A stretch of 39,864 nucleotides of DNA from Thermoproteota archaeon. Its GTDB lineage: Archaea; Korarchaeota; Korarchaeia; Korarchaeales; Korarchaeaceae. The position numbers were made by a program, and so were the translations under genes. Under the pieces are notes generated by a model. That model made no database searches and had not been told where the DNA came from. It worked only from the letters and a program-made list of their open reading frames with translations. The stretch is from NCBI GenBank assembly GCA_027491735.1, contig JAOZGP010000018.1, forward strand, positions 1 through 39,864, in the 5' to 3' direction. Below are positions 1-39,864 of the stretch, in pieces (the stretch's first letter is position 1; each line of letters starts with the position of its first letter).

Positions 1-977
1 CTCCGGCTATACAGATGACAGGACACAAGGTGACCTGATTCCACCTCAATGAGCTTGGGTTTTTCCTCCCTGCAGATCTCCTTGGCATAGGGGCACCTAG
101 GGTGGAAGCGGCAACCTGGCGGTGGATATATTAGATTAGGTATTGTGCCTGGTATTGGTTCTAACCTGAGCTCATGTTTTCTCTTTGCTATGTGAGGCAC
201 GGCCTTGAGCAGGCCGTTCGTGTAGGGGTGCATGGGTTTTCTGAACAAGGTGAACACATCGGTTATCTCCACGATGTTCCCTGCATACATTACTGCAACC
301 CTATCGCACATCTCAGCAACTAGGCCTAGGTTGTGGGTCACTAAGATCATAGTGAGCCCTCTACTTCTCTGAAGATTCCTCAAAAGATCCATTATCTGGG
401 CTTGTATCGTCACGTCAACAGCAGTTGTAGGCTCATCAGCTATGATCAGATCTGGCTCGCAGGCGAGTGATGTGGAGATTACTGCTCTCTGTCTCATTCC
501 ACCGCTCAGCTCATGAGGATACATGTTCGCTGTTCTCTCAGGTGAGGGCATCCTAGCTTCCCTCAATGCCTTTATAGCATGTTTTATCGCCTCCTTAAAC
601 GAGTTAACTAATTTGTGATGAAAGACAGGCTCTGCAACTTGATATCCTATCTTGAATATCGGATCCAAGGCCGTCATCGGCTCCTGAACTATGTAGCTTA
701 TCTTTTTTCCTCTTATCTCTCTCATCTCTTCCTCGGAGAGCTCTAGTAGATTCCTACCCTCAAAGAATATCCTCCCGGAGACTATTCTACCAGGGGGTGG
801 GATCAGCCTCAGTATGGACCTCATGGTGACGCTTTTTCCACAGCCTGTTTCGCCCACAAGACCAAAGCACTCTCCCCTAAGGACTGCGAAGGACACTCCC
901 TCTATCGCTTTGACCACTCCGGCGTATGTATAAAAGCGAACGATAAGGTCCTCAACCCTGAGAATCTCCTCAGACAT
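1..977 (-). CDS. oppD: Peptide/oligosaccharide ABC transporter ATP-binding protein, OppD/DppD type (3' end outside window)
   Basis: This is the cytoplasmic ATPase that would power the permeases encoded just upstream. The reading frame is open from an ATG at 977 to the window edge, so the C-terminus is missing. It shows the Walker A motif GETGCGKS, the ABC signature LSGGMRQR, Walker B LIIADEPT, and near the cut end the Cys-rich CRFHPRCPYA segment typical of the OppD/OppF C-terminal extension. The ATG overlaps the stop of the oppC-like gene by 8 nt, so the two are probably translationally coupled. Peptides and oligosaccharides are both possible substrates, because family 5 transporters in hyperthermophilic archaea often carry sugars. 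An oppF-like partner would be expected just outside the window. Confidence 0.93.
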   Translation of the reverse strand, partial: MSEEILRVEDLIVRFYTYAGVVKAIEGVSFAVLRGECFGLVGETGCGKSVTMRSILRLIPPPGRIVSGRIFFEGRNLLELSEEEMREIRGKKISYIVQEPMTALDPIFKIGYQVAEPVFHHKLVNSFKEAIKHAIKALREARMPSPERTANMYPHELSGGMRQRAVISTSLACEPDLIIADEPTTAVDVTIQAQIMDLLRNLQRSRGLTMILVTHNLGLVAEMCDRVAVMYAGNIVEITDVFTLFRKPMHPYTNGLLKAVPHIAKRKHELRLEPIPGTIPNLIYPPPGCRFHPRCPYAKEICREEKPKLIEVESGHLVSCHLYSR

Positions 978-2013
978 TTTGCTCCTCTCCCCTTCTCTCT
1001 ACCTTTTTCTTTTTCTTTTTCTCCTTCATTTTGAACTCAAGTCTGCGCCTGTATCTTGGATCGAGAACATCCCTGAGACCATCTCCTAGCAGATTAAACC
1101 CAAGAGCCCAGATGAACAATATGAATCCTGGTATCAGGGAATACCACCACTTCTGTGGTAGAAAGTTGAGCCCGTCGTAGACCAACCTGCCAAGCTCTGG
1201 AGTCGGTGGTTGAGCACCCAGACCTATGAAAGACAGACCAGCGCCCATCAGAACAACACCTGCCATGTCCATGGTCAGGTATATTATCACAGGAGTCAAC
1301 ACATTCGGTGCTATGTGCTTTATTATTATCTTAAAGTCGCTCATGCCTGCTGCCCTAGCTGCCTCGACGTAGAGGTTCTCTCTCACGCTCAGCACCTGTC
1401 CCCTTATCAGCCTGACATATCCTGGCCACCAGACAACGATCATTGCTATTATTGCTGACTCCATACCGGCTCCCAGGGACGCCGCCAATGCCATCGCTAA
1501 TATCAGTGAAGGAAAGGCAAAGAAGATATCAGTTACCCTGGATATAAGCTCATCCACTTTACCTCCGTAGTACCCAGCCACGAGTCCAAGTATTATTCCC
1601 AAGGGGACACCTAAGGTTATGACGGTAACTGCATACGCTAGAGATATCTGTAGTCCCAGCATACACCTAGCGAACATGTCTCTTCCGAACTCATCTGTAC
1701 CAAACCAGTGTCTCCACGACGGTGGCTGGAGGAGATCCATGCTGTAGTCGAAAGCATTAAACTCAGGTGTCTCTTTTATCATCTTGTGGACAGAAAGGAA
1801 GTTCATCAACTGCTCGGTACCTGACAGAACCTGTGGTGAGAAAAGGGCAAACACCATCATGAAGACCACTATGATCAGGCCTGCGACCGATATAGGTGAT
1901 CTCTTAAAGGCGTACCACATCAGTCCATATTCCTTCAGCTTGCTCTCGTTCTTCTCCTTCCAACTCTGGTATTTCCTCCTGAGAGGCCTGGGTAGTAGTC
2001 TGGAAAGACTCAT
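970..2013 (-). CDS. oppC: Peptide-type ABC transporter permease, OppC/DppC family
   Basis: Membrane subunit of a family 5 (oligopeptide/dipeptide type) importer, 347 aa. It has a short cytoplasmic N-terminus, a first membrane helix near residues 40-60, a periplasm-facing loop ending in the family motif HWFGTDEFGRDMFAR, then five further helices. The ATPase-docking EAA loop reads EAARAAGMSDFKIIIKHIAPN. The C-terminus ends in the family motif GDGLRDVLDPRYR plus an unusual lysine-rich tail with a run of six Lys. The gene starts 16 nt after the oppB-like stop and its end overlaps oppD, so the three genes form an operon. Confidence 0.94.
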   Translation of the reverse strand: MSLSRLLPRPLRRKYQSWKEKNESKLKEYGLMWYAFKRSPISVAGLIIVVFMMVFALFSPQVLSGTEQLMNFLSVHKMIKETPEFNAFDYSMDLLQPPSWRHWFGTDEFGRDMFARCMLGLQISLAYAVTVITLGVPLGIILGLVAGYYGGKVDELISRVTDIFFAFPSLILAMALAASLGAGMESAIIAMIVVWWPGYVRLIRGQVLSVRENLYVEAARAAGMSDFKIIIKHIAPNVLTPVIIYLTMDMAGVVLMGAGLSFIGLGAQPPTPELGRLVYDGLNFLPQKWWYSLIPGFILFIWALGFNLLGDGLRDVLDPRYRRRLEFKMKEKKKKKKVERRGEEQNV

Positions 2014-2029
2014 TCTTGAAGCCCCCCTC

Positions 2030-3058
2030 TCAAAGCCTGACGCGTGGATCTAGGAAAGCGTACAGTAGATCCGCTATCAGGTTCATGATAAGGAAGGTAA
2101 GACCCATGAGGAAGGTCACCCCCATTATCGACGGGAAATCTAGCGCATAGGTGCACTGTAAACTGTACCTGCCGACTCCAGGCAGCGCAAATATCGTCTC
2201 AGTTATCACTGCCCCTCCCAAGAGACCTCCAAATTGAAGTGCAGCCACGGTGACTATGGGTATAAGAGCGTTCTTCATGGCGTGTTTCCAGACAATTATC
2301 CTCTCTGGTAAGCCCTTCATCATACAGAAATCTATGAAGTCTGAACCAAGGGTATCCAAGAGACTTCCACGCATGAGTCTAGCTATCACGGCCATGCCCG
2401 GTATGGATAGAGTCCAGGCGGGAAGAATAAAGTGTTTTAAATTATCTGTAAATGAGGAGAAATCACCGCACATCAGGGAGTCTAGTAAATAAAGACCTGT
2501 CACATGGCATTTTGGCTCTTTGCCTAAACCAAATCCTGGTAGCAGGTTGGTGTAGTAGAAAAAGATGTACTGCAGCACTATCGCCAAGAGGAAGTACGGC
2601 ATGGAGTATCCTATTATCGCTATTACCCTTATGGTCTGATCGATGATTGTGTTTTGCTTGGCAGCAGCTATAACTCCCAGGACTATGCCCTGAACTATTA
2701 TGAGGATCTCTCCCAGTATCGCCAGCTGTATTGTAACAGGATAATATGTCTCTAAATCTCGTATCACAGGTCTATTTGTCATCATTGATGTGCCCCAATG
2801 CCCCGTTAGGAGATCTCTTGTGTAGAGGAAAAATTGCTCCCATGGGGGCTTATCCAAGTAGAATTCTTTTTTAAGAACCTCTAAGACCTGTGGATTTACC
2901 TTATGAAAGAATGCATTTTTAGCGGGCATCGCTGGCACTACGTGGGAGACAATGAAGGTTATCAGAATCACGCCTATCAGCGTGGGTATCCAAGTGGCGA
3001 GTCTTCTCATTAGATAGTATTTGAATTCCGACATCAGCCTATCAGGAGGGGGGTTCAT
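2030..3058 (-). CDS. oppB: Peptide-type ABC transporter permease, OppB/DppB family
   Basis: Second membrane subunit of the importer, up to 342 aa. Helix 1 is followed by a long outward loop containing the family motif YLDKPPWEQFF, then five helices. The conserved ATPase-contact segment is KGLPERIIVWKHAMKNALIPIVT, and the end reads LLYAFLDPRVRL, which is typical of OppB. The first ATG at 3058 gives 342 aa. An internal ATG eight codons later (MSEFKYYLMRRL) looks more like the usual OppB start and may be the real one. A T-rich stretch separates it from the binding-protein gene upstream, so the binding protein can be made in excess. Confidence 0.94.
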   Translation of the reverse strand: MNPPPDRLMSEFKYYLMRRLATWIPTLIGVILITFIVSHVVPAMPAKNAFFHKVNPQVLEVLKKEFYLDKPPWEQFFLYTRDLLTGHWGTSMMTNRPVIRDLETYYPVTIQLAILGEILIIVQGIVLGVIAAAKQNTIIDQTIRVIAIIGYSMPYFLLAIVLQYIFFYYTNLLPGFGLGKEPKCHVTGLYLLDSLMCGDFSSFTDNLKHFILPAWTLSIPGMAVIARLMRGSLLDTLGSDFIDFCMMKGLPERIIVWKHAMKNALIPIVTVAALQFGGLLGGAVITETIFALPGVGRYSLQCTYALDFPSIMGVTFLMGLTFLIMNLIADLLYAFLDPRVRL

Positions 3059-3189
3059 AAAAAATCTTTATTCTTTCTAAAGGAATTCTAGGAGTTGGAG
3101 AACTGACTTTTCTCCGCTCACCGCTAAGCACATTCCCTTGTCCAGATTAATTAGCAGTTCCCCACACGAGATCTTCTAGCTAAATTGAC

Positions 3190-3215
3190 GTAAATAAAAA
3201 GGAAAAAGAAGGGTT
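3190..3215 (-). terminator. T-rich transcription terminator after the binding-protein gene
   Basis: Immediately after the stop of the binding-protein gene the minus strand reads as several T runs (CTTTTTCCTTTTTATTT). Archaeal RNA polymerase stops on such runs without a hairpin. Partial termination here would give more binding protein than permease. This is an inference from sequence only. Confidence 0.5.
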
Positions 3216-3222
3216 AGGAATC

Positions 3223-5577
3223 TCATAGAACAGATTTAACGGCAGTTATTTCTTCGAACTCGACTGCGCCATCGCCGTTCTTGTCAACCCACTTGACTAT
3301 AACAAGCTTGGCGGATAAGGTCATCTGAGTAGCATACAGCAGAGCTGCCTCTGTTCCAAACCTGTTGGTTCCGGCCACGTACAGGTTGCCGTTCTTCAGC
3401 ATCACTACACCATAGTCCTCCTTACCCCATACGCTCTCATAGACTGTTTCGTTAACCTTCATGAAGCCTCTACCGAACTCTATACCCATGCCAGAGAAGG
3501 CCTTCTTAGTGAACGGGTTGGCCATCGGACCGCCGACGAACATGTTCACCTCCTGTGGACCAGTTACTACAGGCTTACCGGGCAGGTACTTGGAGACTAT
3601 CTCCTGATCCACCCCGGTGACAGCCACCACGGAGTACTTCTCGGAGGTGACAAAGTAGTTTATTCCGCTCTTATATACTGCCTTTATTCCCTCGAATCTG
3701 TAGCCACCCCACATCAGCGGATAAGCGTAGTCGTCGGGATCATTGTAATCGGGAGCCCATCCAAGGATGGCTACCTGGAAGTCGCCAGTGCCTATCTTCT
3801 TGAGATAGGTTGGCCAGGTGAGCGCCTGAGCCTTGACATGGAAACCGAGCTTACTCCAAGTGTTCTGAAGCACAGTAGCCATCATCTCACGGTTCTTGTT
3901 GCCCTGATTGTAGTAGATCGTTATTGTGTACTTGGAGGGATCCACTCCGGCCCTGGCCAAGAGATCCTTGGCCTTGGCAAGGTCGAGGTGATAGTGGAAC
4001 GGAACTTTGTCAGTCCAGCCGGGCATGCCTTTGGGTATGACGCCGGTTACAGGCATCAGGTGTCCTCTATATATAGCATTGATTATGAAGTCATAGTCCA
4101 CAGCCCATGCGAGGGCCTGCCTGACGAGGGTCTTGTCGAACGGATCCTTGCGGCAGTTAAGGTATACATGCACTATGTCGAACGTCGGTCCCAGCCAGGG
4201 CATCTCAAACTTCCAAGTCACTCCATTGTATATGTACTCCTTGCCCTCGAGTTTGTACTCGGATATCGCAGCCACAGCTCCAGTGTCAGCCTGACCCTTA
4301 GCGAGGGCCATTATCCTAGTCTCCTCCTCAGGCACTATTTTTATGTCAACCTCAGTCAGTTTTGGTTTCGGAGAGCCCCAGTAGTACGGGTTAGCCTTCA
4401 GAGTTATGTGATCCTGATGCTTCCACTCAACCAGGTAATAGGGACCGGAGCCACATGGGTGTTCGTGAAGGTATTTGAGGGCCAGAGGGTCGTCCTGAGT
4501 TGCATGTTTCTCAACGAAAGTTTTAGAAACTACATCTCCCAAGTTAGTGGCCAGACACGGAAGTATGGCTAAGTAGGGCCTCTTGAGCTCAACCTTGACG
4601 TAACCGGCTATCTTAGTGCAGTTGCTCTGCCAAGGCACGTAGGAGAACTTCGTCTTAAACAGGTTGTACCACTGGTCGAGAGAGGTGATGAAGTAGGTGG
4701 ATCCCAGCACTGGAGCGTAAGCTCCCTTACTTAAGGCAGCCTCCACCTCGCTTTTGTTGACAGTAACGGCCTTGTCTATGAAGTCAGCCAATATCCATTC
4801 GGGATAGTCAACCTTTGCGTAGTTAGCACTCTCAATTATCCTGTTTATCGAATAAGCCACATCCTCAGGTGTGAGCGAGTAGGTTGTCTTGTCCCATGGA
4901 TCATAGAACTTTATCCCATCCCTTACTGCCAGGTAGAGCGTCTTTCCATCGGGCGAAAGAGCCCAAGCATAAGCTACCATTGGAACTACGTGATAGGAGT
5001 CGTTACCCCAGTACCAAACTATTCTATCGTATATCTGCTCGTCGATCCCCCAACCACTAGTTTCATAGGTCTGAGCTGGGTCCAAGGATTCAGGGTCGCC
5101 TATATCGAGTATAATCAGTTTGTCGGGATTAGGTGCTTTGGGATCCTTCCACAGAGTGGGGTAATACTGAGCAGCAAGCACAGGGTTGAAGTAAGGAACG
5201 TGAAGCCAGTTCCAGCGGTGGGCCCTGGCCTTGGCTTGCCCAATCCATATTAGAGGAACTTCATAATTAGATATTGCTTGTATCACGTTGTACATCTTAG
5301 TCCTCAGCACGGGATCGGTCTCGTATTTGGCAGCGACCATGAGGGCATCAAGAGTTTTGTTTGTATAGAAGCCGGGACCTATGGTGCCAAAGGCTATCAG
5401 CTTATTCGGGTTCGGGGGTGTGGCCTTATCATAGCATACATAGAGACCAGGTATTTCAGGTATAGGGATACAGGTCCCTTCGTCAGTTCCCTGAGCAGCC
5501 ACGCCCTGTAAGGTCGGCCCTATTAGAAGGACTAGCACTACTGCGGTAACAACAAGCCACCTAACTACCTTATGCAT
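3223..5577 (-). CDS. Extracellular family 5 solute-binding protein, apparently circularly permuted, with C-terminal S-layer-like/EF-hand domain
   Basis: Captures the substrate outside the cell for the ABC importer encoded downstream; 784 aa, about 200 longer than usual. A Sec signal peptide (residues 1-29) ends at GVAAQG. Residues about 58-145 (YTNKTLDALMVAAKYETDP, then a VPLIWIG segment) match what normally closes a family 5 protein. The usual N-terminal opening (DKLIILDIGDPESLDP) begins only at about 152. After GWAPDYNDPDDYAYP the normal tail is absent. Residues about 650-784 instead resemble archaeal S-layer-type repeats (MFVGGPMANPFT, YVAGTNRFGTEAA) and end in an EF-hand loop, DKNGDGAVEFEE. 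I see no lipobox and no C-terminal membrane anchor, so the S-layer-like domain may hold it at the surface. The binding-protein role is certain; the permutation is my reading. Confidence 0.9.
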   Translation of the reverse strand: MHKVVRWLVVTAVVLVLLIGPTLQGVAAQGTDEGTCIPIPEIPGLYVCYDKATPPNPNKLIAFGTIGPGFYTNKTLDALMVAAKYETDPVLRTKMYNVIQAISNYEVPLIWIGQAKARAHRWNWLHVPYFNPVLAAQYYPTLWKDPKAPNPDKLIILDIGDPESLDPAQTYETSGWGIDEQIYDRIVWYWGNDSYHVVPMVAYAWALSPDGKTLYLAVRDGIKFYDPWDKTTYSLTPEDVAYSINRIIESANYAKVDYPEWILADFIDKAVTVNKSEVEAALSKGAYAPVLGSTYFITSLDQWYNLFKTKFSYVPWQSNCTKIAGYVKVELKRPYLAILPCLATNLGDVVSKTFVEKHATQDDPLALKYLHEHPCGSGPYYLVEWKHQDHITLKANPYYWGSPKPKLTEVDIKIVPEEETRIMALAKGQADTGAVAAISEYKLEGKEYIYNGVTWKFEMPWLGPTFDIVHVYLNCRKDPFDKTLVRQALAWAVDYDFIINAIYRGHLMPVTGVIPKGMPGWTDKVPFHYHLDLAKAKDLLARAGVDPSKYTITIYYNQGNKNREMMATVLQNTWSKLGFHVKAQALTWPTYLKKIGTGDFQVAILGWAPDYNDPDDYAYPLMWGGYRFEGIKAVYKSGINYFVTSEKYSVVAVTGVDQEIVSKYLPGKPVVTGPQEVNMFVGGPMANPFTKKAFSGMGIEFGRGFMKVNETVYESVWGKEDYGVVMLKNGNLYVAGTNRFGTEAALLYATQMTLSAKLVIVKWVDKNGDGAVEFEEITAVKSVL

Positions 5578-5590
5578 TCCTAGATCACCC

Positions 5591-5608
5591 TCCTGCGCTT
5601 CCGCAGGA
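5591..5608 (-). promoter_or_regulatory. 5'-UTR hairpin overlapping the Shine-Dalgarno of the binding-protein gene
   Basis: A perfect 7-bp inverted repeat (TCCTGCG / CGCAGGA, 4-nt loop) lies 14 nt before the ATG at 5577. On the mRNA its 3' arm runs directly into the ribosome-binding sequence AGGAGGGTGATC, so forming the stem would hide part of that site. It could tune translation or simply be a 5' stabilising stem. Confidence 0.45.
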
Positions 5609-5641
5609 CTTCAGGCTTTCAGCCAACAACCTCTTAGGTGG

Positions 5642-5656
5642 ATTTATTTATTAAGT
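5642..5656 (-). promoter_or_regulatory. TATA box of the binding-protein gene
   Basis: The minus strand reads TTAATAAATAAATCC. A start about 25 nt downstream would give a leader of roughly 40-50 nt that contains the hairpin at 5591-5608. It is the only strongly AT-rich block upstream of this gene. Confidence 0.5.
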
Positions 5657-5928
5657 TTTTCCGCGAAAGCGAGTCTTACTGAAGGAAGACCATAATTCAG
5701 GATGTGTTAATGAGAAGAAGATCAACATATCTCCGGTATCTGTACCTCAACCTACAGAAGATTTGGGTGGGCTCTCATATAATACAGTCAGTTGCTGATG
5801 GCTCTTTTCCAACGGAGTAACGCCTTTCACTCTTGCGTTGTAGGTGATCCTTTCATCTTCCCGTTGCTTGCAAGACCATTCCTTTGGGAAGAGGATACGC
5901 AAGAGGGCAGGTTGGTAGTTAAGCTTAA

Positions 5929-6353
5929 GTACAAAAGAACCTTTACAACTTCACGCTCTACACAGTAAGACGGTCTACCTTATCAACGAGAAATACTTAC
6001 AGTACGAGTCAGGCTTATCACTTGGTCAAGCACAACGGGAGTTACAAACTGCTTCCTTCATAAGTTGTACAGCAGACGATGAGGGTCATTGACGGAGCCA
6101 TGCATTCTTTATTCCATATCCTTAACAAGAGAAGGAAGGGAAACTACAACCGTTCAGTTTAGCTGTCGGAATATTTACCGAAAAGGAGGGCATGTTCAAG
6201 ATTAATGGGGATAAGCTAAGCCCGAATGGGCACAGGCTCTTGAAATATGAATGTGGTTTGAAAGCAGATAGAGATGTTGTTAGTAGTTGGAATATTAGGT
6301 TAAGAGGTTTGAAATCTTTAAAGATAGATGTGGGGAGTTCCGTTCCCCCCTGA
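5929..6353 (+). pseudogene. tnpB: tnpB (IS605 OrfB) remnant with stops, frameshift and central deletion
   Basis: TnpB is the RNA-guided nuclease of IS200/IS605 elements. In one frame (from about 5938) the DNA reads NLYNFTLYTVRRS, then LVKHNGSYKLLPS, a stop, VVQQTMRVIDGAMHS and HILNKRRKGNYNRS. This is the typical TnpB N-terminal part, where a 'lps.vaqq...r.vd.a...ff' pattern is usual. After a frame change at about 6180 it reads ECGLKADRDVVSSWNIRLRG, the C-terminal zinc-finger/RuvC-III region with its conserved Asp, and ends at TGA 6351-6353 after SSVPP. About 250 codons of the catalytic core are missing, so it is inactive. Confidence 0.75.
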
Positions 6354-6452
6354 AAACCCGTCGATGAGCGGAGATGGGAGGTTCTCCGCTACAAAAGTCT
6401 CGAAAGCTATAAAAGTAGCAGAGAACCAGAACAGGCCAAACTCCTCACGAAG

Positions 6453-6480
6453 CTCCACCCTTTAGAGTGGGGTAGTTCAC
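6453..6480 (+). repeat. Candidate right-end hairpin of the decayed IS605-type element
   Basis: CTCCAC (6453-6458) pairs with GTGGGG (6467-6472) through one G-U pair, followed by TAGTTCAC. A hairpin just inside a short conserved tetranucleotide is how IS200/IS605 right ends, and the 3' end of the associated guide RNA, are built. Confidence 0.4.
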
Positions 6481-6565
6481 TAATCTCTTAGCAAACGAGC
6501 TCTAGAGAGCTAGAAAAGCACTTTAGTTTAACATCGTATTGAACATATAATTTTAGGTGATATTG

Positions 6566-7822
6566 ATGAAGTTGCTCTTTCTCGTTTTAGATGGGGCCCC
6601 AGACGGTTTTAAAGGAGAGTCTTGCCTCGAAAAAGCCATAAAACCTAACCTGGATGGACTTGCATCAGAATCCCTGTGTGGACTCATGTACACGGTGGGG
6701 AGTGGCTATGCTCCAGAGAGTGATGTGGCAGTCATGTCTATACTTGGTTATAATCCTCACAGCCACTATACAGGTAGAGGTCCTATAGAGGCTGTAGGAG
6801 CAGGTCTGGAGTTCAGGGATGGATGGCTCGCCCTGAGAGCTAACTTCGCTACAGTAGATGAGAGCTTTAAGATAATAGACAGAAGAGCTGGAAGGGATAT
6901 CAGGCCTGAAGAGGCCAAGGAGCTTGCCTCTCTGATTGATGGCATGAGGATAGATGAATGTGAGGTCCGCATCAAAGCCACTATAGGACATAGAGCTGTG
7001 GTGGTTTTCAGATGTGAGGAGAAGCTTTGTGGAGAGATAAGCAACACTGATCCAGCTTACGAACGAGTCGGGAGGATAAGCACAAGCAGAAAGGAGTACA
7101 TCCCCTTCGTAGCAATATGTAAGCCTTTATTAGATGATGAAAGGGCTAAGCTCTCCGCTAAACTCGTGAACGAGTTCACGAGGAGGTGTTACGAGATCTT
7201 GGACTCTTCTGAGGTAAATGAGAGGAGGAGGGCTGAAGGAAGGCTGGCAGCCAATATACTCCTCATGAGGGACGCAGGATCAGAGCTCCCCAAGGTGGAA
7301 CCGATAAATAAAAAGTTTAGGAGATCTTTTGGTTTTATAGCTGAGATGCCTGTGGAGAAAGGGATAGCCAGGGTTCTGGATATGAGCGCGTGGGAGGTTC
7401 CATCTCCAACAGGAAATCTCGAGGAGGACCTCCCGTCCAGAGCTGAAGCAACCTTAGCTCTTATGGAGACTGTTGACGTCGCTTATGTCCACTTAAAGGG
7501 ACCTGACATTTACGGTCATGATGGTGATCTGGAAGGAAAGATCAAATCCATCGAGTTGATAGACTCTCTGTACGTCGGACCTGTGATGGAGAAACTGGAA
7601 GGTTCTGCCGTGCTTGTGACCTCGGACCATTCGACGCCTTGGTACCTCAGGTCCCACTCAGATGATCCCGTACCTACAATACTTCGTATACCTGGTATGA
7701 GAGGGGATCTCTCCACAAAGTTTTCGGAGAAGTCATGCAAGAACGGTTCTCTGGGGATCATAGATCACGGTTGGATGCTTCTACCCATGGTTTTCAAAAA
7801 GCTAGAGATGAAGGAGGGATGA
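6566..7822 (+). CDS. apgM: 2,3-bisphosphoglycerate-independent phosphoglycerate mutase, archaeal type
   Basis: Interconverts 3- and 2-phosphoglycerate in glycolysis and gluconeogenesis. It belongs to the alkaline-phosphatase superfamily and is metal dependent. The 418-aa protein begins with the metal-binding FLVLDGAPDG, carries the phosphorylated-serine motif YAPESDVAVMS and the substrate motif YTGRGPIEAVGAG, and has the C-terminal metal ligands in HLKGPDIYGHDGD and VTSDHSTP. I chose the ATG at 6566 because AGGTGAT (6555-6561) sits just upstream; a GTG three codons earlier is also open. The next gene, ppdK, is convergent and acts two steps further down the same pathway (via enolase), although transcription is separate. 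Confidence 0.95.
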   Translation: MKLLFLVLDGAPDGFKGESCLEKAIKPNLDGLASESLCGLMYTVGSGYAPESDVAVMSILGYNPHSHYTGRGPIEAVGAGLEFRDGWLALRANFATVDESFKIIDRRAGRDIRPEEAKELASLIDGMRIDECEVRIKATIGHRAVVVFRCEEKLCGEISNTDPAYERVGRISTSRKEYIPFVAICKPLLDDERAKLSAKLVNEFTRRCYEILDSSEVNERRRAEGRLAANILLMRDAGSELPKVEPINKKFRRSFGFIAEMPVEKGIARVLDMSAWEVPSPTGNLEEDLPSRAEATLALMETVDVAYVHLKGPDIYGHDGDLEGKIKSIELIDSLYVGPVMEKLEGSAVLVTSDHSTPWYLRSHSDDPVPTILRIPGMRGDLSTKFSEKSCKNGSLGIIDHGWMLLPMVFKKLEMKEG

Positions 7823-7870
7823 CCTCCTCTCATGTCTAAAAGGGATTTTACCTTCTGTCGCTAAGAAGGC

Positions 7871-7886
7871 CCGTCCATAAGGGCGG
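7871..7886 (+). repeat. Short hairpin in the apgM-ppdK gap
   Basis: CCGTCC (7871-7876) pairs with GGGCGG (7881-7886) through one G-U pair around a 4-nt loop, followed by AGATGAATTAG. It resembles the end hairpins of IS200/IS605 elements and may be the left limit of the relic at 7983-8080. Alternatively it serves the apgM transcript 3' end. Confidence 0.35.
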
Positions 7887-7982
7887 AGATGAATTAGGGG
7901 AGTTGGTGGTAGTTACTTTCTGTACTCAGACTTCGATGAAATATCGATGAGATCGTGGCTATACACTGCGGTCGGGGGCTGT

Positions 7983-8080
7983 AGTGACCCAGCCCGAAGG
8001 AGTGTGCATCACAAAGCTGCACACTACCCAACCTCCGTAAGGCTTCCGGTGGAAGCCCCCTAGAGGGCGAGGAGGTCACT
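7983..8080 (+). ncRNA. Candidate structured RNA, possibly a tnpB-associated (omega-RNA-like) relic
   Basis: The 380-base gap between convergent apgM and ppdK holds no credible protein but has nested inverted repeats. A closing stem AGTGACC (7983-7989)/GGTCACT (8074-8080) encloses AGTGTGCA/TGCACACT (8 bp, about 8001-8026), GGCTTCC/GGAAGCC (8041-8047/8051-8057, 3-nt loop) and a small CCC-TAGA-GGG stem (8058-8067) followed by GAGGAGGTCAC. The first about 70 bases have a diverged copy on the minus strand at 22656-22726. The last hairpin plus GGTCAC parallels the right end of the tnpB relic at 6453-6480. It does not look like RNase P, SRP RNA, 5S rRNA or tRNA. A host ncRNA is the alternative. Confidence 0.4.
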
Positions 8081-8202
8081 TGGGTAAACGAGGAGAATCT
8101 AACATGATTGTGAAAGAAGAAAAAGGTAGGAGCAGACCTCGAACAAGGAAATGTTTAGATCTCTGAACGGATATTTTCCAACGTTATGTCACTTGAAAGC
8201 CC

Positions 8203-11022
8203 TCAAACCTCGGTCAGCTTCTCCTTAACTGCGGCTCTGGCAGCCGCCAGCCTGGCGACGGGTATCCTGAACGGTGAGGCACTGACGTAGTCGAGCCCTG
8301 CCTTGTGGAGGAACTCTATCGATGCAGGATCTCCTCCATGCTCACCGCAGATTCCTATCTCTATATTCGGGTTCGCTGCCCTCCCTGCCCTGACACACAT
8401 CTCTATGAGCTTACCCACTCCCTCAACGTCCAGCGTCTGGAACGGGTTGTCCGGCAGAATCTTCTCCTCCAGATAGATCGGTATGAACTTGTTCTCTGCG
8501 TCATCCCTGCTGAAGCTGAAGGTGGCTTGGGTGAGGTCGTTGGTCCCAAAACTGAAGAACGCAGTTTCTTTGGCTATCTCGTCGGCCGTGAGACAGGCTC
8601 TGACGCACTCTATCATCGTGCCTATCAGAACCTTGTGCTCCCTACCATCTTTCATCTTAAAGATGTAAGCGGCTGTTCTGTCCTCCTCCATGAACTCTAT
8701 ACCGTGAACCCTAGCAACATCCTTTAACATGGGAAGTATGGCCTTCTCCTTTACGTATATGATCTCATTGACCTCGGAGACCTGGGGAATCATTATCTCC
8801 AGTTTGGGGTTCCTGCCCTCCTCCATCAGCTCGACGGCCGCCTCGACCATGGCCTTGGTCAGGTAGTAGTAGATCTCGGGATAGGTAACTCCCACCCTGA
8901 CGCCTCTGTGTCCCATCATCGGATTGGCTTCCTGCAACACCTTCACTCTTCCATACAAGCGCTCTAGCTTTCCTATCTCCTCTCTAGGGCCGTTTCTCAT
9001 CTTGAGATCAAATATCTGGTGAAGGATCTCCTCGGAGCTGGGCAAGAACTCATGAAGAGGGGGATCTATCAGCCTTATTATCACGGGCTTACCGTCCATA
9101 ATCTCGAGTATCTCCTTGAAATCGGGCTTTATCATCTCGGTCAGTTCCTCCAAGCGCTTTATCCTCTCCTCCCTCGTCTCAGCTAGTATCACATTCCTGA
9201 GGACTTCAAGCCTCTCAGGTTTCCTGAACATCCTTTCTATCCTCAGAAGCCCTATGCCCTCTGCTCCGAACTCAAGCGCCTTCCTGGTGTCCTCTGGCAG
9301 ATCAGCGTTGGCCCTGACCCCGAGCTTCCTGTATTTATCCGCCCAGTTCAACAGCTCCTTGAGCTCCGGAATGAGGCCTGGCGTCACCGTGGGAACCTCT
9401 CCAAGGTATACCTTCCCAGTGTTCCCGTCTATCGTGATGAAATCTCCTTCCCTGACCACAACATCTCTCACCTTGAGGTACCTCTCCTCCTCGTGCACTT
9501 CCACGGCCTCAGCTCCCACTACGGCGGGCTTGCCCATAGCTCTCGCTACCACAGCGGCGTGACTTGTCATCCCGCCTCTGCTGGTGAGCACGCCTACAGA
9601 AGCGTAGAATCCGTGTACATCATCTGGCTTGGTCTCCACCCTGACCAATATGATCTTCTCTCCTCCTCTTGCCTTCTCGACAGCATCATCTGGGTGGAAC
9701 ACAGTCTTCCCAGACACAGCTCCTGGAGAAGCTGGTAGACCCTCAGCGATGGGCTCAGCCTTCACCTTTGGATCTATCCTGGGATAAAGGAGCCTGAGAA
9801 CGTGTTCAGGAGAGACCTTGAGCAAGGCCTCTTTCTCACTGATTATCCCCTCCTTGGCCATGTCAACAGCTGTCTTGACCCTAGCGAGAGGGGTCATCTT
9901 GGCATTTCTCGTCTGAAGAAAGTAGAGCTTACCGTTCTCCACAGTGAACTCTATGTCCTGGACGTCCTTGTTTACCTCCTCCAGCTTCTTGGCGGCTCTG
10001 TATAACTCATCATACAGCTCAGGGAACCTCTTTCTGAACTCATCTATCGACATCGGGGTTCTTATACCAGCGACAACGTCTTCCCCCTGAGCATTAGGCA
10101 GAAACTCACCGTAGAGCTTGTTCTCACCATCAGCGGGGTTTCTGCTGAAGACGACTCCAGTACCACTGTCCCAACCCATGTTACCGAAAACCATTGTCAC
10201 AACGTTTACAGCAGTACAATCCGCTATGTCTGATGATATCTTGTTCATCATCCTATAGAAAATGGCTCTAGGGTTCATCCAGGATCTGAATACAGCTTTT
10301 ACGGCGAGCCTAAGTTGCTCCCATGGATCCTGAGGGAAAATTCCCCACTCCTTACTTATAACCTCCTTGAACCTATCCACCGCTTCCTTAAGACCTTCAA
10401 CTGGTATCTCTGGATCCTCCTTGGCGTTGTATCTTTTCTTTATCTCCTCCCAGATCTCAGTGAACATCTCCTCCTTTATTTCCAGCACGATCTTGCCGAA
10501 CATCTGGAGGAACCTTCGATAGGCATCATAAGCGAACCATTCGTTCCCAGTGAGATCTGCCAAGGTTTTGACAGCCTCATCGTTTAGGCCTAGATTGAGC
10601 ACAGTGTCCATCATTCCTGGCATGGACACAGCAGCACCGCTCCTTACAGACACGAGGAGGAGGGTTCCATCCTCTCCTCCAAACTTCTTCCCTGATCTCT
10701 CCTCAAGCCTGTGCATCTGCTCGACTATCTGCTCCCACAATCCCTCTGGGAGATCAAGACCATCTATCGCATTCCATATTCTCTTCATGATCTCATCACG
10801 AACTTCAGGAGGGGGGTTCTTCTCAAACTCGAAAACCAAGCTATCGATCTCCTTCTTTCTACATAGATAGAAATCCCTGCACGCCTCCGTGGTTATGACG
10901 AAACCAGGCGGAACGTTGAGGCCTAGTTTACTCATAAGTATTAGACTGGATCCTTTGCCGCCAAACAGCTTTTTATTTCTCCAATCAGCCTCATCAAACA
11001 TATACACGTACTTCTTGGTCAT
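8203..11022 (-). CDS. ppdK: Pyruvate, phosphate dikinase
   Basis: Interconverts pyruvate + ATP + Pi and phosphoenolpyruvate + AMP + PPi; 939 aa, slightly longer than the usual 870-900. The N-terminal ATP-grasp domain opens with FGGKGSSLILMSKLGLNVPPGF and contains VSVRSGAAVSMPGMMDTVLNLG. The central phosphohistidine domain has GGMTSHAAVVARAMGKPAVVG, with the swivelling His near residue 488. The C-terminal TIM barrel has NPMMGHRGVR, FGTNDLTQ and ICGEHGGDP, whose Cys near residue 892 is the general acid. All key residues are present, so it should be active. PEP synthase (PpsA) is excluded by the PPDK-specific SMPGMMDT and the C-terminal layout. It shares a TATA region with the divergent DUF167 gene. 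Confidence 0.97.
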   Translation of the reverse strand: MTKKYVYMFDEADWRNKKLFGGKGSSLILMSKLGLNVPPGFVITTEACRDFYLCRKKEIDSLVFEFEKNPPPEVRDEIMKRIWNAIDGLDLPEGLWEQIVEQMHRLEERSGKKFGGEDGTLLLVSVRSGAAVSMPGMMDTVLNLGLNDEAVKTLADLTGNEWFAYDAYRRFLQMFGKIVLEIKEEMFTEIWEEIKKRYNAKEDPEIPVEGLKEAVDRFKEVISKEWGIFPQDPWEQLRLAVKAVFRSWMNPRAIFYRMMNKISSDIADCTAVNVVTMVFGNMGWDSGTGVVFSRNPADGENKLYGEFLPNAQGEDVVAGIRTPMSIDEFRKRFPELYDELYRAAKKLEEVNKDVQDIEFTVENGKLYFLQTRNAKMTPLARVKTAVDMAKEGIISEKEALLKVSPEHVLRLLYPRIDPKVKAEPIAEGLPASPGAVSGKTVFHPDDAVEKARGGEKIILVRVETKPDDVHGFYASVGVLTSRGGMTSHAAVVARAMGKPAVVGAEAVEVHEEERYLKVRDVVVREGDFITIDGNTGKVYLGEVPTVTPGLIPELKELLNWADKYRKLGVRANADLPEDTRKALEFGAEGIGLLRIERMFRKPERLEVLRNVILAETREERIKRLEELTEMIKPDFKEILEIMDGKPVIIRLIDPPLHEFLPSSEEILHQIFDLKMRNGPREEIGKLERLYGRVKVLQEANPMMGHRGVRVGVTYPEIYYYLTKAMVEAAVELMEEGRNPKLEIMIPQVSEVNEIIYVKEKAILPMLKDVARVHGIEFMEEDRTAAYIFKMKDGREHKVLIGTMIECVRACLTADEIAKETAFFSFGTNDLTQATFSFSRDDAENKFIPIYLEEKILPDNPFQTLDVEGVGKLIEMCVRAGRAANPNIEIGICGEHGGDPASIEFLHKAGLDYVSASPFRIPVARLAAARAAVKEKLTEV

Positions 11023-11051
11023 GAGACCGCCTCTCCTAGAGCTGGCAATGG

Positions 11052-11061
11052 ATAAATTTAT
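11052..11061. promoter_or_regulatory. Shared palindromic TATA box between ppdK and the DUF167 gene
   Basis: ATAAATTTAT is a perfect 10-bp palindrome in the 98-bp divergent gap. It sits about 30 nt before the ppdK ATG, which implies a nearly leaderless mRNA, and 60 nt before the DUF167 start. A single symmetric box may serve both directions. Confidence 0.45.
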
Positions 11062-11120
11062 TCTTAACCTGACTGAAGGTTCTTTAACACTGCGAAGTAG
11101 ACAAGCAGCGGTCGGTGACT

Positions 11121-11345
11121 ATGAGGCTGAAGGTCCTCATCCATCCCAATAGCAGAATGGAGAGGGTGGAGAGACATGAGGGATATATGGAGGTCTGGAT
11201 CAGGGAGCCAGCTAGGAGAGGAAAAGCCAACAAACGCCTGGTGGAGGTTGTGGCCGAACACTTCGGGATCAGGAGGTCCAAGGTGAGGATAGTGGAGGGG
11301 TTCACCTCGAGGGAGAAGGTGCTGGAGATCGATCTAAAGAAGTGA
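11121..11345 (+). CDS. DUF167 (YggU-family) protein
   Basis: A small (74 aa) alpha/beta protein of a family found in bacteria, archaea and eukaryotes; the molecular role is unknown. The family pattern is clear: KVLIHPNSRMERVE, then EVWIREPARRGKANKRLVEVVAEHFGI, and the ending VRIVEGFTSREKVLEIDL. The conserved P-A-x-x-G-K-A-N segment is intact. ATG 11121 follows GGTGA closely; GTG 11115 is an alternative. The stop overlaps the region just before the MFS start, so the two genes are cotranscribed. Confidence 0.85.
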   Translation: MRLKVLIHPNSRMERVERHEGYMEVWIREPARRGKANKRLVEVVAEHFGIRRSKVRIVEGFTSREKVLEIDLKK

Positions 11346-11350
11346 TCTCG

Positions 11351-12559
11351 ATGCACTTCGGGTTCAGCTATATCACTGAACTGTTCCCTGTATATCTCGC
11401 TGTCTTCTCAATGAGACTGAGCTTTGGGCTTGTGGTCTTCACGCTTCCACTCTATCTCGGAAATCATTATCTTTCCATAGGCCTCGTGGCCTCCTCATAT
11501 CCCCTGCTGGAGCTTCTGTCGATATTTCCTTTAGGCATACTATCGGATAAATACGGAAGAAAAACGGTCCTGGTGATGGGTCTTCTGCTGTCGGCGTTGG
11601 ATCTTCCCTTGTTCTCCCTCACCAGAAGTGTGGTGTTGCTAGCTGGAATACATGCCATTCAAGGATTGGCAGCTGCCGCGGTCATGGCGAGCTCGTTGGC
11701 CGCCATATCCGATAAAGCAGAGAAGAGCCACAGAGGAAGAGAGATGGGGGTCTTCGACTTCTCTAACATGGCCGGCTACATGCTCGGCTTTCCTCTCTCA
11801 GGCCTACTGGTGGATCTTACCAGGGAGCTGAGGATCTGCTTTTTCATTGCCTCCCTGATAGCAGCGATCGGACTGATCTTTGCCATTAGGGTCCTTCCAT
11901 CGGAGAGGCCACCTTTTCCCGAGATAAACGTCGTGGAGAGGATCATTCTCACGATGAGGAACATAAAGATAAGCAGAGAGGCTCCTTTATTGGCGATCCT
12001 GTGGTTTATCGTCATGATGTACGTAAGCTTCGTCCTCTCATTTGGATCCTCTCTCTGGAGGGAGATATCCAGAGGCTCAGGACTAGGCTTCACGGAATTC
12101 GGTCTTGGATTTGGCCTCATCATATCGATCTTAGCGGTTACTCAACCAACTCTGGGAGCCATATCAGACAGAATAGGAAGGGATAAATCACTGCTGATAA
12201 GCAGCTCATCCATAACGGCCCTACTCGTTGTGTTCGTCTTACTGCTTCAGGGATCTCTCGATCTCCTGATGGCAACACCTTTGGTGGCGTTCTTCGGTAT
12301 CGGAGCCCTCATGTTCTCTCCAGCTGGTTTGGCTGCCCTGGCGGACGCCTCCATGGAGGAGGTGAGAGGATCCTTCATGGGTTTCTACAGCTTCACAATG
12401 AACCTGGGCAACCTTACAGGTCCTGTGGTCGGAGGAATTTTTCTGAGCTGCTTCGGGATGAGGGAAGGGATAACAGCAATGCTGATCTTGGGGGTTCTCC
12501 TGACGGGAGGATGCTCCTTATCCCTAGCAAAAAAAACCTTCAGAGGAGGTTCTCCTTAA
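11351..12559 (+). CDS. Major facilitator superfamily transporter
   Basis: A 12-helix secondary transporter of 402 aa in the cytoplasmic membrane. The signature loop between helices 2 and 3 is GILSDKYGRKTVLVMG, and its half-repeat counterpart in the second half is GAISDRIGRDKSLL. That duplication and the even hydrophobic profile favour a drug/metabolite exporter type, but no substrate can be read. I chose ATG 11351, preceded by GTGATC; a GTG at 11342 overlaps the DUF167 stop. Its 3' end overlaps the convergent PadR gene by 20 nt. PadR proteins often control exporters, so the neighbour may regulate it. Confidence 0.88.
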   Translation: MHFGFSYITELFPVYLAVFSMRLSFGLVVFTLPLYLGNHYLSIGLVASSYPLLELLSIFPLGILSDKYGRKTVLVMGLLLSALDLPLFSLTRSVVLLAGIHAIQGLAAAAVMASSLAAISDKAEKSHRGREMGVFDFSNMAGYMLGFPLSGLLVDLTRELRICFFIASLIAAIGLIFAIRVLPSERPPFPEINVVERIILTMRNIKISREAPLLAILWFIVMMYVSFVLSFGSSLWREISRGSGLGFTEFGLGFGLIISILAVTQPTLGAISDRIGRDKSLLISSSSITALLVVFVLLLQGSLDLLMATPLVAFFGIGALMFSPAGLAALADASMEEVRGSFMGFYSFTMNLGNLTGPVVGGIFLSCFGMREGITAMLILGVLLTGGCSLSLAKKTFRGGSP

Positions 12560-12845
12560 GAGCCTTTCTGGCAAGCTTCAGAGCCTTCCTACCCTTGTCA
12601 GTAAGTTTATAGACTTTTCTTCTCTTCTCCCATGATCCCTCTATCATTCCAAGTCTTAAGAGGCCGTAGATCACTGCATATACCGTGGTAGCTCCCATCT
12701 TAGCTCTGGACATCTCGAGTATCCTCTTCCTTATTCCATATCCATGCATTGGTTCTTTATCTATTATAGCTAACACAAGGAATGGCAGGAGATCCTTCCA
12801 GACGAGATCCTCGGGCTTCTCAGATTCCCTCTTGGGCCTCGCCAT
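12540..12845 (-). CDS. PadR-family transcriptional regulator
   Basis: A 101-aa winged-helix repressor-type protein. The PadR core is plain: LVLAIIDKEPMHGYGIRKRI, then GATTVYAVIYGLLRLGMIEG (recognition helix region) and a wing ending in YKLTDKGRKALK. The C-terminal dimerisation helix is short, as in the PadR-s1 subgroup. The N-terminus is charged (MARPKRESEKPEDL). An AT-rich promoter (TTTAAATATAGG on the minus strand) lies about 35 nt upstream, next to the near-repeats GTTAAAT and GTTTAAAT that could be an autoregulatory site. It is convergent with the MFS gene. Confidence 0.85.
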   Translation of the reverse strand: MARPKRESEKPEDLVWKDLLPFLVLAIIDKEPMHGYGIRKRILEMSRAKMGATTVYAVIYGLLRLGMIEGSWEKRRKVYKLTDKGRKALKLARKALKENLL

Positions 12846-12956
12846 CTCTGATTCACTATTACATAAAATCTCTACTCCTATATTTAAACTTTATTTAACG
12901 ACAAATTCATTGCGAAAAGCCGGTTATCTGCTTGGAATCTCTGGTTCAGATCTGGC

Positions 12957-13367
12957 TCACAGGGATCTAAACCTGAACAGCTTGAGAACCTTCACCCCTC
13001 TGAGTCTAGATATCCTCTTAGCGAGTTCCTCTATGGCTCCGGGATCGCCCTTGACTACAGTAACTTCTAAGCAGGTCCTCTCATCTACATGCACGTGCAG
13101 GGTAGAGATAACCTCCCCTATGTATTCGTGCTCCACTTCCAGAAGCCTCTCGGCAGTTTCAGCGATCTCATGGTCGTACAGAAATACGATCACTCCGAAG
13201 GGGGCGCCCTCTCCCTCCTCCCACTCATACTCCGTCATCAGGATTCTTATAGCCTCACCGATGGCCTGAGATCTGCTGGAGAAACCCCTCCTCCTCACAA
13301 ACTCATCAAACCTATCCATGAGATCCTTAGGAAGAGATATACCCGCTCTGACAACCTTCTCGGACAT
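12957..13367 (-). CDS. nikR: Nickel-responsive transcriptional regulator NikR
   Basis: A ribbon-helix-helix repressor with a C-terminal ACT-like Ni-binding domain; 136 aa from ATG 13367 (a GTG three codons upstream is open). The RHH part reads VVRAGISLPKDLMDRFDEFV and GFSSRSQAIGEAIR. The high-affinity Ni ligands match the E. coli spacing exactly: His80, His91, His93 and Cys99 (in VEHEY, LHVHVDERTC). It probably controls nickel uptake or nickel enzymes, but no nik transporter or hydrogenase is seen in the window, so its targets are elsewhere or in the ABC genes nearby. It starts 15 nt after the preceding gene's stop, suggesting an operon. Confidence 0.93.
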   Translation of the reverse strand: MSEKVVRAGISLPKDLMDRFDEFVRRRGFSSRSQAIGEAIRILMTEYEWEEGEGAPFGVIVFLYDHEIAETAERLLEVEHEYIGEVISTLHVHVDERTCLEVTVVKGDPGAIEELAKRISRLRGVKVLKLFRFRSL

Positions 13368-13382
13368 GTCCAACACCGAAAT

Positions 13383-13784
13383 TCAATCCAAAACATTACT
13401 CGAGGGCTCGACTCTCAGCTCGTCGGCCAGCCTTATCACTGATGCCAGAGATAACTTCATGTCGTCCTCACTCAGGTGTTCTCCCTTCACGTTGGATACT
13501 ATGATCACCCTGCCGTGCTCGTCCGAGGCATAGTGTGCGAAGTTGTAGTCCCAATTCTTCATCAGAAGCCATCCTTCTCTACCCTCCACCGAGACGGGGA
13601 GATTGGAGAAGACCACGACCAGGTTATCGGAGGAGACTATGTCTATCTGTAGGCTGTCCCACCTATCCGTCTTCCATACTGTGGTGAAGAGCGTAGCGTC
13701 CCTGAGCTTCTTCTTCTCGAACCTCACACCTATAGCGTTTAGTATATTCTCCACCCTAGACCCGAGGTCCTCAGATTCACTCAT
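13383..13784 (-). CDS. Small protein of unknown function, YbjN/chaperone-like fold suspected
   Basis: A 133-aa soluble alpha/beta protein upstream of nikR in the same direction. Helix 1 (LGSRVENILNAIGVRFE) is followed by alternating strands (LQIDIVSSDNLVVVFSNLP) and a closing amphipathic helix (KLSLASVIRLADEL), an arrangement like YbjN or type III secretion chaperone folds. I do not recognise the family with certainty. I chose ATG 13784 because the TATA-like TTTTTATTTTGA about 35 nt upstream implies a leaderless start there; a TTG at 13817 would add 11 residues. It may assist nikR or simply share its promoter. Confidence 0.7.
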   Translation of the reverse strand: MSESEDLGSRVENILNAIGVRFEKKKLRDATLFTTVWKTDRWDSLQIDIVSSDNLVVVFSNLPVSVEGREGWLLMKNWDYNFAHYASDEHGRVIIVSNVKGEHLSEDDMKLSLASVIRLADELRVEPSSNVLD

Positions 13785-13840
13785 GAGACACACTGGGAAA
13801 GTTATTATTCCGATCAAAATAAAAAGGTAGGGGTGATTTC

Positions 13841-14641
13841 TTGACGAACCCTTCAGATCTGGCTCACAGGGTATCGACGCTGACAGCTGTGTTCCTAGCT
13901 ATGTTAACACTTGTACTCGGCTTAGCAGGATCAGCTGGCGTGATCCAGATAGGGGAGGACTCCCTGATCATGATACTGCTGGGAGCAGCGACTCTAACGG
14001 CGCTCATCCTCTATCTCAGGGATTTCGACTGGGGTGCTTGGATCGGAGCTATCTGCTTGTTGGCGAATGCTTACTATCTTGCTTGGCCATCCGAAAACTT
14101 CCTGAACGGATTACCATTTCTCATGAATTCACATAGATATCTGTCTGTGCTTTACGGGCTGGTGAGCCTGGCGTTCATAGGGACATCCTCGGGGCAGCTG
14201 CCCTCGATGGCTCCGGCCTCAGCGAGTTCGATGAAGACGAGACCGCAGTCAGCTCTAAGAGAGGTCACGGAGGAGATGGACGAGAGCATGTTCAAATACT
14301 CTTTGGAGCTTCCAGATGGGAGGAGGCTCGGGGTTATGGACGACTACAGGGTGTTCGGGAGGAAGGACTTCGAGAACCTCGTTCCGAGGAGGAAGCTGAA
14401 GTACATATCCTTGAGACACTTCCTCATACGGAGGGTCAGGGGGAGCTACATGCTAAAGGATCTCCACAGCACCCACGGCATCGTTGTAGACGGACACGAG
14501 CTCCTTCCAGGTGAGGAGGTTCCTCTCAGGTATGGAAGCACTATAGACGTGGCAGGGGTTTTGGAGCTGATCTTCTATCCAAAAAGGGAGGAGAGGAGGA
14601 TTACCTCCTCCTCACGAGGAGGACGACCATCGCCACGATGA
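13841..14641 (+). CDS. Membrane-anchored FHA-domain protein
   Basis: 266 aa. Residues about 11-35, 41-60, 66-82 and 100-116 are hydrophobic membrane segments. A polar linker follows, then a forkhead-associated domain (about 152-246) with the phosphothreonine-binding set: GR (173-174), S190-x-R192-H193 in YISLRHFLI, STHG (210-213) and G218 before the last strands. FHA domains bind phosphothreonine peptides, so this is probably a membrane-docking site for a Ser/Thr-kinase signal. No kinase lies nearby. The start is TTG 13841 with GGGGTGAT just before it. The C-terminus is rich in Arg/Ser, and its coding end overlaps the convergent phosphoesterase gene by 41 nt. Confidence 0.82.
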   Translation: MTNPSDLAHRVSTLTAVFLAMLTLVLGLAGSAGVIQIGEDSLIMILLGAATLTALILYLRDFDWGAWIGAICLLANAYYLAWPSENFLNGLPFLMNSHRYLSVLYGLVSLAFIGTSSGQLPSMAPASASSMKTRPQSALREVTEEMDESMFKYSLELPDGRRLGVMDDYRVFGRKDFENLVPRRKLKYISLRHFLIRRVRGSYMLKDLHSTHGIVVDGHELLPGEEVPLRYGSTIDVAGVLELIFYPKREERRITSSSRGGRPSPR

Positions 14642-16526
14642 GCACCAGAGCAGCAGCGGCGATGATAATCTCGGAGGTTAATAGCGAGCTGACAGTTGTC
14701 TTGCTCACGACTTGGCCTGAGGTGGATGTGCCAGCAGAAGTCTTCTCAGTTAGGTTGAATACCCTGGTCACATGGTTGCCGGCCAGATCCGTGGCCTTAA
14801 CCTTCAGCTGTGTCCTGTCCGAGTAGGGTATCCAGACGATGTAACTTACGGTTCCGTTGTTCGATGGCTGAAGATCCACTAGAGGAGGCCTTCTCCAGGA
14901 TCCGGAGGAGTTGTACTCCACCTCCATCGGACCCGGTCCCCATCCGGAGTCGCTCTCCTTCAGATAGATCAACAGCCATGAGCCTCTCCCTGTGTGGTTC
15001 ACCACCTCAACTGACGGAGGAGATAGGTCCTTGAAGGAGTACATCACGATGCTGATGATGGACTTGGCCGGAAGCTCAACTCCCTCGAACACCACGAACT
15101 TGTACTTATCACCTACAATCACCTTGAACCTGGGCTCAGTCGTCCCGGAGAACTTGAGCTTCATCTTGCCGATGTTCGCGTTCTTTGGAAACCTGAACAC
15201 AACCCTCACGTCCTTGAACTTCTGCTTCAGCTCGTTCATAGCGAAGAAAGACACATCTCTGTGCTTACCATCGTTGTTCACGTAATAATACTTTAGAAGT
15301 CCTATCTGATAGGGCTCGACGTCCTCTCCGGAATCAAGGGGTATGGAGTTCGGATATTTGGCAAATCCAGTGTCGTCGTAGTAGGTGGTACTCAGATTGA
15401 TCGTGCCGTTGGAGTAAATGCTCAAAACCTTGTATCCCCTTATGTCGTGCTTTCTTATATCGTAAGCTATGGCCGCGGGCGATATGAAGTAGTGTCTATG
15501 TCCCTCAGAGTCCACAACCACGACGTTCAGGTCGGTGTGTATGTGCTCAGATGTTATCAACCTCACGTCGTGCTTGAGCACCAGATCGAACAGGTACTTG
15601 GCCTCTCTCGGGTGCTCCGCCCAGCTCGGATATATGTATCCGTTGCTCAGGAACTTGTTGAAGTCATCGGTAGAGTTCACGGTGAAGTTGTAAATCCCGA
15701 GCTCCTTGAGCCTCGGATTGAACAGCGGGTGATGGAAGGCTACGATCTTAAAACATCCCTCATTCTTGGACATGACCTCATCGGCCCAGTGAAGGTATTT
15801 CATCCTGACCCATCCATCCTTGTCGCTCGGGAGAACCACAATCAGAAAGTCTCCTATTCTGACCGAGTAGTTCAGCGGTCCAACTATGCTCTGATATATG
15901 CCCGCCTCTCCGGTGCTCTCGTACTCGTGATTGCCGACAACAACGTAGGTAGGGACTCTCAGCATCATGAATGAGCCCAGAAAGTACTGCCAAGCGGACT
16001 TTATCACCGGTGTCTCCACCAGATCTCCCAGGAAGATTGCCACGTCAGGGTTGATGAGGTTTGCCTCGCGCACAGCCTCGTAGAGGTAGGGAGCACCTGT
16101 GGGAGTCTTCACGTCACCGAAGAGGAGGAATCTGAGGTGGGTTGGCCAGCTCCTCAGAACCCACACGGAGTTGGGCTCCACTACACTTCCTGAGGGTGTC
16201 TCAAGCGTCAAGTTGTACAGACCCGGGAGGACTTCCTTTGGAAGGCTGAAGGAATAGTTGACCAGCTTTCCCTGCTTCTCAGATTTCACTAAGGACAGAT
16301 CATAGCTTCTGAACTGACCCACAATCTTGGCAGACTTGACCCCCAGGGAGCTCACCACAAGGCAGCTGATCCTCCCTCCGATAAGCACCGGCTCAGGCAC
16401 CGAGAATAGCGGATATTTCACCTTATCAGCATAGAAGACCACATGAGCTTTTGGGAGAGCTGCGACGGACATGGGGGGAAGTGCTAGGAAGACAAGGAGC
16501 GCTGCCCAGAGCAATCTCACGCGCAT
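14601..16526 (-). CDS. Secreted, membrane-anchored metallophosphoesterase (purple-acid-phosphatase-like)
   Basis: A cell-surface phosphoesterase of 641 aa. A Sec signal peptide (MRVRLLWAALLVFLALPP) comes first, and a single C-terminal helix before RRR anchors the protein outside the membrane. After an N-terminal beta domain the five metal motifs appear in order: FGDVK, LGDLVE, VGNHE, AFHHP and EHIHTD. The first lacks the usual DxH His (Lys here) and the last has EHxH instead of GHxH, closer to purple acid phosphatases than to the classic calcineurin group. The rest is beta-rich with several N-glycosylation sequons. ATG 16526 follows GGTGAC; an earlier ATG at 16544 is open. Substrate unknown. 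Confidence 0.82.
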   Translation of the reverse strand: MRVRLLWAALLVFLALPPMSVAALPKAHVVFYADKVKYPLFSVPEPVLIGGRISCLVVSSLGVKSAKIVGQFRSYDLSLVKSEKQGKLVNYSFSLPKEVLPGLYNLTLETPSGSVVEPNSVWVLRSWPTHLRFLLFGDVKTPTGAPYLYEAVREANLINPDVAIFLGDLVETPVIKSAWQYFLGSFMMLRVPTYVVVGNHEYESTGEAGIYQSIVGPLNYSVRIGDFLIVVLPSDKDGWVRMKYLHWADEVMSKNEGCFKIVAFHHPLFNPRLKELGIYNFTVNSTDDFNKFLSNGYIYPSWAEHPREAKYLFDLVLKHDVRLITSEHIHTDLNVVVVDSEGHRHYFISPAAIAYDIRKHDIRGYKVLSIYSNGTINLSTTYYDDTGFAKYPNSIPLDSGEDVEPYQIGLLKYYYVNNDGKHRDVSFFAMNELKQKFKDVRVVFRFPKNANIGKMKLKFSGTTEPRFKVIVGDKYKFVVFEGVELPAKSIISIVMYSFKDLSPPSVEVVNHTGRGSWLLIYLKESDSGWGPGPMEVEYNSSGSWRRPPLVDLQPSNNGTVSYIVWIPYSDRTQLKVKATDLAGNHVTRVFNLTEKTSAGTSTSGQVVSKTTVSSLLTSEIIIAAAALVLIVAMVVLLVRRR

Positions 16527-16617
16527 GCAGTCACCAAGACTCATGGGGTCAGGGAAAAATTAAAGTCTGAAAATTGAAAAGTATAAACTAGGTGAGAGAA
16601 CGACGTCGAGAGGCAGA

Positions 16618-17703
16618 TCATAGTTCCTTGGAATAAGCCATCGCCTCCTCCTCTGGATGGAGAATCAAGACGTCCTCAGAACTTGCATACAGCTTGATCT
16701 CGGATCCAGTCTCAGCTCTGAAGTTGGAGCTCACGTTAGCAGTGATGACTCTTCCGTCGCTTATCTTGAGGAGTATTTGGGTGTATGATCCTGCGAAGGA
16801 TATCCACTCAACAGTCCCCCGGAAGAGGTTCTCTCCCTCCCGCACCGAGAAGGACTCAGGTCTTATTATGCAGAACGCCTTGTCCCCTTCGTTTAGGGGC
16901 TTCCCTGTCAGAACTCCCCTCAGCTTAAGGCCGTTCACGACCACATCCACCAGGTCGTTATGTCTCCCAATGACTTTTCCTTTGAGGATGTTGCATCTTC
17001 CCAGAAAGGTGGCCACAAACAGGTTTTTTGGCCTTCTATAGACCTCAGACGGAGTTCCCACCTGCATTATTCTTCCGGCGTTCATCACGGCTAGTCGATC
17101 CGACATGACCATGGCTTCCTCTTGATCGTGGGTCACGTAGATTGTGGTCAGCTCCAGCTCCTTCTGTATCCTCTTGATCTCAGTCCTCATCTCTATCCTA
17201 AGTCTTGCATCTAGGTTGGAGAGCGGCTCGTCCAGAAGAAGTATCCTCGGCTCTATAACCAAGGCTCTAGCAAGGGCCACCCTCTGCTGCTGACCTCCTG
17301 ACAGCTGTGTGGGGTATCTATTCTCCATTCCCACGAGCTTTACGAGCTCCAGTATCTTTCTGACCCTCCTCTTCACCTCATCTCCTGGGAGCTTCATAAC
17401 CCTGAGTCCATAGGCTATGTTGTCGAACACAGACATGTGAGGCCAGAGAGCGTAGTTCTGAAAGACCATGCCCGTTCCTCTCTTGTAGGGAGGAAGTTCA
17501 GTCACGTCCAGATCATCAAAGTAGATCTTCCCCTCATCTGGATGCTCTAATCCAGCTATTATCCTGAGAAGGGTTGTTTTTCCGCATCCACTCGGACCCA
17601 GAACTGTGAAGAACTCTCCATGATTTATGTCCAAGGAGACACCGCTCACAGCGGTTACCTCCCCAAATCTCTTGACCACGTTCTCCAACCTGACCCTCAC
17701 CAT
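16618..17703 (-). CDS. ABC importer ATP-binding protein, PotA/FbpC type with TOBE domain
   Basis: The energy subunit of an importer, 361 aa. It has Walker A GPSGCGKTT, the Q-loop in MVFQNYALWP, the signature LSGGQQQR, Walker B ILLLDEP, the D-loop SNLDARLR and the switch His in VTHDQEEAM. The C-terminal third is a TOBE domain (GRCNILKGKVIG, FCIIRPESFSV). The family imports Fe(III), polyamines, thiamine or phosphonates; the double-length permease encoded upstream fits the FbpB/ThiP/PhnV branch. ATG 17703 is directly after the permease stop (1 nt gap). An in-frame start seven codons earlier lies inside the permease gene and is unlikely. Confidence 0.93.
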   Translation of the reverse strand: MVRVRLENVVKRFGEVTAVSGVSLDINHGEFFTVLGPSGCGKTTLLRIIAGLEHPDEGKIYFDDLDVTELPPYKRGTGMVFQNYALWPHMSVFDNIAYGLRVMKLPGDEVKRRVRKILELVKLVGMENRYPTQLSGGQQQRVALARALVIEPRILLLDEPLSNLDARLRIEMRTEIKRIQKELELTTIYVTHDQEEAMVMSDRLAVMNAGRIMQVGTPSEVYRRPKNLFVATFLGRCNILKGKVIGRHNDLVDVVVNGLKLRGVLTGKPLNEGDKAFCIIRPESFSVREGENLFRGTVEWISFAGSYTQILLKISDGRVITANVSSNFRAETGSEIKLYASSEDVLILHPEEEAMAYSKEL

Positions 17704-17704
17704 C

Positions 17705-19549
17705 TCAGACACCCAGGAAGGCAACCCTCTGCTTGAGCAGATAGTTGGACACGGTCATCACCACAAGCTGTATGCTCATGAGCAAGACGCCCAGAGCAGC
17801 GGCCACGCTGACAGTCCCCACAGCACCACTAGAGTATATGACCTGGCTCATGTAGAAAGTTATCGGTCCCTGTTCTGGCTTCAAGCTGCTCAAGGTTATG
17901 CTCGTGCTGACCTCGTTCATCGAGTAGACAAACGAGAGGAGACCTCCTCCTATCACATTAGCTGCTATCAGCGGTATGGCTATTGTAGCGAAGGTCCTCC
18001 ATCTATTTGCTCCGAGATTCAGAGCAGCCTCCTCCAGGCTTTCATGTGTCTGCTGAAGTCCCGCGAATACTGATCTGGCGGTGAATGGTATTCTTCTGAC
18101 TGTGTAGGTGAATATCAGCAGAAATCCCGGATTCAAGAAGGGGTCGAAGGGAGTGCCCGAGAAGAACGTCGCAAAGAAGAGCAGGTAACCGACAGCCAAT
18201 ATTATACCGGGAACTGCTATGGGAACAGTGACCAAGCTGTCCAAGGCATCCTTTCCTGGTATCTTCCTCCTGGCTATGACGTATGCAGCGCTAACACCGA
18301 CCACCAACATGAGAATGGTGGCCATCGACGAGTACGTGAGGCTGTTCATTATGGATCGAAGCACGTCCGGCTCGCTGACGAGCTCACTCATGAACTGAGG
18401 TGTGAACGCTGTGGGGACTGGAAGACCATTGTAGGCCCAATCGCTCATGGCAAGCACAACGACGCCTATTTGTGGAAAGGAGGCGGTGATCACAAGCCCT
18501 AACAGGAACAGATAGACAGCGATAAGTCCTAGAGGGCCCAACTTCCTGATTCTCGGATTAAACCTCCCTCCCTTGGAGATCATAGCATACTGCCTCAGGG
18601 TGACGTACTTCTTTATCGAGAGGAAGACGGCCACAGCTATAGCGAGCATTATCACCGCTAGGGCGTAGGTTGAGGCGTGAACCTGCTCCACTGATCCCAG
18701 ACCTCCGATGAACTCGCTGTATATGTAGAAGCTTATGAGTTTCTGGTGAAGCCCGCTTCCAAAGGCTCCGCTAAGACCTATAGGAGCTCCTAAATCCTCC
18801 AGACTTATTATGAAGACTATGGCTGCTCCAGCAGCTATCCCGGGGAGGGCCAGGGGAAGCGTCACGCTCCTGAACACCTTGAACCCCCTGGCTCCAAGGG
18901 TCTCCGCCTGCTCCTCCATGGACGGATCTATGCTTATGAAGGAGCTGAGGGCGTTCAGGTAGACTATCGGGAAGAAACTTATGGTCTGGATGAGTATGAC
19001 GGCTGGAAGACCGGATATCTGCACCTTAAATGGAAGCAGGCGGAGAATGTCGTGGAACACATAATTGAACAGGCCGTTCTGTCCCAGAACCTTGCCTATT
19101 ACGAATGCGTTCACGAAGGGGGTGGCGAGCATTGGTATCAGGAGAACGACCCTGAAGAAGATCTTGCCGAGGAACTCATACCTCGCCATTATGAACGCAG
19201 CCGTCACACCCAAAAGTATGGAGAAAACGGTGACCGTGATGGCGACGAACAGGCTGTTAAACAGGACTCCGAAGTCAGGACCTCTGTTCCCCACAAACAA
19301 GAAAGTTCCGAGAGACGTCCTACTCATGTAGGCAAAGTTGAGATTTGGGGGATAGGTTACGAAGTTCGGGTCGGATAGCAGAGCTTGAAAGTAGTAGGAA
19401 GAAAGCCTTCCATTGTGGAAAAAAGCCCTGATCACCATGTAGAACAGGGGGACTATTAGGAAAAAAATCAGGATGAAGAGGGAAGCTGAAAGTTGGGTTG
19501 TTGTCAATGAGTCCAGTTCTCTCTTCAATCTCTTGGTGAAGCTGCTCAT
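17705..19549 (-). CDS. ABC importer permease with two fused membrane domains (FbpB/ThiP-like)
   Basis: 614 aa with about 12 membrane helices. Two ATPase-contact EAA loops show the internal duplication: EEQAETLGARGFKVFRSVTL in the first half and EEAALNLGANRWRTFATIAI in the second. The fusion of two BPD_transp_1 domains is characteristic of ferric-iron, thiamine and some phosphonate importers. A large extracellular loop separates helix 1 from helix 2. The gene begins 21 nt after the binding-protein stop and abuts the ATPase gene, making a complete three-gene operon running 21046 to 16618. Confidence 0.93.
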   Translation of the reverse strand: MSSFTKRLKRELDSLTTTQLSASLFILIFFLIVPLFYMVIRAFFHNGRLSSYYFQALLSDPNFVTYPPNLNFAYMSRTSLGTFLFVGNRGPDFGVLFNSLFVAITVTVFSILLGVTAAFIMARYEFLGKIFFRVVLLIPMLATPFVNAFVIGKVLGQNGLFNYVFHDILRLLPFKVQISGLPAVILIQTISFFPIVYLNALSSFISIDPSMEEQAETLGARGFKVFRSVTLPLALPGIAAGAAIVFIISLEDLGAPIGLSGAFGSGLHQKLISFYIYSEFIGGLGSVEQVHASTYALAVIMLAIAVAVFLSIKKYVTLRQYAMISKGGRFNPRIRKLGPLGLIAVYLFLLGLVITASFPQIGVVVLAMSDWAYNGLPVPTAFTPQFMSELVSEPDVLRSIMNSLTYSSMATILMLVVGVSAAYVIARRKIPGKDALDSLVTVPIAVPGIILAVGYLLFFATFFSGTPFDPFLNPGFLLIFTYTVRRIPFTARSVFAGLQQTHESLEEAALNLGANRWRTFATIAIPLIAANVIGGGLLSFVYSMNEVSTSITLSSLKPEQGPITFYMSQVIYSSGAVGTVSVAAALGVLLMSIQLVVMTVSNYLLKQRVAFLGV

Positions 19550-19570
19550 TCCACGAGCACCTGCTCTATC

Positions 19571-21046
19571 TCAGCTTCCCAAGATCTTCAGTGCCTCTTC
19601 ATATCTCTTAACAGCCGCCTTGTACCACTCATCAGTTATCTTTTTCCTAAAGTCCACGTTGTTGAACAGCAGACTATTTATGCTCTGAGCGTAGCTCTGT
19701 GTGAAGGTCTTGATCTCACCAGTTCTCGGATCCTTAAACTGCAGCTTGGTTGGATTCGCCAGCATGTCTATGAGCTCCTCAAACTTCTGCTCTGATATCT
19801 TGCCCTCAAGCTTGGCCTTAGCGAGAGCCTCCCATGCCTGCTGGAGCTTGTCATGCGGCACGTATATGGTCCAGTGATAAAACTGGATGAGGCTGAACTC
19901 ATAGCTGCTGGCAAGCGCATCACTGAACTCTATGGATATGAGGCTGAGAGTGTGCTCATAGGCTGCTTTGAGATCGCTCCTCTTCTTTCCCTCCGGTGTC
20001 TCAAACACCTTTGGGTTGGCGGGCATTCTGTTCACCTTCGGGTTGAGCCAGATCTTCTGGCCTTCGGGGCTCAACACCCAGGCTATGAAGGCCTGAGCAG
20101 CCTCCTGATGCTTAGAGGTCTTCAGAAGGGCAATGGGATCTCCGTTCACTATGGATCCATCCTTGGGGACGAGGTATCGACACACTTGTGGGTTCTCCAG
20201 CTGGGCTGTGTACCCATAGAAATCTATAGTGGTGCCTGCACCTATGTCGCCTCTTATGACGGCATCCCTCACCAGACCCGACTTATCGTATATTCGGGCG
20301 TTGGCTCCTATCAAGGTGAGGATCTCCCATCCTTTCTCCCATCCATAATCCTGCAGTATTATCTCAAACATCCTGGTGTTGCTGGTGCTGTACATGGCAT
20401 CAGCTGTTCCTATGCTCGGTATCGGCAGAGTCTTAGCGTAGGTCTCGTTGGCGAGATCTATCCATCTCCCAGGTACTGGAAGACCTGCTTTCTGCAGATA
20501 CTTCTTGTTTATCGTGAATCCAAAGGAGGATATGGCAGCAGCTACCCATACAGGCCTGCCTTGTGAATCAAATCTCTTCATCATGGCTCCAGCGAGCTTA
20601 TCTGGTATATCCTTGGACGCTAACAAAACCTTCTGGCTTGTCATCGGAGCTAGGTAACCTTTGTCAGCCAACAGGTTGAAGAGGGTGGGTCCTCCTCCCC
20701 AAGCCACGTCTATCTCCTTTCCGGGCTTATTGGCGCTTGCCTTGATTATGTCTATCCACTCACCTGGATCAACGGAGAGCCATTCGACATTCACGATGTG
20801 GTACTCCTTAGCTAAATCCGATGCCAGAAACTCCTTTTTGGCGACGTCCAGTATATCATACCCATGTCTCGTTATGACCCTCAGGGTTATCCCTTGAGCC
20901 TGAGTGGTCGGTTTGGAGGGCCTCCTCCTTCCTCCCATGAGGAGGGCAGCTGCGAAGATGATTACTATAACCACAACTGCGGCGAATATAGCACCCCTAC
21001 TGACGCCCTTCCTCCTCAAAAGTTTCACCACGAGCCCCTCACACAT
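19571..21046 (-). CDS. ABC importer solute-binding protein, family 1 type, N-terminally membrane-anchored
   Basis: 491 aa; binds the substrate of the adjacent importer outside the cell. An uncleaved N-terminal helix (GAIFAAVVVIVIIFAAALLM) and a Pro/Thr linker anchor it. The binding fold includes EIDVAWGGGPTLFNLLADKG, SSFGFTINKKYLQKAGLP and QAFIAWVLSPEGQKIWLNP, as in iron- and phosphonate-binding periplasmic proteins. Ligand residues cannot be assigned, so Fe(III) versus thiamine or 2-aminoethylphosphonate stays open. ATG 21046 is used; a GTG five codons later with GAGGGG before it is an alternative. Promoter: TTTATTTAG about 30-40 nt upstream. Confidence 0.9.
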   Translation of the reverse strand: MCEGLVVKLLRRKGVSRGAIFAAVVVIVIIFAAALLMGGRRRPSKPTTQAQGITLRVITRHGYDILDVAKKEFLASDLAKEYHIVNVEWLSVDPGEWIDIIKASANKPGKEIDVAWGGGPTLFNLLADKGYLAPMTSQKVLLASKDIPDKLAGAMMKRFDSQGRPVWVAAAISSFGFTINKKYLQKAGLPVPGRWIDLANETYAKTLPIPSIGTADAMYSTSNTRMFEIILQDYGWEKGWEILTLIGANARIYDKSGLVRDAVIRGDIGAGTTIDFYGYTAQLENPQVCRYLVPKDGSIVNGDPIALLKTSKHQEAAQAFIAWVLSPEGQKIWLNPKVNRMPANPKVFETPEGKKRSDLKAAYEHTLSLISIEFSDALASSYEFSLIQFYHWTIYVPHDKLQQAWEALAKAKLEGKISEQKFEELIDMLANPTKLQFKDPRTGEIKTFTQSYAQSINSLLFNNVDFRKKITDEWYKAAVKRYEEALKILGS

Positions 21047-21082
21047 GTCTTCTCTTAAACCCTACGTCAGGAATCTAAATAA

Positions 21083-21094
21083 ATCTATATAGAT
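21083..21094. promoter_or_regulatory. 12-bp palindrome in the divergent promoter
   Basis: ATCTATATAGAT is a perfect palindrome lying between the TATA boxes of the binding-protein gene (minus) and the secreted-protein gene at 21157 (plus). Its position suits an operator controlling both, but it may also be a TATA element. Confidence 0.35.
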
Positions 21095-21156
21095 CTTTAT
21101 AGTTAGTTCGAAAAAGGGTTTTTAATGAACCTTGGGGCACAGTTCCGGTGGACGAA

Positions 21157-22140
21157 ATGAGAAGTTCTCTTGTTATGGCCGGGCTTCTTGCAGTCTTTCT
21201 CCTCTCTGTAGCGGTTCCCGTAACTGCCCAAGAAAAACCTCTGGTTGTAGTCTTTGCCAAGGGAATGCTGAAACCGGACAACTCACTGAAGTGGATGGAG
21301 GGAAACATAACTCAGGTGAAATGGAAGATCTACACTGACACGATAACATACGACGAAATAAAGGACGCATCCATGCTGATACTGGTGCAGGTCGACACCT
21401 CGCAGAAGTACACGTCGGATGAGATAGCAGTCATAAAGAAGTGGTTCGACCAGGGAGGGAAGACCATATGGGTTACCGGTGATTCCGACTACAAGGGAGG
21501 AGATTACCTGAGGATAGGGCCTGCAAACGATGTCCTACAGGCTGTGGGAAGTGTGCTGAGGATAGATAACTGCGAGGCCACAGATCCTCAGTCCAATGCT
21601 GGTAAGCCATACCGTGTGATAGGAATGATCTCTCCAGATCCCGCCCTAAAGTTCCTCGCGGATGGTGTGAGTCATGGCGTGTTGTTCCATGGACCCGGGC
21701 CTGTGGTCGCTTACGTCAATGGCCAGTGGAACAATTTGGTCGAATCCGCTCCTCAGAATGTCTACAGGATTGCTTGGACCAGCGATCAAGGAGCTGTTGC
21801 CGAGTTCGTCAAACCTCTACCTAAGGCGTTCGACGTGAGCTACAGAGGCAAGATGGTGCTCATGGCAGCTGAGATCATGTCCAACGGCGGCATAGTTATA
21901 GCCAGTGGTGAAGCACCTTTTGACCACTACAGAGGGATGTGGACCCCTGAATATCACGATAAACCACTATCAGGTCCTCAGTTTGTTACTAACACGGTTC
22001 TCTGGGGAGTTGGCCTCAAAGGATCTAAGCCATCTGCAGGAGGACCCTCTGCTGGACTGAGTCCTGTCTGGATAGCCGTTATAGTGATAGTCATAATACT
22101 GATAATCATAGCTGCCTTCGCCGCCACCAAGAAGAAGTAA
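21157..22140 (+). CDS. Secreted, C-terminally anchored protein with a glutamine-amidotransferase-like (Rossmann) domain
   Basis: 327 aa. The signal peptide ends at VPVTAQE; the C-terminus has a single helix (VWIAVIVIVIILIIIAAF) and a Lys-rich tail after a Gly/Pro/Ser linker. Between them is an alpha/beta domain: PLVVVFAKG, ASMLILVQVDTSQKYTSDEI, KKWFDQGGKTIWVTGDSDY. This resembles class I amidotransferase-like folds of the DUF4350 sort, without an obvious catalytic Cys-His pair. It is transcribed away from the ABC operon across a 110-bp gap, so a role in cell-surface uptake is possible. ATG 21157 is preceded by GGTGGA; GTG 21148 is less likely. Confidence 0.75.
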   Translation: MRSSLVMAGLLAVFLLSVAVPVTAQEKPLVVVFAKGMLKPDNSLKWMEGNITQVKWKIYTDTITYDEIKDASMLILVQVDTSQKYTSDEIAVIKKWFDQGGKTIWVTGDSDYKGGDYLRIGPANDVLQAVGSVLRIDNCEATDPQSNAGKPYRVIGMISPDPALKFLADGVSHGVLFHGPGPVVAYVNGQWNNLVESAPQNVYRIAWTSDQGAVAEFVKPLPKAFDVSYRGKMVLMAAEIMSNGGIVIASGEAPFDHYRGMWTPEYHDKPLSGPQFVTNTVLWGVGLKGSKPSAGGPSAGLSPVWIAVIVIVIILIIIAAFAATKKK

Positions 22141-22152
22141 ACCGTGAAGATC

Positions 22153-22185
22153 TCTCCTCTCTCTTTTTCTCAGACCTTTTTCTCC
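22153..22185 (+). terminator. T-rich terminator after the secreted-protein gene
   Basis: Pyrimidine-rich DNA with two T runs (CTCTTTTTCT, CCTTTTTCTCC) starts 13 nt after the stop codon, as expected for intrinsic archaeal termination. Confidence 0.5.
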
Positions 22186-22243
22186 AAAACGAGATCACGA
22201 CTGAACTCCTGTTCTGGAGAATTGTCGAAAACGGAGTCAGAAC

Positions 22244-22555
22244 CTAACCTGTGACTACAAGGGGCCTCCTCTGAACGAGGGCTGTTGCGATCTTCTTTCT
22301 AGCACTATCGAGCATCCTCCACAGAGTCCCTCTGGAGACACCCATCCGTCCAGCAGCGGTTTCTTGGTCTAAACCATCGAAGTAAGCGAGTTTGAAGGCC
22401 TCAAACTCATCTGGGGTCAGTAAGACAGCATTACAGTAGCCTGCCGACGGAATGAAAGGGGTTGGCACGAACGCAATGCCTCCCGTCCAGGAGCCTATGA
22501 ACCTGGGCTTCATAGGTCTTCCTGGTCCTCTTCTCCTTCCTCGCCACCTATACAA
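22244..22555 (-). CDS. DUF134-family predicted DNA-binding protein
   Basis: About 103 aa. The family signature is clear: a basic N-terminus (GRRRGPGRPMKPRFIG), then LTPDEFEAFKLAYFDGLDQETAAGRMGVSRGTLWRMLDSARKKIA, a sigma-70-region-4-like helix-turn-helix. The usual Cys-rich C-terminal part is missing, which makes it short. The open frame extends upstream to 22627, but a TTG at 22555 preceded by GGGGGATC, with a TATA-like TTTTTTTATTTGA 30-40 nt upstream, fits the family start better. It is probably a transcription regulator with unknown targets; it stands alone. Confidence 0.8.
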   Translation of the reverse strand: MYRWRGRRRGPGRPMKPRFIGSWTGGIAFVPTPFIPSAGYCNAVLLTPDEFEAFKLAYFDGLDQETAAGRMGVSRGTLWRMLDSARKKIATALVQRRPLVVTG

Positions 22556-22655
22556 AAGATCCCCCGTGAGGAACCTGATCTCATCAAATAAAAAAATCAT
22601 AATCACAATATCACAATGTCCGTGCATTGTCGCGTAATCCTTTCCCTACCTTCAG

Positions 22656-22726
22656 TCTCCACCGTGAGGCCCTCACAGAGATTGAGAAGCGTGCAACACA
22701 GAACTGCTTCCTTCGGTCTGGGTCAC
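22656..22726 (-). repeat. Diverged second copy of the structured segment found at 7984-8052
   Basis: On the minus strand this begins GTGACCCAGACCGAAGGA and ends CACGGTGGA. The copy at 7984-8052 begins GTGACCCAGCCCGAAGGA and ends CCGGTGGA. Roughly 45 of 70 positions agree in between, many differences being transitions. The surrounding gap (22628-22995, 368 bases) shows fragmentary minus-strand frames such as LRKIGSKPEIVKKTV interrupted by stops, so it is probably decayed mobile DNA. Confidence 0.5.
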
Positions 22727-22995
22727 GCAGCTCGTGCCACACCAAATTGCTGAGCTCTTTTCAGCACTTCATGTCCTTAAACACAAAAGCAGATCACCTC
22801 CAATCCAATCCTTTCGTTAAAACGGTGGGCTTTCTCAGACTTTCCTTAAACGGTTTTCTTCACAATCTCGGGTTTTGACCCAATCTTCCTCAAATACAAA
22901 CTCATCCCCCAACAATAGGATCAGATCAGGAGGTCTGCCTTAGTGGATGATAAATCCGAGGTAGAACTTTAAGGCTTGAGGTTTCCAAGTGGAGT
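22727..22995. other. Gene-poor gap, probably decayed mobile-element DNA
   Basis: No intact gene. The minus strand carries broken peptide fragments (VKKTV, stop, GKSEKAHRFNERIGLEVICF, stop) that look like a degraded coding region in one frame but match no family I can name. The sequence GGAGGTGATC occurs on the minus strand without a gene after it, which may be the ribosome-binding site of the lost gene. Confidence 0.35.
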
Positions 22996-23319
22996 ATGTA
23001 CGACGTCGAGGAGTTCTGGGAGTTTGATCTCAGGATCGGCCTTGTGGAAGAAGCTGAGAGGATACCAAAGTCAAGAAAGCTGATAAAGCTCTTGGTGAAC
23101 TTTGGAAGCGAGAGAAGGGTCATAGTCACAGGAATAGCTGATCAGTACTCACCTGAAGACCTCAAGGGAAAGAGGATGATATTCGTCCTGAACCTCAAGC
23201 CTAAAAGGATAATGGGAATTGAAAGTCAGGGGATGCTTCTCCTGGCGGAGGAGGGATCGGGGAGAGTACACCTCATAACAGTGGGCGAGGACGTCCCACC
23301 GGGAACCAAGGTCTGGTGA
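22996..23319 (+). CDS. Methionyl-tRNA synthetase beta subunit / tRNA-binding OB-fold protein
   Basis: A 107-aa stand-alone tRNA-binding domain (Arc1p/EMAP-II/MetG C-terminal family). Family signature: FDLRIGLVEEAERIPKSRKL, RVIVTGIADQYSPEDLKGKR, VLNLKPKRIMGIESQGMLL. In many archaea this domain is a separate gene that works with a MetG lacking the domain; the catalytic MetG is not in the window. The second conserved block has KLIKLLVNFGSE where many members have KLLVLEVDLG. It is read alone, with a decayed region upstream and 185 bases of non-coding DNA downstream (23320-23504) in which I see nothing firm. Confidence 0.88.
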   Translation: MYDVEEFWEFDLRIGLVEEAERIPKSRKLIKLLVNFGSERRVIVTGIADQYSPEDLKGKRMIFVLNLKPKRIMGIESQGMLLLAEEGSGRVHLITVGEDVPPGTKVW

Positions 23320-23510
23320 CCCGATCCAGCAGATAGGCTAAAAGGCGCTGGTGGTGGACACCTGATCCATGAGGTTCATCAGCTAAGTAGAACGAGAGGC
23401 GCATGAGAAGTTGGGTCTGACCCGGAGTCATGCTCTCCAGAAGCTGTCTCTAGCGATACACTGCCCGGCTGAGGTAAGCTTCTTTAAGTTTTAGAGAGGC
23501 GAGTTTGTCG

Positions 23511-24617
23511 ATGAAAGCGGTGGTGCTCGCTGCTGGCAGAGGTGTGAGGCTTCGCCCTCTGACCGACTCCATGCCGAAGGCGATGCTCCCCATATGCAAC
23601 AAGCCATTGCTGGATCACATAATGGATCTCCTCAGAAGGCATGGGATCGACGAGGTGGCGGTGGTCGTCGGTTACAAGGAGGACGTTGTGAGGAATCATC
23701 TGAAGGGCAATGTGACCTTTTTCAGGGACGAAAAGATATGCGGAACCGCCTCCGCATTATATGCGGCCAAGGACTTCATAGACGAGGACTTTCTGTTGGT
23801 GTACGGCGATCTCTTCATAGACGCCTCTCTTGAGGGGGTGGTAGAAACCGAGAACTCCATGGCAGTCTACAGAGTTAAGGACGTCTCTAGATATGGAAAG
23901 GTGATCGTCAAGAACGGACTCCTCGCGAGAATCATGGAAAAGAGCGGGTCAGGAGAGGGCCTCATAAACGCCGGCATATATCACCTCGATCCGGAGATAC
24001 TGGACTTCGTTGAGAAAACTCAAAGGAGTGAGAGGGGGGAGTATGAGCTCACCGACTCCATAACAATGCTCTCTGAGAAGAAGGGAATCAAAATCATTGA
24101 AATAGATGGGTACTGGAATGACATCGGATATCCTTGGGACTATCTCGACGTAAACGAGTATTTGCTCGAGAAGCATGGCATGATAGTTGGAGAGGACGTG
24201 GAAGTGTGGTGCACGTCCGTTGTGAGGAAACCCGTGGCGTTGGGGGACGGTTGCGTTCTCCGGGGATGTGTCGTGGAGGCCTCGGTCATCGGAAGAGGAT
24301 GCATCATCGGAGAGTTCTCATCGGTGAGGAACAGCGTCCTGATGGACAGCACGCGTATATCCCCGAGCTGCACTATCTCTCACTCAGTGGTGTCTGACAA
24401 CTGCTACATAGGTCCTGGCTCCGTTTTGAAGAGCACTCCCTTGGATGGATCGACGGTCAGAATGAGAATAAAGGGCGGGATGGTGGATAGCAAAAGGGAG
24501 AACATGGGTCCTCTCATAGGATCCGGAGCCCGCATAGGAGCATGCACCGTCATCATGCCGGGGGCAAAGATAAGCTCCGGCTCGACGGTGAGGGAGGCAT
24601 CAGTTGTGAGCGCTTGA
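23511..24617 (+). CDS. Sugar-1-phosphate nucleotidyltransferase with left-handed beta-helix domain
   Basis: 368 aa; activates a sugar phosphate to an NDP-sugar. The N-terminal Rossmann domain has AVVLAAGRGVRLRPLTDSMPKAMLP (pyrophosphorylase loop and catalytic Lys), the Mg site LVYGDLFID, and EIDGYWNDIGYPWDYLDVN. From about residue 220 hexapeptide repeats form a beta-helix (GCVLRGCVVEASVIGRGCII and so on), ending GARIGACTVIMPGAKI. This is the GlmU/archaeal bifunctional or UDP-GlcNAc pyrophosphorylase-type layout; an acetyltransferase role is possible. The epimerase at 32694 would use UDP-GlcNAc. ATG 23511 is favoured over TTG 23505. The same NTase + beta-helix fold makes up eIF2B gamma/epsilon subunits. 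Confidence 0.9.
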   Translation: MKAVVLAAGRGVRLRPLTDSMPKAMLPICNKPLLDHIMDLLRRHGIDEVAVVVGYKEDVVRNHLKGNVTFFRDEKICGTASALYAAKDFIDEDFLLVYGDLFIDASLEGVVETENSMAVYRVKDVSRYGKVIVKNGLLARIMEKSGSGEGLINAGIYHLDPEILDFVEKTQRSERGEYELTDSITMLSEKKGIKIIEIDGYWNDIGYPWDYLDVNEYLLEKHGMIVGEDVEVWCTSVVRKPVALGDGCVLRGCVVEASVIGRGCIIGEFSSVRNSVLMDSTRISPSCTISHSVVSDNCYIGPGSVLKSTPLDGSTVRMRIKGGMVDSKRENMGPLIGSGARIGACTVIMPGAKISSGSTVREASVVSA

Positions 24618-24666
24618 CCTCAGCGATCCCAATATTTTTTATCCAAGTTTAAGTTCCTAGAAATCA

Positions 24667-26208
24667 ATGGCCTCCGAGTATGTTGTAGCGACCCTAACCA
24701 ATGCTGGCATGGACGAAAGGACTGCTAGGGTGATCTTAGAGAGAATTCGGAGATCTGGTCTCCTTGAGGATTTGGAGAACCTGTACGATGTGATAGGGCG
24801 AGCTAAGGAGTCCTTGGAGGAGGTGAAGGACAAAGATCCGACCACATACACTCGCCTTAGGGCGAGAGCTGAGGCGGCGGAGGGAAGGTTCAGAGAACTG
24901 ATAGAGGATATAGGCAGGGATCCAGCGTTCTCGAAACTAGTCCGCCTTTCATTCCGGGTCGAGATACCTCTTCGCGTTCTCATTCCTTATAGAAATAAAG
25001 TAATAGAGATAAAAGATATATTTGAGGAGATATTATCTGAGTCGAGAGGAGCGGGTCCCCTATCCAGAGCCTCAATGGGAGTCTCCAAGGAAAGCTTATC
25101 GGAGATCAAAGGCGAGGTGGATAAAATAAAAGAGCAGATATCTCGAATGGAGGGTGAAGGCGTCTCTCTAGATTTCATTAAGGCTGACGTAAAGCGAGCT
25201 GAAGACCTCCTGTCTCGAGCTGATGAGACTGCCTCCATCGCGGCCATAAAAATGGTTCAGAAATCGCTGGATCAGATAAAAGGGGACATGAACAAGATAA
25301 GCGAGATAATAGCTAGAAAGGAGAGGATAATATCTGTTCTCTCCAAGGTTAAGAAGGTATGTCAGTACCTGGACAGGCTGACCTCCTCGGACATATACGA
25401 GGCCTTCTATGAGAGACTCTCCTCTCATATCTCAGCTGTAGAGAACGAACTGACATCGAGAGAGGATGTAGGCAGGCTGTTAGATGATACAAAAAGATTG
25501 GAAAATTACGTGAACACGCTTCTTGATCTGTATCCATTCATGGACCGCGGCATGAATCCGTTCGATGCACTCTCCTTGATGGAGGAGGGTCTCGATGTTC
25601 TGGATGCCATGAAGGCCGTCATGGCCGACGAGGGCCTGAGCAAGGAGGACAAGGCAGCCAGATGTCTGGACCTCATGAGGGGGAGGATAGCAAATGTGGA
25701 CGAGTTCATGGAGATAGTCTCTGAGGCCAGGAGGTTGTATCCATTCTGGAAATCCTACATAATGAGCCTCCTCAAGGAGAAGGGTTACATGGTCCATGTG
25801 GATGACCTGGAGAAGATACCAAAGAAGTGGAGGGGACTCATAATGAGAATGGTGTCCTCCGAGGATGACGACATAGTGATGGAGGGAGATCTCGTAATTC
25901 ACAAAAGAGCGATCTCTGATCAGGTGCTCGAGGAGGAGTTGAACAGCATTTATGAGGACGCCAGGATCCTTCGGGATGTGTTCGAGAAGCTGCTGAGGCT
26001 TGAAATTCCGTCTGAGGGTTTCATCAGTGATATCAACGACATCATCGCTGAGGTAGGGAGAATGAAGCGCGATCCGGATGAAGCATCCTTTCTTGAGGTG
26101 TACTCGATTAAAAAGAGGATCAATGAGATAAAAGACCATCTGAAATCACTGTTTTCTCAGCTGACATCTGAGGAGGCTGAGGAGGGAACGAATAAAGGTG
26201 CTGAATAA
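24667..26208 (+). CDS. Large helical/coiled-coil protein, probable partner of the FtsZ-like GTPase
   Basis: 513 aa, not recognised as any known family. It is almost entirely helical and highly charged, with no signal peptide or membrane segment. Residues about 40-90 and 145-225 look like coiled coil (EIKGEVDKIKEQISRME). A more globular part near 360-420 (FWKSYIMSLLKEKGY, then a MEGDLVIHK hairpin) could be a winged helix. A final coiled coil ends in an acidic tail (TSEEAEEGTNKGAE). It has its own TATA-like block (ATATTTTTTATCC) about 25-35 nt upstream. The FtsZ/tubulin-like gene follows after 45 bp, also with a TATA box. The adjacency suggests a filament-binding or adaptor protein; this is inference. 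Confidence 0.8.
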   Translation: MASEYVVATLTNAGMDERTARVILERIRRSGLLEDLENLYDVIGRAKESLEEVKDKDPTTYTRLRARAEAAEGRFRELIEDIGRDPAFSKLVRLSFRVEIPLRVLIPYRNKVIEIKDIFEEILSESRGAGPLSRASMGVSKESLSEIKGEVDKIKEQISRMEGEGVSLDFIKADVKRAEDLLSRADETASIAAIKMVQKSLDQIKGDMNKISEIIARKERIISVLSKVKKVCQYLDRLTSSDIYEAFYERLSSHISAVENELTSREDVGRLLDDTKRLENYVNTLLDLYPFMDRGMNPFDALSLMEEGLDVLDAMKAVMADEGLSKEDKAARCLDLMRGRIANVDEFMEIVSEARRLYPFWKSYIMSLLKEKGYMVHVDDLEKIPKKWRGLIMRMVSSEDDDIVMEGDLVIHKRAISDQVLEEELNSIYEDARILRDVFEKLLRLEIPSEGFISDINDIIAEVGRMKRDPDEASFLEVYSIKKRINEIKDHLKSLFSQLTSEEAEEGTNKGAE

Positions 26209-26219
26209 TATTTAAAATA
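26206..26219 (+). promoter_or_regulatory. TATA box of the FtsZ/tubulin-like gene
   Basis: AATATTTAAAATAG lies 35-48 nt before the ATG at 26254, overlapping the stop of the preceding gene. It would allow the GTPase to be transcribed separately from the coiled-coil gene. Confidence 0.45.
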
Positions 26220-26253
26220 GTCCTAACGCTGGGTCCTACAAGGTGTTCCCCCG

Positions 26254-27453
26254 ATGAAGTGGTACGGGGTGGGTCTCGGTGGAGCTGGCGGTAACATAAT
26301 GGACACAACTTACGGATTGATGAGGGAGAACTTCATCGGTGTTTCTGTGTTCAACACCGCTGAACCAGATAAGGCAAAACTGAGCTTCCTCAAGGAGAGG
26401 TTTTTCCTCTTCGGGGATTTCGGGGGGGCTGGTGTCGGGTCAAAGTGGAAGGACTCCAGGGATGCCATAACTCAGGAGAAGTGGAAGAAGGTTTTTGTGG
26501 AGAACGTGGTCTCCGATGGAATAGCAGAAAGCCAGGCGGTTCTGCTCGCTTCCTCAACCGGAGGGGGTACCGGAAGTGGTGCCATACCAGTTGTTTCCGG
26601 TTATATTAAGGAGATCCTCTCCTCCGGCGGCAGGATTGTACAGCCCATGATAGCTGGCGTAGTTCTTCCCTTCAGGTATCCGAAGGAGACCATGAGATTC
26701 AGCTACAACACAGCCATCTGCTTGGCTAACCTTCTGGATAAGGTGGACGCCATCTTGATCGCGGACAACGATTATCTCATGGAGAGGATAACTCAGGAGA
26801 CGCCCAACATAAGCGACGTCGAGCTTTTAGACAAGATAAATGTGAGCATCGCTGAGGCCTTGAGAGTTCTCTCCTCAGCATCTGAAACTCCAATAAAGGG
26901 TGGATTTAAGACAACCTTTGATTCTCAAGACCTCAAGAGCTCGCTGAGCATGTTCGAGGCTGCTCTCGTGGTTCCATATTACTTCAGAACCAGGGTGGAT
27001 GTGCTGGGCGGCAGTCTGGAGTTCCTGGTGGAGGCAGCTCTTGAGGCGGGAGGTCTCGCGAAAGCAGATCCGAGCACAGCTATCAAGGCTGCCTTCGTCG
27101 TGAAAGGTCCTGAGACCTTGGTCACTGTGGACAACATCTTCCAAGCCAAGAGGGTACTTGTGGAGAGGATAGCTGGAGTTGACGTCCGGGAGGGAATTGC
27201 AGCGACTCCTCCGGACTCCAAGTATATAGAAATAGCCGTGCTGCTTGTGGAGCCCAAGATAGACAGGATAGATGAGGTAGCTGAGCAGGCCAGAGTATAC
27301 TACGACCTGTTTGAGGATGACCTGACAGCGAAGGAGAGCACCCCCCGAGAGGAGTTCGAGTCGTACCTCAAGAGGCTCGAGGATCACATGAACAGGGTGG
27401 ACACTAAGAGAGAGCAGCTAGTCAGGGTTAAGGGGACGATGCAGTCACCATAG
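26254..27453 (+). CDS. FtsZ/tubulin-superfamily GTPase, divergent (not canonical FtsZ)
   Basis: 399 aa. The tubulin-superfamily motifs are in order and intact: T1 GLGGAGGN (residues 7-14), T4 GGGTGSG (103-109), T5/T6 region VVLPFRYP (136-143) and the base-contacting IADNDYL (169-175), and T7 FDSQDLKSS (222-230), whose two Asp match the FtsZ NxDFxD residues that trigger GTP hydrolysis in the neighbouring subunit. A C-terminal domain (FVVKGPETL onward) and a charged helical tail follow. The FtsZ C-terminal peptide is absent. It may be a CetZ relative, one of the FtsZ-like groups, or a new branch. It should polymerise with GTP; its task (shape, division, transport) is unknown. Neighbours are the coiled-coil gene upstream and an eIF2B-like gene 21 nt downstream. 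Confidence 0.9.
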   Translation: MKWYGVGLGGAGGNIMDTTYGLMRENFIGVSVFNTAEPDKAKLSFLKERFFLFGDFGGAGVGSKWKDSRDAITQEKWKKVFVENVVSDGIAESQAVLLASSTGGGTGSGAIPVVSGYIKEILSSGGRIVQPMIAGVVLPFRYPKETMRFSYNTAICLANLLDKVDAILIADNDYLMERITQETPNISDVELLDKINVSIAEALRVLSSASETPIKGGFKTTFDSQDLKSSLSMFEAALVVPYYFRTRVDVLGGSLEFLVEAALEAGGLAKADPSTAIKAAFVVKGPETLVTVDNIFQAKRVLVERIAGVDVREGIAATPPDSKYIEIAVLLVEPKIDRIDEVAEQARVYYDLFEDDLTAKESTPREEFESYLKRLEDHMNRVDTKREQLVRVKGTMQSP

Positions 27454-27474
27454 TACTCCGACGAGGGACTCTCC

Positions 27475-28242
27475 TTGTCTACGGATGAGCTCAGAACTCT
27501 TCTGGAGGACAAGACCTCAGGAGCCTCTCGGATAGCTCTAAGGGCTGCTAAGGTCCTCTCATTGCTCGAGATGGATGAGGCGCTGAAGTGGGCCGAGATG
27601 CTTCGCAGAGCCCATCCGGAGATGATCCCTCTTCAGAACCTCAACTTGGTCCTCAGGTCATCTGGACTTGATGGTCTGAGGAGATTTCTCAATGCTCTGG
27701 AGACCGGAAGGGATTTGATACCTAGAAAGGCAACACTTCTCCTAGAGAAGCTTGGAGTAAGTCGTTTATCCACAATGAGCTGGTCTTCCACAGTTTTCGA
27801 GTGCATTTTGGCACTCCAACAGAGAGGCCTGCTGGACGACGTGCTCATAGGGGAATCTCTCCCGGGAGGGGAGGGCCACAGGACCTCAAAGCTTCTGTCT
27901 GAACGTGGAATCATCACGAGGGTGGTGCCCGACGCTCTTCTCCCGTGGTCATCGGTCTGTGAGAGAAGAGGAGTTCTGGTCGGAGCTGACGCCATCTACT
28001 CGGATGGAACCGTAGTCAACAAGGTGGGAACCATGCCCCTCGCCTTATCCTGTAAATATCATGACCTTCCGGTGATCGTCGTCTCAGATACGACGAAGAT
28101 ATGGCATAATCCGATAAGCGAAGAGAGAAGGCTCGCGATCTCCGAGATGTTCGATGTAACACCTCCCGATGCCCTGTCAGCGATAGTAACTGAGAGGGGC
28201 GTCTTCAAACCTCCGTTCAGGTTTTCCTCCTTCTGGATCTGA
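27475..28242 (+). CDS. eIF2B-alpha / ribose-1,5-bisphosphate isomerase-family protein
   Basis: 255 aa, shorter than the usual 300-350 because the N-terminal helical domain is cut down. The family core is clear: GADAIYSDGTVVNKVGTMPLAL followed by HDLPVIVVSDTTKIW, the part that binds sugar-phosphate or nucleotide ligands in this superfamily. Members include archaeal aIF2B, R15P isomerase and MtnA. The catalytic Cys and Asp of the isomerases cannot be placed with confidence. Start TTG 27475, 21 nt after the FtsZ-like stop with GAGGGA before it, so the pair is an operon. The 3' end overlaps the convergent repair gene by 26 nt. Confidence 0.82.
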   Translation: MSTDELRTLLEDKTSGASRIALRAAKVLSLLEMDEALKWAEMLRRAHPEMIPLQNLNLVLRSSGLDGLRRFLNALETGRDLIPRKATLLLEKLGVSRLSTMSWSSTVFECILALQQRGLLDDVLIGESLPGGEGHRTSKLLSERGIITRVVPDALLPWSSVCERRGVLVGADAIYSDGTVVNKVGTMPLALSCKYHDLPVIVVSDTTKIWHNPISEERRLAISEMFDVTPPDALSAIVTERGVFKPPFRFSSFWI

Positions 28243-29167
28243 TCTCCGCTCTGATTCTAGCAGCCTCTCTCCTGGACTCTCTGTGAGCTATGACGAGGGG
28301 ATCAGGTTGCGGTCCTCTGAAGATGAAGTTCTCAGCTATCCTCCTGGAAGATTCCAGGCTGACTCTGTTTCCGGGAGACACAAAGATCTTCCTTCCCCTT
28401 CTGAGGACCCATCCCACATGGTCTCCATCCACGAGGATCCTGTCATCGATCACCCTTCCGACCAGGAGGGACTTAGCTACCCCTACCGATGGGACATCGA
28501 GAACTACCCCTAGGTGGCAGGCATCTCCAAACCTCTCCGGGTGTGCCAAGCCATGTCCATCGACGAAGAGGACGTCGAAGGAGCACCTCTTCACGACCAT
28601 GACGCACGGTCTCAACTCTCTGAAAGCTAAGAAGGTTGGTATATAGGGAAAGACAGGCTCGGTTCTGACAGTCTTGACCTCCACAACCTCCCCACTCCGG
28701 TTCATCACAGCGCAGGAGGCTACAGCTATCTCAGGGCAACCGTCAACATAGGAGACATCGACTCCCGCTGCCAGCTCGATCTGATCTGGATCCAGAGAGT
28801 CCTCGAGAGACATGAAGCTTCTCAGAACCCTTTGCGAGTTCCTAGCTCTCTTCAGCACAGGAACTATCCTGATGCCGATCTCGTCTGGTTTCACCAAGTG
28901 ATCCTCGGACACTCTCCCGCCTCTGATCTCCACGCCCTCCATCAGGAGAGGAAGCTTTGCCTCTCTTTGTATGGAGAGATCCTCCCTCACGACCTTGTAC
29001 CACTTCTCAAAACCGCAGAGCCTTAGTTTTCTCACACAACCAGCCAGGTACCTGGCGGCCCTTCTCCATCCAAGGAGCTCTGCCAGAGATCCGTAGGTTA
29101 TCACCTTTCCCTTTGGGAGCGAGTCGATCACCTGAGCTATGAGAATATCCACTCTGTTCATCTCCAC
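28217..29167 (-). CDS. Fusion of an alkyltransferase-like domain and endonuclease V, with altered active sites
   Basis: 316 aa. Residues 1-90 match the O6-alkylguanine alkyltransferase DNA-binding domain (VIDSLPKGKVITYGSLAELLG, RRAARYLAGCV), but where PCHRV should be it reads EKWYKVV (54-60): the Cys is Trp, as in alkyltransferase-like proteins, and Pro and His are also gone. Residues about 115-316 are endonuclease V: GVDVSY (Asp137), YIPTFLAFRE (Glu184), FVDGHGLAHPERFG (Asp203) and SVGVAKSLLVG. The fourth catalytic residue, His214 in Thermotoga maritima (SPGH), is Asn267 here (SPGNRVS). A fusion of an active alkyltransferase with EndoV is known from Ferroplasma; this one may flag lesions rather than reverse them. 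GTG start 29167 or ATG two codons later. Confidence 0.88.
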   Translation of the reverse strand: MEMNRVDILIAQVIDSLPKGKVITYGSLAELLGWRRAARYLAGCVRKLRLCGFEKWYKVVREDLSIQREAKLPLLMEGVEIRGGRVSEDHLVKPDEIGIRIVPVLKRARNSQRVLRSFMSLEDSLDPDQIELAAGVDVSYVDGCPEIAVASCAVMNRSGEVVEVKTVRTEPVFPYIPTFLAFRELRPCVMVVKRCSFDVLFVDGHGLAHPERFGDACHLGVVLDVPSVGVAKSLLVGRVIDDRILVDGDHVGWVLRRGRKIFVSPGNRVSLESSRRIAENFIFRGPQPDPLVIAHRESRREAARIRAEIRSRRRKT

Positions 29168-29212
29168 ACTGGGAAAGGATTAATACAGGCCCTCAATAAA
29201 AACCTCCTTTGG

Positions 29213-29434
29213 GTGGTCCAGCTGTCGGAGCTCGACCAGTGGACTCTAGAGATCCTCAAAGCTATGGACGAGATGGGAGGCTTAGCCACATGTAAAGAAC
29301 TTGCAGGAAAACTCAGATGTTCTCCAAAAAGGCTGGCGGGGAAGTTGAGATGGGTCATCAAGCTAGGACTGATAAGGAGGATAGATAAGGGGAGGTTCGA
29401 GATCACGGACCTCGGTCGGTCTGTCTTGAGGTGA
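29213..29434 (+). CDS. Small winged-helix DNA-binding protein
   Basis: 73 aa, essentially one winged helix-turn-helix domain: LDQWTLEILKAMDEMGGLATCKELAGKLRCSPKRLAGKLRWVIKLGLIRR, then the wing GRFEITDLGRSVL. There is no other domain, so it probably works as a dimer or with a partner. GTG 29213 is the start, with TATA-like DNA about 30 nt upstream, so the mRNA is likely leaderless. It shares the 45-bp divergent gap with the repair fusion gene. argS follows with only 4 nt between them, so it belongs to the argS transcript. Confidence 0.75.
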   Translation: MVQLSELDQWTLEILKAMDEMGGLATCKELAGKLRCSPKRLAGKLRWVIKLGLIRRIDKGRFEITDLGRSVLR

Positions 29435-29438
29435 TTCC

Positions 29439-31289
29439 ATGAATGATCCTCTGGGAGAGATCAGGGAAGCCATAATCTCAGCTGTTAAGGAGGTTTCTCC
29501 CGTTCCTATAGAAGAAGTTCCATTGAGTAGAACTCCTCCGGGTCATGAGGGGCATCTAGGTACTCCCATAGGGTTTAAACTAGCTAAAAAACTAGGAATG
29601 AGTCCTGAGGAGGTTGCTGAGAGAATAGCTTCTGAGATGAAGCTTCCTTCTGGGGTGAAGAGGGTAACAGTGATGAGAGGATTCATAAACTTCGAGGTGG
29701 ATAGAGATCTCCTCTTCAGGAGAGTTCTGGAGCTGGCGATCAGGGAGGAGCTCGGTAGAGATGGATTTTTCGGGAGAGTTATCGTTGAACACACGAGCGC
29801 CAACCCTGTCCATCCTCTGCATGTGGGGAGTGGAAGAAATGCCGTGATAGGTGATACCTTAGCAAGAATGCTCTCCTACATGGGGTTTGACGTTGATAGA
29901 CGTTATCTCGTGAATGATAGTGGGCTTCAAATGGCTTACCTAGTTCTGGGATCCACGTTCTCACCTCCTGCTCCAAGTGACGTCAAGAAGGACCACTGGT
30001 ATGGAATAATCTATGCAAGCTCCAACATGGCTGTCATGCTGAGAGAGGGAAAGAATGTCGAGGAGGTGAGGGTCAACCTGGAAAAACTTCGATCCAAAAA
30101 TCGTGAGCTGGTGGACTCCGTGGTCGAGGGTGTTTCGAAGATGGATGATCCCTCGGCGAAGCTTCAAGAGCTGATACGCAGATACCAGTCTGGAGATGGG
30201 GAGATCTCTCACATGTTCAGGAGGTGTGCTGAGGAAGTTCTCTTGGGTTTCAAAGAGACCTTGAGCAGGTTGGGAGTAATACATGACGCCTTCGACTGGG
30301 AAAGCGATCTGATATGGTCGGGGCTCGTGAGGAGAACTGTGGAAAGGCTCTCCAGATATATAGGGGAGGAGGAGGGGGCCTTGTATCTGGATCTTCACAA
30401 GGCAGCGGAGGACAACGATGTGGTCCTCAAGGTCTTTGGATTCTCGTCGCTCGAGAAGTTCAAGCAATCGGTTCCCCAGAAATTCTTCCTCACCAGGTCC
30501 GATGGAACCTGGCTCTACACGGCCACCGACATAGCATACTCATGTTACAAGCTTGAGGAGCTTAAGTTCGACAGGTGCTACAACGTCGTAGGCGCTGAGC
30601 AGAAGGTTGAGCAAAATCAGGTCAGGTCGAGCATAGCTCTCATGGGGATAGATCCAGACCGTCTGGTGCACTTCAGCTATGAGATCGTGGAGCTCACCAG
30701 CGGCAGGATGAGGGGGAGGATGGGAACCTATCTCACACTGGACGAGTTAGTGGATGCCACAAAGAGGAGGGTAGAGGACCTTCTCAGGGGTAGAGGAATG
30801 AGCGACTCTGAGATCTCTGAGATAAGCGATAAGGTGGCTGTCGGAGCGATAAGATACGCTCTTCTAGCGGTGGATCCCAATAAGGTTGTCAGGTTTGACT
30901 GGAGCAGGGTTCTCAACCTCAACGAGAACAGCGGACCCTTCATTCAGTACTCCTACACCAGAGCGACTAGCATCCTTAGGAAGGCTGGATCAATGCCCAC
31001 AAGCTTTAATCCATCGAACCTTGAGGAGGAGTTGGAGGAGGAGCTGATATTCAAGATTGCGGAGATGCCTTCGATAATGAGGTCATCGGTTGATCTCATG
31101 AGGCCAGACATGTTGATACAACACGCAAATGAGATGGCTCTGCTCTTCAACAGGTACTACGAAAAGTACCCAGTCCTAAAAGCCGAAGATGGTGTTAAAG
31201 AGGCAAGAATGTTCTTGGTAGCGGCTTTCAAGGGAGCGCTGGGCATCCTCATGGATCTAACGGGCATACCCAGACTGGACAGGATGTGA
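29439..31289 (+). CDS. argS: Arginyl-tRNA synthetase
   Basis: Charges tRNA-Arg; class I synthetase of 616 aa, normal length. The order is an N-terminal tRNA D-loop-recognition domain (residues 1-100), then the HIGH-type motif in HTSANPVHPLHVGSGRNAV, the catalytic domain with YLVNDSG and RSDGTWLYTATDIAYS, and a KMSKS counterpart degraded to RMRGRMG, as is normal for ArgRS. The C-terminal helical anticodon-binding domain ends DLTGIPRLDRM. The start is strong: GAGGTGAT (29429-29436) precedes ATG 29439 and overlaps the stop of the small winged-helix gene. Confidence 0.97.
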   Translation: MNDPLGEIREAIISAVKEVSPVPIEEVPLSRTPPGHEGHLGTPIGFKLAKKLGMSPEEVAERIASEMKLPSGVKRVTVMRGFINFEVDRDLLFRRVLELAIREELGRDGFFGRVIVEHTSANPVHPLHVGSGRNAVIGDTLARMLSYMGFDVDRRYLVNDSGLQMAYLVLGSTFSPPAPSDVKKDHWYGIIYASSNMAVMLREGKNVEEVRVNLEKLRSKNRELVDSVVEGVSKMDDPSAKLQELIRRYQSGDGEISHMFRRCAEEVLLGFKETLSRLGVIHDAFDWESDLIWSGLVRRTVERLSRYIGEEEGALYLDLHKAAEDNDVVLKVFGFSSLEKFKQSVPQKFFLTRSDGTWLYTATDIAYSCYKLEELKFDRCYNVVGAEQKVEQNQVRSSIALMGIDPDRLVHFSYEIVELTSGRMRGRMGTYLTLDELVDATKRRVEDLLRGRGMSDSEISEISDKVAVGAIRYALLAVDPNKVVRFDWSRVLNLNENSGPFIQYSYTRATSILRKAGSMPTSFNPSNLEEELEEELIFKIAEMPSIMRSSVDLMRPDMLIQHANEMALLFNRYYEKYPVLKAEDGVKEARMFLVAAFKGALGILMDLTGIPRLDRM

Positions 31290-31449
31290 GTTCATCCCTC
31301 CTCTAGGAAGAGCTTTGGTGATGCGAAGGTCCCCCTCAAGACTCGGCTTTCTAGCTGAACAGTCTGAGCACAGCTCACCTCAGAGGCATTGGACTGGAGG
31401 AGGAAACTCTCTCATAGGGGGCTCTCCGAGAAAGCCTCACTTCAGTAGG

Positions 31450-31519
31450 GAGGGTCTTGTCGAACGGATCCTTGCGGCAGTTAAGGTATACATGCATCAT
31501 GTCGAACGTAGGTCTCAGC
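31450..31519 (-). pseudogene. 70-bp near-identical copy of part of the family 5 binding-protein gene
   Basis: The plus strand at 31450-31519 matches 4126-4195, inside the binding-protein gene: the first 47 bases are identical and about 66 of 70 in total. On the minus strand it codes FDMMHVYLNCRKDPFDKTL where the intact gene has FDIVHVYLNCRKDPFDKTL. The frame stays open a little upstream (EAILLRPT) but the flanks do not match the intact gene. It is probably the last trace of a paralogous binding-protein gene or a short copied patch. The rest of the 450-base gap (31290-31739) holds no gene I can support. Confidence 0.75.
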
Positions 31520-31708
31520 AGGATCGCTTCATAAGCCCTTTTATCCTGGAATGAGGGGCTCCCTCTGGAGGGTTTCTTGTGTGATAGGCGGCCTTCCTTA
31601 CGATCCTCCTTGGAAGCCCGAGACCTCCCATCTCAGCATATCGGATATGTCCAGATTCAGTGGAGGAGGTCTAAATCGACAGATCATCTGTGCTGCGGTG
31701 TGGGTAAA

Positions 31709-31718
31709 GCTTTAAACA
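31709..31718 (+). promoter_or_regulatory. TATA box of the 31740 gene
   Basis: GCTTTAAACA lies 22-31 nt before the GTG at 31740, with no Shine-Dalgarno between, which predicts a leaderless transcript. Confidence 0.5.
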
Positions 31719-31739
31719 TTTAGCGTGGGATAACCTCAG

Positions 31740-32150
31740 GTGAGCGAGCGAGAGGTACGCAGACTTCTCGGCGAATGCGGGCTGGACAGGTACGCCACCG
31801 TAATGGTGGAGGGATCAAAGATAAGGGTGATAATAAACTATGATCCACTCATAGAGGACAAGAGGAGGACCTTGACCTTGGCCAGAAGGATAAACGGTGG
31901 TAGATTTGCCGGGATAAAGGCAGAGGAGCTTATTGAACAGCTCCACATGCTCACCAAAAACATGGAGGATGTCGCCGTTCGTGAGGAGATAACAGTTCAG
32001 AGGTCTAGATCAGGGTTAAACAGACTCAGAAGGTTTTTGGGGATTGTTCGGGAGAGAATCAACGATGTCGACAGGAAAGCTAAGGGGATGAGGTCTCTGG
32101 TAAGGCAGGTTCACTTCTACGCCTATGAGCTTCTCAGAAGTAGTAGATGA
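31740..32150 (+). CDS. Basic helical protein of unknown function
   Basis: 136 aa, not recognised. The N-terminal half is a small alpha/beta unit (ATVMVEGSKIRVIINYDPL). The C-terminal half is long basic helix (RSGLNRLRRFLGIVRERI, KAKGMRSLVRQVHFYAYELL) with a net positive charge, so nucleic-acid or membrane-surface contact is plausible. There is no signal peptide or membrane segment. It begins at GTG 31740 and stops at 32150, directly against the stop of the convergent 32151-32642 gene. Codon use matches its neighbours, which supports a real gene. Confidence 0.7.
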   Translation: MSEREVRRLLGECGLDRYATVMVEGSKIRVIINYDPLIEDKRRTLTLARRINGGRFAGIKAEELIEQLHMLTKNMEDVAVREEITVQRSRSGLNRLRRFLGIVRERINDVDRKAKGMRSLVRQVHFYAYELLRSSR

Positions 32151-32642
32151 TCACAAGAGCTTCGATATGTCCTCCATGGATTCCATCCAAGATCTGTTCA
32201 TCTTCTCCTGAAGGTCAGCTATCTCATCGTCGGAGTAGAAGAGGAAGTCCTCCTCACCGGATCTCTTGAGGTCCACAGTCTTGAAGGCATTGGACACCCA
32301 GAGCAGAGCAACTACTTTTTTCTTCAACCACTCCACATAGTTCTCGTCTTTGGGAGCAAACTCAGCTATCCACAGCTCATCTCCGTCAAACTTCAGATGA
32401 ACCCTCCCCCTCTCATCCCTCAAAGCTCTGACTATGGTCGCCTTTCCGAGCTTGAGGTTGGAGATCTCTCCTCCTCTCCTCAGTTCGAGGATAATGGGAT
32501 CGACGTCCGTCCCCTTCTTTGCGAACGTCTCCTTGAGAAATCTCTCTAGGGAGCCGACACTCTCAAAAACTATCTCGCCGAAGGCATCTCCCATGAAAGC
32601 ACCTTCAAATGAACCCGTTCCTCCGTAAAAAAGTTTTTCCAC
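32151..32642 (-). CDS. Acidic protein of unknown function
   Basis: 163 aa from a GTG at 32642, not recognised. It looks soluble and beta-rich in the first two thirds (IILELRRGGEISNLKLGKATIV, GRVHLKFDGDELWIAEF), then helical with an acidic end (SWMESMEDISKLL). Several Trp/Asp-Glu clusters suggest a protein-protein surface. It ends back to back with the 31740 gene (no spacing) and is divergent from the epimerase gene with about 50 bp between, so it may share that promoter region. It has no signal peptide. Confidence 0.7.
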   Translation of the reverse strand: MEKLFYGGTGSFEGAFMGDAFGEIVFESVGSLERFLKETFAKKGTDVDPIILELRRGGEISNLKLGKATIVRALRDERGRVHLKFDGDELWIAEFAPKDENYVEWLKKKVVALLWVSNAFKTVDLKRSGEEDFLFYSDDEIADLQEKMNRSWMESMEDISKLL

Positions 32643-32693
32643 GTGGGGCTGGAAACTATTATCAATCCCTGGCAGCTGGAATGTTGGGTGTTA

Positions 32694-33968
32694 ATGTCCC
32701 TGATGATCGTGGCTGGAACGAGACCCGAACTGATAAAATTAGCTCCGGTCATTAAATCATTGAACGAACTTGGATTGGATTACACGTTTGTCTGGAGCGG
32801 ACAGCACTACGACTACCGACTGAGCAGGATATTCCTCGAGCAACTAGCGCTTCCCAATCCGGACGAGAACTTGGGAGTTGGTAGTGGCACTCACGCTGAG
32901 CAGACGGCGAGGCTCATGACGGCGCTCGAGAAGGTCATCGAGAGAAGAAAACCCGAGATCGTGATCGCTGAAGGAGATACGAACACTGTTCTGGCGGCGG
33001 CCATGACCTCCACAAAGATGGGGGTTCCCTTCGCTCACGTCGAGGCTGGACTCAGGAGCTGGGACAGAACTATGCCTGAGGAGATCAACAGGGTGGTGGC
33101 AGACTCCTTGGCGACCATGAACTTTGCCCCCACGGAGCTGGCGGTTGTGAACCTCACACATGAGGGCATCGATCTGGGAAGGATAGAGCTGGTCGGGAAT
33201 ACGGTGGTCGACGTGCTCATGGAAAACCTGTCGAGGGTCAAGGAGCTTAAACCCAAGGTCCTCAACGAGCTAGGTCTTGGTGAGAACGAATTCCTGCTCG
33301 CCACGGTACATCGACAGGAGAACACCGACAACGGGGTCCGGCTGAGGAACATAATCTCAGCCCTGAGGGAGCTGTCGGAGGAGATCCCAGTAGTTTTCCC
33401 GATGCATCCCCGGACCACCTCTAGGATAGGAAGGTATGGAGCTCTCCTCGAGGGAATAAAAGTGATAGAGCCCCTTGGTTATCTACAATTCCTATCCCTC
33501 CTATCGGCCTGTCTGGCCGTTCTCACCGACAGCGGAGGGGTGCAGGAGGAGGCCTTCACCTTGGGCATTCCAACGGTGACCCTCAGATACAACACGGAGA
33601 GGCCAGAGACTGTGAGGTTGGGAGGCAATTACCTGGTCGGGGCGAACAGAGATGAGATAGTGGAGCGTACCAGGCACGTGATTGAGAGACGAGACGAGAT
33701 AGTCAGGAGGATAAGGGAAGCTGAGAACCCCTTCGGAGATGGTAGATCTGGAGAGAGGATAGCCAAGATTCTGGCGTCCAGAAAGTTTGAGATCAGATCA
33801 TCTGATACGAGGACAGATCCCTACATAACCTACGCCCTGAGAAAAAACTTCTCCGGTGAGATTCTGTCGATGTACGATTCCGGGGGCGTGGCTGTAGCTT
33901 CTAAATCACTGGCCAAGTTTTTCACGGTGAGAGGTCCTGCGAGCAGATTGCTGACGAACAGCCCATGA
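32694..33968 (+). CDS. wecB: UDP-N-acetylglucosamine 2-epimerase (non-hydrolysing)
   Basis: Converts UDP-GlcNAc to UDP-ManNAc for surface polysaccharide or protein glycans; GT-B fold, cytoplasmic. Motifs in order: GTRPELIKLAPVI, WSGQHYDY, AEGDTNTVLAA, HVEAGLRSWDRTMPEEINR, LVGNTVVD, HRQENTDN, DSGGVQEEA and RYNTERPET. The 424-aa product is about 45-55 residues longer than typical. The extra C-terminal tail (from about IRSSDTRTDPYI) has no match I know and contains a Gly/Val/Ser-rich patch. ATG 32694 is chosen because the open frame's first codons (32643 on) overlap the divergent promoter. It is functionally linked to the nucleotidyltransferase at 23511. Confidence 0.94.
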   Translation: MSLMIVAGTRPELIKLAPVIKSLNELGLDYTFVWSGQHYDYRLSRIFLEQLALPNPDENLGVGSGTHAEQTARLMTALEKVIERRKPEIVIAEGDTNTVLAAAMTSTKMGVPFAHVEAGLRSWDRTMPEEINRVVADSLATMNFAPTELAVVNLTHEGIDLGRIELVGNTVVDVLMENLSRVKELKPKVLNELGLGENEFLLATVHRQENTDNGVRLRNIISALRELSEEIPVVFPMHPRTTSRIGRYGALLEGIKVIEPLGYLQFLSLLSACLAVLTDSGGVQEEAFTLGIPTVTLRYNTERPETVRLGGNYLVGANRDEIVERTRHVIERRDEIVRRIREAENPFGDGRSGERIAKILASRKFEIRSSDTRTDPYITYALRKNFSGEILSMYDSGGVAVASKSLAKFFTVRGPASRLLTNSP

Positions 33969-33980
33969 GGGGTACTACAG

Positions 33981-33994
33981 GCCTCGATCGAGGC
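33981..33994. repeat. 14-bp perfect palindrome after the epimerase gene
   Basis: GCCTCGATCGAGGC begins 12 nt after the epimerase stop and is followed by GATCGATC. It could form a tight terminator-like stem or be a protein site. No T run follows, so ordinary termination is uncertain. Confidence 0.4.
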
Positions 33995-34103
33995 GATCGA
34001 TCACCAGGCAGAGGAGGTCATAACGTTTATTTGTTAAGGATTGCCTATAAAGCATAATTGTGTCAATGTCGACTTCTTCCCCATCTAATCCCTCAAAGTG
34101 CTG

Positions 34104-34118
34104 GTTCGATCATCGAAC
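34104..34118. repeat. Inverted repeat upstream of the SPASM-like gene
   Basis: GTTCGAT-C-ATCGAAC, 7-bp arms around a single base, 52 nt before the likely start at 34170. It is a plausible operator or a leader hairpin. Confidence 0.35.
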
Positions 34119-34169
34119 GGACACGCAGAGAGTTTTTGGCAGGTTCAGGGCTCGGTGTAGGAGGTGTCA

Positions 34170-35528
34170 GTGGTCTTGATATCGATCATTTCGAGAATAT
34201 CTCCTGCGGTGCGGTTGAACAGGGAAACTTACGGGGTCGTCATTCATGACGTCGATCTGAACGTTGTCGGGGTCACGGATCCCCTCTCTGGATACATGCT
34301 CAATCTGATGGTGAAGTACGGAATTAACTCAGCCGTGGACTCCCTCAGTCCTCTGATAGGTGAGAAGGAGGCCGTTAACCTCGCCTACAAGATGATCTCG
34401 AACATGCCAAATCTCTCCCTGTACGTTGGAAAGTACACCAAGGACTACTACTCCATTTACTACAGGAGGATCTCTGACGAGGCCCTTCTCTCGCATGATG
34501 TAAAGCTCGAGGACCTGATAAGAGCCAATCTCGGATATAGATCTTCCTTGGTCCCGGAGAAGATATACATATGGAACCTGAACGGTCCCAAGGCTTCAGA
34601 TGTGAACTTCTTCTTCTATCCTGCTGTGGACGATAGGAGGCTCCTCCCGAACCATGTCATAATACTGGAGGCCCGGAGGATCTATTTCATAGAAGATGTC
34701 TTCAGATTCCTTCCGGACTGGACCTTCAAGGAGGTCAGGGTAAGCAGGATACCTAATTCCGAGGATGAGCTCCTCAGCTTGAAGGGCCTGCTGGACAAGG
34801 TGAGCATCGAGGTGAGCCACAACTACCTCACCAAGAACGTTGACAGAGTGCAGGACTTCATAGACGCCATCAACGAGCACGGCATAAGAACGGAGCTGGC
34901 GTATGTACCTCCGGCTCATCCGGAGGACCTCGGGATCTTGAGGAGGTTCCTGGCGAGAACAGATGTCCTCAAGATAAAACCCTTCAGCGTGATGCAGGGA
35001 CCCAGCTGGAAAACAACACCGTCGACGCAATCAATAAGATCCCTCAAGAAGCTTCTGGAGGGGGAGGTCAGTGAAGCCCAGAGAATCGGTTCCTACATCG
35101 TGTATGAGGACTGCCAGGTGATTGATGTCAGGCATCTGGATAGAACGCTCGACTGCAGTGGTGGAGGTGTAGCTCCTCGGAGGTTGCCCTATAGATGCCC
35201 AGCTTACAGGACGGTGATGGCCGTACTCCCCAATGGAGATGTGGTGGGGTGTCCTTGGATGCTGTTCATCAGCAAGAAGTCGCTCGAGGTCCTGAAGATG
35301 GGCAACATACTTCGAGATCACTTCGATGGCATATGGGGCGAGAGGATTGAGTACTTAGCGTTCCCGAGGAGGACCTACTTCGTCAACTCCAGATGTCATG
35401 ATTGCGAGTATTTCCCCGTTTGCAGCAGATACTTCGGCTTCTGCTATGTGTGGAACGACTTTTTGACAGGAAATCCCTTCTCCAGGGACAGGTTCTGTGG
35501 GAGGAGCAATCAATCCGGCACGACGTGA
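34170..35528 (+). CDS. SPASM-domain protein of the radical-SAM type lacking the CX3CX2C cluster motif
   Basis: About 452 aa. The N-terminal 75 residues (SPAVRLNRETYGVVI, DPLSGYMLNLMVKYG) resemble a PqqD-like peptide-recognition domain. The middle has the shape of a radical-SAM barrel (VSIEVSHNYLTKNVDRVQDFID, HGIRTELAYV), but where the SAM-binding CX3CX2C belongs it reads YIWNLNGPKASDVNFFFY, with no cysteines. The C-terminal SPASM part is intact: YRCPAY, PNGDVVGCPW, SRCHDCEYFPVC, GFC. It may still hold auxiliary Fe-S clusters but should not cleave SAM. Start: GGAGGTG (34160-34166), then GTG 34170 or TTG 34176. Its end overlaps the convergent tdk gene by 19 nt. A degenerate relative of peptide-maturase enzymes is the best guess. 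Confidence 0.72.
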   Translation: MVLISIISRISPAVRLNRETYGVVIHDVDLNVVGVTDPLSGYMLNLMVKYGINSAVDSLSPLIGEKEAVNLAYKMISNMPNLSLYVGKYTKDYYSIYYRRISDEALLSHDVKLEDLIRANLGYRSSLVPEKIYIWNLNGPKASDVNFFFYPAVDDRRLLPNHVIILEARRIYFIEDVFRFLPDWTFKEVRVSRIPNSEDELLSLKGLLDKVSIEVSHNYLTKNVDRVQDFIDAINEHGIRTELAYVPPAHPEDLGILRRFLARTDVLKIKPFSVMQGPSWKTTPSTQSIRSLKKLLEGEVSEAQRIGSYIVYEDCQVIDVRHLDRTLDCSGGGVAPRRLPYRCPAYRTVMAVLPNGDVVGCPWMLFISKKSLEVLKMGNILRDHFDGIWGERIEYLAFPRRTYFVNSRCHDCEYFPVCSRYFGFCYVWNDFLTGNPFSRDRFCGRSNQSGTT

Positions 35529-36079
35529 TGAGCTCTGCATCTGGGTTCGTATCTCTCCTTTCCAGCCACTAATATTGTTGGAGAGCTTCTAGGGGCCGGT
35601 CTTCCATCAATAAGACGCTGAGTCATGGTGGCCGGTCCTCCGCATACCGTGCAAACGGCTGTTAACTTAATCACCTCGTCAGCTATGGCCAGGATCTTGG
35701 GCATGGGCCCGAAAGGATCGCCTCTGAAGTCCTTATCGAGTCCTGCCAGGATGACCAATTTTCCGGAGTTAGCAAGCCTTCTCACGACGTCAACAATCCC
35801 GTCGTCGAAGAACTGAACCTCATCCACAGCGATCACGTCGTAATCCGAGGCCAGTCTCTCCACCTCAGCAGATCCCTTGACGGGGACTGCTTTCATCTTT
35901 CTGCCATCATGACTGACGACCTCGTCTGTTGAATATCTATTATCCAGCCTGTGTTTCAGGATTAAAACCCTCTTCCTCGCCAACAAATGCCTCTTGACCT
36001 CTATCAAGAGCTCATCGGTTTTCCTAGCGAACATCGGTCCTGTGAAGACCTTGATCCAGCCAGCCCTTGGGGACCCCAT
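35510..36079 (-). CDS. tdk: Thymidine kinase, TK1 type
   Basis: Salvages thymidine to TMP with ATP; 189 aa. It shows DYDVIAVDEVQFFDDG (Walker B/DEXQFF), GKLVILAGLDKDFRGDPFGPMP, the structural zinc Cys pair CTVCGG and a second pair CRAH, and the lasso region PTILVAGKERYEPRC. The P-loop reads GPMFARKTDE where GPMFSGKT is usual: the glycine before the catalytic Lys is Arg. Start ATG 36079 with GAGGGG directly before it. Its 3' end overlaps the SPASM-like gene, and it is divergent from nth with 42 bp between. Confidence 0.93.
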   Translation of the reverse strand: MGSPRAGWIKVFTGPMFARKTDELLIEVKRHLLARKRVLILKHRLDNRYSTDEVVSHDGRKMKAVPVKGSAEVERLASDYDVIAVDEVQFFDDGIVDVVRRLANSGKLVILAGLDKDFRGDPFGPMPKILAIADEVIKLTAVCTVCGGPATMTQRLIDGRPAPRSSPTILVAGKERYEPRCRAHHVVPD

Positions 36080-36121
36080 CCCCTCTTCATCAAGCTTTTT
36101 CTTTAATTATCCTTTCTTCTC

Positions 36122-36787
36122 ATGATGCTGAGGTCGGACGAGCTTCTAAAAGCGCTCAGGAGAGAGTTCAAAATAAATCACAAGGATTTCGTCGCCTTAG
36201 CGACAAGGGATCCCTTCGAGCTTCTCGTAGCCACGATCCTCTCACAGAACACGAGTGACAAAAACTCCTCCAGGGCGCTTGAGGAGCTAAGGAGGAGGGT
36301 AGGGACCTCCCCGGAGAACCTCTCCAGAGCCAGCGGGGAGGAGATAGCTGAGGCCATAAGGACTGCTGGGCTCCACAGAACGAAGGCCAAGGCCCTGAGA
36401 AAGCTTGCAGATGAGGTGATGAGGAGGTACTCAGGAGACATCAAGAGGCTACTCGCCATGCCCCTTGACAAGGCTAGGAGAGAGCTGATGAGCCTCCCTA
36501 AAGTCGGGGAGAAAACTGCAGATGTCTTTCTTCTATTCCTTGGAGAAAAACCCACCTTTCCCGTAGACACCCACATCAGAAGGGTGTCCAGAAGGCTGGG
36601 AATCGCTGAAGGAAGCTATGAGGACATAAGAAAATCATTGATGAAGTTCTTTAATCCAAAAGACTATTTAGAAGCTCATTTACTGCTGATATCCCTTGGA
36701 AGAAGGTACTGCATGGCTAGGAAACCTGCCTGTGGAATCTGCCCGTTAAAGGATATCTGCCCCAAGGTTTTCGAGGAGAGAGGCTAG
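36122..36787 (+). CDS. nth: Endonuclease III (DNA glycosylase/AP lyase)
   Basis: Removes oxidised pyrimidines and cuts at abasic sites; 221 aa. The helix-hairpin-helix LMSLPKVGEKTADVFLL has the catalytic Lys, and the catalytic Asp is in FPVDTHIRR. The [4Fe-4S] cluster is C-X6-C-X2-C-X5-C at the end (CMARKPACGICPLKDIC). The family start ILSQNTSDKN is also clear. The gene is complete, with its own promoter in the 42-bp gap to tdk. Its last 42 nt overlap a convergent small gene. Confidence 0.95.
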   Translation: MMLRSDELLKALRREFKINHKDFVALATRDPFELLVATILSQNTSDKNSSRALEELRRRVGTSPENLSRASGEEIAEAIRTAGLHRTKAKALRKLADEVMRRYSGDIKRLLAMPLDKARRELMSLPKVGEKTADVFLLFLGEKPTFPVDTHIRRVSRRLGIAEGSYEDIRKSLMKFFNPKDYLEAHLLLISLGRRYCMARKPACGICPLKDICPKVFEERG

Positions 36788-36997
36788 ACCCTCTCTCACA
36801 ACCCTGTCCGATCTGTCTCCAAGCCATCTAGGTCCTTCAAGCATGCCCCTTATCTCCTTTTTCATCTCTTCAACACCTTCAGCCGTAAGGTGGATCTGTA
36901 AACCCCTCCTTCCATCATCGTACAGGGACAGCCTGGTCACAAGGAGGTTCTCCCTTCTAAACACGACTCCGTCCACTCTCAGTCTCCCCATCTCCAT
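36746..36997 (-). CDS. Small hypothetical protein
   Basis: 83 aa, not recognised. It has a beta-rich start (RLRVDGVVFRRENLLVTRLSLYDD, GLQIHLTAEGVEEMKKEI) and an acidic/Leu-rich helical end (REGLASLLENLGADIL). The first 50 residues alternate strand and charge like a small beta-barrel or SpoVT-like fold, but nothing is firm. The overlap with the end of nth weakens the case; the frame's regular amphipathic pattern and an upstream AT-rich gap support it. Confidence 0.5.
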   Translation of the reverse strand: MEMGRLRVDGVVFRRENLLVTRLSLYDDGRRGLQIHLTAEGVEEMKKEIRGMLEGPRWLGDRSDRVVREGLASLLENLGADIL

Positions 36998-37053
36998 GAT
37001 GTGTTGTCAGCCATCGTGAAGAGATAAATTTTAGCGAGCGATGAAGTTCTGTT

Positions 37054-37749
37054 ATGGTCGTTGTGGGGGTGACCTGTCACAACAACTGGAAGGAAGACCT
37101 CCTTGAGCTGAGAGGCGATTATGTGAGGAGGCTCATGGAGGCGGGTGCCACACCCATGATCCTCCCATCAGTTCCTGAGCTTGCCGACGAGATAGCGAAC
37201 GAAATAGATGCTCTTCTCCTCTCCGGAGGTGAGGACGTAAACCCTTTGATCTACGGGGAGCCACCTTCTCACAACATCAGGTCGCTCGACCCGATCAGAG
37301 ATGAGTTCGAGGTAAAACTGATAAGGAGAATTACAGCGGCGAGAAAACCTATCCTCGCCATCTGTAGAGGAATACAGATTCTAAACGTATCCCTCGGAGG
37401 AACCCTAATTCAGGACATCTCGAGCCAGGTGAAGGGCAGCATCAAGCACGACTGGGACAGGAAGTCCTACCCACCATGGACACCGGTCCACAAGGTCTTC
37501 ATTGAGGAGGGAAGCCTCCTTCACAGGATTGTTGATCGGACGGTCTTGGAGGTCAACAGCTATCATCATCAAGCAGTTCTTAGGCCAGGAGAAGGGCTTA
37601 AGACGTCAGCTAAAAGCGAGGATGGTATCATAGAGGCCGTTGAGAGGGAGAAAGGGTTTATACTCGGAGTTCAGTGGCATCCTGAGGGTATGAGCGATGA
37701 GCCCTCAAGGATGATCTTCAGGGCCCTGATCCAGGCATCCAGAAGATGA
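37054..37749 (+). CDS. Class I glutamine amidotransferase / gamma-glutamyl hydrolase (peptidase C26)
   Basis: 231 aa. The nucleophile elbow is ILAICRGIQILNV (Cys of the triad), and the His-Glu pair is VQWHPEGM. The N-terminal LLLSGGEDVNPLIYGE and NSYHHQAV are typical of the PuuD/gamma-glutamyl hydrolase C26 group, which cleaves gamma-glutamyl bonds in putrescine derivatives or folates. No partner synthetase domain is present, so it should hydrolyse on its own. The start is ATG 37054, leaderless, with a TATA-like GATAAATTTTAG about 20-30 nt upstream. Confidence 0.92.
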   Translation: MVVVGVTCHNNWKEDLLELRGDYVRRLMEAGATPMILPSVPELADEIANEIDALLLSGGEDVNPLIYGEPPSHNIRSLDPIRDEFEVKLIRRITAARKPILAICRGIQILNVSLGGTLIQDISSQVKGSIKHDWDRKSYPPWTPVHKVFIEEGSLLHRIVDRTVLEVNSYHHQAVLRPGEGLKTSAKSEDGIIEAVEREKGFILGVQWHPEGMSDEPSRMIFRALIQASRR

Positions 37750-37795
37750 AAGAAAACCCTTTTATGGTGCAGCGCTGAGGTTATAACGATGACCC

Positions 37796-38098
37796 ATGTT
37801 AAACCTGAGGTTCGAGGTTATTGAGGTCAGAAAGACTGAGGAGTATGTGGAGCTCCTTTTGAACAGGCAGATGAGTACTATTGTTCAGGAATATCCTGCT
37901 CCTGAGAGCGAGGAGGAGGAGATGGTCTACTCGATGATGAAGGCCTTCGAGAGGTTCTTCAGATTTCCTCTTCCACAAAAGCAGCAGTTCAGCATGCTCC
38001 TTCGCCTGTCCACGGATGAGTACTCCAGACTCGGCAGGCCCACTGTGGGCGATCTCCTGGATATCACCCTGAAGAGGACCGAGGAGGTAACTGGATGA
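37796..38098 (+). CDS. Small conserved-looking protein of unknown function
   Basis: 100 aa, not recognised by name. It starts with a strand (LRFEVIEVRKTEEYVELLLN), has an acidic middle (PAPESEEEEMVYSMMKAFERFF) and ends with a helix (VGDLLDITLKRTEEV). The TATA-like CTTTTATGG lies about 35 nt upstream. Its last codons overlap the UPF0047 start by 4 nt (ATGA), so it is the first gene of a tightly packed set running to 39056. Confidence 0.75.
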   Translation: MLNLRFEVIEVRKTEEYVELLLNRQMSTIVQEYPAPESEEEEMVYSMMKAFERFFRFPLPQKQQFSMLLRLSTDEYSRLGRPTVGDLLDITLKRTEEVTG

Positions 38099-38508
38099 GG
38101 GTTGTTCAGGGGGAGTTCACCCTGAGCACCAGGAGAAAGCTGGAGCTCGTTGACATAACAGGCAGAGTGGAGAACTTCGTCAGAGGATCTGGTGTGAGGA
38201 ACGGGATCTGTCTGGTGTACCTTCCTCACGCCACAGCAGCCCTCATAGCCAACGAGCACGAAGAAGGGCTCATGGAGGATATCATCAGGAAGATATCTGA
38301 GGAGTTTCCTCACGATTCTGAATGGAAGCACAACCTGATAGACGATAATGCACCAGCTCATCTGGCGTCCTCGTTCATGGGGAGCTCTCGAGTATTTCCG
38401 ATCTCCGGCGGGAGGCTTGTGAGGGGAACCTGGCAGAACATATTTTTTGTGGAGCTCGATGGTCCTAGACCTGTGAGGAAGGTTTTTCTGACAGCTATGG
38501 GTGATTGA
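38095..38508 (+). CDS. UPF0047 / YjbQ-family protein
   Basis: 137 aa. Family signatures: FVRGSGVRNGICLVYLPHATAALIANEHEEGLMEDI, then KHNLIDDNAPAHLASSFMGSSRVFPISGGRLVRGTWQNIFFVELDGP. The conserved HATAAL, His in KHN and GTWQ are present. Bacterial YjbQ has thiamine-phosphate-synthase-like activity in tests, but the true role is unknown. The ATG is in a 4-nt ATGA overlap with the previous gene, and the following antitoxin-like gene starts at the next base with GGTGATT as its ribosome site. Confidence 0.9.
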   Translation: MRVVQGEFTLSTRRKLELVDITGRVENFVRGSGVRNGICLVYLPHATAALIANEHEEGLMEDIIRKISEEFPHDSEWKHNLIDDNAPAHLASSFMGSSRVFPISGGRLVRGTWQNIFFVELDGPRPVRKVFLTAMGD

Positions 38509-38691
38509 ATGCCTAAAAGCGTGGTAATAAGCGTGAGGGTGGATGAGAGGATCAGAAGGATATTAGAAGAGGCTGGAATCGACATCCCCAGGGAGGTGAA
38601 GAGATTCTTGGAGGACCTCGCCGTGAAGGTGGAGACCAGGAGGTCCATCGATCGAATAGATCGGATACTCAGGAGGATCGCCGAGGAATGA
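38509..38691 (+). CDS. Small antitoxin-like protein (VapB type)
   Basis: 60 aa. It starts with a strand (SVVISVRVDERIRRILEEAGI) suggesting a ribbon-helix-helix DNA-binding part and ends in a basic/acidic helix (RRSIDRIDRILRRIAEE) that could wrap a toxin. It is immediately upstream of, and overlaps by 4 nt, a PIN-domain gene, the usual VapBC layout. The assignment depends on that context. Confidence 0.7.
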   Translation: MPKSVVISVRVDERIRRILEEAGIDIPREVKRFLEDLAVKVETRRSIDRIDRILRRIAEE

Positions 38692-39056
38692 GGATATTTG
38701 ATGACAGCTGCTTTGAGGGTCTTCTCTCAGCGAAGAGGGATAGGATAGAGAAGCTGATGGTGGATGGAGTTGTGACCTTTGACTTCGTTCTGTTTGAGTT
38801 CTCGGTCAGCGTGCTCGAGAGGTACGGCAGGAAGGGAGCGGATCTGGTCTCAGTGCTAGCTGACATGCCCATCAGGGTCTTGAGCTCGAAGAGATTTCTA
38901 AGGGCCGCACTAGACACCTTCTTGGAGTTGAACATTGACCTGAAGTACTCCTTATTCATAGAGGCAGCTAAGAAATCGAAGAGGGTTCTGGTCACCTGCA
39001 GAAGAGATCTAGCTGAGCAGGCGACCAAGCTGGGGGCGGAGGTCCTCCTCATCTAG
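38688..39056 (+). CDS. PIN-domain ribonuclease (VapC-like)
   Basis: 122 aa. The PIN pattern is visible: MRIFDDSCF (first Asp), TFDFVLFEFSVSVLERYG (acidic helix), and the closing DLKYSLFIEAAKKSKRVLVTCRRDLAEQATKLG, where the usual 'lvT.D..l...a...g' block carries its Asp. It would cleave RNA when free of the antitoxin. Start ATG 38688 overlaps the antitoxin-like stop. Its stop overlaps the convergent surface-protein gene by 8 nt. A non-toxin PIN (for example rRNA processing) is possible since the operon contains unrelated genes. Confidence 0.8.
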   Translation: MRIFDDSCFEGLLSAKRDRIEKLMVDGVVTFDFVLFEFSVSVLERYGRKGADLVSVLADMPIRVLSSKRFLRAALDTFLELNIDLKYSLFIEAAKKSKRVLVTCRRDLAEQATKLGAEVLLI

Positions 39057-39534
39057 GAGGCTCGGGGGGCCATGTGCTCGTGCTCTCGTAGTACCAGCAG
39101 ATCACATCTCCATTCCTCAACCTGTAGCTGCTGGCAGCCACGGAACCCATCCTCCATTTTCTCGAGGAACTATCCCACACCCAGTAGATCCAGTATGTTC
39201 TGTTCGAGGGGTTGTTTCTGATACCCTCTATTGACCTCACAAATGCTCCATACTTGCTCCATGTGTAGTTGACCTGGACAACGGACTCCGTGGCGTTCAG
39301 GAGGGTTGCTCCTATAGGCACTATGGTATCATTATACCACCTCTTGAAATCACCGTGCTCTATGAGGAGGTTGACCTTGACCGTGTACTTGCTGAGCTCG
39401 GCAGAGCATCGCCTCAACGAACTCACATACATTGACTTGTAGTAGTGTGCATCCCTCCAGCACTTCACCACAGCCCCAGCAAGCAGGAGGACCATCACGA
39501 GAAGAACCCCTATCATCACGTTTTTAGTATCCAT
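39049..39534 (-). CDS. Membrane-anchored surface protein with DUF4430-like domain
   Basis: 161 aa. One N-terminal helix (NVMIGVLLVMVLLLAGAVV) anchors the protein with its body outside. The body has a coiled start (YVSSLRRCSAELSKYTVKVN) and a C-terminal domain resembling DUF4430 (VNYTWSKYGAFVRSIEGI, YWIYWVWDSSSRKW, YRLRNGDVICWYYEST), the transcobalamin/intrinsic-factor-like fold that binds small ligands. N-glycosylation sequons (NDT, NAT, NYT, NRT) fit an extracellular location. The promoter AAGATATTAAGG lies just upstream on the minus strand. Confidence 0.75.
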   Translation of the reverse strand: MDTKNVMIGVLLVMVLLLAGAVVKCWRDAHYYKSMYVSSLRRCSAELSKYTVKVNLLIEHGDFKRWYNDTIVPIGATLLNATESVVQVNYTWSKYGAFVRSIEGIRNNPSNRTYWIYWVWDSSSRKWRMGSVAASSYRLRNGDVICWYYESTSTWPPEPPR

Positions 39535-39864
39535 AACACCTCAGTGCGATTCAGGTTTCCCTTTCCTTAATATCTTTTCCGCCCAGTTTCATGGAGCGGA
39601 GTGGGACATCTGGGTGATGTTCACGGCTGTATGCTCGCTGGTGGGAGCAAGTAGATTCCTTTGACATTCTCCACAGCTAAAGCGGGTAATCTCGCTCTTG
39701 AAAGCTCCATTCTTATCTACATCCGCATCGAGCTTTTACAGGAGGTTCTGAGAAAGTCCCTCGCCTCAGCGGGAGGATGAATCAGGGAGTGGGTTGGAGA
39801 CTGTTCGTCAGATCAAGTACCCTGCATCGAGCTTCAGGATGGTGAGGTCCTGACTGTACGCTAC
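39535..39864. other. 330 bases without a supportable gene
   Basis: Apart from the promoter of the 39049-39534 gene, I see no intact gene. The plus strand has a short open frame around 39660-39775 (IELLQEVLRKSLASAGG) with no family match. The minus strand has a CxxC fragment (SCGECQ). CGAGCTT repeats near 39729 and 39829. This could be the edge of an element outside the window. Confidence 0.4.

Follow-up and report, generated by a model that had tools for sequence, protein, structure and literature searches.

In FtsZ, tubulin and CetZ, GTP lies between subunits, and each subunit stimulates hydrolysis in the following one through its T7 loop. Many archaea divide using two FtsZ paralogs, and TubZ moves plasmids via TubR. 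Confident identification of CetZ has been described only in Euryarchaeota, and Thermococcales-type CetZ delimit the family (PMC9856176). FtsZ-like sequences of a non-canonical type, with no role assigned, were reported in Korarchaeia and other TACK groups, together with a Culexarchaeia clade positioned between FtsZ2 and CetZ (PMC9723716), so that the existence of such proteins in Korarchaeia is not new. In the open-access papers searched, we found no description of a position on the CetZ side combined with a CetZ-type C-terminal domain, of a restricted distribution or of a coiled-coil partner, as presented here for a gene on a korarchaeotal stretch of 39,864 nucleotides (the window; Table 1). 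Two canonical FtsZ genes are found on another contig of the same genome. Closeness to CetZ and the conserved pairing with a coiled-coil gene, besides these two FtsZ, suggest that this third, very divergent tubulin-family GTPase probably represents a non-division cytoskeleton in a lineage without a known CetZ.

Table 1. Features of the GTPase locus in the window (positions of the whole stretch).
Feature	Position	Strand	Basis
Coiled-coil-like, helix-rich protein CC, 513 aa	24667..26208	+	Synteny in four genera, heptad pattern
Most conserved box of the CC family, YPxWxxY ... IPxxWR	25735..25905	+	CC alignments
Gap between CC and GTPase, 45 bases, with TATA-box-like ATTTAAAATA	26209..26253	+	Sequence only
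CetZ-side tubulin-superfamily GTPase, 399 aa	26254..27453	+	ORF, Pfam, orthologs, dN/dS
T1 loop GLGGAGGN, residues 7-14	26272..26295	+	Translation, alignment of orthologs
T4 signature GGGTGSG, residues 103-109	26560..26580	+	Alignment of orthologs
IADNDYL (T6 region), residues 169-175	26758..26778	+	Alignment of orthologs
T7 loop FDSQDLKSS, residues 222-230, with Asp223 and Asp226	26917..26943	+	Alignment
Stretch matching Pfam CetZ_C	27061..27294	+	Pfam match; C-terminal half by profile-profile comparison
C-terminal extension YYxxxE..E.T..E.E..L...H, predicted helical	27295..27438	+	Alignment, comparison of C-termini

The gene is an uninterrupted, ATG-started ORF of 399 codons, and the four motifs listed by the preliminary description were all recovered in its translation, as were the FVEN, GYIKEILSSGGRIVQP and VLPFRYPKETMRF stretches that it had regarded as far from canonical FtsZ. 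T1, T4, T6 and T7 follow each other in the order that defines the tubulin/FtsZ superfamily, to which the protein hence belongs; The Pfam Tubulin score of 56 bits (E 8e-15; cut-off 33) is well above what chance would give, and the same model matched 6/6 aligned orthologs. In the ortholog alignment, T4 is kept throughout in the form GGGTG[SA]G, and D171 and N172 of IADNDYL are invariant within the family. The T7 sequence of the window, TTFDSQDL, retains both aspartates as had been noted, with Thr in place of the canonical FtsZ Asn (NxDxxD). The polymerisation motifs are intact, as described, in the window and in most of the orthologs examined, with D223/D226, T1 and T4 preserved, but not in the branch formed by G004 and G008, in which T7 reads LSAQSL with Ser at both Asp positions (SAQS) and T1 is altered to GIGSGGTR; GGGTGAG is retained there. 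The loss of the T7 aspartates suggests that hydrolysis is dispensable for part of the family. Together with the Asn to Thr exchange in the window, these changes would be in line with a protein acting mainly as a GTP-regulated scaffold or switch, without strong hydrolysis or polymerisation, which we consider unlikely given the intact D223/D226, T1 and T4 of the window protein and most of the examined orthologs.

Several lines of evidence place the GTPase next to CetZ. Its best match in the PDB was MtCetZ (3zid), followed by HvCetZ1 (4b46) and HvCetZ2 (CetZ E-values of 3e-7 to 2e-6), with AtubA and BtubA at 22-25 bits vs. 33 bits for CetZ; the trees contained no tubulins. A profile of the GTPase family assigned 74-135 bits to complete CetZs and at most 54 to FtsZs, with partial, divergent sequences scoring lower (HvCetZ2 54, MtCetZ 45 bits), and the NCBIfam FtsZ equivalog TIGR00065 reached only 36.9 bits vs. 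a cut-off of 295.2. In trees calculated under the C20 mixture model, the korarchaeal GTPases form one clade (100/100) with a long stem (1.6-1.8), which lies on the CetZ side of the split from FtsZ and adjoins CetZ from Halobacteriota and the G029 group. The best trees place this clade inside the boundary set by Thermococcales-type CetZ, with support of 96/87, and of 83/92 when the distant relatives L207 and L208 are added. A sister position, with GTPase and FtsZ as one clade, was rejected (p-AU 0.00045); branching just outside all CetZ was not rejected (p-AU 0.23). MtCetZ, which is partial and very divergent, fell on the FtsZ side in one tree and was excluded from the topology tests. The labels Thermococcales, Halobacteriota and Korarchaeum for genome groups were inferred from gene content and kinship.

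At 41 positions around the GTP pocket that discriminate CetZ from FtsZ, derived anew on our own sequences by the method of PMC9856176, the GTPase carries 8 CetZ residues, 7 FtsZ residues and 26 of neither type, compared to 20, 2 and 19 in Thermococcales CetZ. The protein has thus mostly not retained the CetZ residue signature, and because of the few CetZ-type residues we refer to it as a new branch on the CetZ side, not as a CetZ. Consequently, of the options left by the preliminary description (a CetZ or FtsZ-like relative, or a new branch), a deep new branch on the CetZ side and no textbook CetZ is what emerged. Its proposal that the protein stands outside the division FtsZ agrees with the rejected FtsZ clade and the TIGR00065 score; a firm placement within canonical FtsZ, named there as the contrary outcome, was looked for in the tree and not obtained. 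The GTPase is not FtsZ. An identity as FtsZl1 was rejected as well, based on the gene context and on a Pfam Tubulin_2 score of 21.5 bits, below the cut-off of 27.

The C-terminal region leads to the same placement. Pfam CetZ_C matched the window protein marginally (22.4 bits vs. a cut-off of 21.6) and was found in 5/6 orthologs at E<0.05, and profile-profile comparison of the C-terminal half gave 95-96% probability with three CetZ sets vs. 0.3-2.5% with FtsZ profiles. The GTPase has a CetZ-type C-terminal domain, and the absence of a match to the FtsZ profiles again sets it apart from division FtsZ. Beyond this domain, a conserved, charged extension (Y349, Y350, E354, E361, E367, E369 and H378 invariant) stands where FtsZ has its linker and C-terminal peptide. 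Its helical assignment derives from a low-confidence model, the AlphaFold2 monomer of the GTPase having a pLDDT of 40 (two-sequence input). ELGLDSL forms the C-terminus of the FtsZ of the window's genome (L002) and of the Methanodesulfokora ortholog of this FtsZ (L055); comparison of the C-termini revealed this SepF/FtsA-binding peptide in none of the GTPase orthologs, confirming its reported absence.

In principle, a third, fast-evolving FtsZ paralog could act as accessory protein at the division ring, as the GTPase shares its superfamily with FtsZ, and two FtsZ paralogs in division are common among archaea. We regard this as quite improbable, in view of the rejected FtsZ sisterhood, the C-terminal domain unlike that of FtsZ, the missing SepF-binding peptide and the presence of already two canonical FtsZ genes, by which division can be covered; moreover, the GTPase is absent from 16/16 Korarchaeum-type genomes, which nevertheless divide. 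With two FtsZ paralogs present and no SepF-binding end, the CetZ-side GTPase is unlikely to have a division role.

Searching 29 genomes of the phylum with a profile from six sequences yielded full-length orthologs in 8 genomes of four genera (G000-G004, G006-G008; 400-720 bits), the one of G008 being truncated at a contig end. The subsequent scores did not exceed 52 bits and were all FtsZ or FtsZ-like proteins; the same search gave no ortholog in the 16 Korarchaeum-type genomes (genus g4). Identity to the orthologs of the seven other genomes ranges from 34 to 70%, with 69-70% for the one of Ca. Methanodesulfokora washburnensis, whose locus equals that of G002; the window's genome and Ca. Methanodesulfokora belong to one genus, which includes G002. 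Comparison of G001 with G002 gave a dN/dS of about 0.05 (dN 0.048, dS 1.04), dS being saturated between the window and G002. The GTPase gene is real, intact and under strong purifying selection.

Outside the phylum, 300 genomes of another archaeal phylum contained only two further full-length relatives, L207 (93 bits) and L208 (80 bits), and a search of viral contigs returned none. Both fall on the CetZ side and carry a C-terminal extension ending in a winged-helix-like stretch, with a weak, sub-threshold match to the MCM winged helix in L208. Further tubulin-superfamily genes were observed along the way. Korarchaeum-type genomes without the GTPase, as well as G008, contain divergent FtsZ-like genes of small size (324-371 aa), several of them in tandem, which form a separate clade beside FtsZ (L059, 2591-7180; L058; L070). 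In the G029 group (L099-L116, about 976-3144), the gene right behind CetZ encodes another, very divergent member of the tubulin superfamily, which forms its own clade and is kept in many genomes. Finally, L056 (234-1395) and L021 (813-2031), from G002 and G018, contain tubulin-superfamily members on an own long branch outside all groups.

CC is encoded directly upstream in the same orientation, separated from the GTPase gene by 45 bases. A TATA-box-like ATTTAAAATA in this gap may provide the GTPase gene with its own promoter. In CC, 16.5% of windows exceed the 99% level of shuffled sequences for the heptad pattern (expected 1%), and the protein has neither a membrane helix nor a Pfam family above cut-off. 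Its conserved box found no significant match in PDB or Pfam, and AlphaFold2 modelled the isolated box with a pLDDT of 57. A winged helix, which the box resembles by eye, was supported neither by Pfam nor by PDB-profile searches or hhalign; TubR-like DNA binding was therefore dropped as a claim.

The order CC-GTPase on one strand recurs in four genera (window, G003, G006, G007 and G004), with gaps from about 60 bases down to -4 (a 4-base overlap in G004) and, in G006, one additional coiled-coil gene in between. This pairing holds although GTPase identity drops to 34%, which makes CC a likely adaptor. Within the window's genus, the GTPase lies away from CC in 2/3 genomes (G001, G002), whose CC neighbourhood otherwise resembles that of the window (ArgS and EndoV, in G002 also thymidine kinase). 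Regarding EndoV, the window gene at 28217-29167 encodes an O6-methylguanine-DNA-methyltransferase-type DNA-binding domain with Endonuclease V fused behind it, and L143 and L144 contain ORFs resembling this fusion. In Methanodesulfokora and G001 (L023 7437-8849, L128 2501-3949), the GTPase gene is followed by one for a coiled-coil protein that looks secreted and anchored at its C-terminus and that matches EzrA below threshold. Another secreted-looking protein with a hydrophobic C-terminal anchor is encoded at 21148-22140 of the window (sub-threshold match to the IFT52 GIFT domain).

CC belongs to a paralogous family within korarchaea. Three Korarchaeum-type genomes (G012, G016 and G018) have a CC gene side by side with the gene of a Ras/Arf-like GTPase; G004 carries its second CC gene divergently to such a gene, with a Roadblock gene next to it, and genes looking pilus-type by eye are located near CC paralogs of G016 and G001. 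One family member (L149 5034-6614) appears glutaredoxin-like by eye in its first 80 residues.

A different context is found in G003, G006 and G007 (two genera), where SMC, ScpA-like, ScpB, CC and GTPase genes follow each other on one strand with tiny gaps, the ScpA-like gene being identified by a weak Rad21/Rec8 match. This order would suit a filament acting on the chromosome, which together with CC and SMC-ScpAB would form an organisation or segregation apparatus comparable to TubZ-TubR. However, SMC-ScpB is located away from the CC/GTPase loci in the window's genome and in G002, the examined Korarchaeum SMC-ScpAB loci have neither CC nor GTPase alongside, and the winged helix in CC was unsupported, so that we give this possibility little credence. 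A general link was likewise not borne out across Korarchaeia, where the SMC-ScpAB operon is widespread but only two genera combine it with CC-GTPase.

In our view, it is rather probable that the CetZ-side GTPase builds a GTP-driven, non-division filament with a T7-completed active site and CC as the likeliest adaptor; polymerisation, GTP hydrolysis, CC binding and cellular role we infer from sequence and gene context. GTP would be bound via T1-T6, and the subunits would join head to tail, as the intact T1, T4 and T7 of the window protein make likely, with D223 and D226 completing the GTPase site of the neighbour. Such a filament could serve cell shape, polarity or internal organisation instead of division and might be tethered by CC to the membrane, to surface structures or to the chromosome. 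We favour shape or polarity, since Ras/Arf-like GTPase and Roadblock genes are found together with CC paralogs, near pilus-type-looking genes; the SMC-ScpAB linkage in two genera makes chromosome organisation possible. As a rather speculative and on the whole doubtful extension, korarchaea could possess a cytoskeletal system in which the CetZ-side polymer shares its CC adaptor family, not described before, with Ras/Arf-like GTPases and their Roadblock partners and is coupled in some genera to SMC-ScpAB for chromosome organisation or movement. It would be unusual for a single adaptor family to occur beside both Ras/Arf-like and tubulin-like GTPases. If confirmed, the CetZ-side branch would imply that the CetZ-FtsZ split predates the divergence of the major archaeal lineages, or an old transfer, and the conserved coiled-coil partner offers a testable handle on the possible tethering of CetZ-like filaments.

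Compared to known systems, canonical archaeal FtsZ1 and FtsZ2 share the motif order T1, T4, T6, T7 with the GTPase but differ in C-terminal domain, phylogenetic position and the C-terminal peptide, which the GTPase lacks. To FtsZl1 (Tubulin_2, PMC2875224), there is the weak, below-cut-off Tubulin_2 similarity; the T7 region of the GTPase, however, is alignable, and vWA, OmpA and kinase genes, as in the FtsZl1 context, were absent among the GTPase neighbours scanned. The FtsZ-like proteins of Korarchaeia and Culexarchaeia (PMC9723716), compared by description only and possibly including this family, likewise have a TACK host and branch between the main groups; the GTPase family groups with CetZ in our trees, L207 and L208 forming a separate branch. 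Closest are the CetZ proteins, i.e., Haloferax CetZ1/2, Methanothrix CetZ (3zid) and Thermococcales CetZ, which have in common with the GTPase the core, the CetZ-type C-terminal domain, the co-occurrence with two FtsZ paralogs and the lack of an FtsZ C-terminal peptide. The GTPase differs from them by an identity of 24-30% (profile alignment), its long stem and few discriminating residues (8/41), an own C-terminal extension predicted to be helical, its korarchaeal host and a coiled-coil protein in place of pilus genes in its neighbourhood.
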